From: Harmothoe impar
Taxonomy: Eukaryota; Annelida; Polychaeta; Phyllodocida; Polynoidae
NCBI GenBank assembly: GCA_947462335.1
Contig: OX381721.1
Coordinates: 41,566,488-41,630,487 of the forward strand
Direction of reading: 5' to 3'
DNA: 64,000 nt
The position numbers were made by a program, and so were the translations under genes. The notes beneath the pieces were generated by a model that made no database searches, had not been told where the DNA came from, and worked only from the letters and a program-made list of their open reading frames with translations. This document shows positions 1-64,000 of the stretch, piece after piece (positions within the stretch are counted from its first letter, which is position 1; each line of letters opens with the position of its first letter).

Positions 1-1473
1 GTATGTTAATGGTCTGATGGCTATTATATTGTCAGCATATACTGAGAATTGTAAACGATTCAATATTTCGGGGATATTGCTTCTGACCTGTTTTCTGACT
101 ACAGAGGACTCTACAATACCACTTTCAATATATGACAGGATCCAATCAACAACACTGGATGAGATGTTGATTAACAAGTCCAGTCATAACAGGAATAATA
201 GGACCTGCTCTTAACCTCTGATATGAAATTTGAAAATAATGATACATCAATAAATTTGTGGACAGACGAGGAGAAAGAGTCCTCCAAGGTTAACATGCTT
301 TTTAGAATTGAAGTCATAAGCTTTCCAAACAGGTATTATAGTCTCAGATGACCCTTTTAGTTTTTGAGGAATTCATTCATGAATATTGGTTGGTGTTGCT
401 CTACCTAAATGGTCAATAAGCTCCATCTCTCATTGTTTTAATTTTATCATATGTTTAATGAGCATAATTATTTTGAATTAAAATTCACAACTGGCCAAAC
501 CTTTTCAAAATGTTGTCCACAATTATTATGCAGTTATAATGCTTCATTTTGTAAAAGCAAAAAATAAAGTTCTTGAGGGGACAAAATGGTATTTAATTAT
601 ATTGTTTGTGTGTAGATAGCTCTCTTTTATGTTGTACTTATCCAAATTGTGATATTATGACACAATCTGCAAAAAGGGGTCACAAAGATCCCTTTTGCCA
701 GACCCAAAACTAGCCCAATCATAAACCCAGTTTTAGATGTTGGACCATGGCCATTTCTAACCCTGCGAATGGACGGATAATGGGGATGTTGAGAGATCTG
801 AAGACGATTCTGGAATCTTATTTAAAAGTAGCATTTTCACAATAATTTTATTTTGGGGGGGGAGTTTTCACAATTTTGATATTGCCATTAACTAAATGGG
901 GAACATTTAATTTTATCTGAAATAATATACTATATAGTAGTGTGGCAACCTTTAACAAATGCCCAGATCAAAAAAGGAAGTGATTTTCATGTCATATTGA
1001 AAATAATGGAATTTTTTTTTCTTGGTATAGTGAACGACAAAATAAGTACTTAGCTTATAAAAATCCTTGCATCATTTTTCTTTGATTTAGAGATAGGATT
1101 TAATTTGCTCAATTTAGTTTTTTGCAAAATGTAATAAATCCAAAAGCAGTTTCTTTGCAAAACGCAATAAATCCACAAAAATCATGAAACATGGTTTTGT
1201 GTCCATATTTCAAATGCCTTCCAAATTTTTTTCAATCTCAAATAATGTTACTACCAATATAGACCAAGATTGTATTTACTAAAGCCTTATTTAGACCCTA
1301 AACATAAAAGAATAGACAGTCTTACATCAAACTGCATTTGGATTCATTGTGTTTTACGAAAAAACTGAATTTTCGACCGGTCCTATCTACTAAATGAATA
1401 CACTTTTTCACTTTTTTTCCCCAAAAATTTCTTTTCAAATTACCCCTGACCTGTTTTCTACTGATTTTGTATT
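1..1473. other. AT-rich intergenic DNA, no gene seen
   Basis: No reading frame here has coding character, and no exon with paired splice sites or recognisable domain was found. The sequence is AT-rich with homopolymer runs such as the G run near 856. It is either intergenic or intronic for a gene outside the window. Confidence 0.5.
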
Positions 1474-1915
1474 TTGGGGTCAAACTCATGACTTTGCAAC
1501 AATTAAAAGTGAAAAAAATGTCAATAAGAAATATTTTCATTCGCAATATTTGTCAATTAATTGCAATGGAAAATATTGGTCTTTGGGAACATCCACATAA
1601 AATTTTGTCATATAGCTATAATCCGTTCTTACTGTAATGTAGCCATGAAAATACCATGTAAAATTATGATTTTTCATGGTTTCCACAAAATCGGACATTT
1701 TTCATACAAAAGGGCTGGTTGCTAAGCAACCTTTGGAGATAGAAGAAAATGGATAGCTTCATTGGAATCCTTGACATCGATTTAGGGGGGGGTAGGTAGT
1801 CTTAGAATTATTATAAGACAAATACTAACAACATTATGAGCTGCCATATGATAATATCTTTTCTGCTCAACATGGCTCCATATGGCGGCATATGGCGTAA
1901 CGGACGCGTAACGGA
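1474..1915 (+). repeat. Dispersed repeat, copy 1
   Basis: This stretch aligns almost base for base, with small indels, to 10051-10488 in the same orientation. Shared landmarks are a TTTGCAACAATTAAAAGTGA block near the left end, GGGCTGGTTGCTAAGCAA in the middle, a G run followed by TAGGTA, and GCGTAACGGACGCGTAACGG at the right end. It has no coding capacity. It is a non-coding member of an unnamed interspersed family; the second copy lies inside the 9005-11838 transposon. Confidence 0.75.
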
Positions 1916-2943
1916 TCATTTGTCCCGCCCCTCACACTGAAGTTTAAAATAGCTATCATAACCATGTGAAGAGAGCTAAGCAATCCTATGGATGGTGCAG
2001 CGGCAAAATTAAAACTTAGCTATTTTCCTATACAAATCCTATATGGCATACTGGTAAGCTTTAAAAAAAGTTAATTTCATAAAAAATTATCATGGTATCG
2101 ATGTTGACATGTCATGGGTAGTATATGTGGTTGCCGTCCAAGGGGACCGGCATACGAGGACAGGTGTGGGTGACCCTGTTGCTAGACCGAAAATATGACA
2201 CAGACCAGGGTTAGATTCACCTCAACAACTTCTTCTGTACCATGTGACACCACCAGGACAAAGGTAACCAGGAAGGTGTTCATCAGTTGAGTAGCTGTGT
2301 CCAGAATTTTTTGCGGAAAGCCATTCAACTCCACAAAGAGAGGGCTAGATGCATGGCCTCCCCGGTACCCAGTACCACTAAAGGAAGGACAGACATTAGG
2401 CCTGGGAGAGTGAGAAATTTTCACCAAAAGATGATACCCAATGTCACTGGTAGTATGTGTTTCAAATTACAAGAGGATTGGCCCGCTAGTTAACAATCCA
2501 TGGCATCATTTGTAGTATAGCATTTGTGACAACAGTGCATAATTATTAGTGATCTTACCAATTTTAAACAGATATGACTGAATAAATACAAATCAGAAAA
2601 ATGGCTTTTCATGCTCTATGTAACATGATTGTAGATACATAATATGCAACACCAAAGTATTCCTTGAGATGGCTATGGGGTCAAAATGGCAGAATGGTCC
2701 TTTTCAGGGGTAAGGGATTGGCAACTCTGCCGTGTTAGAGGGTATGGTATTTCGATACAGATGTGTCCAAACATATTCTGAAGATATTTGTACAATGTCC
2801 ATATTTTAGTTGATTGGGAAATATATTTGTTCAAATGCATATTGACATCATAATGGATGTTTTATCCCTCTGAAATTGGCCCATTGGCTACTGAGAATGA
2901 AAGGAGCTAAATGACTGAAACTTTTATTTGTGAAAAATCATAT
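1916..2943. other. Unannotated DNA, no gene seen
   Basis: Short open frames around 2182-2493 on both strands overlap each other and show no domain or splice context. Nothing here supports a gene. Confidence 0.4.
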
Positions 2944-3085
2944 AAGGGAGTGTTCAATTTTTAACAACAGGGGGGGGTTGGTGAGTTTTCAAAGTTATTT
3001 TGCGCCCCCCCTCGGAAAGGGCCAAATTATAATCCGCCCCCCCCTTAGGAGGGGCTGAGTTACTTTGCGCCCCCCCTTTTAATTT
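2944..3085 (+). mobile_element. Truncated G/C-tract MITE, one terminus
   Basis: The segment begins AGGGAGTGTTCAATTTTTAA followed by CAACAG and a G run, then alternates C-rich tracts with short AT spacers. The same terminus and the same alternation occur in the complete copy at 59103-59438. Only the left end is recognisable, so this is a decayed or truncated member of that family. Confidence 0.6.
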
Positions 3086-3225
3086 TTCTGCATCAATTTG
3101 TGTTGCATTGTGCTGTTTCACGTCAGAGCTACCTAGAAATGAATCTAAATTTCATATATAGGATATAGTTATAATGCCTATCCCTATGTTGCTTCATGGC
3201 ATGTTCTGTAAAACCCCTCCTTTAA

Positions 3226-3924
3226 CTCTTCCTTTACCACGTCCCAAATAAAGGCACCTCTCCCAAAACCAGATTGTTTCAGATGAGATTTAAATGGAAT
3301 ATCAAGATGTAGGGGATGGCCTAACCTTTCAGAAACTGAAAGAATTTTGTAAATATTCTAATTAAAAGTACATCTATGACAAAATGAACAGTATCGAATG
3401 ACCAGAAAGTAAGATACCCTAAATCGCTCTATGTGTTCAAATTAGGGAGATAAAGCCCTATTTGAAATTTAATTTAGCTTATTTTAGTGTATATGTTGCC
3501 ATGGCAACTTATATTTAGGCCATAATGCATCAAAATAGACATAAACTTTTGGTACTATCGTTTTCAGCATGAAAAATTTAGCAAAATCATTTTTCACCCA
3601 AAAAACAATATTGTTTGACATTGTTCATGATTTTTGCCTTAAATATTGCTCAAATTATATTGAAAATGAGATAAATATCATGCAAGTTGAGGTGCCTAGC
3701 ATTTCTAGAATAGTTAATGTATGTACAAACCGATTAAGATATGCAGAGACAGTATGCCATAGACCACTGTCAGAAAAAATCATGGGATTCTACCAATTTT
3801 TAAGCAAAGTACAGAGGGCCAAAAATCGGCCAAAATCGGCCAAAAAACGGTCGATTTTGTGCCTAAAGGCGCGATCGGTCTTGAGGGGTAAATTCGCCAA
3901 AAGGCGCGATCGGTAAAGGAAGAG
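3226..3924. mobile_element. Non-autonomous DNA transposon flanked by TTAA
   Basis: Perfect 13-bp terminal inverted repeats, CTCTTCCTTTACC at the left and its reverse complement at the right, are bounded on both sides by TTAA (3222-3225 and 3925-3928). The right end carries two copies of AAGGCGCGATCGGT as subterminal repeats. A TTAA target duplication is typical of piggyBac and Kolobok elements. The 699-bp interior has no transposase; the 115-codon open frame at 3569-3916 has no domain and is not treated as a gene. Confidence 0.75.
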
Positions 3925-3928
3925 TTAA

Positions 3929-5874
3929 GCCAGATGTATTTTCCGGAACTAGGTGGTCATCTTAAAGGCGGGGCTTTCTTAAATGGGTTTGAAGAGGAAA
4001 CCTTTTACAGGTTTTTCTCATACAAGGGGGTCGTCTTAAAGGTGAGGTTGTATTAAGAGAGGGGCTTTATGGTAAATATACTCATAGAAATGGCCATTAA
4101 ATACACAAATTGCAAGTTTTAATTTTAATCTATGGATTCATCAAATTTAAGTGAATATAAGGGACAAAATATCTACCCAGCTGCCAGAAAATCATAACCG
4201 TACTCAAAGTGCAGTGCCTCAGAAGGAGGTCAGAGGGGCATATCCGTCTCTTAGCTGAATCGGAATCTAGAAGTCAAATGGTGTATTCATGTGCATTTTG
4301 AAAGCTTTATAGGAATAGCTGGTTGAATCCTGGCTGGATTGTACACCCACAAGTTGAGAATTCTGAATAGCCATAATGTTACTCAATACAATCTATTACT
4401 GTTCAGTAATATGTTCCATAAATGCCAACATTACAGGTCAATCATACCTTGTAGGTATTGCTCTCAAGGTCAAATTAAAAAATGAATGGTCCTGATCCAA
4501 GCCGGTGGCCTGGTCAACCAACAGGGCAGTTTAGTCCTAGTTTGAAACGAACAGTTGGTAACAACCTATCTCATATGATGAAGCACCCTGAGTACTCACC
4601 ATGATCACTATTTTGGTTTCTATTATTGGTTTTTGGACTAGGTTCATGTACTGAACTACAGGAGTGTGATGCAAATCACACAAAGATTTCAACCAACATT
4701 TAATGGGCCTACAACAGTTCCTTTTTTTTAAACCGAATAATATGTTCGATTCTAGTTGGAATTACTACACACATTTTCAATTTTAGATAAGTAAATTGTT
4801 CCTCTACCTGCCAATCAAAGGGTGCATTGATAAGACGATTTTGTTAATGGGAATTCCGTAAATTTTGGAATATCAATTTGGGGAATATCAATGGCATCCT
4901 TACTGGGTAATAAATTTCCTGAAGAGGCCAATATATTACCCGAAGTACTGCAAGAAAAGGGCAGCAGTCAAACCAAGTGGGATTGAGGCCATATCCAATA
5001 AAGTAAGAGCAGGGCCAGACCCATATTGTCATCTATAGGCTGGGACAGTTGTAAAAACTAGGGTCATGTATAAGCACGAGGGTAACAGCCCGCCAAAATG
5101 GAAATGCAGAAATCTCTGGCTAAGGCTTTGGAATATGTTAAAGGTCTAAACTTGAAATAATGAATTTTGGCACACAATATATTAAAGCTCAGACCAGTAT
5201 TCATCCTCTGTTGATTGGTGCTGGAAATTCATTTTTTAGAAGGAAAGATTTTAGAAGGGCTAGACTTGAAATAGGGCAATCTAGTGTAAGCCTATTTTGG
5301 TAAACATGACTGTATAAAGGCTCAGATTTGGATTACTCCTCAGTCAATGGCACTGGGACATATTTTTCAAGGGGTAAGTATTGACGGTTTAGGCTTCAGT
5401 GTATTCAGCCCCTGTCTTTTTGAATGTGAAGACTTTTATGGAAAATTTTGAACTTCCAGACTTGAAACTATGCTATCTGGTGCTATTTGGCACAAAATAT
5501 ATCAAGGCTCAGATTTGGATTCATCCTCATTTTATATATTTGAATTTATATATTTGAACAACAAGTGAGGAAACAGTTTCATCTTGTGTAATTCTGGATA
5601 GCTTAGGATTGCTCTGCAGATGTTAAACTATTTAAATAATGAATAACTTGCATCAGCCTTCATCTTTGGGGCTGGGATCAAGGCTGCAGGAACGGCGGAA
5701 GGTGGATAAATTTGGGGCGGCCCAGGTCTCAAAGCCAAATGAGTGTTGGTGGGAGGGAGTAACAAATAGGGATGTGGGGGCCGCAGGCTCCCGGAAAAAT
5801 TAAGAATTTCCCCCTAAAATTAGCACATTCAGAGTGGTTTGAATAATCTTTTGCTACACTTTGCTATGTTGTCA
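3929..5874. other. Unannotated DNA, no gene seen
   Basis: Near 3950-4075 there are two diverged copies of a short motif containing CTTAAAGG and GGGGCTTT, probably old repeat debris. The remainder is AT-rich with no exon-like or coding signal on either strand. Confidence 0.4.
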
Positions 5875-6005
5875 ACCTATATAGAATTTGAGGCATGAGG
5901 GCAAGTTGATAGTTTGGGGCAATTAAGTGCATTAGCTGACTGTATAGTGTTTGAGGCAAAGGGGCAAGTTGATATTTTAGGGCATTTTGCTATAATTTCA
6001 ACCTA

Positions 6006-6232
6006 CCGTAAAAACTCGCGTAGAAGCCGCGGCTTGTACCCGAATCAGAGCCAGCTTTCTTTTGATACCAAACATGCCTATAAATTATGGGGTGCGGCTT
6101 ATACGAGAGTTTTTAAAAGTATAATACAGTACTAAATTAACAATTTTCATATACCCTATTAGGCTTATAGGATTTCCCAAAGTTAGGGGTGCGGCTAATA
6201 CGCGAGTTAGGCTTATACGCGAGGTTTTACGG
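6006..6232. mobile_element. TA-flanked MITE (Tc1/mariner-like)
   Basis: Inverted ends beginning CCGTAAAA and continuing CTCGCGTA(G/T)AAGCC match over about 23 bp and are bounded by TA on both sides. The 227-bp element has no coding capacity. A shorter relative with similar ends is at 53293-53401 and a diverged one near 52430-52620. The TA duplication fits the Tc1/mariner group, which is an inference because no transposase is present. Confidence 0.8.
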
Positions 6233-6314
6233 TATATAGTATTTGAGCGATAAGGGCAAGTGGATAATTTAGGGCAGTATGGTATATTGGCACACTATAT
6301 ATAGCATTTGAGGC

Positions 6315-8950
6315 TTTTTTTTGGTGTTTTTGGTTTAAACAAATTTATTCATTTTCATAATATTCAATAAATTTGTCAGTTATTACATGTGTATCCTTTT
6401 GGCGTCTCCAGGGGTTTATAAATATAAATATAATTCATGTAAATAAATATATATTAAGCAAGCATAATCATTTTCTATATTATTACTAATATTTGTATGG
6501 GGAACAATGTCCGAGCTCAGTGAATGCGTCATCTGAGCATGACCAAGTGGAAGACTGCCTGGACTTACAGGACAGCCTGCATAACACACCCAGCCCATTA
6601 TTCCAGGTCACTCAGCCCGGTATATAGGGTTGTATAGCTACAGCACTGTGTTCTTTACCATAGCTTTTATATAATCATATTTGCGATTTTTATATGATAT
6701 TTGCGAAAAATATAGCCCCCTTTAGCATATAGATCAACTAATTACCTACCAACTTATATATGCATTTAGTGCATAGTCCGTTGCATTTATGAGTAATTAC
6801 AAGTTTAAATCTGTACTTTGTCTGGTTTGGGGCACATAGAGCACTGTATCTGCTTGGAGAAGGTGTGAAAGCCTGAAGCCCCACCTGCTACACCAGGCTC
6901 CCAGCCTGTCTTACCAGCCTGCTGTGCTGGGAGAGTGTATAGGGGCGACCTGAAAGCACAGGCTGGGCGGCCTGAAAGTACAGGCTGCCTGTTTATGCAG
7001 GCCGTCCTGTTCTGCCATTCTAGTCCTCCACCTGATGACCTGCCTCTGCCTAAGGCAAGGTCTATCTGTGTTCCCGATGACATGCTTAGAGTTGATGATA
7101 ACATTAGATGTGTGACGGATGTATGAATTTATGAGTGATGGTATGAATGCAATATGAGTGTTTTTGGCCTTCTGACTCTTCAGTGCAACGACTTACCAGG
7201 AGAGAACCACAACAATTGATTTAGAAATTTATCCTGCCTTATTTCAGCGGTCTATTCCAGACCACGACAGGGGGGGGGGGGGGGTCAAGTGGGGTCTTTT
7301 TGTATAAGGTCTTGAAGGCAGAGACTGACTCTGCTTTTTGGACCTGTGGCTTTATTCTGTTCCACAGTTTAATACCTCGGGCGTGTGGGCCTTTCTTGTA
7401 TTTCTGAAGTATAGCCCTTCTTGAAGGAAATTTGACCTTTAGGTCCCCCCTGGTTCTAGGGTTAGCCCTCGCTTCAAGACCTAGCTTCCTGGATTATTTG
7501 AACATAATGACAGCCAGCTGGTATTCTCCACGCTTATCTAGCATTTCCATGCCACATTCAAATGAAGAGTATCAGTTCGATGCTCAATATTAAACTTTCT
7601 TGTGCAAACTCTTAGTGCCCTGTTTTGTAGAGTCTGCAGTTTCTTTACCCTGCGTTTGCGTTCTATAAGAAAGCTACAATAGTCGAAATGGGGGAGGATT
7701 GTTTGCTTGTAAACAAGCACAGCTGTATCCTGATCCATCTGGGTATTTAACCAATTTAATTTAAAGATTTTCTGCCTAGATTTTGACTCTGTGGCTTTTA
7801 ACTGGGACTCCAGTTTTAACTCACTATCCAGTATTACTCCTAGATACTTGTATTCCCCAGGGCTTTCAAGTGGGGTTCCATTTATCAAAATATCAAGGTT
7901 TTGGCCCTGTTCTACTTTGTTTTTGGAACCGTAACATACTGCTTGTGTCTTTTTTGCATTTATACTAAGGCCGTTAGACGTGCACCAGTTACCAATTTAT
8001 TTAGATCTAACTGTAACAGTTCACAAGCTGTGTCCACTGATTTGTGACTGACGGTCAAGACTATGTCATCTGCATATAATAGCATTTTTTAATGTGTCAG
8101 GGTCTCAGTGACTCCATTTACAAGCAAAATAAACAAGAGGGGTTCTAGTATGGACCCCTGTGGTACCCCGAGCAGGATGTTTCTGGTTGCAGTCTTAGTG
8201 TTGTTAAGCAGCACAGACTGTTTTCTATTCTGGAGATAGCTGGCTATCCATATTAGGATGATCCCATTTATCCCAAATTTTGCTAACTTTTCTATTAATA
8301 GAGAATGATGTATACTATCGAAAGCCTTACTAAAGTCTACGTAGCAGGCACAGGTAGCTTCTGACTTGTCTCTACTTTCATACAGTCTTTCAGCAAGTAG
8401 CTTCACTGCTTCAGCAGTGCCCTTGCCTTTGACAAAACCATACTGTTCCGGGGCGATAAGGCCTAGGTCTTTAGCTTTTTCAGATACAAATGAGTGCACT
8501 ATCTTTTCTATCATTTTGCCTGGAGTTGGGAGTAAACTAACTGGTCTCCAATTAGCAACTTGTGTCAAGGCACCTGACTTTGGGATTGGGACTACTGTGG
8601 CCCTCGTCCAGGATTCAGGGAATATGCCTTGAGCCAAACTGTTATTAAACATGTCACATAGGTGGGGTACCAGCACAGTGAACGCGTCTTTGAGGACCCT
8701 AGCTGATATGCCATCAAGCCCTGAGGATTTGTTAGGATTTATTTTGTCTATCAATTGTTTCATGTCTTCATAATCAACTTCAGGTACATCCTGAGCCGTG
8801 ATGTCTACTCCGTCAGTGACAACCAGCTTCTCCAGATGTTCCTCTGGCCTCGAGTTTGAGTCCGGGAGGCTTGTCTTTTGGCTGGAGTTTCTTGTACAGT
8901 TTCTCACCAATTGTAGCAAAATAATCATTACAGTTATCACTGGCGTCGGT
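6315..8950 (-). mobile_element. LINE-containing insertion, 5' truncated
   Basis: This block interrupts one 63-bp array unit: the left flank ends at TTTGAGGC and the right flank resumes with TAAGGGCAAG. On the minus strand it carries reverse-transcriptase coding sequence and ends at 6315 in a short T run on the plus strand, as expected for the A-rich 3' tail of a minus-strand LINE. The part from 6315 to about 7220 has no coding sequence and would be a long 3' untranslated region or a nested older insertion. No endonuclease domain is present, so the copy is 5' truncated. Confidence 0.6.
7220..8940 (-). pseudogene. Non-LTR retrotransposon reverse transcriptase, broken
   Basis: Reading from 8940 downward, the frame encodes a LINE reverse transcriptase with the expected blocks in order: SSGLDGISARVLKDAF, WRPVSLLPTPGKMIEKIV, the catalytic YVDFSKAFDSI, GVPQGSI, then YADD at 8076-8065. 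A TAA stop interrupts the frame at about 8089, just before the YADD block, and a one-base shift near 8000 moves the thumb/C-terminal region (NGTPLESPGEYKYLGVILDS, 7538-7888) into another frame. More C-terminal sequence continues to about 7260 with another stop. The style resembles the Jockey/CR1/L2 group; the exact clade is undecided. It is inactive as it stands. Confidence 0.85.
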
Positions 8951-9239
8951 GAGTAAGGGCAAGTTGATAGTTTAGGGCAGTTATGTACATTACCTGACTA
9001 TATAATTCGTCGCCTCAGTATACAAAGGTCGTAAGTGGAAAATTCAAGTTTTGAGATATGGGCAAAATAAGAAATATGATAGCATTTCATTTTATATCAG
9101 TTTTGTAGTAACAATTCTGTATACTTGGAGACGGTGCCATTGCATTATATAAACATATCTACTGTGCGGGGCATGTAATTGTCAGTCACCCTTTCTTGCT
9201 GCATTGGTCTATACCTGGTCCACAAACGGGACTGGTCAG

Positions 9240-9515
9240 CCGAGGTCAGTAAATGAGGTGGGACGGGGGGGGGGCAGCAGAGGGGTCACAAAGTGCCCTG
9301 CCGCACATGACTGTCGTGTCCATTATACAGGGCAGTGTGTGTGTGTGTCAGTGGGGGGGGGGGGGGGTCTACAGGTACATACTCCTCCTGCCTGTACCCC
9401 TCCTCCTCCATACCTACAGACAGATCCCGCCCTCCTGCTGCTACTCCCTACCACTACACGTATACCTGTAGACATGCTAGCACTACAGTACAGCAGGGGG
9501 GGGGGGGGCGGGAGT
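9240..9515. repeat. Low-complexity G-run and GT-rich DNA
   Basis: Long G homopolymers near 9265, 9352-9367 and 9496-9508, a GTGTGTGTGTG stretch and C/CT-rich DNA make open frames in several frames at once. These are composition artefacts, not genes. Confidence 0.8.
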
Positions 9516-10050
9516 CATACCTCGCTACACTGCCCTGTATAGAGGACATGGCTGCCACTTGCTGATCTTCAACCTGGCCACCTTTTTTGCAAAAACAATT
9601 CACCAATACAATAGAAGTTATGTAACCCACCTACTTGACTGCCGCCTGCCAGACTTGCTGACTCGGCGTTCTGGCTCAACAACCCTGATTTTGCACAAAC
9701 AGAACCACCCTAAATGAATAGCGGTCTAAGGATCAAAATTTTGTATCAAAATAATTAAAATGTAAATTTCATTTTAAAAGGATGTGCTTCCGGTGGATCT
9801 CATCTACATGCTGTCCGAACAAATAAATGATATCTATTTGCAAAATATGTATAAAATGCAATTCCCTAAAGTGTTAGTGCAGAAAAAGCTCCCCATTCAA
9901 TTCAGTGCTATAACAGAGAATTACCCCATTTTTACCACAAAACACTGAATATCACCAAAAACTTAATTGAAATGTGAACTTTTGAAAACATATCCAGATA
10001 GATATACATGTTGTGCACACAATGATGATACAGAAAATATCAAAATGAGT

Positions 10051-10488
10051 TTGTGGCTCAAACTCACGACTTTGCAACAATTAAAAGTGAAAAATATGTC
10101 AATTAAAAATGTTTTCATTCTCATTATTTCTCAATTGCAATGTAAAATAAAGGTCTTTGGGGACATGCACACAAAATTTTGTGATATAGCTATGATTATT
10201 TCTCACTGTATCATGACCATGAAAATACCATGTAAAATCATGATTTTTCAAGGTTTCCACAAAATCGGACTTTTTTCATATAAAAGGGCTGGTTGCTAAG
10301 CAATCATTCAAAATAGAGAAAAATGGATAGCCTCATTGGATTCCCTGACATCGATTTAGGGGGGGTAGGTACTCTTAAAATTATTCTAAGACAAATATTA
10401 ACGACACTATGAGCTGCCATATGATAATATCTTCTGTGGTCAATATGGCTCCATATGGCGCCATATAGCGTAACGGACGCGTAACGGA
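10051..10488 (+). repeat. Dispersed repeat, copy 2
   Basis: Direct-orientation homologue of 1474-1915, nested within the 9005-11838 transposon. Its right end has three tandem CGTAACGGACG units where copy 1 has two. Confidence 0.75.
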
Positions 10489-11925
10489 CGCGTAACGGAC
10501 ACCTTAACATGGTCGTTTTGTGACATTGACTTTAAAATATTGAAAAAAGGTGAAAAAATGTGAATATCTTCATGCAAATGGTGTCTATCAATATCAGAAA
10601 AAAAATTCCAATCGTTCTGGAACATTTTCAATTATGCATTATTATGCTCTATATTTTTAAACATTTATACAAGAAATAAAATAAGAGCATTTTAATTGCT
10701 TTGAATTATTATGGATTTTTTCTGTAAAACGTGGAAAAGCTAAAAAATACCACAAAAGTTCTAAAATTACATCCTAGAAAGGGGAAGAGCATAAATTTTG
10801 TGCCAAGAAATGGAAAGGTATGCTAACTTAATTAATTCTATCAAAATCTTGGGGGTCAAAAAAAATATTCACTTTGTGACATCTGGGTATGGCTATTCTG
10901 TGGCATTCCCATGAGCCTGAGCGTTGTATCAATGTTCAATTTGACCACTTAGATGACCAAACCACCTAGATCCAGGATCAGACCTCAGTGACTAGTAAAG
11001 AAGGTGCCATCATTATAAAGATAAAACACTATAAAGATTAATGGCACCGTCTAAAAATCACTTTGGTTTTGATGCTGTATTTTCTCAAATATATGGTGCA
11101 TTACCCCCAAAAACGTTCCACATATAAATTAAAATAAGTGAAAACAAATCATATCGATGATACTAAACTTTTATACCTAATTCCTTATTAAACATGGGAA
11201 TAAGGAGGAAAAAATGGGGAAAATGAGGGCACTTACGACTTTTGTATGCTAAATTGCATGTATTCTTTTGTATTTCTAATCAGTAAACAAAGGTTGTAAG
11301 TGATTTCTTCAACTTAAAACTGTAAAGAAATACTTATATAATTGATTGATTCAATCCTGATGGTCACCATTTGAACCTTTTATATTTCTACTGGCATAAG
11401 TTACTAAAAAAGTTGAACACATTTTGCGGTTGCCTAGCAACAGTGACATTTCTGCAAAAATTTGCAATTTCAGTCATTTCCCCATTGAATTTACCCCTAT
11501 TAGACTACGAAGTAAACATATTTTGGTAAAATATGTGTAATATACGCACATGATAGGGATTATATAAAATGGTTAGAAAAAAATCACAAAATATACTGTT
11601 TTAATGATAAAATACATTAGGATTAACATTTTCACATCACTTACAACCTTTGTATACTGAGAAAATGGTCATTTTGTCAGTTACGACCTTTGTATACTGA
11701 CCTATAGCCCCCCTAAAAAAAGTCATATTCGAAAAATTCCAAAAAATGTGGAAAATTCATTGGATAAAAAAAAATATCAAGGAATAAAAAAAAATCCGTT
11801 ATTTTCACTTACGACCTTTGTATTCTGAGGCGACGAATTATAGTGTTTGAGGCATAAGGGCAGGCGGATATCTTAGGGTAGTTTAGTACATGAGCTGACT
11901 ATATAGGTTTTGAGGCATAAGGGCA

Positions 11926-13259
11926 AACCAGTTGAAAATAGAGGGGATGGAGAAGGTGGTACAGCAGCCTCATTAAAATGTGATTAGAACACATTATCCA
12001 GGGCTGGTAATGCTCATCACAGGGATGCTGGACCCTACTGAATACCACAGATGACCATCAGCATGATTAAAAAGCACTTAATTCCCTCTATCAGGGTGCT
12101 AACTGCTGTTAAAGACAGTTATCTTATGTTAACACTGTGTATATGATAACAGATACAACCTTAGATAGTTGTTTGGGGGTTGAGCAGGGTCCCTACCTCT
12201 TTTCTGGTAGCCTTACATTACACACGCCCTCCCTTGGGCAGAACCTTAGCCTCTCATTTGGTAACGCCACCTAGTGGAAATGGCTCATGAAATGAGCGGT
12301 GTTATCTGACTCAAAGTCTGAGACCATCAGTCCATGGGGCCACATGTCCAGGACCCACCTCCTCTCTACATGAGCTGACAGAGGTCTGCTGCCCTGGAAC
12401 CATGAATGGTGCTCAGTTTGTATTCAAAGAGAAAGTTCTTCATTTTCAATTTAATGCCTTAGAATATTACAAGTAAAGCCATTCTTGTGTTTCTGAGACA
12501 GTTTATTTGTAGAATAGTTTTCAAGTGCATGTGTACTTCAGGCCAGTTAAAAAAAGCACTGGTTCAAGTGTGAATCCTAAGTGGGACTACTACTCGTGAT
12601 TAAATCTAAACTATTCAGAAAAATTATAAATGACGAGAAAAAATATCAGTTTTTACACCAGAACTATTGTGCTTATGGCAACTTTTTATTTTATTTTGAT
12701 ATAATAATTATGGTGCCATCTAGCCTTTCTCAAAACATTGTATTCTATCATATGTAATATAAGGAGTCATGGTGTATGCCATTATCAGACGGGGAAATGT
12801 CAAAGAATTTATCTTCATGTGTTATATTGTAGAAAAGTACAAAAATGCCGAGTGTATTATATGTATACATTGAAATTGTACAACCATAGAACTAATCAGT
12901 TTCAAATTCGAGATGTCAATGAAATGCTACACTATTGCTTCAGTTATAAATAGGAGAAATACAGTGAATAGTGCTAGTGTTTTTCTGCTATATGAGGGTG
13001 TATGGTATGAGTAGGAACTAGACTTAGAGTGTTTTCACAAATTATACGAAATGAAATCATATTCTATGCCAGATTCCCTTGGATTAAGGACATGATAGAA
13101 TGAACATTTATAGCATTATCAACCGATGAAAAGTCTACCATCAATTATACAAGGTTTGTGGTGAACAATAATGAACCATAAAGATGCCGGTATTCTATAT
13201 GAGTCTAAAGGGGGGAAAGCCACCTATAAACAAGAGTCATGACCAGTGGTCAAATGTCA
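11926..13259. other. Region downstream of the gelsolin gene, no gene seen
   Basis: This lies beyond the probable polyadenylation site of the minus-strand gelsolin gene. Open frames are short and without domain or splice context. No second gene is supported. Confidence 0.4.
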
Positions 13260-13265
13260 TTTATT
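13260..13265 (-). terminator. Candidate polyadenylation signal of the gelsolin gene
   Basis: A canonical AATAAA on the minus strand lies about 490 nt downstream of the stop codon at 13754, a plausible 3' untranslated length. No closer canonical hexamer was noticed, but no transcript evidence is available. Confidence 0.4.
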
Positions 13266-13753
13266 ACAATACGATCTGGACAATAAGCCACAGCACATAA
13301 TACTTGGTCGCGTTACATGACACAGGCGAAGCTGCACAGTAGGGTGAAGATTGGTACAGGTTGCAAACAGATTTAAGTGGTTTACAAAACTGTTTTCAAG
13401 ACATAAGCATAGTTTACAAAACTGAATGTTCTCAAGACATAGGCATATATATATGCATGTCCCCAGGGCAGCATCAGCATATCTATAAGGAAAGAAACAC
13501 TTTTGATTTCCCATGTAGTTCCCGTATCAAAGTTCCACATAGTGTTGTATCCTCTTTTTTGCGGTAATATGAACTTGTTCTCATATCATTCAGTGCATAC
13601 TGCAACCTGTATCACTCTCCATGCTTTGTACAATCACAGCTTGTGGCGGTGATCCTTTGTCCTCCCACCACTACCGGGCCTAGCCCGACCCGCTCCGCTC
13701 GATCCTCCTGATTACTCCGTCCATTGGCCGTAGCTGGATTCATACACCTGTAT

Positions 13754-13849
13754 TTAGGCAGCCATGGCAGACTGGAAGGTGGGGCACCTCTGTCCCTCCT
13801 TCAAGACGGTGACGTTCTTGTAGGGCTTGTTGCTCTTCATCAGATGGGA
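13754..13849 (-). CDS. Gelsolin exon 14 (C-terminus and stop)
   Basis: 96 nt coding [20 protein letters not shown] and [11 protein letters not shown] then TAA. Acceptor ends TTACAG. The 3' untranslated region continues toward the AATAAA at 13265. Confidence 0.93.
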   Translation of the reverse strand, partial: SHLMKSNKPYKNVTVLKEGQRCPTFQSAMAA

Positions 13850-16800
13850 CTGTAAGAATAGTAAATAGAGGATGGTTAATTGAGATGGTTTTGTGACACT
13901 GGTAAAATGATGTCCATTATTTTTGAATTTTTCAAAGATTGTGATGCTTTGCTCATTATATGCCAAATATACAGAGATGTCACTGCCCCAACATAAAGTC
14001 TGAAAGCCTTTGCTTTTTTAATTAATTTTCTACAATTCGATTAGTAAGAAAACTTGATCCCCAACAGGATATATTCATCTATCTATGGACGATCTATCTT
14101 AACCCTAATGTCTAGGTGTGTTAAGTCAAACGGTAGAGAGAACTTACATGGGCATAACTGAAGCCATTCTTCTTCTCAGCTGTGGAGGCTCCAGACCCAA
14201 TCCACACAAAGCACTCCTTGCTTGTCTCCAGGAGGAACACATCCTACACAGGAGGGAAATGTGGGAGAAAGGGAAAGTTAATTTCTATACATAGCATTTT
14301 CTATAATCATGAGTACACCCCAGTATATTCTAAAGATTTAAGAACTATGGTGCGTGCTAGTGCACTCAGGTGGCATATAATTGAGGCAATTTGGCATGCA
14401 GGTTTCCTATGACAATGTCAAACATTGGTGTAGGCGTGGTACAGGGTGTTGATAGCTTAATGAAGACGTGAGCATACTTATAGACTGGTGATATGAAAAG
14501 TGTAAGCGGTACTATACACATGATAAATATGAATATTAGCATGGCCACCTCTTTTCTTCGTATCCTGAAATGGGACGTGCTCTATTGCAACCCTTCCTTA
14601 AAAGCAAGATATCAGTCTAGAGTCAAAGGGTACCAGATCGCTCAAATTGAGCAAGTGAAATGAAATATTATGGGTGGGGATTACTCTGGGGTGCTGCCAT
14701 GAAGCTGGCCCACAGATCTGCTCAAAGGAGGAACTATTTTGTTAGGTTACAGGTTTTAGGGCCTAAAGGTTTGACACTAGACTGGCTTTGTACTGTCTAA
14801 TACCGATGGGAGATGAGTGAACAACACTGTTTATGCTATGTATCTAAGGTTGCTTATAAATACGTTGTGCGTTAACTACGAAAATTAACGTGCTCCCTAC
14901 GTGGAGGCGAAAAAAGCTATAACTTCTACAGTACACATGTAATAAAATTCCGTACAAAATATATATAACATTACATATCATATTCAAACAATACAAATCT
15001 AACACACAAAAGATCTATATGTCATTATAATATTATATCATTACTATTGACAAAATTAAAGGGTAATAACGCTTTTCAGGTGCATGTTCACTAATAAGAG
15101 CATCTGGAGGAAGGCCTTTCCCACGAACTATGACAAAGAAACCTAATGCAGATAAGTGTAGATATGAAGCTTGCATTCGAGATGTGTTCTAAAAAGCTAA
15201 GCATTTGTAAACTTAGGTATACGACTTCATAGATTCGGGTAAAAGACCAATACAAATGCATAGAATATGGCATAATAACAATGACATCGTATTGGCTGCA
15301 GCTAGTATTGCTATCATCCTGGTACTTATAGTAATAAAACCCGATATGTCAAGTGTATGAATGGTGGGTTTGACTGCTTGTTTGATATGTGATCTAACTC
15401 ATTGTTAAACTACATGTTAACTAACTAAATAACTCAGGCTGATTTGGGGTAAAAAGGAAAAAGCATGTACAATGTATAACCTTCAAGTCCCTATTGTCAG
15501 GGACATCCCTGACCATTTACATCTCTGTTAACCTGGATACTGATGAAATGAATATTTGATAACTGCTAAAGATTTCCAGCAGCAATGAATTCTCATGTAT
15601 CATGGAATACTGCACCAGGGAGTTTTTTTTGAAAAGATGGCAAATTGAGTAATGTCTATTTTTCTCGGCTAAGGAAATAAAGCACTACAGAATATACCGT
15701 GTGAATATAAAGTTCCTTCTAGAAAAAGGCCTTTATGGAACATCATCATGCCACCGGAGTGGTATGCCTATAATTGCCGGGGAAATGGTAGATGATGATT
15801 GCTGACGTAAATCATGAATGCCAAGTGACCCAACCCCAAAATCGTATTTCTTACGATTTCTGGACCCCAAAATAATGACCAACAAAATCTAGTTTTAGTC
15901 TAGTTTTGTGTATTCGTATTAGGCTATTCATCCCATATCTCAGTATGGTACACTTACTTTAAGAAATACTAGAGATGATTGAAAATCGTAATCTGATATC
16001 CAAAATCGTAATAGGGGTCAAAAATCGTAAAATTACGAAAAAATCGTAACACTTGGCACTTGGCGTCTTGACGTCAAATTCTGTGACGTCCTGACCGCAG
16101 ATTAAATATGTGAGAATATATGAAAGCTTAGCGGGAGGAGTAGCTCAGTTAGTAGGCCATCTCTACAGTTACATGCTAAGCTGATGCTAATAGGTCACAT
16201 GACGTTATGTCACATGAAGTTTTGTTTGAACAATCAAAGAGGTAAAACATGTCACTGATGTTGGAGGCGTGAAATCACAAAATTGTTCACAAATCAAGTT
16301 GTGGATTCTTTTATGTCATGTCTTGATTTAATAGGCGACACCAAAAAAAAAGTTGGTCAATGGATTTCACTTGTTTGTTTTTTTAAGAATTTTCTTTGGT
16401 CAATGGATTTTGGTGATAGAAAAGTGAAGCGAGCTACCAATTATTTTTTTCTAACCAAGACTCCAACAAAAGTTCTAAGGGAACCCATGGCAAAAAGTAT
16501 TGAGTGGTTGATCTGCGGAAATTAAGAGAGAAAAAAAGTTTAAAAGAAAACAAATCTTTATTTTTTTTGAAAAATGGCGTGAGGGAAATCCAATGACAAG
16601 TTTATTTTTCCAAAAAACTAAATTTCCATTTCCGAAAATAAGGCGCGCAAAATCCATTGACCAACTTTTTTTTAAGTGCTTACATTTTTTCTCATGCAAA
16701 GTGAGATGTACAATTCTACAGGTGAGCCAGAAATAATGGGGGAAAAGGACATCAGTAACATTTTCTAAAACCCTTCGATGCCGTATGAGATACCATAACC

Positions 16801-19800
16801 ACAGTTACACGTAGGCGATAAATGAGCCCATGCAAATGGCGACGATATTAGACATGACTACATAGATGAGACTGTCACCATGGTAATGTGGGTCAGCCTG
16901 ACCCAGTTTGGGTAACATGATGGGCGATTACCTTGGACACTTTAGTCCGCTTAGATTTCTTCCCTGAGCCACCGCCAAGACAGGCAAGACAGCCTGTCGA
17001 CGCTTTTGGCAGGGGTTCATCCTAAACAAACGCAACCAATAAGGGGTATCATCCGAATTAAATACAACTACAGCTAGTTTTAACTAGATTGCACCACCCA
17101 ATGTCTATATATGTACAAAGTGAAAATTCAGTGAAAACAATCTCAAGAAAAGTAGTTACTCCTCAGGGTTTTATACTAATCAATTAGACTCTAAATTTAG
17201 AGTGTTTTTTTTTTCAGAGGATGAGTGTTTGTCACTTTTTGAATGAGAAAGTAGGTGAAAAAACAAGTGATGCCTTAAACATGTTTGCTGTAGGTCTGTA
17301 GTAGAGTTGTTGAAAATAAGCATGGCTATCATATTAATGTTTTCAAAACACCAAAGGAAGTAGTTCAAAAATTTAAGTCAATGAAATATCCAAAGCTAAG
17401 GCAACATGTTAAAGACAGTACATTGCATTCGGAACCGGTTCCATAGCAAGTTATTTTTCAAACAAATTCATCAGATGTCCCAAGAGGACACATGATATTA
17501 GCTCTGACTGTGACACTAGAAAACTGACTGCAAAACTGAGGTGTGAATCCTAGAGCTATGATAGTGATAGAACTCTTTTTACAGGTGGTAACAATTAACA
17601 GATGGTATACATAATGTATACGGCACATGTTACATATATGTTCTTTTGTGATTAAGTAAATCTAAAGAGAAGAAATGTAATAATTAAAACCACCACGTGC
17701 AGGTTTGTATCGATCTTTTCCAGATGAGACCCACCAGACTAGACAGACCAAGCTGGCAACATGCACAAAACCTCACACAATTAGAAAGATAATCAGGAAG
17801 AGAGGAGATAACGCTGCTTACCTGGGATACAAAGTCAGCCAGAGTGATGGACCCATCCTTCACCTTGCTCATGTTAAGGGAGCCAGTGGCATCAGATACC
17901 CTGAAAATGAACCAAATCAAATATTCAAATTAATCAGTTTTTAATGCCCTTATATTATGTTAAAGGACATGTATGGAGTGAGTTGGACAGAAAACCTCTG
18001 CTGTTCCATCTTTCTACTCCTACCCCTGGGTTCGCTGTAGAGAATATCAGAAATCACCAATATCTCAAACCAGTATTAAGCTCGTGTGTGAGTGTTGAGC
18101 CATTTGTAAGGCACTAGAAGCACATTTAAATAGGTTGGGACTGGTGTAAATCTGTTCACTATAATTCACTCTGGTGCAATTTAACATTTCTAGTGCCATT
18201 TCTTGTACATCTTCTACATTGTCTACAATATGTGCTCATAGTTATGTCACATTGTGTGAATTGATTGAATAGTCAGTGAAATAAATTGTGTAAATTAATT
18301 AAGTACGCAGTGAAATATACATCCTCTGGATGGCTAACACACAAAACAATTAACTATTATAGTACTAACCAAATGGAATAGCATTAATGACATCAAGAAT
18401 GGACTGAGTGATATAGTATGTGAGTACAACATATTGCACAGGTGATCCTGCAAAACTATGTCCATAATGTTCCTTTGACAAATAAACATACAATACTTCT
18501 GTGGACACATCCCGAAAAGTGACAATTCAAACTCTTGATTGCTATATTGTACAACACATACAAGTGCAGTACATAAGACCACAACATGTTTGTGTATTAG
18601 TGTAAATATCAGTGTAAATATAGCAAAATGTAACATGGAACTTTTGAAATGTGATAAATTTAAAGGTCCTGATGGAGGGGGCCGACGATATAACTTACAA
18701 TATGTATATAGTTCAGTACTTACTCATCTGTGAGTCTAAGGTGGGGTCACATTAAACAAATTTGACAGCAGTGGTAACTTTGCATTAGTATTAATAACTA
18801 ATATCCCCTCATTACTATCACCACTACTAGGTATACAATCACGACCAAGATTGCAATGTCAGGCCTACTGCATAGCTCATATGGTTGATTAAATAAGCCT
18901 ACTAGCATTGCAATAATAGAGGAATTAACCCGACTGTAAAGATATCAATCTCTCAATTAACTTAATATGAGTATTACATCTGATGACAGTCTGCAACATT
19001 ATAAAATACATCTTTCTTTTTTTCTTTTTGCAGTATTCATTTTGACATACCTGAAGAGTTGAGTCTCTTCACCGTTGTCATCTTCATCATCATCATCATC
19101 CTCCATATCTCCGGTCAGCTTCTCGTAGAACTCGTGCTGAAATTAACAATACCACAATTCAGAATTCTGCTTGTTACATCTATGATGAGGGATTGTACAG
19201 GAGATTTAATGTACACCATGGAAACAGTACTGGAAGGTTATGTGATGCATTTTACATACAATTAAGCTATGATCTAAGTCATATGTAACAATTTTAATTT
19301 AACATGTTTTGTATGTATTTCCTTTATTTGGTAGTAGGGAACAAAATATAGGAAAGGGGTATGTTTAATAACTTACGTTGGATGGTGTATCGTCTTGGTC
19401 TAGGACCTCTGTCTGGACCTTTCCACGGTCGCTCTCAATCTGCTGGCACACCTGGGCTGCCTGTAGAATGGGAAGAAAATGTTGTTAAAAATGTATGTAG
19501 ACTTATATTTTACACTATTATAAATTATTTTCCTTCCTTTCTTTTTTTCCTTTTAGATACCATGACTAGGGGTAAAAAGTTCATACCTTGAATCTCTCAT
19601 CCTTGTTGGCTCCCTTGCCGTTCCACTGATACAGTTGCAGGCCCAGGTCCAGAATGAACACATCATTATCATTCAACCGGTCCTTCGATGTAGCCACCTA
19701 GTGCGAAAACAGAATACTAATCAAAACTTAATCAACACACAATTTTGGTGTATGGTGTACTTGCAGATCTACAGGATTTAACCCGAATTACATTAATGGT

Positions 19801-22800
19801 GTCTTCTGTACATCTTTCTCAGGACTTTGTGTGATGAAGAGACAGTGTCAACAATCTTGATACTCTAGATATAATACTTAAAACCCTCCCTATCCTGGAC
19901 TGAATAATTGGAACCTTTTGATTGCTCTACATCTAACTGGCCTGGTCCCTTAAACCCACCTCTTTGACGGTGACTGTCCTACGTTGGCCTGAAACGTGCA
20001 GGAGGCGTGGTTTGTACTCGGTGGGTTTGACATGACGGAATCCGGAGTCAGCACCTCCCTTCATGATACTATAAAACAAATATTACTTCATCAGTACTCA
20101 GCTATAATAGAGTACATATAAGGGTATTGGGGAATGGTATTGGATTTCCTATCTGATTAAATTTGTGCATACATTTCATAATATTTCAAAACTGGATAAA
20201 CACCGACATTAGAATTGATGACTAAGAAACTAACTGTATTATTGTGGTATGCAACTCCAACTAACTTACATTGTATAACAGTTATAATCTCTATCAATGC
20301 TACATTTTGTTCATTAATATGTCTGGTATCATCTTGTAAAAAAAAAATTCTGTTATGAATTATGTTTTATAGCATCTTTAATGTCACAGTAACAAAACCT
20401 GAAATTCAAATTACACATTTATCTGAGACAATTTGAAATCATAAGGACTAGACAGTGATCTTGTAAAGCAAATTCTAGTGTTAGAGCATGAAAAACCCTA
20501 TCTTATCAAATAGTTAATACTTAATATGACAGGCATCTTAAAAAGGGTTAACATATTTGAGTAAAAACCCAAAGCCACTACAATATTGATCTATTCTGTA
20601 AAACAAACATTTGATTTAATACATTAGTTTCAAATGACAAAAAAAATAATAGTGATATAAAAGGAAAACTTTCCGTGTGGTACCTAGTGCACACAGTGTG
20701 AAAAGGGAAAACAACAGTAATGATTGAAGTAAAAGATGATTAAGTTGATATATATGTACATTGTTGGGTCTAAAGGAAGTTCATCCCTTTTGGGATAATT
20801 CCTAAAGTTAAAGGGACAGCTATTCATCCGGTGCTATTCATTTGTATTAGCTTGTATCTCAACTTATGTTGAGTCAAACTCTGCATTCTTCATTTTCGTT
20901 CGTGAGGTTGGCCTAGTACTTGTAGATATGTTTGAATTACATAACCTGTAGACTAATACTCTTGTTTTCATTGATTGAAGTTGAACGGTTGGACTAGAGG
21001 AGCAGTGGGCCTTATTGTGTAACAGCGACTTAATCTATACTTTTTAATCAAATCAAGAACTAAGGCATCCATGATTTCATTAAGGCACCTATAACTTCAT
21101 TCACACGTATCAAACTAGAGGTGGAACGACACCGTAAATCACTATGATTGTGATGATGCAATCTCAGAATATAAGCTAACCTGATGAATTTGTTGGTTCG
21201 TAACTTGTATAAGATATTCTATTATACACTTCATAAGGGAGGCTGCTATCGTCCAATTTATGACAATTTAAGGTATCCTAAAAATATTTTCCAATGTCCT
21301 TCAAAATGCCCATGGCAATTTTGAAATTTATCTCATAGCAATCATCTCAAAAATATTCTGATGGTGCATCATTGCCTATATCACTGCCCACACCATCTCT
21401 CTGGTGAGGTATGGGTGTAATGATATTCCACATTCTATAAGCACGGCTGGACAGTCGTTTTACCTCTAGTCTTTACTCACATAATGCCCACAGGGAAGTA
21501 ACTGCGGAACAGTTTGGACTCATGTCCCTGGGTCTCTCGGTGTTGGACGGGCCTGTCGTCCAGGTATGTGTCTAGCTCTACAGTCTTGTATGCCGCAGTA
21601 CCATACTCATCCTGTGCGGTTAGTGGGAAAAGTCGGCATGCATTAGACCTTAGATTATTAATTTACATCAGTGATTTTCCTATATCTAAACGAGTCAAGT
21701 CGGGCGAACACCAGGGGTCGACATCAGCTGGTACATGTCAGCAATAGAAGAATATCCTGTGTTAGTGGTAGGTTTGTTATAAACTAACTTATGACTAACA
21801 TTCCTCTGGATATAAAAAAAGAGGTATTAGTTTACAACAGGGGGACATCTTTGAGTAAAGTAATGGAGGATTGCCAGGCCGGCCATCTAATAATGCTATT
21901 GTATTCTAGGACTAGGTGGTTGTACTAGCAGAGATTTCCTACTCATATCAAAATACTCAATGGTGTATGTCTGACAAAGTCTAGCTAGTAGTAAATGGAT
22001 GCAACCTTAATACTAATGAATATATCAAATACTACATTGACAGAGCTCAGATACATGCAGTATGGCCTCTGAAATAAAGGTATAAACTCTACATCCACTA
22101 TTGTGCTAGTTATGTCACTTTGTGTATTGGGTGCTGGAGGGTTCATCAGTGCTAGTGCTGGAACCATGATACATCTAGTGCAGCCATCTAGTTGCAACAT
22201 ACATTTAGGATACAGACAAGAAAACTAAGACACAATATTACTATATTCTGCAGAAACTTTCAGTGAAAACATTGAATACAGATAAGCTAGCTGGCTGTTG
22301 GAACTTTCCTGGCTTTTAGGCAATGTATTCCAACTGAACAAGACAGGGATGGTTGTAATGTTCAGAGGAATGCCCAATAGATCATATGTCACCAATATAG
22401 TGAGAGGCATGTCAGCAACCATGAAAATTTTGATTTTAATCTCCCCAAGAGCGATTCTTGCAACATCACTTTTATCTATATCCTTCATCGTAAAGACCAA
22501 AACTCACTCCTTACCAAACCTGATATTCAAGCAGAAACAGCTAAGCTGATACACTACCATGCATAGATATATTCTGCTGATCTGCGACAAGGTGCGTAAA
22601 CTGACATGGTGCAGGGACTCCTATAATGACATCACTATTGATGAAACATGAGTCCTCTATGCGAATATGACCAAGATTTGCAGTGTAGGCAATATACTAG
22701 ACTATATCAAAGCCATTCAGGTCGGTCGGACGATACAGGCAGGCCATAGGTTGGGTATGTTCTACACGACTTACGTCAACGATGAGAAGTAGCCAAGGAA

Positions 22801-25800
22801 GAGATCAGATTCGTGGTTCTGTACTTCGCGATGTTGGACAGCGGCATCGTCAAGCAGGGTATCTAGCTCTACAGTTTTATAGGCCGCCGTGCCATACTCA
22901 TCCTTGGTGTGAGGAAGCATTGTGATTGGGTGAGTTCAAACGGTTGCTATGGTGATAGGGTCTCATAAGGGTGTTCTGTTTTTTTTGGGGACAGCACACA
23001 ATTGCATTTGGGGAATTGCAGCAGGTTACGCAAGGGATTGGGAGTAACTATCACAATTTTAATGCAACGCATATTCTAAATGTAGGTTTGGCACATGCCA
23101 CTTTAAACGGCTAGGGTGGAAATTAATCACATATTATTTCTATAGATGTACATGCATGAAGTTGTATTGGACCACAATGTTATGTCAGTACCATAAAACA
23201 TCTCACTGAAATAGAAAGAAAATGGGTGCATTATAAGATAATAACCCTTATATTTATTTCAGTTGAGACTGAATTGCTGTGCCTGTGGAAAAAAGGAATT
23301 TAAAGATTATGATAGAAACAAATCAACGCTAGTTGATGAAGACTGGGAAAATAATTCAGAATTGTAAAACCTTTAACACAACAATAGCAGTAACTACATT
23401 TAAACTGAGAGGAAGAATGCAAAATCATATTAGAGTGAAGGACCTTATCGATAAATTTTATATGATCATGCACATGCATGAAAAGGTTGACAATTCTGAA
23501 TTTTCACCATAGTATAGTGATATTAATGAAGGAAGCCTCATAACCTCATTCTACCAATAACATGTAGAACAGGACATGATAACAGGTGAAAAGATGCAAA
23601 TTAAGGTGTAATAAGATAACAATTATGGTAAGGTGCATCACATGCAAATAAAGTGATGCTAGCAAATCTAAATGAGAAAAGAAATATTAATCTACAACTA
23701 AATTACGAACCGAGAAGAAACAAATGAGGAAAGCTTGTCCTGTTCTTTATCAAATGTTATATAGCCATGACATTTTGCAAAGTGCAGAGCAATTCCCAAA
23801 TTTCCCAGGCACTATATCTCTATTGTTTCTTCCAGTTTCACAGCGGGGTGCCCTCTACCGACTGCAAGTGAAACATATCTCAAGGATGGTGTTAGTAGCT
23901 GGATCTCACACCAGAGGGCAGCAGGAAGGGATGAGAGGGAACACAGGCAGAGTGCAATGTATACTAGTGCCCTGATGGGTGCTATATAGGGGCAATATAT
24001 TTTTAGTGTGCCCACGGTTTATTACTTTGACACTAGGTTCACAGACAAACCCCTGTCATAGCAAGACACACCAAGGTAACTATGGTGGCAAGACTGTGCT
24101 CTATGATGGGCTGAGGGATCTACTTTATTCATTTTCTTTAAGAGCCAAATGGGACCAAACAAAAAAGCTGTTTCGTTGCAATTGCTGCCGATTCTCTCTT
24201 ATCAGGGACTTATATCAGCCAAGAAATTTTATGTCCCCTGGTTACGTATTTCAACATGTTGCACTCTGTCTGTATTACTCTCAGCAAGAACAAAGTCATG
24301 CCTTGTGGGGTGCTTGGGTCACATGACTTACGTGATGGCTTGGAAATAGGAGGAGAAGAGATCTGACTCGTGACCCTGTGTCTCTCTGTGTTGGACGGCT
24401 GCATCATCAAGGAAAGTATCCAGCTCGACCGTCTTGTAGGCAGCTGTACCATACTCATCCTATATGGGCAGAGGGGAGGGGTTTATAAGGGGCAGAAAAG
24501 AGGGGAAATATTGGGGAAGAAGTCATACACTGCCATAGAGAGTCTGCCTTAGCATCATTTTTAGAAAATTCTTTCATGAATAAAGTACATTATAAATTCA
24601 AGGATATTTACCATGCCATCGCAATATAGTGTTGGTCGGTCTTCAATTTGACAAGGACATTTTGTAAATCTTTAGTATGTTAGGTTATAATGATCTTTTT
24701 TTCGTTTCGTTTTCCCTGAACTACCCTGACTCGCATTAACATTTCACAATATTCCCTGACCAATTTCCTTTCCCTGACTTTCTAGGACTCGCGAGAACCC
24801 TGATACTGTCAGATCTATAGTTATACTGGCTATTTTTCACATAGAATCTACTAAACCAGTGACCAGGAATCTTTCCTTTTTTTTTAAACAATTCACAAAA
24901 TAAATATAGTCTAATACACACTATCAACATGGCCAAGTGTATTACTAGCTTCTGTTGTACCATTGATTATGTCACATCCAGTGTCACTATCTTGTGGACT
25001 ATATGTGGATTAAATCTATAGGTGTAATCGTCTTGGACATACGGATATGCATGTACTCATGGTAATGGAATAACGGTTCTACTTTAATAGGATAAAACAT
25101 TTGGTAACTTTCCATTTTTGTACCTAAATCCCCTACCCCTGACCTACCTGGGAGCTGAAACGTCCGATCCAGAAGTGGACGTCAAACTTCAGTTCCTCTT
25201 CATCTTTGTAAGTCTGGATGTAACAACAAATCCAATTCAGTGCTTAACTATACATGTATTAAAATGCCAATGTTTAATTAATAATACCTTGAAATACATA
25301 AATTGCGTAGAAATATTAGGCTTATATGTATGTCCATCTGACAGTACATGTAAGATGACTAGAGCACAGGCATATCTGTGGTCTAACTGAATCAGGGAAG
25401 GAGGCATTTGACATTACATGTTTTCTTATCTGCTTATGCCCTTAGAGATATCCCCTGAAATAATATGATTTGTAATATCAATGCAGTCCACTTACATTGA
25501 GGATGATATAGGAGTCCCCATCGTAGAACTTGCCGTACTCTGACTTGGGCCACTCTGTTACCTCGAATTTCTATGGAGCACAAAACGAAGATTATCAATC
25601 AAACAAACAATTGATTCTATGTATATAATTAATTAATCTTATTCAGATAACATTTGATTTATTAAATTTATATTTTAGTTTTGAACTAATATTTTGAGCC
25701 TTTATAGAGAGGTCTCCAGGAGAACAGAAAGTGCCAATACTCACCACAATACGCCAGATGCGGAGACCGACCTCCTTCCCGGTTCCACTCCAGGCCTTTT

Positions 25801-28800
25801 CTGTCTCTGCTGCACCCTCTGAAAAAGTCCAATGGTCACAGATTGAAGTTGTTTGAAAAATATCAGCTGGACCAATCTATCCTGATCAAATATGTGCCCA
25901 ACGAGGGAAGAAGAGACACTCAACACAAAACACTGCCCCCTAAAGCAGGCCTATTTCCTACCTTTCCTCAGTTATGGCATAGATCGATTACATTCAGTGA
26001 TATCAATCAAATCTCTGGCTTTTACAATGAACTCAACATGAACTTGCATCAATCTCTTATGTAGCTTTCTTCACAAAGTTTTCCCCCACCAAATGAATGC
26101 CTGATGAATAGAGCCCCTTGTTCTCCAAACTTTCCTCCAAACCCCTACCTTGACAATGATATAAATACCCCACATACCCCAACACCACAGATCCGCATAC
26201 CATCCTGTGACATGGCTGAGTAACGTACGACTAACAACAGGACCGTTAGTGTCAGTACTAAGTGGTCTAAGGGATTTACTAGCACTTTTTGTGGTTAACA
26301 TCTAGAGCTTCTGTTGAACATCATTATCAGTGTTTTTGTGTGCTCTTAATCACACATCAGTACTTTTTTCTTTCACCTGTGTAGTGTAGTCATTAGTGGT
26401 TAGTGTGGAAATAGCTTGTAAACTGCTGCAACTACCCAGGAGGCATGCCTGGCACTCCTCCTGTAGGTAAGGGGTGAGGGGTGCCGGAGGTCTGTATGTG
26501 GGGGGGGGGGGGGTAGTTAGAGGGGTAGTGAGCTGCTCCTGGAGTGGAACAGAGCAGTACAGGAGGGTGGGGGGGGGGGGGGGTGTTCTAGACTACTACA
26601 AACCCCCAATGCTGGTCCAATGCCTGGGAAATCAAGCCCATACAGCATATATACCTACTTCACATCATGGGTTGGCCAGCTTGAGGGCAGCATTTCCCCA
26701 GCTCTCCCAAGCCTCTAGCCAAGAGCATCCTGCCCATTGCCAATGTCTAATGCATGTGTACCACTCCTGATATAGGATATATTGGTGTACTTAGCTGAGA
26801 GGAAAGCAGTCCTCAAATGCCAAGGATGCAGCCAGCAGCATAATGATGTGATGTCTGGTCTACTAAAAGGTCATTATTCTGCAGTACCCTTCCTCGCATT
26901 AGCCACATGCCTAACTGCAGAAGCGTTAATATGTCAGGGTCGGAAGACTGGCATATGGGAAGAACACTTGAATGTATTTTGCTGGTGCAATAAACAAAAT
27001 CGAGACTAAACTATAGTGCTTTGTATAATCCATAGTACCTTGCATTACAGGAGCGAAGGTAATTATTCAGTTTTGCCGAAAACTTTTTAAGTACACAGGC
27101 CAATATGGCCTGTGTCGCAAGGTCTTATACAGGCCATTTACCTTCTACATAGGCCACATCAAGCCATATACTGTTGGAAAGCTGACATCATGGCCGGCCA
27201 TTGTGACTCGTGTCTGATGGCCTCACATTGGCCATTACGATTCGACATTGGCAAAAGCCGATGTGTCGATGTCATATCGGCAACACTGTTATCATATCAA
27301 TGAATGTGTGTTCATCTTGATATCTCGAAGTATATTTCTTACTTTTCACAAACACAAAATTGAAGCATACCCTCCACCCTACACACGAATCTCACCTGCT
27401 CTAATAACACAAGTAGGCAACGCCCAGATGTAATGCTAACAAGCATGTTAAGACTCAGTAGGGCTGCAGCCATAACTGCTAAACCCGTCCTAACATGAAG
27501 GGATAACTTTGCATCAACAAACACTCCCACTTAGTATAGCCTTCTTCTATACACACCCACCAGAGACATGATTTACATGATGTAGTGTAAGTCTATATCC
27601 CACCTCCCACCTATGCTGGTACCACAGGGATTATCAGGGTATGCACACAAAGCTGTATCCACCAACCACCAAGCATAGAGACATCTCTCATGGGGCAGTT
27701 ATGTACCTAGGATGTCAAGTGTTATCTCTGGTGTATGATAGGGGAATGCATGAGGATATTGTAATTGATCATGAATATGAAAGTGTTGATGATAGATTGT
27801 TAGTACAGTGATTTTGATGATGGGATTTAATAAAGAATGCTTCCTAAGCACTTATAACGCCTGTACTGGGACATTCGTCGTAATGGAATTCTAAGAGCAT
27901 TATATCTCTTTGTGGACTTGACATAGGTGAAACGATCTGCAAAAAAGGCCCTATCCTGCACTAAGACCCCTTATTCCAGTGCATGTCACATATGATTAAT
28001 CCTTCACTCCTTCAAATTGTGTCCCCCTGAAGGGCTTTCTGGAGATTTTTGACCAGAAATTCAGAAACAAGAACTCATAACAAAGTTCTTACTCGGAGAA
28101 ATATTATTACACATGAATTGTCTTTTAAATCGACAGCTTCGTGTTATGTTCCAACTACAATGAATGCCCGGGGATGAATGCCGCAAACATCCTGTCAGCA
28201 ATTATATGATTTATAAGCTTTAGACAGTTGGTCAGACTTTCCATGAGCTTCCTGCAAGCTTCCTTGGCTTCTCCCAAAGGTCTTGCCATCAGGTTCTTTC
28301 ATCTTTCCTGCTGTACAACGTTGTGCAAAGGCCATACACCCTGAACATACTGCCAGTCAGTCAGCATTAGTTAAGGTACTGCTTTCTAACCTCTAAAATT
28401 CATACAACCTTTCAATCAAATGCTACATTTTCATACAAACCTCATTTTTTAAACATGCCACCTGAAGCTGACAAATTGTGAGGGATAACTGCTTCTGAGA
28501 GGTTTGCACTTTGGCCACTAGAGGGAACCCCTAACACCAGGTGGTTGTGATTTACAGGTGCGTAGGCGCGAGACGTGAGCCGGTTGCAGGCTGGTACCTG
28601 AGTATATGTATGCAGTCTGAGGTATAGGCGACCAGCGACCTACATCATAAATAGTGAGCAATACATACAGCACACCTTTCACACCACTATGGCATATATA
28701 AAATATCGCTGATACAACACCCTAAAGAACTATTTTCTTTATTCTTCATGATACCTAGTAGAGATGGTTTTAATCCCATATTAAAGCCAATAGATCCCAC

Positions 28801-31800
28801 TAATAAGTCCATACACAATATGTACCTTCATATATAGCGATGTCAATTACTAATTGCAGTTTTACCTTTTTGTCTATCCCTTCTAATCCTGCCTAACCCT
28901 ATTAACCCTGGAAATACGTGATTTTAGTCTTTTCCATAATCAAGTGGGCTAAGCTCACTATAGTAGGGTGGCCATCTCATCTGTCCATGAATAATCTTAG
29001 GATTATGATACTTGTAAATACTAGTATATTTCTAATTTATATAGCCTACTTCCTTGACCGTAGTAGATCTACAGGGAAGCTGTCTGAAGCTGCTTGAAGT
29101 GGTGTCTTCCTGAAGTGTTGGTGGGGCTTCTCTCAAAGAACAGTTTTGTTCATATCAACCGTCAAGTGCATATTATGACCATACTCAGACCCCTATGTTA
29201 CAATTAAGATAGTGAAAGCGAAACTGCCTGCTCTCCAGCGGTATCAAATCCACTTCTTATCTGTAATGTGCTACTACTGGTAAGAATAAAGATAGTGCAA
29301 GGCATATACGGTATATACTTTGCAATTACCGGTATATGATATACCAAAGTCCAAAATGATGAGGAGAAAATCCTCATGAATGATGACACTTTTAAATGGT
29401 AAAAAAAAGAACATAATACATCGACCTACTAATTTTTTTAGTCTTAGGTCATGTTACCTGAACATAACTATTTTTCTTAGGCCTAAATGTGCTTTTGAGT
29501 GCAATATATCATTGCTACAGCAAAGCAAAGCTGCCAACCTGGGGCACCAGGAAGGGCACCCAAAATACCAACTAGCTGCTAGAATATGGACTCAGGGAGC
29601 AGCAAGTTGGCATCAAAAACTGGACCTCCAGCAGTGTGGAGGGGCCTGTGAGTCAGTTACTAAGGGTGGGATAAGGAGTGTGGAGCTACAAACAAGGCTA
29701 TTCTGGGGAAGAGATGATGAGTGCTTGGGAGATTATGGTGATATCTACCTGTGGGAGGGCTTTGGTAGGAAGGAGTGTCTAGTGGGGTTTCAGTGGGATC
29801 CCTTGATAACTGATTCCTGGAGGGGATGTAAGGGGAGGAGGGGAGGGAGTCAAGGGATGCTGCTACCAGGAAGAATTCGTTTTGCAAAATACAAAGTAAA
29901 CAGTTTCATAAAGTTTGTAAAATGTCCTGGGGAAAAGGACTCTATTGCAGGGAGCACAAAGGTCCCTTTTCGCAGATCGTGCCACATAAATAACAGAGTT
30001 GTGCCTATGCAGAGTGCCTTGCAAAAGGGCTGTTTACTTCGTTAATAACTTTTTATAGACTACATGTCCCGGCTACCTATATAGTATCTACACATGGCAC
30101 AATTGCGGGTTAGTAACATGTTGGGTAGTTGATATGTGAATCTTCACGTACTCTTACACAGACTAAGTGGCCTACTCCTAGACACTGTGTGTAACCCACT
30201 TTCCAGCCAAGAAACTTGTGTAGAAAGTGTCTACTGAAATCCACCCACACCTCCAACTTCAAAGAAAAACTTCTCCAGTGAGTTCACCCAGAGTATGCAA
30301 CACTATCTCTGTGCAGGTTAAAGTGGGGATCTGGTTGGAGAGTGAGAGACATGGAGCTCCTCTAGACCAGGTGAGTAACTCAGGGGACAGTCCCTGGGTG
30401 ACTAACTCAGCCTCTACCAGTACACTAACCCCCCCCCCCCTCCCACAAGCAGGCACAAAAAGGGGACTTGGCACCCTCCCTAACCCGGCCCACCTCCTCA
30501 CCTGATCCCTACAGGGTCCCTCCCCCTCCTCTCCCCTCGTCCTCCCCCACTGTTGTCTAGAACAGTAGGGCGCATAGCTATAAGTCTAGCTGGACTAGCC
30601 AATATCTTTGTTTTATTTGGCACTGTTCCGTGTTGAGCTGGGTTTCTTTTTTTACTTTGAAGCTCTTATTTTCAGAATCAAAGGGTATAGGAACTACTTG
30701 GTGATCTGTATCAAAAGTGTTGTACATATTTTTGCAAATATAATTCACTGTGAGAAGAAATGAAGCTATATAAAACTATATAAAACTAAACTTATGTATA
30801 CCAGTGAGTCGCTCATGCGAGAAATGCATTGCTTAGATACTGACCTACTGGAAGCTATTTATACATCTAAGCTCTTTTAATATATATAATGACTTCATGA
30901 CATCCAACTTACTTTTGACTGCTTTGTCTGTGTCTGAGCCGAACATGGCCAGGTTGGAGTCCTTCCAGTCATACTTCTTCTGTTTACGGAGACCTGAAGA
31001 TAACAGAAAAAATTAATTAATATTATATTTAGTTTAAACACAGGAACATAATAAATAATGATACGATGACATGGATGTAAATGAGGCCATTACTGACTAG
31101 ACATGTTACAAGCTAAATGCATACATACCTTTTCTTTGTACTGTTACTGTACTTAATATTTATGTTAATAATATGGCAGATCAGTATTACAAGTACCGTT
31201 ATATGTATCCACCACATTACAAAGGACCGACTAATTGGTAACATATACTCGGACATCTATGGCCCTAGGACCAGGATACGTTAGTCAGGATTTCCTGATG
31301 TGTTACTTTTATATTAGGTTAGTGGCGTTCCACAAACCACGACACTAACCCTTTAAGGACCACAGAGTGCTTCAATTTTACCTTTTCGCCATGATGCATT
31401 CATGCATCATGCCGACCTTTTGGGAGTGTATCAACCACATAGATACAATAATGCAGCACTGGCGAGTTACTCGCCGCGGCTGCATTCAGGTATTATGAAA
31501 TTGAAGGGCATACTGCATTAAAGCACTATTCGACCCTTAAAGAGCTAACCATGCCAACTAACCTAAATAAACTCAACACAGATTAACGAAGGAATCGGGA
31601 AGGCTAGTATGTAATTCATGATTAACATTAACTATACTGAGCAAGAGGAAGTGTTCCATTATATTGGGTATACCCACGATTATTATAGTTTGTGTAGGAT
31701 CTAGAAAGACAGCATAATTCAAATACTAGGTCATTACTATGAAGCTGGAATTACGACAGATTTCACGAGCAGTATTTTAGTGTGTACATCAGAGTACAAC

Positions 31801-33051
31801 TCGTCACCTCAGTGCAAAAACATTGTAACCCATACTCTTTAACAACTGTTTTGCAGTTGCTCTGGCATTACGACATGTCAGGCTTATCAAATGTGTTAAG
31901 TGAGACGTTATACTAAGGGACCAGAGCCCTTCTCGATGGAGCACGTATGTCACTCAGTATGTAACTGTCTTGAGGGGTGCATAGGGTACAGGTGTACATG
32001 TTTATTTACTTGTTATTTAGTCGTGCACTGAGATGTTACAGGGGAGGGCTGCTATACTGAACAGAACCAGGCCTGGGAGACTGGGGGTATCATGGTATTT
32101 AGAGTGAACTCTGAGGCTTACTTTATGTAAGATGGAATAGGATATCATAAGCTATTATAAACTTTTATTGAAGGCCGTTTTTAAGAGAGTAATCTTGGTG
32201 TGAGATTGAGGCATCATTAAACGCCATTAATTTTCAAGTCAACTACATTTTCTTCCATAGAGATTTGAATTAATATTTTGGCTATTCTGGACTGGGATTG
32301 TGAGGGGTGTATTTCGGGTTTTACGTGGATTGCATTAGGGAACCAAACTAGTGGTGTAGTCCTAGTGTGCTGTGGGTATTAACAGAGAGTTCATGGTGAG
32401 GGAGGGATGGTTCCGGTGTAACTGTAACTTGTAAGACAGAGTAAAAGTACATGGGATGTGCTGAGTTATGATGGGCGAAAGGTAAGATGTATTATTAAGC
32501 TTTGTCCGAGGAAGCCCTCTGGTAATAATATATCGGCAATGCAGTCCCTACTGTCTTGGGGCCTTCATTTCTAGAATACCCCTCCCACAAATAAAGAAAT
32601 ATCAAAAAGAAGAAGAGAAGTAGAGCAGGCCAGCAAACTAAAATACAACAACTAGTTGGGAAGGATTGCAGCCCTGTCATTGTAGAGTGTATGTGGAGTA
32701 AACAATGCAGGGTCCAATATAACCACAGGTAGGAAGGGAGCAAGAAGGTTGTAGGGCATGTGGGGCTTCAACACTGAAACACCAGTTCATGAAATGTATA
32801 ACCCACTAGGGACTTTTCCTCTGAGATATGGATTGGTGTCATTTCATTTTGAGTCAGAAATTAGTTAAATGATCTTCCACTATAACATGTTAATACCAAC
32901 CTAAAAATATTGCTTTCTATAACAGAAACCCTTTTTGTGAGACGATGGTAGTGAGTTAATACCACCACTATGCCAATCATATTAGGATAAAATACGATAA
33001 GCTTTGGGAAAATGGAATGAACTAGAATAGGCTGGTTAACTCACCTGACAT
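13754..33051 (-). CDS. Gelsolin-like actin-severing/capping protein (whole gene)
   Basis: The spliced product is a three-domain gelsolin-family protein of the fragmin/severin/earthworm actin-modulator type, which severs and caps actin filaments in the cytosol under calcium control. The coding exons join in matching phases to 363 residues with exon 6A or 6B, or 364 with 6C, close to the usual size of about 360. Without a signal peptide it is a cytoplasmic form. G1 spans roughly residues 1-145 and contains [27 protein letters not shown] and VQHRE-QGHES. G2 spans about 150-275 ([28 protein letters not shown]) and is followed by an Asp/Glu-rich linker. G3 runs to the stop with [16 protein letters not shown]. 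Each exon is bounded by AG and GT. Exon 6 exists in three alternatives and exon 12 is probably optional. The non-coding first exon is unplaced. Confidence 0.93.
14148..14243 (-). CDS. Gelsolin exon 13 (G3)
   Basis: 96 nt coding [20 protein letters not shown] then [12 protein letters not shown], the G3 core. Donor GTAAGT; phase 0 at both ends. Confidence 0.93.
15819..16058. mobile_element. Small inverted-repeat element rich in AATCGTAA
   Basis: Bounded by TGCCAAGTG and its reverse complement. The interior repeats AATCGTA or its complement at least six times in both orientations. The ends are short and no target duplication is clear, so it is a tentative MITE. Confidence 0.45.
16133..16180 (+). 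repeat. tRNA-like head of a SINE or tRNA relic
   Basis: GGGAGGAGTAGCTCAGTTAG followed by TAGG resembles the 5' half of a tRNA including the A box. No B box or cloverleaf follows, so this is not a functional tRNA gene; it is more likely the eroded head of a tRNA-derived SINE, or chance. Confidence 0.35.
16343..16673. mobile_element. MITE with nested inverted repeats
   Basis: Ends are an A run followed by GTTGGTCAATGGATTT and its inverse AAATCCATTGACCAAC followed by a T run. A second, diverged pair (GGTCAATGGATTTTGG near 16396 and GGGAAATCCAATGACA near 16585) sits inside. Length about 331 bp, no coding sequence. Confidence 0.65.
16932..17021 (-). CDS. Gelsolin cassette exon 12 (probably optional)
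   Basis: 90 nt, phase 0 on both sides, coding [20 protein letters not shown] and [10 protein letters not shown]. Acceptor ends TTTAG before GATGAAC and the donor GTAATC is weak. It would insert 30 residues, with CLAC and a Lys/Arg cluster, where other family members have only a short turn before DVFLL. Skipping it keeps frame and restores normal spacing. I infer an alternatively included exon; the open frame and fitting splice signals are visible, inclusion is not. Confidence 0.65.
17822..17900 (-). CDS. Gelsolin exon 11 (start of G3)
   Basis: 79 nt coding the end of an Arg codon and [20 protein letters not shown] then ADFVSQ. Ends in phase 0. It can join exon 13 directly, giving an uninterrupted G3 strand like other family members, or exon 12. 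Confidence 0.92.
19051..19136 (-). CDS. Gelsolin exon 10 (acidic G2-G3 linker)
   Basis: 86 nt coding [20 protein letters not shown] and NGEETQLF. The run of GAT codons makes an Asp/Glu tract in the G2-G3 linker, a likely flexible and possibly calcium-sensitive segment. Ends in phase 2 with donor GTATGT. Confidence 0.92.
19377..19460 (-). CDS. Gelsolin exon 9 (G2)
   Basis: 84 nt coding [20 protein letters not shown] plus DQDDTPSN, the G2 long helix and following strand. Acceptor CTACAG, donor GTAAGT. Confidence 0.92.
19587..19697 (-). CDS. Gelsolin exon 8 (G2)
   Basis: 111 nt coding [20 protein letters not shown] then [17 protein letters not shown], the G2 core with the NDNDVFILD calcium-site motif. 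Phase 0 at both ends; donor GTATGA is weaker than its neighbours. Confidence 0.93.
19960..20068 (-). CDS. Gelsolin exon 7 (G1-G2 junction)
   Basis: 109 nt coding [20 protein letters not shown] and [16 protein letters not shown]. It contains the GG..SGF.HV signature after G1 and the basic [10 protein letters not shown] segment of G2, which in relatives contributes to phosphoinositide and filament-side binding. Donor GTGGGT. Confidence 0.93.
21481..21611 (-). CDS. Gelsolin alternative exon 6C
   Basis: 131 nt with the same phases, acceptor CACAG and donor GTGAGT. It codes [20 protein letters not shown] then [20 protein letters not shown] and VGI, joining exon 7 as IIIMKGG. It is one codon longer than 6A/6B and more basic (Arg-Pro, Lys and Arg replacing neutral or acidic residues), the most divergent of the three. 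Confidence 0.9.
21612..24331 (-). other. Introns separating exons 6A, 6B and 6C
   Basis: These introns of 1.2 and 1.4 kb show no fourth copy of the exon (the DEYGTA codon string occurs only three times). No obvious mutually complementary docking/selector sequences were recognised by eye. Confidence 0.5.
22775..22902 (-). CDS. Gelsolin alternative exon 6B
   Basis: 128 nt with the same phases, acceptor CCAAG and donor GTAAGT. It codes [20 protein letters not shown] then [20 protein letters not shown] and joins exon 7 as SLTIMKGG. Differences from 6A cluster after the helix core. Introns around it do not resemble those around 6A, so this is an old exon duplication rather than an assembly repeat. 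Confidence 0.92.
24332..24459 (-). CDS. Gelsolin alternative exon 6A
   Basis: 128 nt, phase 0 in and phase 2 out, acceptor TATAG and donor GTAAGT. It codes [20 protein letters not shown] followed by [20 protein letters not shown] and joins exon 7 to give AITIMKGG. In the family this segment holds the long G1 helix that packs between actin subdomains 1 and 3. It is closest to 6B. Confidence 0.92.
25148..25213 (-). CDS. Gelsolin exon 5 (G1)
   Basis: 66 nt coding [20 protein letters not shown] plus SQ, the strand leading into the actin-binding helix. Ends in phase 0 with donor GTAGGT, the constitutive donor for all three exon-6 alternatives. Confidence 0.93.
25496..25570 (-). CDS. Gelsolin exon 4 (G1)
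   Basis: 75 nt coding [20 protein letters not shown] plus YIILN, the conserved G1 block ending in the GDSYI motif. Donor GTAAGT. Confidence 0.93.
25745..25818 (-). CDS. Gelsolin exon 3 (start of G1)
   Basis: 74 nt coding [19 protein letters not shown] and RIWRIV, the first strand of the G1 fold. Acceptor TTTTTCAG, donor GTGAGT; ends in phase 0. The intron before it (25819-30912) is the longest between coding exons, and a MITE fragment lies in it near 29400. Confidence 0.93.
26450..26585. repeat. G-run low-complexity tract in intron 2
   Basis: Two long G homopolymers (near 26499-26512 and 26569-26583) separated by GGAG/GTAG-rich sequence. Open frames across it are composition artefacts. Confidence 0.75.
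29398..29484 (-). mobile_element. Fragment of Harbinger-like MITE
   Basis: The reverse complement matches the left part of the element at 60675-60981, sharing GGCC-A-rich, then ATGTTCAGGTAACATG and GTAGGTCGAT. Only one end is present. It lies in the long intron before gelsolin exon 3. Confidence 0.65.
30913..30993 (-). CDS. Gelsolin exon 2
   Basis: 81 nt coding [20 protein letters not shown] and the residues after it, the typical N-terminus of short gelsolin-like proteins. Acceptor TCTTCAG, donor GTAAGT; ends in phase 1. Confidence 0.92.
31345..31549. mobile_element. MITE with TTAACCCTTTAAGG-type ends, copy 1
   Basis: Imperfect inverted ends (CTAACCCTTTAAGGACC and the complement of CGACCCTTAAAGAGCTAA) enclose nested palindromes including GATGCATTCATGCATCAT and GGCGAGTTACTCGCC. 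The same palindromic core and ends occur at 52700-52966. It lies in gelsolin intron 1. Confidence 0.65.
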
Positions 33052-33075
33052 GATGGCGGATTGGGTGGCTCAGGG
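33045..33075 (-). CDS. Gelsolin exon 1 (start codon)
   Basis: After a pyrimidine-rich acceptor ending CTCTTTCAG, this 31-nt exon has 24 nt of 5' untranslated sequence, the start codon at 33051-33049 and codes Met-Ser plus one base, then donor GTGAGT. Because it opens with an acceptor, at least one upstream non-coding exon must exist. Confidence 0.88.
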
Positions 33076-36000
33076 CTGAAAGAGGAAATAAAGAAAAGTA
33101 AAATTAATGAAAACTTCCAAGGTGTGTTCACCCGACATGTGCATTCCCAGGTCAAATTTATTAGTGTATGGCAAATTTATTGAGGTGCTATCAAAGATCT
33201 ATTGTAGATTCATGCAAAGGCCCAGAGTTTCTATTTTACCGGTATATTTTTTTAAAATCTATTTTTATACAATCCAGTATGTGTGCATGAATCTGTATAC
33301 CAGTATCAAGCACAAGGCTCACCAGACATGTTGTTACAATATAGAGCTATATAGGTTTCAGGAATACATTAGCATTTAGAATATATATTATCAAAGCATC
33401 AACGTATACTGCATTGAACTGGGTCTCACAAAGCAGCACAGTGATTATACCGGGTAGCTGATTTATTTATAGCTTAGTTTTCACAAATAATACATATTGA
33501 AAATTGTATTCATTCATAAAAAGTGGTTTGGCCGCTATCTTTATCATATTCTTTGGGGAATGCATACATTAATTCAGATATCATCGGTCAGCAGTATTGG
33601 AGATGCACATTCTGATGTGATATCAGTACAGATTTACATAAAAGTACCCCTCCCAAACTGATAACAGAGTATATAGATCTATGTAATAGTGAACAATTCC
33701 AGTAGAACTGAGCTTCCTTGCAGGTCTGCATTCTGTGTTTATTCAGAGTGTCTCCTATAGTGTTGACTCTGTGATACAGAAAAGCAAAGATGTCCTTATT
33801 TTTTCTTAGTGAACGAGGGGGCTGGTGAGGGTGTGGGGCCCCCTCATAAAACACTGTTAAGAACCAAACCGAATCCCCTCACTGTTTACCACTATGGTCC
33901 TGGTGAGTCAATGTATACTTGAGCAGTATGGTGGTGGTAGAGGGGAGGAGCGGGGGGGTTACATGTGTATATACATGTATGCTGGATCAGGGCTATATAT
34001 CATGTCATACCATGATAGTGACAGAACCACAAGTGCTCTTATCTTTAACGCCTACTTCAATGCATGTAGCATGTATAAGTATGTACATGTCTACGTGATA
34101 TAACTCCTGATACATGGAGATGAGTGATGTATGATCCCATATTGAGATAAAACTGATATTGATTAATATAATCAATTTTACGATTAATTTTTCCTCCTTT
34201 TTTAGGAAGTATTGGTGAACGAGGGCTGCAATACAACAGAGTTTTGTAGCTCTAAAAGCTGCTAGAAACTAGAAAAAAAATACTAGAATTATGACTTTCT
34301 TTGGAGAAAAATACTGATGTCGGCCCTGTTTTGATTCTGAAGCTCTAAAATACTGTATATTCAATATATCTGCAGTTATTGCAGCTCTTCCACCCGGACC
34401 ACTGGTAAGGATTGTTATCCTTTGTCACTCAGGCGCCCAGACAGATGCCTGCTAACCATTCTTGTCAGAGTATTGACAGAGCTACACATGTTGTCAGATA
34501 CATACAAAGACCTACTGAATCATTCAGTATATCTCATCATGACATGCCAAATACAGCAATAGAGATAGGAGGTTGTAAGGATGGCGCTCTGCACTCCAAT
34601 GGGGCATTGCTGTTAGATATATATTAATGTCTTCCTGTAGTGTATCTTGCTTTTGTTATAATTATGGTGTTCATCGTTTCTAGATTAGTAGCATAGAATG
34701 AAAACTGCGAAACCTTTTAATAGCTATGACTTTCTTCAATATGTACCGGTAGTGAAAGTATTTAAAATACGTATAGATACAGATGTGTACAGTACGTACT
34801 ACATGTATGCTTTATTGCTTTATTTTTACCTTAGTGCTAATAGACTAGTCCCTCAATGTGTAATTCGAGAAGTCAGGCACTGGAACCTGTCCCGGTGCCT
34901 CTGTTACATATCTTAGACTCTGCACCCCTCACCTACCCATACCATGCTTAGGTATACACCCCTCTTCTTTGGTTACCTGTCACCCCACACGTACCCTAGT
35001 TTACCTTGCCCCCATTCCCCATCTACCCCGACAAGTACGTTACTATAGTCCTTTATCAAAGCTTTCCTATCCTCACCGACCAGACACATGCCTTTTTCTG
35101 TCCACTCATTTAATCTGCATGTGTATCGTTAGAAACTAATTGAGATAAGAGTACCCAAGTATGACTATAGTTTTATTATAATGACTACGGGGTAATTGTT
35201 CAGACCGGTCAGTGGAACTCGTTTCTCCCTCTTTTCTTGATCTTTCTAAATTGGTCTCTTTATACACATGATAATAACTCTAAAAACCAGGTTTCATATA
35301 CCGTTACTTGTACGCTAGCCCAGGTACAGGGCCCAGCCTTGTATACTACCCTCATGCCCTCTCCACCCCACCTCCTGCACCCCACCTCCTGCACCCCACC
35401 TCCTGCTTCCCAGCTGTTTCCTCCAGGGCTGGTATTTGCAGCACACCTTCCAGCCCCCAGGACATGTGTTAGCAGGCTTCTACCCCATCTGTCTATGTCC
35501 ATATCCCGATTTATGATGACAACAGGTTTGAACATGACTGATGAAGTTCCCTTGTTCTCCTGCCTCTAATAAGGAGAGTGGAAAGGCTCATCTCCTGGTT
35601 CTATTTTTTCTTGGGTTTGGGTTATCGGTGAGGCAGGCTTGTGGTGGGCGGCGAGCCAGGTAGTTCACTGGCCTAGTACAACCTTGGGTGCAACCGAACA
35701 CCTATGTAGCGTGAATGGTATATTTCTGACTTAAATTTCTCAAAAATCACTGTTTATAGTTTCTCTTTGTCCTTGATTTTTTCTTCATGGTAAAAGTGTT
35801 TTTTTTTCATAAGTTGAGTACTTTTTCTTCATAATTTGAAGTATTTCGTCTATGAACACCATGCATTTTCATTATACCAAACTTTGTTATTAGTAATACA
35901 TGTACGGTATATGGATATGGACCTAAATTATACTTAAGAGATAAATATCAGACCTGACCATCTGCTCAATGACACATGTGTCCCATTAGCATGTTATCAT

Positions 36001-36768
36001 TTACAAAGGTTAAAGCATCACGTCCAACCGCCACACCACTGTCACCAGTGTGCCATGCTAGAGGGCTACTATTTACTGGGACAGGGTAAACACACTGACA
36101 TTAGCTGTCTCCATGGAAACTAAAATCACCATCGTGTAAAGTCTGCCTTGTGGCATTTTATGAATCATATTTCTAGCAACCACTTTGTCATAGATCCATT
36201 TATGTTATGGTAAAGCAACACTATGGTATTCAGAGGGATCCTATATGGTTATGAATTGTCATTGTTGGTGATTATGTTTGCGCACAGGTGATCATATCCT
36301 AGATAAAGCATGCTGTTATATAAACCAATGTGTGTGTGTAGTATATTGTAGTGACATCTACCACCTGTCCACATAGAGGGGGACCTTTAATCCTTGCTAA
36401 CCTAGCACCTGCCAGCAGCCCATTGGGCAATAACAATATGATATCACCTGAATACCATACCCTGCACTGCACCCTTGCTACCAAGTGTGCACCATGCAAT
36501 GGATTACTGATATGGATATAACTACATTGATGCTGAGGATTTGCTAATAAAAGTTGTACATCCAACAAACTTTTATAATTGTTGAACATGTACGTGTGTG
36601 AGAAACAAACACAAAATTGTGATGTTTTTAAAACTTAATAGAGTTGCAGGCTGGAAACACCTGTCTGTTTGAAGTGTGAATTCCTGAGCTGTACTAATTC
36701 GGCAACATGCAGCTGCTGCTTTGTCCGGGCACTACATTCCTCCACACACCCCACCACCAGCACCACTA
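33076..36768. other. Upstream of gelsolin exon 1, no gene seen
   Basis: This must be intron if the non-coding first exon lies further right. Short open frames here lack domains. A short CACCCCACCTCCTG tandem occurs near 35360-35405. Confidence 0.4.
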
Positions 36769-37187
36769 TACGGCACTAGCCCATTAGGCTTTGGGGGCTG
36801 CCATCTTGGCTCAGAGCAATGCATTGTGGTCTGGTTAGGCCCCCAACTCCAGAGTAGTGCATCATGGGAGAATTTCTTATCAGCCCCTTTGTTCAAGGTG
36901 TGAGGAGAGGGGATTAGCCTGATAAGGAGATAGGGGTTTGGCCCCCACTACCTGAGATACCAGGATTTGCTAGTTCGGTATACGGGACTAGCGCATACTG
37001 TACCTCAGGTAGTCGGGGGCTAAACCCGCATCTCCTCATCAGGTTAATCCCCTCCCCTCACACCTAGAACAAAGGTGCTCATAAGAAATTCACCCATGAT
37101 GCACTGCTCTGGAATCAGGGGCCTACCCACAATCTATTGCTCTGAGCCAAAATGGCGGCCCCCATAGCCTAATGCGCAAGTGCCGTA
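36769..37187. mobile_element. Long foldback (palindromic) MITE
   Basis: The left arm (36769 to about 36962) and right arm (about 36999 to 37187) are reverse complements with moderate divergence. Examples are TACGGCACTAGCCCATTAGG against CGGCACTTGCGCATTAGGCT, and CCCCCACTACCTGAG against CTCAGGTAGTCGGGG. Only about 36 nt separate the arms, so a transcript would form a near-complete hairpin. No coding capacity and no clear target duplication. Confidence 0.8.
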
Positions 37188-37836
37188 CACCAATGTAGCA
37201 CCACCTCTATACCACCACCATACTCACTACCCAGGGCACCACACCAATCATGTGTGTTTCAATGATTACATGATTTAGACAGGTTGTAATTATATTTTAT
37301 ATCAAGGTTTTCTTTAGTATGGCAGTCTGGACATGCCAGTCATGAAGTGTCCATAATATTCAACGATTTTCGAATACGATTTCAGAGAAATTGGTATATT
37401 GCATGGTTATAACCAATATGGGGCAGGTGTAGTACATGTATCAATAAGATCAATGATCAATTTTTTTGTTTTGATCAACTTCAGGAAATATCATTTGATT
37501 TAGTCACGATGCATGAATACTTCAAAATAGATTCAATACCATTTCTACCATGTGGTGCTGCGAATAGGGATGAAAGTGACCAATCCCAAATGAAACTTTA
37601 AACTTTTCTCTGAATACTATAGGCAATAGCTGTACTATAGTATAGGGTTCTCTATGGGTAAGAATAGGTTTTCGCGAAATGAATAAGAATGAAATCAAGG
37701 AAATAGTTGAAGACTTTCATCCCTGTTTAAAACGTGACAAAGCTAAGGCAAGAGATCCCCATATCCCATTAGGAAACCTTCTATATTTTATCAGTCAGTC
37801 ACGCAGTGGATCCTTTTGGCACTGCACTAAAGGTTA
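37188..37836. other. Flank of the provirus, no gene seen
   Basis: AT-rich sequence up to the ATAG target duplication. No exon or repeat recognised. Confidence 0.4.
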
Positions 37837-37840
37837 ATAG
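37837..37840 (+). repeat. Left target-site duplication ATAG
   Basis: ATAG immediately precedes the 5' LTR and is repeated at 52179-52182 after the 3' LTR, as expected from integrase action. Confidence 0.8.
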
Positions 37841-38177
37841 TGTCAGGTATGACCGGCGAGCCCGGCGAGCCCGGCGCTGCGGGCGCCCGCGTGTTCAAGC
37901 CGACGGCGGGAGACGCTACTCCCGCCGCCGGCACACGCAGGCGCGCGCCGGCCCGCATAGGCGGCGCTCCAGTCGGCACTCCCGCCGCCGCCAGGCGACG
38001 CTCATCCCGCACATTGTTTCCCACAGACCAGCATAAGGGTCACCCCTTTGATGTACACTAACAGGGGTAGACAAACTATGGAGGGGTATTGTGTGACTGT
38101 CTCTCTGACTGTTACAACCCTCCAACCACTGTCAACTGACACTAACACTCAAGATGCCATGCTGGTGGCCTGGCCCC

Positions 38178-38186
38178 CTTAAATAG
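38178..38186 (+). promoter_or_regulatory. TATA-like box of the LTR promoter
   Basis: CTTAAATAG in the LTR, about 270 nt before AATAAA, at the correct relative position for the U3 promoter. The same copy is at 51808-51816 in the 3' LTR. Confidence 0.55.
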
Positions 38187-38450
38187 GGTCAGGTCCCAGC
38201 ACTGGGCATCTCCATCCTCACTCTACACTTGGACACCACAGAGCAAGGACCTCTCCACTGACTGAGAACAAGGCTATAGGCTATGCCCTACTAGGCCCAA
38301 CTATCAGACATGGTGTAGGACCCCCTTGGCTCTAGTCCAGTACTAACCTCAGGGTTATTAGGTATATTACCAAGACCTATATTATTGTGTGGATAGGTGT
38401 AACTGAGTGGAACCTACATTGTACTTACTGTACTGTTGCTGTCAACTTGT

Positions 38451-38456
38451 AATAAA
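38451..38456 (+). terminator. LTR polyadenylation signal
   Basis: AATAAA in the LTR; the functional copy for the genomic RNA is the equivalent 52081-52086 in the 3' LTR. Confidence 0.7.
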
Positions 38457-38542
38457 TACCAACTATACTACAAGACCACAAGACTTAGTCAACTTACCTC
38501 ATATCATATTAAAGGGATCTCCCAACTAAGGGGATTCCTTGT

Positions 38543-38740
38543 ATGACAAAGTGGTGGAGAAGTCCTAACAAGATCCCACAAGCTGGCAGCACAGACTACC
38601 AAGACTCACCTCCGCAGCAAAGGACCAGCTACCCCTGGATCTCTACCCAGCAGGAGGAGGAGACCCAGCTCCAAGGAGTCATCCAGGAGCTCCACTCCAA
38701 CACCCTCAGCTTCACCACACCACACCACTCAAGAGAGTGA
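38543..38740 (+). other. Leader open reading frame (65 codons)
   Basis: An ATG in the last bases of the 5' LTR opens a 65-codon frame that ends about 100 nt before the gag start. It precedes gag on the genomic RNA and would be kept in an env mRNA using the donor at 38840. It has no domain. It could dampen gag translation or be fortuitous. Confidence 0.3.
38552..38569 (+). other. Primer-binding site
   Basis: TGGTGGAGAAGTCCTAAC begins three nt after the 5' LTR. The leading TGG fits pairing with a tRNA 3' CCA end. I did not identify which tRNA. Confidence 0.5.
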
Positions 38741-38840
38741 CTTCCAAGGCAAGCTTCACCTGGACACCCTAGCTGCCCTGGACAGTATCCAGGACACACA
38801 GAGTGACTTGTTCTCAAACGGTCAGCATACCCCAGGATCA

Positions 38841-38846
38841 GGTATG
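38841..38846 (+). promoter_or_regulatory. Candidate splice donor overlapping the gag start codon
   Basis: ATCAG followed by GTATGAGTG is a near-consensus donor in which the gag ATG (38844) is part of the intron's first bases. Splicing to the acceptor at 46519 would remove the gag start and deliver the env ATG two bases later, an economical switch between gag-pol and env mRNA. Confidence 0.5.
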
Positions 38847-40628
38847 AGTGACGATGAGACAGTACCCCCAGGCCAGGCAGCCAAAGAGGAGGCTGAGGCA
38901 CTTCTACTCATAGCCCAGAATGTAGAAACTCATGTGGATAAGACACTTAGGCCTGAACTAACAGCCCTACACACCACACATGAGGAAAGCACCAGCCGAG
39001 CCTTAAGGAAGGCCAAAGAGGAACAAGAGAAGGAATTAATATTACTCAGACAAGCCAACCAGGCACTGAAGAACTCTATGGAGACCCAAAAAGCTGAAGC
39101 CGCTCAAGCACTACTTGATATGCAAGCTCATCTACAAGTGACAATGAAAAACCAGCTAGCTGAGGCCCTAGCCTCACTCAAGTCAGGTGCACCCAATACC
39201 CAAGGAGTGAACCTGACTAACACTGACACCTCCTCAGCACTCCTAGATGCCTTGAAAGAGGAAAGAGTTGCAAGGGAGGCATCTTTCAGTGGGTTAAGGG
39301 ACCAGCTGAAACGGGACAAAGAGGAAAAATACTGTGATATTCTACAGCCAGAAAAATTTTCACAGTCCTCTCTCACACAATCCGCCAGGAGGCACTGCAC
39401 AGACTATGAACAATACTTTGATTCCAGATATGGGTACCATCCCAGTAACAGAATCAAGTATTTCTCAAACTACCTAGATGGTAAGGCAAAAATTTGGTAC
39501 AAAGCCTATAGGACAGCCCATCCAACAGCAGACTATGAAGAAATGAAGGCAGCTTTCCTGAAATACTTCAAGAAGGAGGACGACAGATTTGATGCTAAGG
39601 CATTGAGGAAGCAAAACCCAAAAGAATCTGTATCAGACTATGCCATGGCCTTACAAAAGATGGCCACAGCTCACAACAAGTCTGAGGAGAGAACAAGGGA
39701 AGCCCTGCTACATGGTCTAAGGGACGACATCAGTGCAGTAGTCATCCACAGGGAAGCAACTACATGGGATAAAATACTTGAAGTTGCAGAGGAGTATGAG
39801 AACCAACAAACAGTCTCCACTGGTAACATTAAAGATGAGATAAAAGCAGAATTAGGCTCAGAGCTACAGGAAACAATAGAATCCATGCAGGCACAACTGA
39901 AGTCTGTGACACATGTAAACTCTATGATTGTGAAGCAAACAAAGTCACAGAAAAATGGAAACCCCTCAAAGAAAGCCAAATCAGACCCAAAGACAGTTCA
40001 AATGGATCACTCATCAGAGGATGAAGACCAAAGCCTAAACCTCATGTCAAATGAACATGTGAGGAGGCAAGAACAAAGGGCACTGAAGGATCAAGGTAAA
40101 CCCAACAACAGCCAACAAAGGAACTCTGGAAATAACAGAGGAGGCTACCGAGGCAAAAACTTTGACCCAAACTTCAGAAATAGCAACAGAGGAGGACAAC
40201 GAGGCAGAGGTGGATACAGCCAAAATAACAGCCGAGATCACCAAAGCAACAGTCAGGACACCAGCCGTAGAGATAACAGCAGAAGTCGTGACAACAGCAG
40301 ACACCGTGATAGTAGCAGAAATCGCGACTACAATCGCCGTGATAACAGCAGAGACCGTGATTACCACCGTCGTGACCAGAGCAGAGATCGTGACTACAAC
40401 AGAGGTCGGGATCAAAACCGTCGTGACTACAGCAATAGTCGTGACAGACAGCATGACTACAACCGCAGTCGTGACAACAGCAGAGGTCGAGACAGCTACA
40501 ATGGCTACAGATCCAACACACAAGGCTACAACCCCCAACAGCAGCCCCAACAGCCACCTCAAGCTATCCAGCCTGACGTGCTTCAACAGATCAAGCAGCT
40601 ACTAGGATCTTCAAACTCGGGAAACTAG
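38844..40628 (+). CDS. gag: Gag structural polyprotein
   Basis: The first ATG of the frame is at 38844, giving 594 aa. An N-terminal acidic/coiled-coil region (KEEQEKELILLRQANQALKN) precedes the retrotransposon capsid-type domain at about residues 165-330, with the typical KIWYKAYRTAHP block and alternating helices. The C-terminal third is extremely rich in Arg, Asp, Ser and Asn, built from RDNSR/RDYNRR repeats with RGG motifs, then a Gln/Pro tail. No CCHC zinc knuckle is present, so nucleic-acid binding is probably carried by the Arg repeats. It ends at TAG directly after a frameshift heptamer. Confidence 0.92.
   Translation: MSDDETVPPGQAAKEEAEALLLIAQNVETHVDKTLRPELTALHTTHEESTSRALRKAKEEQEKELILLRQANQALKNSMETQKAEAAQALLDMQAHLQVTMKNQLAEALASLKSGAPNTQGVNLTNTDTSSALLDALKEERVAREASFSGLRDQLKRDKEEKYCDILQPEKFSQSSLTQSARRHCTDYEQYFDSRYGYHPSNRIKYFSNYLDGKAKIWYKAYRTAHPTADYEEMKAAFLKYFKKEDDRFDAKALRKQNPKESVSDYAMALQKMATAHNKSEERTREALLHGLRDDISAVVIHREATTWDKILEVAEEYENQQTVSTGNIKDEIKAELGSELQETIESMQAQLKSVTHVNSMIVKQTKSQKNGNPSKKAKSDPKTVQMDHSSEDEDQSLNLMSNEHVRRQEQRALKDQGKPNNSQQRNSGNNRGGYRGKNFDPNFRNSNRGGQRGRGGYSQNNSRDHQSNSQDTSRRDNSRSRDNSRHRDSSRNRDYNRRDNSRDRDYHRRDQSRDRDYNRGRDQNRRDYSNSRDRQHDYNRSRDNSRGRDSYNGYRSNTQGYNPQQQPQQPPQAIQPDVLQQIKQLLGSSNSGN
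40200..40510 (+). repeat. Tandem RD/SR-coding repeats in gag
   Basis: Degenerate units coding R-D-(N/Y)-(S/N)-R repeat across this stretch, from codons such as CGTGAC and AACAGC. Open frames in the other five frames here are shadows of the repeat. Confidence 0.8.
40619..40625 (+). promoter_or_regulatory. -1 ribosomal frameshift heptamer GGGAAAC
   Basis: In gag frame it reads G GGA AAC and is followed at once by the TAG stop (40626-40628). Pol is open in the -1 frame from 40577. GGGAAAC is an X XXY YYZ heptamer known from retroviral gag-pro junctions. A possible hairpin starts seven nt downstream, pairing 40633-40639 (with one bulged A) with 40643-40648. Confidence 0.85.
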
Positions 40629-43600
40629 AGACCCACAGCGCCGCTGGGCCAGTGCGTTGTGAGCCTCTCCAACCCCCCATCAAGATCCAAGATCAACAAT
40701 CCCTAGGACAACCAAAGACAATTGCTAGTATAGCAGAGACAATCCCCCAGATGCACACTGGGAAATCAAGCCGACCATCAGTGATTCACATCACACCTCA
40801 ACAAGATGCATCGCAAAAGGAAATGGGTGAGAGTACCAAAATTTCTGTTGAACTTCTTAAAAATGGCTGTTTAAATGCAAGATTCTATGAACACACTGAA
40901 ATACCTTGTTTAGTTGACACCGGTGCCACTATCACCTGTGTCAGGGATACTTTTCTTAGGGAAATTCAGAAATCTCGAGATGTAGAAATCAAAAAGAGAA
41001 AGTTCAATGTACACTTAGCAGACGGATCCATATGCCATGTAAGACAAGCAGCAGTATTGAAATTCAAAATTCATGGTACCAGATTCGAATTCCCATTCTC
41101 AATTATTCCAAATCTCACAAAGCCAGTTGTCCTAGGCACAGATTTCTTAAAAGCAACACGATCACAGATCGAATTCAATGTAGACCCAGAGCTACAAGTC
41201 AAGCCAGTCCGAGCTGTTAGGGAGGCTACAATCCTTCCTTTCACAGAACTAGCAATTCTAGGACAAGTCACATCCCTCAAATGTTTAGAAGGATGTGTAG
41301 GCACATTAGACAATTTGCAGAGGAACAACAGAGTTCCATACCTAGTTCAAAAGGGAGTAGTAACACCCTCAGAAATGAACAGGCACCCAATCATACTGCT
41401 CAATACAAGCCACCGACCATACAAGGTGAGGAAGGGTGATATAATAGCCCTATTCACAGAGGTAGATCCCTCTGAGTTACATCAACCAGATACTGACATC
41501 CCTACTGAGGAACCCACACTACAAGTGCTAGACACTGAAGAGAATTGTAGTGACACAGAGTCAGACTGTGCCTCAGTATATGCAGATCCAGATACAAACC
41601 GTGGAGATGACACTGATGATGAATTGGCCACAATTCACAGTGAGGCTCATGACATTATGCCAGACATAATGGAAAATGTGCCACCCAAATGTGTACTAAC
41701 AGATATTGGACAAGAGAGACTCCAAAAGTTACTCCACAAGTATCAAGATGTATTTGTAGGAAAAGACAATGACATAGGTACAACCCACCTATATACACAT
41801 TCAATTCACATCAAACCAGATGCAGTACCATGTCACTACCTACCATACAGGCAGACGCCTGAGAAGCAAGCTAAGATGGGAGAAGTCTGTGAAGACCTAG
41901 TCAGACAGGGCATCCTCAGAGAATGTGCAGAGGGACCCTGGGCATCCAGATCATTTTTAGTACAGAAAGCATCTGGAGGCCAACGTCTAGTCACAGACCT
42001 ACGCCACGTCAATGCTAATATGATAAACCAAGCTTTATCAACGCCACGTGCAGACGACACACTAGACATGATAGGGTCACTCAAACCTACTGTTTTCAGT
42101 AAACTAGATGCGCAACAAGGGTTTTTCCAAATTCCCATAAGAAGGGAGGATCAACACAAAACTGCTTTCATAGCAAATGACAAAAAGTATGTCTATCAAA
42201 AGATGCCGATGGGTTTGGCTACCGCGCCGGCAGGATTTTGCCATCTAGTAACTCTAATTCTCAACAAACTGAAATACAAATGTGCCCTACCATACCTAGA
42301 CGACATTCTAGTCCTATCACCAGATGTAGAACGACATTTTTCAGACCTTGAAGATGTCTTCAAAAGCCTGAGAATTGGGAAACTCAAGCTAAAGAAATCA
42401 AAATGTGAATACTTCACAGATAGGATAGATTTTCTAGGAATGCGTGTCACACCTGATGGTTTACAACCATCCCCAGAAAAGGTGGAAAGTGTCAAAACTT
42501 TTCCCACCCCAAAATCCGTGAAACAAGTCAGATCATTCACAGGACTATGCCAATACTTCAAAAAGTTCATCAAAGACTATGCCAATATTGCTAGGCCACT
42601 GTACGACCTACAAACAAACCTAAAGGTTTTCAAATGGAATGAGGACGCAGACAATGCTTTCAAAACATTGAAACATGCACTCTGTACCCATGCACTATTG
42701 AGATACCCAGACTATGACAAAGAATTCAGTCTAGCAACAGATGCTTCAAATGTGAGCCTAGGAGCTGTTCTATCACAACGCAGTAGTGAAGGAGTACTGA
42801 GACCAGTAGCCTTCGCAGGTAGAACACTATCCAAGCATGAAAGAAACTACAACACAACAGAAAGAGAGCTACTAGGTGTAGTATATGGGATACTACATTT
42901 TAGGCACTACTTAGAAAGTAGACACTTTCAGTTGTACACAGATCATGCAGCTCTAATACCACTCCTCACAAACACAGGTTTGACCCACAGGTGGGCCAGA
43001 TGGGCACTGGATATCCAACAATTTGCATTCACAATACAACACGTAAAAGGAGATGACAACATTCCTCCAGATGTGATGTCAAGAAGAGAATATCCAGATG
43101 CACCACCAATGACCAACCCCCCACCACCTCCAAGAAGGAAAAGGGCAGCCACCAGAACCAAATTCTCTAAAATCCAAACCAAGATACCATTCAACAGAGA
43201 TGACCCACCAAAAGCAATTGACAGACCAAAACCAGTGATCAGAGGTATCTTAAAAGAGACCACCCATTATGTGTTCTGTCATTGTGAAAGGGAATACTGT
43301 GAAGAGTATCCAGAAAACTGTTTTACCCCGGTTGAGACCAACAGGATTGCACAGATGGTGAAAACCACACCTCGTGAACCACCACACAGTGCATCAGAAA
43401 ATCAGTTGGAAGAAAAACTGCATAAAATTGCTTCAATCACCAAGGTAGTCAGATTTGCAAAAGAACAGCTGGATATGGAGGAAGAACAGGACAGAGACAT
43501 TTGTGTTGTCACCACACGTTCAAAAGCAAAACGGTCGGTTGCAGAGGATACAAGGTCTAATGACCACCCTCAGCAATTAGGCCTAAAAGCCAAAAAGAAC

Positions 43601-45430
43601 AAAGTGTCAACCAAATCCTCTTCCCCTACTAAATCCCCCATTTCAACACCCAGCACACCCACAGCCAATTTGCAGAAGCACTCAGACAGAGCAGGTACTG
43701 CACAGAAGGCTCACAAAAGCAAATCTGACCCCCATCCCAAAAGAACAAAGGCCGCCTCCACCAGCACAAACAGAGGAGCAGCCAGTTCAAAGGAGCAGAC
43801 AGTCAACACAGACATAGCAGTTGAACAACCAAAGAAACAGACAAAGACCAGACCTGCACCAAAATCTCCTGAAACAATCCAGGCAGAGAAAGACAAAGAA
43901 AGGCTGGCACAGCATATAATGGAATTAGACCAGATGTTAGACCAAATCCCAGACAGTTCAATCAACTCCACACTGTTGAAAGAAGAACAAAGGAAGGACA
44001 CTGGACTAATACCCATTATAGACTACCTAGAGAAAGGTGACCTACCTGTAAAAAGCACTGAAGCAACAAGGATTAGGAATAATGCTCAGCATTACCTACT
44101 CCTAGACAACATTCTAGTACACATATCCCCTACATCATGGAGAAAAACAGACACAGTACCACTACAAGTTGTAGTCCCAAAAACTTGGGTTGAAAACATA
44201 CTGCAACACTTCCATGACTCACCAATGGCAGGCCATGTAGGTACTTCAAAAATGATGTCTTCTCTCATACCCAGGGTATATTGGAAATCTATGATGGCTG
44301 ATGTCAATCAGTATGTGTCAACATGTGACACTTGCCTAAAAGCAAAAAGGGCAGTGCACACCCACAAAACACCAATGACTGTAAGGGACTATATGCCAAC
44401 TCCCATGAAGCACCTTAACTTAGATGCTGTGGGACCACTCCCAGAAACAGCCAGGAAAAACAAACACATACAAGTTTGCATAGATTATTCAACTAGATAT
44501 GTCATAGCATATGCCACAAAGGATCTCACAGCAGAAACCACACAACATGAGTTCTACAAGAACGTCATATGTCAGCAAGGTGTACCAACTTCAGTTCAAA
44601 CTGACAATGGCACCTGCTACACAGGCAGCAATTTTAAGAAACTGATGAACACCCAGAAGATAAGACACGACCTGTCAAGTCCATATAGACCACAATCAAA
44701 TGGATTAGTGGAAAGATTCAATGCCAGTATAGGAACAGCATTAAGGACTTTCTGTTCTCAGAATCAGAAAACATGGGACCTGTATATAGAATCAATTACA
44801 TTTGCATTGAACAACACAGAGTCCCAGACAACAGGTTACACACCATTCTTCCTACTGCATGGCAGAAACCCTCAAACCATTGTAGAAACTGCCCTAAACA
44901 TAGAGGAAGAAATCAAAACAGTAGCAGAGCATGTATCTGGAATGATACTGTCTCAAGATGAGTCTAGAAGAAAGGCAATAGACAGAGTCAAAAAGCTACA
45001 ACAAGGAAGGAAGTCAAGATATGACAAAAAGCTTACACCACAAGCTATACTTCCACTAGATATTGTATATATCAACATTCCCAGAATTCTGTTGACCACA
45101 GATTCAAAGAAGCTTCAACCCCTATTCATGGGACCATATGTTGTTGCAGAAAGACCAACCCCAACCAGCGCAAGGTTGAAGAACCTATCAAATAACCTAC
45201 TAGTCCCCAGACCAGTACATATTGATAGGCTCAAAAAGGTCACAACACTGAGGAAAAATGAGTTTGCACACAGACTCATTCCCCACACCTCAAAGTTTAT
45301 CCACAGGATAACAAGGGATAAATCCCAAATCACACTCACCAAAGAGTCAGTTGGTCTAAACCAAATAGTACCCAGACCAGCCCACCACAAGGTGAAAAGA
45401 AACTCCAGGCAAGGGAGAATATCTAAGTAA
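40625..45430 (+). CDS. pol: Pol polyprotein: protease, RT, RNase H, integrase
   Basis: Expressed as a Gag-Pol fusion by -1 frameshift; the frame has no ATG at its start. Numbering from 40652: aspartic protease with CLVDTGATITC (Asp 89); reverse transcriptase with LPYLDDILVLS (YLDD 548-551); RNase H with LATDAS (Asp 697) and YTDHAAL. A linker of roughly 285 residues rich in Pro, Lys, Ser and Thr follows. Then come the integrase HHCC finger (from His 1186), catalytic Asp 1258, Asp 1318 and Glu 1354 (35 residues between the last two) and a GPY/F-like motif (MGPYVV). No chromodomain. The frame is uninterrupted and every catalytic residue I checked is present. The linker between RNase H and integrase is unusually long. 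Confidence 0.95.
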   Translation, partial: LETHSAAGPVRCEPLQPPIKIQDQQSLGQPKTIASIAETIPQMHTGKSSRPSVIHITPQQDASQKEMGESTKISVELLKNGCLNARFYEHTEIPCLVDTGATITCVRDTFLREIQKSRDVEIKKRKFNVHLADGSICHVRQAAVLKFKIHGTRFEFPFSIIPNLTKPVVLGTDFLKATRSQIEFNVDPELQVKPVRAVREATILPFTELAILGQVTSLKCLEGCVGTLDNLQRNNRVPYLVQKGVVTPSEMNRHPIILLNTSHRPYKVRKGDIIALFTEVDPSELHQPDTDIPTEEPTLQVLDTEENCSDTESDCASVYADPDTNRGDDTDDELATIHSEAHDIMPDIMENVPPKCVLTDIGQERLQKLLHKYQDVFVGKDNDIGTTHLYTHSIHIKPDAVPCHYLPYRQTPEKQAKMGEVCEDLVRQGILRECAEGPWASRSFLVQKASGGQRLVTDLRHVNANMINQALSTPRADDTLDMIGSLKPTVFSKLDAQQGFFQIPIRREDQHKTAFIANDKKYVYQKMPMGLATAPAGFCHLVTLILNKLKYKCALPYLDDILVLSPDVERHFSDLEDVFKSLRIGKLKLKKSKCEYFTDRIDFLGMRVTPDGLQPSPEKVESVKTFPTPKSVKQVRSFTGLCQYFKKFIKDYANIARPLYDLQTNLKVFKWNEDADNAFKTLKHALCTHALLRYPDYDKEFSLATDASNVSLGAVLSQRSSEGVLRPVAFAGRTLSKHERNYNTTERELLGVVYGILHFRHYLESRHFQLYTDHAALIPLLTNTGLTHRWARWALDIQQFAFTIQHVKGDDNIPPDVMSRREYPDAPPMTNPPPPPRRKRAATRTKFSKIQTKIPFNRDDPPKAIDRPKPVIRGILKETTHYVFCHCEREYCEEYPENCFTPVETNRIAQMVKTTPREPPHSASENQLEEKLHKIASITKVVRFAKEQLDMEEEQDRDICVVTTRSKAKRSVAEDTRSNDHPQQLGLKAKKNKVSTKSSSPTKSPISTPSTPTANLQKHSDRAGTAQKAHKSKSDPHPKRTKAASTSTNRGAASSKEQTVNTDIAVEQPKKQTKTRPAPKSPETIQAEKDKERLAQHIMELDQMLDQIPDSSINSTLLKEEQRKDTGLIPIIDYLEKGDLPVKSTEATRIRNNAQHYLLLDNILVHISPTSWRKTDTVPLQVVVPKTWVENILQHFHDSPMAGHVGTSKMMSSLIPRVYWKSMMADVNQYVSTCDTCLKAKRAVHTHKTPMTVRDYMPTPMKHLNLDAVGPLPETARKNKHIQVCIDYSTRYVIAYATKDLTAETTQHEFYKNVICQQGVPTSVQTDNGTCYTGSNFKKLMNTQKIRHDLSSPYRPQSNGLVERFNASIGTALRTFCSQNQKTWDLYIESITFALNNTESQTTGYTPFFLLHGRNPQTIVETALNIEEEIKTVAEHVSGMILSQDESRRKAIDRVKKLQQGRKSRYDKKLTPQAILPLDIVYINIPRILLTTDSKKLQPLFMGPYVVAERPTPTSARLKNLSNNLLVPRPVHIDRLKKVTTLRKNEFAHRLIPHTSKFIHRITRDKSQITLTKESVGLNQIVPRPAHHKVKRNSRQGRISK

Positions 45431-46521
45431 ATTACTTTTATATATTGACATGATCATATGGAATATCTATACCCACAGACTATGAATAATAGTCAAATAA
45501 GTATATACACTCTATATGAAGGAAATTAAATTTCCAACAACTGTCCAAATCAAGAATGATAAGTAGGAATTTTCATATCAGCATAGGATATGAACCCACA
45601 CAAAGGACAGAAAAGACAATATACACTATATAGGTTACAAAACAATGTGCACACAAAGTATAATCAAAGGACAGATTACTACAGGGTTGAAGTCTGAAAC
45701 CCAAAAGGCTACACACAAAAAGCCAAAGAGACTACCTAAAGGGATTAGCAACCCAAGCTTGAAGAAACCACAATTATCATACTTTTGCATCAAAGGCTAG
45801 CATCCTTGAAAGAATGCAACAATGGAAATGTTTGAACCTAAATCCTGTAAAGTACATGAAACAGAGCGTGCTATGCCAAGAGACTACTGTCTAGACACAC
45901 CCTTACCCTTCAAAGGACCCACACACCTGCCAGGGCATTCAAACCCCCACAGATGCAGGTAGTCCACACTAATTACCCCAGACATAATTACCCCAGTCAG
46001 ACAAGCTAACTCTGATGGCAGTTAACAGCCACCAGGGAAACAAAGCCAGGCCCTCAATGGATGAGGGTAGGGTGGGCTACATAAGAGGCCCTGACTCCAT
46101 AGCCAACTCACCAGTTCTACTCCTGCAGCAGTCAGGTACACACCAGCTGGTCCTAGCCATACCAGTTCTCCTATAGCAGGAGGGACTCTGTCAGAAAGCA
46201 GACCACACCCACTCTACAATATCATACCCAGTTACTACAATCTTGGGAAAGGACTCTAGCACAGATTGGACATTAAGCCAACACTAGCTTGATCATGGAA
46301 AAAGGTACAGTTCAAACACTACATTGATTATTATATTACTATTGGGACCAACCAGGATTTCTGCTCTCAAAACTATGTACACAGAGGCAGCGCCAAGTGG
46401 ATACTTCACATAAGCAAAAAGGATAGCTCACAAAATCAGCAAACCAATTTAAACCTAAGTATATTGCAAAAACACTAGTAGAAGTCTTACTAAGACATAG
46501 AATATATTTTATATTTCAGGC
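45431..46521 (+). other. 1.1-kb non-coding spacer between pol and env
   Basis: No substantial open frame. It contains a TATA-like ACATAAGAGG near 46079-46088, an initiator-like CTCACCAGT near 46106, a donor-like GTCAG/GTACAC at 46135/46136 and the acceptor TATTTCAG at 46519. This layout would suit a separate short-leader env transcript, but could be coincidental. Confidence 0.5.
46512..46519 (+). promoter_or_regulatory. Candidate splice acceptor of env mRNA
   Basis: TATATTTCAG followed by GC and the env ATG: a good 3' splice site ending two bases before the start codon, implying env is translated from a spliced message. Confidence 0.6.
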
Positions 46522-49140
46522 ATGCTAAAGCCAATCCTACTACTAGTGATGATGGCCACTTCTCAAGCCATCACATATGTGCCCACCGTTAGACAGAACG
46601 TTGGAGCCATATATGAGCCATTACCTGAACCATTGGTCAATGGGCACGATACCACAACCATGATATTGGCAATACCATACCATATACCTGCTCCACCAGA
46701 GACCGAAACCAAAATACTGGACCAGGTTATGGCACTAACATTTCCTACCTTGCATGACGACAGTTCTACCAGTCAGATATTACAGCAGGCAAGGGAACTA
46801 GATCTGTTAATAGACATAACAGACAAGGAAATTAACTCTACCTTAGCATCCATCCATTTGTTCCTATCAAATCCAATTAACAGTCAAGGAAGGTACAGAA
46901 GAGCACCACTTGGGTTCCTAGCCCCACTCTTCAGAGGAGCAATAGGTCTTGCCACACTAGATGACGTCAAAGAGGTCATGGACCAGATAAAGAACATAGA
47001 CGGCATTCTAGAAGCTTTTTCCAAGCAAGACAAAGAAGCAGCTATATTAATTGATAAGGTCACCCAACGCCAAGACAAATTTGTCAAGGCATATGTTAAG
47101 GATAAAAGTATGCTAGACCAAACCATGAACACTCTAGGCCAAAATATGAATTTATGGGCTCAAAATATGACCACATCTCTGAACACTTATGCAAATCACG
47201 AGCACACACAAAGAAGGAAGATCCAAATTTTAACTGATGCACTCACCATTATTGTAGCAAGAATGAACTATCTGCAAGCATTGCAGCGCACCACATCAGC
47301 ACTCAGGATGCTATCAGCAGGCATTATGACTGCTGACATAGTACCACCAGCTGAACTAACGGAGCATCTGAATGATCTGGACATGACACTCAGAATACAC
47401 TCACCAGGATCAAAGGTCGCCATAACTGACCTTGACTACTATTATTCCCAAAGAATGATATCCTACACCTATTCGGAACGGCACATATACATCCACCTGG
47501 ATATCATTGTAGCATCCACTGTCTCCACCTTCAGAGTATTTCAACTGGTAACTACACCAGTACCAATCAACACCAAGGAGACACCTACAAAGGGAGTAAC
47601 CCAATTAATTACTGATGTCAAATTTTTGGCTATCTCTGAAGATGGTTCACTATTTATTGAACTAACAAATGCAGATATGCTAACCTGTCCAGGAACTAAG
47701 ATCAAAATTTGTACCAAAACTAGCCCGAGAATCCATAGACATGTACCCACATGCACAGTAGCAATTTATTTGAACCAAGCTCAGCAAGTCAAGGAAATGT
47801 GCCAATTTACTATCTCACCCTTGAAGAGACCTATCTCACACGCTGTAGCCATTTCACAAGATGAATATCTAGTGACCACAAATTCTCCCACCTACACAGT
47901 TACGTGTCATGGGAAACCAGCTACTACTCACAAAGCACCATCACACTCAATCATAGGTGTACCATGCCTATGTACAGTGAATATAGATCACTATTCACTA
48001 CCAAATTCTAGGTTGCCATGCAACACTACAATCTCATTTCACTATGCTTTGGAGACTATAAACCTACCTTTTCTCGCGGCTCTAAATGAAATCAAAGAAA
48101 TTGGACCAGACTCCAAGGCAAATCTGCCACCTTTTCCAAAGGTCAACCTATCCAGGACACTGGATATGTTAAGAAAATCAAGTAATATTGATGAATCAAC
48201 ATTACTAGACCTAAACCCATTCGCAAAAACCCTGCTAGATGATGCCTCCAGCCTGGCTAAGCCACTGGAAAATAGACTAATAGAGTCCTATCTATACAAA
48301 TTTGCACGGCATCCAGCAGCATCTATCATACCAATGATACTTTCGGTTATAGCTACAATTTTGGCCACCTACACCCTATTCAAAATGCACAGAGGATCCA
48401 CACTACTAGCTTATATGCCAACTGCAAAAGCATATAGATTTGTCACAGAGAAGCCTATGGAGAAAGTCTTCGAAACCCTATACAAGAAGGACACCACCAC
48501 GGCACAAATAGAACAGGGCCCCACCCCTATTCTAACTATCCATGAGACCCATACCCTTATCATAGCCATACTATTCACACTCACCATTTACTCAGCCTAC
48601 AGGCTGACCAAATATCTAAAGAGTATGGCAACCAAGCACTGTGGAAAGGGAAAAGTCACTAAGAGGACAAATCCCACAGTAGTACTAAAAGTCTACAAAG
48701 GAGACACCAACTTCTCCTTCCCCTTGCGTCCAGTGCCACATGAGTTTGACACAATTATAAAAGCTTCAGCCCCAACATACAGAGATATGATTATCAAAAT
48801 GTACCCTCTCCCAAAACTAGTATTTGAATGGAATGGACCAGTAGTAATTACTACAAAGAAAGGAGAGACCGCATATTTACTGCCAGAAACTATCAATCTA
48901 CCATGGCGTGCCAGGTTCAGCATAATACCAGCGCTCAGGGAACCCAATCTAGATTTTGCCATGTTACTACAAAATGACATTTCACCCCAGCCCGTTACCA
49001 TGGATACCCATGAGTCAAAGCTGGAAAACATCATAATTGACGACCAAAGAGAGAGCACCAATACATTCAAAAATGTACTCACCATACTCACCCAACCACC
49101 TACAGCTGTAACTAGTGAGAAAGTACATGGGGAAGAATAA
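46522..49140 (+). CDS. env: Envelope fusion glycoprotein, F-protein type
   Basis: 872 aa. A signal peptide (about residues 1-16, hydrophobic LLLVMM) is followed by an ectodomain with several N-glycosylation sequons. A furin-like RYRR (124-127) stands directly before a hydrophobic, Gly/Ala-rich fusion-peptide-like segment (about 128-145). Next come amphipathic helices suited to a coiled coil, a Cys-rich region at about 395-520 and a transmembrane segment at about 598-620. This order matches baculovirus F and errantivirus Env proteins, which drive membrane fusion. Unusually, a second hydrophobic segment (about 678-695) and a further tail of about 175 residues follow the main anchor, whereas typical F proteins end in a short cytoplasmic tail. 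The frame is intact. Confidence 0.85.
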   Translation: MLKPILLLVMMATSQAITYVPTVRQNVGAIYEPLPEPLVNGHDTTTMILAIPYHIPAPPETETKILDQVMALTFPTLHDDSSTSQILQQARELDLLIDITDKEINSTLASIHLFLSNPINSQGRYRRAPLGFLAPLFRGAIGLATLDDVKEVMDQIKNIDGILEAFSKQDKEAAILIDKVTQRQDKFVKAYVKDKSMLDQTMNTLGQNMNLWAQNMTTSLNTYANHEHTQRRKIQILTDALTIIVARMNYLQALQRTTSALRMLSAGIMTADIVPPAELTEHLNDLDMTLRIHSPGSKVAITDLDYYYSQRMISYTYSERHIYIHLDIIVASTVSTFRVFQLVTTPVPINTKETPTKGVTQLITDVKFLAISEDGSLFIELTNADMLTCPGTKIKICTKTSPRIHRHVPTCTVAIYLNQAQQVKEMCQFTISPLKRPISHAVAISQDEYLVTTNSPTYTVTCHGKPATTHKAPSHSIIGVPCLCTVNIDHYSLPNSRLPCNTTISFHYALETINLPFLAALNEIKEIGPDSKANLPPFPKVNLSRTLDMLRKSSNIDESTLLDLNPFAKTLLDDASSLAKPLENRLIESYLYKFARHPAASIIPMILSVIATILATYTLFKMHRGSTLLAYMPTAKAYRFVTEKPMEKVFETLYKKDTTTAQIEQGPTPILTIHETHTLIIAILFTLTIYSAYRLTKYLKSMATKHCGKGKVTKRTNPTVVLKVYKGDTNFSFPLRPVPHEFDTIIKASAPTYRDMIIKMYPLPKLVFEWNGPVVITTKKGETAYLLPETINLPWRARFSIIPALREPNLDFAMLLQNDISPQPVTMDTHESKLENIIIDDQRESTNTFKNVLTILTQPPTAVTSEKVHGEE

Positions 49141-49236
49141 CACAATTATACAGGAGTGAGATTGACCAAAACTTTTGTGAAAAGTTGGTTGGCCCTGAAA
49201 AGGACCGTTTATATTGACATTTATAGATGCCACCCA

Positions 49237-49845
49237 CTAGTTGTTATAGTCCCCCCATCCCAAGGCCTCCCAGGACTCGGCCAACTCGGCAGCGGCAGGA
49301 GATCCAATCCACGTATCTTCACTGAAGAGCCACTCGTTCTCCTCCCTCCACTGGACAAAACGTGCCTCCAAAGTAGACAAAGCATGCTCAGCGCTGTCTG
49401 CAGCATCACCTGTCACCGTGTAAGCACATAGGCCGACAGCCAATAGGAAGTCCCAGATGACCCCATCATTTCTGGTGAAAAGCAGTCGCGGGTCATATCC
49501 ATCCAGATCACGTAGGGCCTGAGCCAACAGCTCCAGAGATGCCGCCCTGCGCATGGAAATCCCGCCAGCACCAAGGAAGTACCAGCCGTGATGACGGCAC
49601 ACCAAAACATCACCAAAACTGGCAATGTCGTGCCGGACTTTATGCAACCATCGCGTCCTTACTGAGTCATACCGACTCAAAATACTCCTAAAAGGAGTAC
49701 CAGGAGTCAGCCCCTCCAAGGTGTTTTGATCACCTAACCACAGGTCTAAGGCCTGCATGTCACCCTGCAGCCAGGCCTCAGGGAGATATGCAAGTACCTC
49801 AGGTACAGCCTCCAACTCGTCCTCCAAAATTGCCATATGCGCCAT
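49237..49845 (-). CDS. Antisense accessory protein, family unknown
   Basis: A 202-codon frame on the strand opposite to gag-pol-env, between env and the 3' LTR, converging on the env stop with a 96-nt gap. The predicted protein is acidic overall and rich in Leu, Ala and Trp, with stretches such as LLAQALRDLDGYDPRLLFTR and WREENEWLFSEDTWIG. It has no signal peptide, membrane segment or motif I recognise. Its base composition is clearly GC-richer than the neighbouring AT-rich non-coding DNA and env, which suggests selection or capture from elsewhere. A TATA-like element lies about 60 nt upstream of its ATG. It could be a captured host gene or a regulator; no function is assigned. Confidence 0.65.
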   Translation of the reverse strand: MAHMAILEDELEAVPEVLAYLPEAWLQGDMQALDLWLGDQNTLEGLTPGTPFRSILSRYDSVRTRWLHKVRHDIASFGDVLVCRHHGWYFLGAGGISMRRAASLELLAQALRDLDGYDPRLLFTRNDGVIWDFLLAVGLCAYTVTGDAADSAEHALSTLEARFVQWREENEWLFSEDTWIGSPAAAELAESWEALGWGDYNN

Positions 49846-49903
49846 ACTGTGTTATCTCAAGGGTACTCAAGGAATAAGTGATCCTACTGTGGTCTACACA
49901 GCC

Positions 49904-49910
49904 ATTATAA
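49904..49910 (-). promoter_or_regulatory. TATA-like box for the antisense frame
   Basis: On the minus strand GGTTATAATGG lies so that transcription starting about 30 nt downstream would give a leader of some 30 nt before the ATG at 49845. Suggestive only. Confidence 0.35.
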
Positions 49911-51456
49911 CCCCTCCCCACCCCCAAATGACACTGTTCACCCTCTGAAGTGATCCCCTCACTTCAGGTGACAACTCCATGAGAAGGCACATGATCTGCT
50001 CACCAAAAGGTGTCAACCACCGGTGTCACCGCGGCACACGACGCATCTTGCGTCGCATGACACAATAGCCTCAAGGTGCCACTCAAAAATCTGCTCAAGG
50101 TGCAAAATTTTCAAACTCTCACAATCCCAAGGTCAAAGCAAGGTCTCAGTGTGTGTCAGTAGTATCAGGAAATCAATTTTAAGGTATCCCAAAATGAAAC
50201 AGCCAATTTTTGAAAAATTGAAGTTTTACAAAAACAATTGCGTACTCTTAACCATGTCATACTTGCTCAAACATGCATTTATATGTATGAAATTGTATTA
50301 TTACAATCTAAATTGCTAATCAAACATGTTTGTATATAACACTGTATTTACACTGTATTTTACACTGTATACCTTTGTATTATGTAAGACTATTTACAGA
50401 AAAACATGAAGCAAAAAGGGAGATAGTCCGCTGACTAACCCTAGGATACTACACAAAAGACTTAAATCTCACAGCAGCGGCCCACTGCAAAGACATTTCT
50501 GATCAAAGTGTAGATCCACAAGTTGCAAATTGCCAACACCAAGAATCTTGTAAGATTCAACTATCATTGCAGAAACAAGATACCAAGTCATTTTTATGAC
50601 ATTATGAACACTTACCCTCCACCGGATAAGGACAAAATATCTGCATAAAAAGGACTGTATTTGTACATACAAACTTACAAACTTAAGTAATGCAAAATGT
50701 CAGATGACACAATTATGAACACTTATCCGCCACCGGACAAGCACATAACTATGCATAAAATGTACATTACTGATGGCTATATCACGCAAATCCAAAGATA
50801 AGCGCTATCTAGAAATAAGAAAACAAACTTCAAGCCGGTTGGCCTACTTTTATATAAAAGTGGCCTTGGTTTTTTTGGTATCAAACAAAAAAGTTTGTAA
50901 AAGATTATCATAAGATTTTGCATAATTTGCATTATACTCTGTATATTTGTATTCACATGTGAACATTGATATATCAAAATCCACTCAGTTCCACAAAGCA
51001 CCTATTTCACCAAAGACAGCCTATTACTTGATAACACATTTTTCATCATGTTTTAGAATTAAGACAAAGATGTACCATGCTGTGTATATAATTCAAACAA
51101 TGATTTGAAAAGTGTCAGATAAAGACACAATGTATTACTACACTGTAGAATATGTGATTAAGAAAGTACCAAATTGGTACAAAGAAGGTTTACATACCTT
51201 ATAGTTAAGTTACACTGTATATAATGTAGATGACTAGCCAAGCACAAAACCAAAATTCTCCCCAGACCTTTGGTATTTACATACTCTCACATCATCTATA
51301 TTACAAAAAAAAGTGTACTTCACTACAAAAAAAAAAAAAAAAAATCAAAAACAAAAGGTAAATTCTATTTGCCACCAAAAATTGTGGATAAAATTCCAAA
51401 ATTCACCCCAAATTTTTAGATGGAATGACAACTGACGGAGAGTTGTCCTTTTTCCC
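49911..51456. other. AT-rich non-coding region before the 3' LTR
   Basis: About 1.5 kb with no long frame. A diverged local repeat occurs at about 50598-50655 and 50707-50765 (ATTATGAACACTTA then CCACCGGA). An A homopolymer of about 19 occurs at 51326-51344. Confidence 0.6.
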
Positions 51457-51466
51457 GAGGGGGAGG
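51457..51466 (+). other. Polypurine tract
   Basis: GAGGGGGAGG four nt before the 3' LTR, the expected primer position for plus-strand DNA synthesis. Confidence 0.65.
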
Positions 51467-51470
51467 CACC

Positions 51471-52178
51471 TGTCAGGTATGACCGGCGAGCCCGGCGAGC
51501 CCGGCGCTGCGGGCGCCCGCGTGTTCAAGCCGACGGCGGGAGACGCTACTCCCGCCGCCGGCACACGCAGGCGCGCGCCGGCCCGCATAGGCGGCGCTCC
51601 AGTCGGCACTCCCGCCGCCGCCAGGCGACGCTCATCCCGCACATTGTTTCCCACAGACCAGCATAAGGGTCACCCCTTTGATGTACACTAACAGGGGTAG
51701 ACAAACTATGGAGGGGTATTGTGTGACTGTCTCTCTGACTGTTACAACCCTCCAACCACTGTCAACTGACACTAACACTCAAGATGCCATGCTGGTGGCC
51801 TGGCCCCCTTAAATAGGGTCAGGTCCCAGCACTGGGCATCTCCATCCTCACTCTACACTTGGACACCACAGAGCAAGGACCTCTCCACTGACTGAGAACA
51901 AGGCTATAGGCTATGCCCTACTAGGCCCAACTATCAGACATGGTGTAGGACCCCCTTGGCTCTAGTCCAGTACTAACCTCAGGGTTATTAGGTATATTAC
52001 CAAGACCTATATTATTGTGTGGATAGGTGTAACTGAGTGGAACCTACATTGTACTTACTGTACTGTTGCTGTCAACTTGTAATAAATACCAACTATACTA
52101 CAAGACCACAAGACTTAGTCAACTTACCTCATATCATATTAAAGGGATCTCCCAACTAAGGGGATTCCTTGTATGACA
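51471..52178 (+). repeat. 3' LTR
   Basis: 708 bp, apparently identical to the 5' LTR by direct reading. Followed by ATAG at 52179-52182. Confidence 0.95.
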
Positions 52179-52429
52179 ATAGTCTGGCAGAACACCCACC
52201 CTATAGCCAGGAAACCTTGACCTCAGCCAGCTGTGCTGACCCTTCCTGGAGGTAGTGTAAACTGACCAGGTGTGGGTGAACCTGTTATTATTGTATTGGA
52301 TCCAGATGTTGGCCTAGAATCATGATATAGAGAGATCTATGTTCAGTAATATTTAGAGACTGGAGCAGGGAAATGAACAGCAAATGCTGATATTTACTGT
52401 AATACATTGCTCATCTATTTTTGTAATAC

Positions 52430-52620
52430 GCTAAAACCTTTCATTACCGTGGTTACAAAATTCATAACCCCAGTGTGGGTTTTAGGATTTGCACAATATC
52501 AGGGTTTTGGTTATGCGATGTTTTTTGCTAGCATAGTTTAGTGCTAAAGTTGCAATTTTCAGACCCCCAGTTGCGGGCTATAAGATTTCCTCAAAGTCTA
52601 GCTGCGCGTTATACTGTATA
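52430..52620. mobile_element. Diverged relative of the TA-flanked MITE
   Basis: GGGCTATAAGATTTCCTCAA and GCGCGTTATACTGTA resemble the interior and end of the 6006-6232 element. Ends are poorly defined. Confidence 0.4.
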
Positions 52621-52699
52621 CTGAGGTTCATTTTTTCATGAATATATTAACACTATTTGTACTACCGGTGTATCCTGGTTTACCATAAGTGCATCCATT

Positions 52700-52966
52700 T
52701 TAACCTTTTAAGGATGGATGTCGCTAAAAGATTACATTTGTTGTTATGATGCACCAATGCAGCCCCAGTGAGTAACTTACGGTGCTGCATTGGTGCATCA
52801 TGCCGACCCTTCAAGAGTGTCATCCCCGGTCGGGAGTGTCGACCCCGGAGGGTCGGCATGATGCGTGAATCCAGCCCTGGCGAGGTACTCGCCAGAGCTG
52901 CATTCATGCATCATGACGACCAAGGGCATGATGCCTTAATGAATCATTCCATCACTGAAGGGTTAA
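52700..52966. mobile_element. MITE with TTAACCCTTTAAGG-type ends, copy 2
   Basis: Ends TTAACC...GGTTAA enclose nested palindromes with several GGTGCATCATGCCGACC-like blocks and GGCGAGGTACTCGCC. Same family as 31345-31549. Confidence 0.65.
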
Positions 52967-53292
52967 GCAGCTCTTGAGCCGGTCGTTAGAGTACCCAGGG
53001 GAGAGGATCCTAGTTTGATCAATATGAGCCAGTCTCCTGGTGTTGGTGCAGTGTTTACCTATGACATAAGACACATGATCCTGTTCACCTGTTTACACTG
53101 GCCAAGCTCTTGTTGACTATATTGATCCCAGATGTATGCCATGTGATAGTATACTATAACCCACAGGCACAGTCTATAACCATGAATTCTTGTGTATAAT
53201 CGTAACTCGCCTATTAGTTGCACCTTTCTCTATGACAAGTCTTATACATCTCAGAGAGAGTCTGAAAATTGCAAATTTAGTGCTGTAGCATA

Positions 53293-53401
53293 CTGACAAA
53301 ACCTCGCGTAAAAGCCCCGTCTCGACTTTGGGCCGACCCTATAAGCCGCACCAGCGATCTGACTTGCGTACTATCTATGGCTTTTACGTGAGGATTTACT
53401 G
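53293..53401. mobile_element. Short TA-flanked MITE
   Basis: Inverted ends with CCTCGCGTAAAAGCC at left and GGCTTTTACGTGAGG at right, flanked by TA on both sides; about 109 bp. Ends match the 6006-6232 family. Confidence 0.65.
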
Positions 53402-53403
53402 TA

Positions 53404-54208
53404 AGTCAGATTAAGTCTATGCTTGCTATATCCCTGCCTTCTGGTTGCGTTGGATTGTCCACGTGAGATGAAGGTCCGATTTAGAGTTTTCTGGTACATG
53501 TAGATGCAATTTGTGAGTTTGAGGGGCTATACATGTATGAAGGATAATAGTTTCCGCTCCATTAGCCTTATTCAGACCCTAGCCCCAAACTGAACCAGCC
53601 TATGGAAGAAATGGCTTTTATAGTTTAACATTCTATTCTGGGAAGAGTTATGAGTAATATCCAGGTATTGTGGGTAAAATAGAGAATCATGGGAGATATT
53701 TTTCATGGTAATACTTAAATACATGGAAGGCGCACATGCGTATCATCAGTATGTGTGTCGGCTAGTGGACATCCATAGTAGTTGACTTTGAAGTTGAACT
53801 TAACCACAGTGGCTGACTGTTCATGATATGTTTTAGCCCAGACTGACACAAAAGTACATTGATATGCAACACCCGCTGGTGCCCCATATATAACAGATAT
53901 AATACCTTTACAGTGAGGGTTAATGGTAGGCTTACCACCTGTTATATACTGTAACAGTCTGCCTAATCGATTTCCATAAATGGCACCACCGCTACCCACC
54001 ACGCCCTAGCCTAAATGAAATTCAAGAGCAGGCATATGATATAGAAATGCCTTGCATTTATTATTTTAAATGATATATGCCCCAGCAGTGATTTAACGAG
54101 CGCCAAGTGGATCGTGTAGAATTAAATATTGATAAATAAAGTGTGCTCCAACCAGGCTAAATCAGATATCATATTATAATATCACCTCATACACATACTA
54201 TAATATTT
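53404..54208. other. Unannotated DNA, no gene seen
   Basis: AT-rich; a 95-codon minus-strand frame at 53715-54002 has no domain or splice context. Confidence 0.4.
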
Positions 54209-54316
54209 ATTGTTCTATATAATTATATGGCACTTTGAAATACCACCCAGACCACCTATATTCCCATATACCACTATTTGTCGTTAGATCCTATTCATAT
54301 TTTTATTTGATTCTAT
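54209..54316 (+). repeat. 108-bp direct repeat, copy 1
   Basis: Matches 54386-54493 with one visible difference (ACCACCTAT against ACCACTTAT). The copies are 177 bp apart start to start. Confidence 0.85.
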
Positions 54317-54385
54317 AATATTATATGCCATAACTCCATAACAATACACCTGTTTGATACTAGATTGCCTACCCACAATATTATA

Positions 54386-54493
54386 ATTGTTCTATATAAT
54401 TATATGGCACTTTGAAATACCACCCAGACCACTTATATTCCCATATACCACTATTTGTCGTTAGATCCTATTCATATTTTTATTTGATTCTAT
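54386..54493 (+). repeat. 108-bp direct repeat, copy 2
   Basis: Second copy of the local duplication beginning at 54209; near-identity implies a recent event. Confidence 0.85.
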
Positions 54494-55209
54494 TTGGGGA
54501 ATCCAGGTGAGTAGAGCACGTGTATGTTGGCAAAGTCTAGCTGACATTTGACCTGGAATGCAGTCAACTCCATTATATGTACACTGCCATATAAGGCCAT
54601 ATGACTCCCGATCACGACTCCTCTAGTGTGCCATTTACAAGGTATACACGCAGCATAGGGTAACGGGCTGGAGGCAGGTTGGCCAATATGTAGATGTTGT
54701 GGTGTGAGGCTAATTCGCCAATTGAATATTGAGGAAGTACTATTATATGTTGTATTGTGATTATATATGTGACATGTGCTGGGAAAAGGGAGCTTAGACT
54801 TACTGCATCCTCAACACTACAGAGATTATAGCAATTATCGGCATTCTTCCTCATTTGGACTATATGGAAATAATGCAATTTAACACATATATCTCAGATA
54901 AATTAAGTAGGAATTCCTACAAAAGTAGGAAAAGTGGCAAAGCTGATTTAGCATTATTGGGTTTGAGGCACGAGTAATACCCTCTTAGATATCTGCCACT
55001 CACTGAATCAATCCCATACACATAATCTACATAAGCCTATATGGCTATGACTCAGTGACGACCTGGGGTTTAAGGCTAAGTCTGCACCTTTACCTGCTTA
55101 TCACTATCACTATCCTGTAGGCCCACCTATAGGTCATGTAATCGGATCACAGGTTGTTGGGTGTGGGGTATACAGGGAGATAATCCCTAATCTGCAGATA
55201 CCCAACCAC

Positions 55210-55609
55210 CCCGGGGGGGGCACTCACTCTATGTCAGTACCCGCCGACTGCCAAACTACCGCCTGCCTAAAAACAGGGGCCGCCAAACCACCGCCCCTAA
55301 AAAATACAAAGGACCGCCCCCTGATTCCTCACATATGAGTCACCGCCTCTGTTATTTCAGGTTCCCTGTAACACTACCTGTATTTCCTGATGCAAACAGT
55401 GCAGTAGACATGTATAATAATTGTTTTCTTTGCATTTTATCATTTATATGTAACTGAGACCCAATGAGTGGCCCCTCCTCTAGAGGTACCACCCCCTATT
55501 TTTGAGGGTAGAAAGAGTCACCGCCCCCTAATTTTTAGATCCACCGCTACCGCTTCCGTGGGGCGTTTGGAGGTGGGTAGTCATTTCAGATCTGAGTGCC
55601 CCCCCCGGG
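55210..55609. mobile_element. MITE with 8-bp target duplication
   Basis: Perfect 17-bp ends CCCGGGGGGGGCACTCA and its reverse complement are flanked by CCAACCAC at 55202-55209 and 55610-55617. The 400-bp interior is a series of ACCGCC-type blocks without coding sequence. An 8-bp duplication fits hAT, P or KDZ-type transposases; which one is not determined. Confidence 0.85.
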
Positions 55610-55617
55610 CCAACCAC

Positions 55618-57240
55618 TCAAACATTTATCTGTAGCCTAGTGTGTATGACTGGACTGACATGTTTCACAGGAGATTGGACACTTAAGCATTACTAGTATT
55701 TTATTTGCCATAAATTATATATGCTATGGGTTTGATTGTCTACATCTTAGGAATAGTGGTATGTCAATGCCTTTACCACGAAACTTGACATTGACTGTAT
55801 AACTCCCTAACGGGAAGTTATATTATGCCTACGGTACCGGCTATTGCCATTGTGAAAGTTGAATAGTCTAGACTACCCGCATAGCCTATGTGAGCATAAC
55901 ATTTACATTAATATCCATTTAGTGTGTCATTCAATATAGTACCAGTACCAGGCACTATGTGGATCTACCCTCTTCAATACTATGTACATTCCTTTTATCT
56001 TTCTATTATTATTTTTTTTACAAATGTGTACAGTTATTGAAGAAGATGCAAATTGACTATTCCTCTAGACAGAATCAGCATCCTTCAAAACGCCAATTAC
56101 GGACAGTCCCCCAGAAATGGCCATTTTAGCGTGTACAAAAATACCCCAGTACAATAGTGTGTTTTTTTTAATATTGATTTATTTCCCCCGTTGCATTGTT
56201 TTAGACAGAGTAGTCTCTTAAACCTATTTTTCAGACTTCTCCCCAGAAAAAGGATGACTTACTGAATCATCTATAGATACACACTCCAATGCTGTTACGA
56301 AATGGGGTCTTCCCGGATTTGTAAAGGACCAATATCAGTCCTTACGTTTCCAGTCAGGTGACTATTATTAGCTATTCACTAAGCAGAAGCTCCACACGAC
56401 ATCCTCTTACATTTAACTGTGTTATAGAAATAAGGACATCAACAGGTATATTATACTCGTCCTTGTACCTGGCATACCTGTGGTACAAGTGTATTTAGGT
56501 CATATTGTACGTGGGGAATTACAAAGTACTTTTTTCCCCCTTTTTTTATATACGGGAGCGTGGGACACCCGGGGTGGGATAGTATATATGGACAAAAGTG
56601 CTATGGAAGTCCAAACTGGCCCCATCTCACCCACTAATGTCTGACTTTAATCGCTAACCTATTGGAATCTCGGGAAAAGAAGTTCCTCTCCGACAAATCC
56701 TACGACTGTGGCAAGGGTGAGGTTCGTTATATGGCATCATGACTCCTCATGTATTCCAACCAATAGATCTCACCAAGCGATTGGTTGAAGTCAGCAAGGC
56801 AGAAATCAGGGGATGAGATCTGTATTTCAGTGAAATACCATACCTTTCACAAGATTGATTTTTTTCCCCCTGAAGTGAAACGTGTAGATCTAGGCATACC
56901 CATTTAAGAGGCTCTTTCATGAGGGGAACTATACGTCTTATGATAACTACCGTCTCAACATGTGCAAAAGATGCAAACAATGAGAGAAACTGTAGGCTCC
57001 AATACATTCATGGTTCTTCATCATTTTATAAATAGATACCCGATACAAAAAATGTATTATTCTGAGATGTGCACGCCTCCAAGACCGGCCGGATGACTCA
57101 GTGTCAGCTGCCTGTGGGAGATGCAATCCTATCCTTCTAAACAACCCCCCGCCCCCCATCTCACCCACCCACACCCACACCTCCACACACCTAGGGGGCC
57201 CCTCCTGTGTATACACGGTATGACACCTGGAGGTAAACAA
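55618..57240. other. Unannotated DNA, no gene seen
   Basis: Short frames only; no domain, splice pair or structured repeat was recognised. Confidence 0.4.
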
Positions 57241-57915
57241 AGACATGCCAGGTAAGCTGCACACACCCTCAGACAGCCTCACACACCTTGACACATCCTC
57301 ACACACACCCTTTGACACACAGCCTCGCACACATTGACACACAGCTTCACACACTTTGACACAGCCTCACACACACCCTCACACACTTTGACACACTCCC
57401 TCACACACTTGGACACACAGCCTCACACACCTTGACACACAGATGGACACATCCTCACACACACCCTCACACACTTTGACACGCAGCCTAGCACACATTG
57501 ACACACACCTGCACACACCTTGACACACTCCCTCACACACTTGGACACACAGCCTCAGACACCTTGACACACAGATTGACACACCTTGATACATCCTCAC
57601 ACAACCCCTCACATACTTTGACACACAGCCTCGCACACATTGACACACAGCCTCACACACCTTGACACACTCCCTCACACACTTGGACACACAGCTTCAC
57701 ACACCTTGACACACAGATTGACACACCTTGACACATCCTCACACACACTTTGACACACAGCCTTGCACACCTTGACACACATCTTCATACACATTGGCAC
57801 AGCTTCACATACAGCCTCATACACCTTGACACACAGCCTCACACACTTTTACACACAGTCTTCCACTTTGACACACAGCTTCACCCACCTTTACACCCTC
57901 ACACACCCTCAGGCT
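57241..57915. repeat. CA-rich minisatellite
   Basis: Irregular units of about 20-25 bp alternating CCTCACACAC, CTTGACACACAG and TTTGACACAC. Cys/Val-rich open frames on the minus strand and His/Thr-rich ones on the plus strand are by-products of the repeat. Confidence 0.85.
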
Positions 57916-59102
57916 GGGTGGCACGAGATGCCGTTAAATGGTTGACCGCAGTCTCTTTTAATTCACAACGATTCTTACTGTTCCTATTTTTATTAATCAA
58001 CTTGAGCTTCTTCCCATATAAAATGCAGTTCCACCAACTTAATATCACAAGTCATTGCACGGTGTATCCCCAGTAAGTATGTATAATGGCACACAACTAT
58101 CTCTGTTTATCATATTAGATTATAAAGATACCGTATAGGGCTAACTGGCAAGTCTTTGGGCCTACTATCTTTGAATTTTGATTTGTCCTGTTTTTGGTGG
58201 CAGTCTAAATCGTCTGACAATCATCATAGAGATATCATTCGATATGGGGAGGATCCCCTTGACAATATTGGGAAGATACGCTCCGGGTACCCTTGACTAT
58301 GTTACGCGCGGATAATCAACACCCATGTCAATGTTCATAATCTATATAGCCATAGGCACTAGGGACGCATACATACATACATACTTGATAAGACACCCTT
58401 AGGGGGTAACAGTAGCAACAGATAGTTAGCCTGGCATCTAGTCTTTATAGAGACCTTTTCCTGGCTACCGGGCCTGGTCGTTAACACTTTGTTTTAAACC
58501 TGGTCTCACCGACAGCTTTATCAGCAGGTAAAGATAACACAACACGGCTTGGACCAATGGCAATGAAAGATTTCCTTATTTACAATCTTGCCACTCAGAG
58601 ATTCGCCAAATCTCCTTTCTGGGTTAAGGATTTGATCTGGTGCAAATGTACCAGTTTGATAATTGTGTTAACAAATGGCTACTGTGTCATATAGATGTGT
58701 ACTGTGTTGTATAGGCCTTCTAATTCTATAAAGGTCATATTATTGGTGAATTTGAACTCAAAAGGTAGGAAGTAGTACAAGGGTAGATCTATCTGGATGT
58801 GAAGTCTAGCACATCTCACCATGCACCTTCACAAGCTGACCAATTCGCGGATAGTTGTGGTCTACATCAATGTCTAATTTCATTCTATTGAAAGCCACAA
58901 CTATTTTGGGACAATTCTTCTACTATTTCTAGGTTACCGGTATTAAGGACCATGACAGCAGGGAGGTGAAGGCAGGACACAGCAGTCCATAACGCTTGCA
59001 TTTCAAGTGACATTATGATCATAGATCAGTATCGGTAATGTTTTCGATGGATTAAGCCCCAGGCCTCACCTTATCACTTTAAAGTATTATCATCCCCTTC
59101 TA
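57916..59102. other. Unannotated DNA, no gene seen
   Basis: Only a short ACAT microsatellite near 58370-58384 stands out. Confidence 0.4.
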
Positions 59103-59438
59103 AGGGAGTGCTCATTTTTTAACAACAGGGGGGGGGGGGCGAGATTTCGCGCGGAGCGCGCAAAATTTTTTCACCCCCCCCCCCACTAGAGGGGTCGAAA
59201 TTTTTTACCCCCCCCCCTGGCAGGCCGAAAATCGTGCGCGTTCGCGCCCCTTTGTAGCATAGTAACGCGCAGGCTTTTCCCCTCAAAACAGGTTGAATTT
59301 TTTTCACCCCCCCCCCCCCCAAGAGGGGTCTAAATTTTTTACCCCCCCCCCGGTCAAGGGGTCCAAATTTTTTACACCCCCCCCCCCCCAAATCCACCAC
59401 CCCCCCCCCCCCCTGTTGTTAAAAAATGAGCACTCCCT
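59103..59438. mobile_element. G/C-tract MITE, complete copy
   Basis: Inverted ends AGGGAGTGCTCATTTTTTAA then CAACAG and a G run, mirrored at the right by CTGTTGTTAAAAAATGAGCA. The interior alternates poly-C runs with AAATTTTTT blocks. A TA precedes the left end. The single-ended relative is at 2944-3085. Confidence 0.8.
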
Positions 59439-60129
59439 AGGCTAATACGGTATCAAGGTCTAGGACTCGTACCTATAGGCCTACATGAATATGACCACAC
59501 TGTCAAGAATTCTGAGTCAACTATCATATTCGAAGAATTTGGAATGAACTATATAAACTATTATTAATTTAAAGTGGGTCGAATTTTGCCCCCTCTCCCC
59601 ATGTTCAACGGTGCTATCAAAACTATTCTACCCCCCCCCCCCCCAAAAAAAAATTATAAAATAATAATAATGTAAAAAGAGGGTACAAGAGGGGGAGGGG
59701 AGATCTTGTAATTTACAATGTAAATAGATGGCATGCGATATCCCCAGCGATAACCCAGAGTCATATATCAATCATTTAAAGGGATAACAGGTTTGTGGAA
59801 TACACAGGTGGTGGTCTGTTTTATATCAGGTGGTATACCTGGTATACCTGTCAGTTTGCACCGTGAGACTGAGAGATGACGAGTAGCGCTCACCGGGCCA
59901 CGCCCGACAATGAATGACTTCAGACTTGATGAGCCCTCGGATGCGGCTGAGCCGAGCGATAATACCAGTATAATGCCGTGGTGCTGCACTCCCCCACCGA
60001 ATGTACAATAACTGAATACTGACGACCAATAATGCCTACAGCCACCCTTAGCCTGTAGGTATAGTACTGCCCAGGCCAAATGCTGAAAATATCAGAAACC
60101 CCAAAGAGCCGGGAAAATGCCCCACCTAC

Positions 60130-60240
60130 CTTGTTCAACGAGAGTCAACAAGTGAGTGAAGCCTGGGACCGGGACTACACAGAGCGCCGGGCGAGGAGTA
60201 TGATATTCATACGCAAAAAGCACCTGTCAAAGAGCCGGTC
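60130..60240 (-). other. Candidate non-coding first exon, weak
   Basis: A locally CpG-richer stretch ends on the minus strand at 60130 with CAAG/GTAGGT, a strong donor. It could be the missing first exon of the gelsolin gene, whose exon 1 at 33075 opens with an acceptor, giving a 27-kb intron that holds the provirus. No connecting sequence evidence exists; the reverse strand also has a donor-like site nearby. Confidence 0.2.
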
Positions 60241-60674
60241 TGTCACCAAAGTAAACAATACATTTGTACTATTTTATGAACTACATACAATTTCAAAGGC
60301 TTTAAAATGAATGTCCAAAGCATAGACAGCTAGGATATTAACATTTATCGGGTTAGGTTTTGTTAAATGTCAATTGAATCTAGGACTATATTGCCAGACT
60401 ACTAGACGTGCACCCTGCCCTGCCATCGGTGATATTATATATTTTATTTCAAGTAGACGTGATTGCGGTCAATCCCTCTATTGTTTTCTTCTTTTAAAAA
60501 AACAAAAAACCTTTCGGGCCTGTACCATCACTAGGCCTATATGTGTCATAACCGCTATCTGTGTCAATAACATAGTCATAGGCCCCTGTTTTAGGGGAAG
60601 GATGCGATAGGCCTAATTGGACCAGCTCATATTAAAATTTAAGTTGGACCACCCGCTTTTCCAATAAATCATTA

Positions 60675-60981
60675 GGCCAAAAAAAAAAAGTCGTGTTCAG
60701 GTAACATGGCCCAAAAAAAATAGGGTAGGTAGGTCGATTTTATTTTTATTTTTTACCAATTTTTTTAAAGGATTTTGAGACAAAATTCCTCCCATTTTCC
60801 TATTATTTTCAGAAAAAATATATGATTTTCGGAAAAAATATATTTCAGTTAAAAAAACTGTTTTTTGGTAGAAAAAAACACAAAAATGCCTTCCAAGAAA
60901 AAAAAAATTTAAAAAAATTGGGTAGGGCCAAAAAAATAGGGTCGCTAGGGATACCTGAACACAACTCTTTTTTTTTTGGCC
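60675..60981. mobile_element. Harbinger-like MITE
   Basis: Ends GGCC plus an A run then GTGTTCAGGTA, mirrored at the right by TACCTGAACACAACTC, a T run and GGCC; flanked by TTA on both sides (60672-60674, 60982-60984). A 3-bp TTA duplication is the PIF/Harbinger habit. No transposase; 307 bp. A fragment lies at 29398-29484. Confidence 0.8.
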
Positions 60982-61132
60982 TTACGATTCTTAATCTATA
61001 GTTTTCGATGTGAATGTTCATTTTGAATGACAAAGATGAAATTCCGCAAAAGCAGGTAGCCTATATCCATTTTGGAATGTTTTTGGTTTTTGGACCATCT
61101 GAATTCGGTAGGGGAATGTTGCCATAGACCTA

Positions 61133-62110
61133 GGGCAAAAGGGACCCCTTAAGGGAAAATGGCATATAACTCAGAGGTAAACCCCTGAATTGAAACATTT
61201 ATTTTTTCATAACAAAGCATAGAAGTATACCATCCATGAAAATAATTAATATTGTGCTAGTATCATTAATAGCATAGTGGGATAGCATAACATATTCTGA
61301 CCTACAAAGGTCATGGGCTCAAAGTCCCGGGGCAAAAGGGTTTTTGGGGCGGGGCAAAAGGGACCCTGGAAATTTCTTAATTTTGAATTATTATCTTTTT
61401 TCATAATTTTCTTGCTCCCATCTTTTAGCTATATTATTACTAATTTCTTTAGGTATTTCTTTGTTGTCATGCATGACCATTATCTAACATTTTTCAATTT
61501 TTATGACCGTTGAATATCATGCATTTCAATAAAATTTCCCCCGAATTCAGGAAAAATTCCCCAAAACCCCAAAAACACCCCCCAGAAATAAAAATTGGCT
61601 TATAAGAAATAATTTTATATTCAAATAAGCATGTCTCACCATTATTATCATTTTTAGGCCAAGCATGGTTATTTTTTCATGTTTTGATCATTTCTATGGG
61701 GTTTCACCATAGGAATTATGATTGTGAAGGGGGGGGTCCGTTTTGCCCCAGCTTCATGAAAAATATGTGAAAAAATGATCTTGCCAAAATAAATAACTGT
61801 AGGGTAATATTTTTTTTAGCTATAAAATAGTATTGTTTTAGCCATAAAACATTAGCATATACCTCTTTTTTAATTCTCAGAAGCTTATAAACTGATTTTT
61901 GCAAAATTAGATCAAGATCTCTAGTTTCAGTTTTTTCTTTATGGAATCCGGAATACCATAGGTAGCATCAAATTTTCTTTTAAAAACATGTTATTTCTAT
62001 CAATTATGTGAGCCAATTTGACAAAAATATGGAATTTATATCTGAGAACTGAGTTTAGGGGTCGGGTCCGTTTTGCCCCGGGGGTCCGTTTTGCCCCGGT
62101 CTTGGACCCC
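61133..62110. mobile_element. Element with repeated GGGGCAAAAGGGACCC motif
   Basis: The motif occurs at 61133 and twice near 61329-61365 in one orientation, then inverted (GGGTCCGTTTTGCCCC) near 61735 and twice at 62064-62098. The opposite orientation at the two ends suggests a transposon with multiple terminal binding sites. No coding sequence. Confidence 0.55.
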
Positions 62111-62585
62111 CTAAGAGAGTCAAGGCAATAGGCCTATGTGGAATAGGTGTGCATTTTTTCATAAAAGCATGAAACTTCTCACGCTTGTAGGCCTACTCCA
62201 TATCCATGAGTTGAATTTCAGAGGTGGGGCCACTGAGAAACCCCGTTATTATGGCCGTGGCGACCATTTTAAGTCGGCCATTACCTACCAAAAAATTTGT
62301 TTTCTTCAATCAAGCAGCAACTAAATACCGCAACGAAAAAAGACCTACGTTTTCAGGGTCATAGAATATAATTATGCAATGAGAAATGGTGTAACATGGC
62401 TAGTTTGACTATGGCCGCCATTTTGGTTCTGCCATTAGGCCTACCAAAAATTGTGTGGTCTTTGATAACTTCACAACCAAATGGAGTATTGAAGCAAGTA
62501 AGGTGTATATAGGCTACCCACATTTCCAGGGTCAAGGAATAATGTGATGCCATCAGAGAAGGTTAATTATGCATAGTTTCACCAG

Positions 62586-62798
62586 GAAGTTGTTTCACCT
62601 CAAATGACAATAATTTGTGGACCACACAAATGCTACATGGACTACTTCAAATGCTTTATGGGTGTGGCAAATGCTTTACCGTATATGATGGTTGGGTACC
62701 CTGTGATTAAGCATATGTGGCACCCATAAAGCATTTGAGGGGATCTATATCATTTGCAGGCCTCACTAAATTGTTTTCATTTGATGTGAAATGGCCTT
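62586..62798. mobile_element. Short foldback MITE
   Basis: Two arms of about 90 nt are imperfect reverse complements, for example CAAATGCTTTATGGGTGTGG against CCCATAAAGCATTTGAGG, and GTTTCACCTCAAATGA against TCATTTGATGTGAAAT. No coding capacity. Confidence 0.7.
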
Positions 62799-64000
62799 CT
62801 GAAAAACAATTTTTGATTACCCATTGACAAGAAAAACTGGTTTTCGGCAGTGAATATGTACATTAAGGTGTCAAAATGAATATTATCATGGTCATATAGC
62901 AATACCATGCTATCAGTTGTGTGATATCAGACTATATGGCCTATTTCTTAAGTTTTAGCCATTCATATTTGTCAGAATACAAACTCTATCATGTAATAGT
63001 TTCATAATGATACCACACATGCTCGTGTGGAGGTAGATAGTCATGCTCATGAAGCTGATGTTAATCAACACACATAATATAATCATGCTCCATTATGTGA
63101 GGATGCTAAAGACAGAACATGGCATCAAGCAAAATATATGCTAGTTTAGACTCAGTTAATGAAATTATAATGCTGATGAAATTTCCCAGTGCCATAAAGC
63201 TGGTTTATCCCAGGGTTTCCACATCAGTGTGCTCGTTTTACCATTATATATAGACTCACAGCATGGCATTTTATCTCATGATTCGTTGCCTTAGCCAGTG
63301 TCATCTATGATGGTTCACTGTCTCTACATTGGCTGATCCAGGGGGAGACAGGTCTTGTCCACACCCCCCCCCCCCCCCCACTAAGAAAAAGAAAGGATGG
63401 GGGAAAAGGGAACAATAGAAAAGAAAAGGGGAAAAGAAAGAGAGAAAGGGGAACAATCTCATCAGTCGTTGCGAAAAACATGCATGTGTAGCAGGACCAA
63501 ATGTCCAGTCACATGTTCAGCTTTTCTAAACTAAAGTAATTTAGTTGAGTTTCTAAACCTGAAATATGTTTGTCAACATACTGTGTAAAACTATTTATTT
63601 ATCTTGATTTTGCCATAAATTATCACAAATATATTGTACAATACTATTTTCAAGTTAAAATGCTTAAATTATCAGATATGTTGGTATCCGATCCTTCAAA
63701 AATGTAGCAGGTCCTGCAACATTAAAAATCTGCAGGACCAAATGTCCTGTGTGATGAAAATGTTTTTGCAAAGACTGTATTGTATTACATTATAGCAGGC
63801 TTGTCCCCTTGACAGTGATAGGGAGCTTCTAATGATGGACACTAATGATATGAATTGCCACCTCATAGAAGATGTGATAGTACAATTGACGTTTATAAGA
63901 GAAATGCCTCCTTTCATGTCATGTATAGAAGACATAGCATAAAACATATGTTCGTACAGTTAATGGCAATAGAGGTAGAATAATATTTAAAAAAAGGTCA
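62799..64000. other. Right end of window, no gene seen
   Basis: AT-rich, with a C run near 63365-63380 followed by an A/G-rich tract. A short repeated phrase GCAGGACCAAATGTCC occurs near 63491 and 63734. No exon recognised. Confidence 0.4.

Follow-up and report, generated by a model that had tools for sequence, protein, structure and literature searches.

A probable antisense protein-coding gene between env and the 3' LTR of a Ty3/Gypsy provirus in Harmothoe impar

The window analysed here is a stretch of 64,000 nucleotides from the genome of the annelid Harmothoe impar. It contains a Ty3/Gypsy provirus that spans positions 37841 to 52178 and carries gag, pol and env on the plus strand and, on the minus strand, the frame that is the subject of this report (Table 1). 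The two LTRs, in which an earlier note on this DNA had seen no difference, are identical over 708 bases; each starts with TG and ends with CA, and ATAG flanks the element on both sides. The exact repeat is 709 bases long, and its final base is taken as flank. The start of the 3' LTR (51471-51640), like that of the 5' LTR, is very GC-rich and contains repeated GGCGAGCCC-type units; the stretch that precedes it is AT-rich. Both gag and pol are open frames. Seven of the nine Pfam families listed for pol exceed their own cut-offs, and the domains follow the order protease-RT-RNase H-integrase. Short imperfect tandem repeats at the 3' end of gag (40272-40482) encode Arg/Asp/Ser-rich repeats.

Table 1. 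Features of the provirus and of its antisense frame, in window coordinates
Feature	Position	Strand	Details	Basis
5' LTR	37841..38548	+	TG...CA; ATAG before, 37837-37840	Exact repeat; boundaries and duplication read by eye
gag frame	38808..40628	+	606 aa from first listed start (TTG)	Pfam Retrotrans_gag E 1.8e-08, Ty3_capsid E 4.5e-07
pol frame	40652..45430	+	Protease, RT, RNase H, integrase; first listed start GTG	Pfam
env frame	46522..49140	+	872 aa; F-type (Baculo_F-related) via a relative	Relatives and Baculo_F scan
Two TATAAA hexamers	49208..49225	-	Possible variant poly(A) signals	Motif match without chance control
Antisense frame	49237..49845	-	202 aa, acidic	ORF list, shuffles, relatives, neutral simulation, run test
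Promoter-like stretch	49902..49925	-	G-rich run, then TATA-like TTATAATGG	Motif match without chance control
3' LTR	51471..52178	+	ATAG after, 52179-52182	Exact repeat

The env frame of the window gives no Pfam match above cut-off, and its comparison with PDB sequences yields a weak match (E 0.013) to entries named fusion protein. Five relatives of its product were found: P0008 (88% identity), P0010 (58%), P0011 (37%), P0012 (35%) and P0009, which is 100% identical over 58% of the query. When four of these were scanned with Baculo_F, P0010 alone passed (25.6 against a cut-off of 24.1 bits); P0011 fell below it (19.4), and P0008 and P0012 gave no match. The provirus is called env-bearing, and the envelope F-type, because of the homology to P0010. 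The description of the element as an env-bearing Gypsy provirus, made originally from the letters of the DNA, is borne out by gag, pol and the LTRs, and for env it holds only by way of P0010. In 20 copies fetched from the same genome, env differs from that of the window by 27 distinct changes, 18 of them synonymous and 9 not, with 19 at third positions; this is the pattern expected for a gene under constraint.

The antisense frame comprises 202 codons from its ATG, lies between env and the 3' LTR and overlaps neither the sense genes nor the LTR. The remaining five frames of the same stretch contain 5 to 15 stops apiece. Dinucleotide shuffles of the whole interval 49141-51440 gave no ATG frame of at least 202 codons on either strand in 1000 trials (mean 83, maximum 178). 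The same procedure applied to the GC-richer block consisting of the ORF and 50 bases on each side produced such a frame once in 1000 trials (mean 74, maximum 206). The GC content is 54% in the frame as against 35% in the adjoining noncoding stretch, 49846-51440. The earlier note had placed the frame exactly, opposite to gag-pol-env and between env and the 3' LTR, and had judged it too long for chance and GC-rich amid AT-rich DNA; all of this agrees with the counts given here.

That the gene encodes a protein of some 200 residues, acidic and rich in Trp, is well supported. The product has a pI of 4.48 and a charge of about -18, with 32 acidic and 14 basic residues; it contains ten tryptophans and is mildly hydrophilic (GRAVY -0.11). 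It had previously been left outside any family, and there it stays: no match was obtained in Pfam at E up to 10, in NCBIfam or in PHROGs, and an alignment-profile search of PDB sequences was likewise empty at E up to 10. None of the seven proteins that make up the group (that of the window and the six relatives described below) has a precomputed Pfam domain, and one of four aligned members shows a DUF1285_N match at chance level (E 0.084). A search of viral contigs for relatives returned three pattern matches, none of which was confirmed. AlphaFold models of the protein are poor, with a mean pLDDT of 45.3 from four sequences and 36.7 from one; both models hint at best at a mostly helical protein in which the segment of residues 74-93 includes some strands.

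Several more specific identities were considered for the protein and rejected or judged unlikely. A phage-derived gene found no support in tblastn against phage records (no match at E up to 0.1) or in PHROGs. The TRP28 protein of Retand was set aside on the lack of a match to Pfam PF04195 at E up to 10. The gene for HBZ is found near the 3' end of its retrovirus, and an HBZ-like bZIP protein was also considered; Pfam gives no bZIP match at E up to 10, and the acidic pI speaks against it as well.

A search of 5.8 billion proteins returned the protein of the window itself and six others, P0002 to P0007. All six come from contigs that are 642 to 1346 bases long, and the absence of stops in them is partly built in because they are predicted proteins. 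P0002 has 202 residues and is 78% identical to the protein of the window, without gaps and with both ends alike. P0003 is 75% identical over 76% of the query; it shares with P0005 a C-terminus that is shorter than, and unlike, that of the window's protein. The longest contigs of P0004 and P0007 are equal in size, as are those of P0005 and P0006, and the members of each pair look like halves of broken copies.

The replacements in these relatives were compared with a neutral simulation that took the window's frame as the ancestor and used a single mutation setting; stops were disallowed, because the database contains predicted proteins only. The 45 replacements in P0002 have a mean BLOSUM62 score of 0.09, against -0.64 (sd 0.24) in the simulation, where one run in 2000 scored as high. 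Twenty of them have positive scores, where 11.6 would be expected (9 of 2000 simulations), and Trp, Gly, Pro, Cys and Phe are changed at 4 of 41 residues against 9.0 expected (as few in 55 of 2000). The replacements are also clumped between conserved blocks, to a degree equalled by 174 of 20000 shuffles; identical runs of 22, 19, 17 and 15 residues separate them, and the longest run is ordinary by itself (2423 of 20000). P0003 is clumped as well (267 of 20000), and 60 of 2000 simulations have as high a mean score; on the remaining two measures (279 and 808 of 2000) it is not conservative. No clumping is seen in P0004 (12608 of 20000), and its replacements are only mildly conservative: of 2000 simulations, 107 do as well on mean score, 37 on positive count and 190 on the third measure. 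Judged by these comparisons of predicted proteins, the conclusion that P0002 carries marks of purifying selection is well supported, and the antisense frame is very probably a coding gene. Conservation beyond one family is found at the protein level, in P0002 and P0003, both known as proteins on short contigs. The caution of the earlier note, that the youth of this copy alone may explain the intact frame, is answered in part by P0002, with its 78% identity, equal length and conservative replacements.

Copies of the element in the same genome (1.51 Gb in 736 contigs) were sought as well, and 40 of 462 candidates were scored. The antisense frame is identical in all 40, the window's own included; these are the best 40 of the 462 ranked by identity to the frame, and the identity is no evidence of selection and carries almost no weight because the copies were chosen by that very property. 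The same bias attaches to the 20 copies that were fetched from among the 40, in each of which the frame is unchanged letter for letter. Leaving indels aside, each of these 20 has 1-11 mismatches to the window in 741 bases of env, 2-11 in 755 and 1-11 in 840 bases of noncoding sequence, and 0-8 in the 3' LTR, one LTR being only partly aligned. The copies sampled in this genome are young. Three of them (L020, L019 and L018, at G000:C11:41364961, 41378855 and 41393182) share one orientation and are spaced at 13.9 and 14.3 kb, about one provirus length. Leader sequence following the 3' LTR was not found in the 20 fetched stretches, which extend about 120 bases beyond the LTR; tandems that share LTRs are unlikely on the lack of a leader within that distance, and the cluster is possibly a segmental duplication or a clustered insertion.

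The sequence on either side of the antisense frame contains candidate expression signals. Upstream, 59 bases lie between the TATAA of TTATAATGG and the antisense ATG, and the TATA-like site differs by one base, reading TTATAAAGG, in 11 of the 20 other copies. Downstream, the two TATAAA hexamers start 12 and 24 bases past the antisense stop. TATAAA can serve as a variant poly(A) signal. Together these motifs suggest a compact gene of its own. The antisense gene would be transcribed from a compact promoter immediately 5' of its ATG, and the transcript would stop short of the env stop, giving a short mRNA that covers no sense gene. Two perfect inverted repeats lie farther upstream of the gene, and 14 of 500 shuffles have as many. 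One of them, the palindrome CGACGCATCTTGCGTCG at 50039-50055, differs at 50053 in 15 of the 20 other copies and at 50041 in two. Because of the change at 50053, the repeats are not conserved as a pair, and on this ground an upstream operator pair was rejected.

The insect errantiviruses (gypsy, ZAM and their kin) resemble the provirus of the window in their Ty3/Gypsy gag-pol, their env of the F type and their short target duplications. An antisense gene is not known to belong to their usual description. A search of the literature that covered titles and abstract openings, with subscription journals largely uncovered, gave, among the matches listed, no antisense protein gene in a Gypsy element of an animal. 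In plant Gypsy elements and in the fungal element Boty, antisense additional ORFs located between pol and the 3' LTR (aORF-3R) appear in the excerpted texts of PMC7264820 and PMC11963269; examples given there are gene23 of maize Grande, rice RIRE2, ORF4 of Silene Retand and bean PvRetro13. In maize Grande, according to the excerpt of PMC7264820, the region that precedes the antisense gene contains a promoter. As far as these excerpts go, the plant frames resemble that of the window in being antisense and in their position after the last sense gene and before the 3' LTR. The provirus of the window differs from them in having a Baculo_F-type env between pol and the frame, and its product is strongly acidic with no TRP28, SMC or other Pfam match. 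By anatomy, the plant antisense ORFs are the nearest precedent, one that the earlier note had not mentioned.

Among retroviruses, an antisense gene is described for HTLV-1, where HBZ, to which the APH proteins are related, is a bZIP protein with a promoter in the 3' LTR (excerpt of PMC10186651). In contrast, the product of the window's frame has no bZIP match and a pI of 4.5, and the promoter-like site adjoins the frame. HIV-1 ASP, which is likewise antisense, lies in the env region and has about 190 residues (same excerpt), overlaps env and is hydrophobic, whereas the frame of the window overlaps no sense gene and its product is mildly hydrophilic. The earlier note had read the frame as an accessory gene and had named HBZ only as an example. 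What stands of that reading is an extra, probably protein-coding antisense frame with relatives beyond the young family; a close likeness to HBZ is unsupported, the product being acidic and without a bZIP match.

Taken together, the observations make it reasonably probable that the frame is a real minus-strand accessory gene of an env-bearing Ty3/Gypsy provirus and serves the element. The GC contrast with the neighbouring DNA suggests that the gene was recruited from elsewhere. Its protein might, at a guess, work in trans by protein-protein contacts and not by DNA binding, and it might control the provirus or blunt silencing by the host. The fuller picture, in which an active env-bearing Gypsy retrovirus has a genuine minus-strand gene that is driven by its own promoter and encodes a new family of acidic proteins acting in trans for the virus, is put forward tentatively, as plausible and a little short of probable.

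A host or viral gene that was captured, or nested, in the backward orientation would look similar; it could be open because it is young or useful elsewhere, and would have no role for the element. A foreign insert is consistent with the GC step at the ORF. In env and noncoding sequence the 20 copies depart from the window by no more than about 1.5% (indels apart), so that decay would be barely visible, and P0002 to P0007 come from contigs too short to place them inside proviruses. This account has nevertheless to accommodate a 78% relative with like ends, which implies a gene far older than the provirus family, as well as a protein that matches no known family and a set of seven proteins none of which is a recognisable host gene; we regard it as unlikely.

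The antisense RNA might instead be the functional product and dampen or silence sense expression, the frame being incidental. The promoter-like site upstream of the frame would suit such an RNA, and noncoding antisense RNAs are known in retroelements, for instance in Drosophila micropia, according to the excerpt of PMC7264820. A noncoding RNA leaves unexplained the conservative, clumped replacements in P0002, and a short transcript would pair with sense RNA only within the env-LTR interval, because the frame overlaps neither env nor the LTR; this reading is improbable. Least credible is an open frame that arose by chance in a young family. The copies are little diverged from the window, which allows only a short time within the family, and one shuffle of the GC-rich block did reach the length of the frame. 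No shuffle of the whole env-LTR interval did so, and a relative of 202 residues at 78% identity has conservative, clumped replacements; both the shuffle counts and these replacements led us to consider chance very improbable.

Antisense coding genes have been described in a few exogenous retroviruses, plant Gypsy elements and one fungal element. If the preferred reading of a minus-strand accessory gene is true, a conserved antisense gene in a young, multi-copy, env-bearing element would point to repeated origins of the arrangement, and the provirus would offer a system for asking what antisense proteins do. On the fuller picture given above, this antisense-coding accessory gene would be of independent origin from HBZ and ASP and would reside in an endogenous element.

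Other long minus-strand frames occur in the window. The one at 40047-40586, opposite the 3' end of gag, is of low complexity and is probably a by-product. Opposite the end of env (48693-49145) there is a frame of 150 aa that starts with TTG. At 8089-8940, a frame of 283 aa resembles, as recognised by eye, the reverse transcriptase of a non-LTR retrotransposon.
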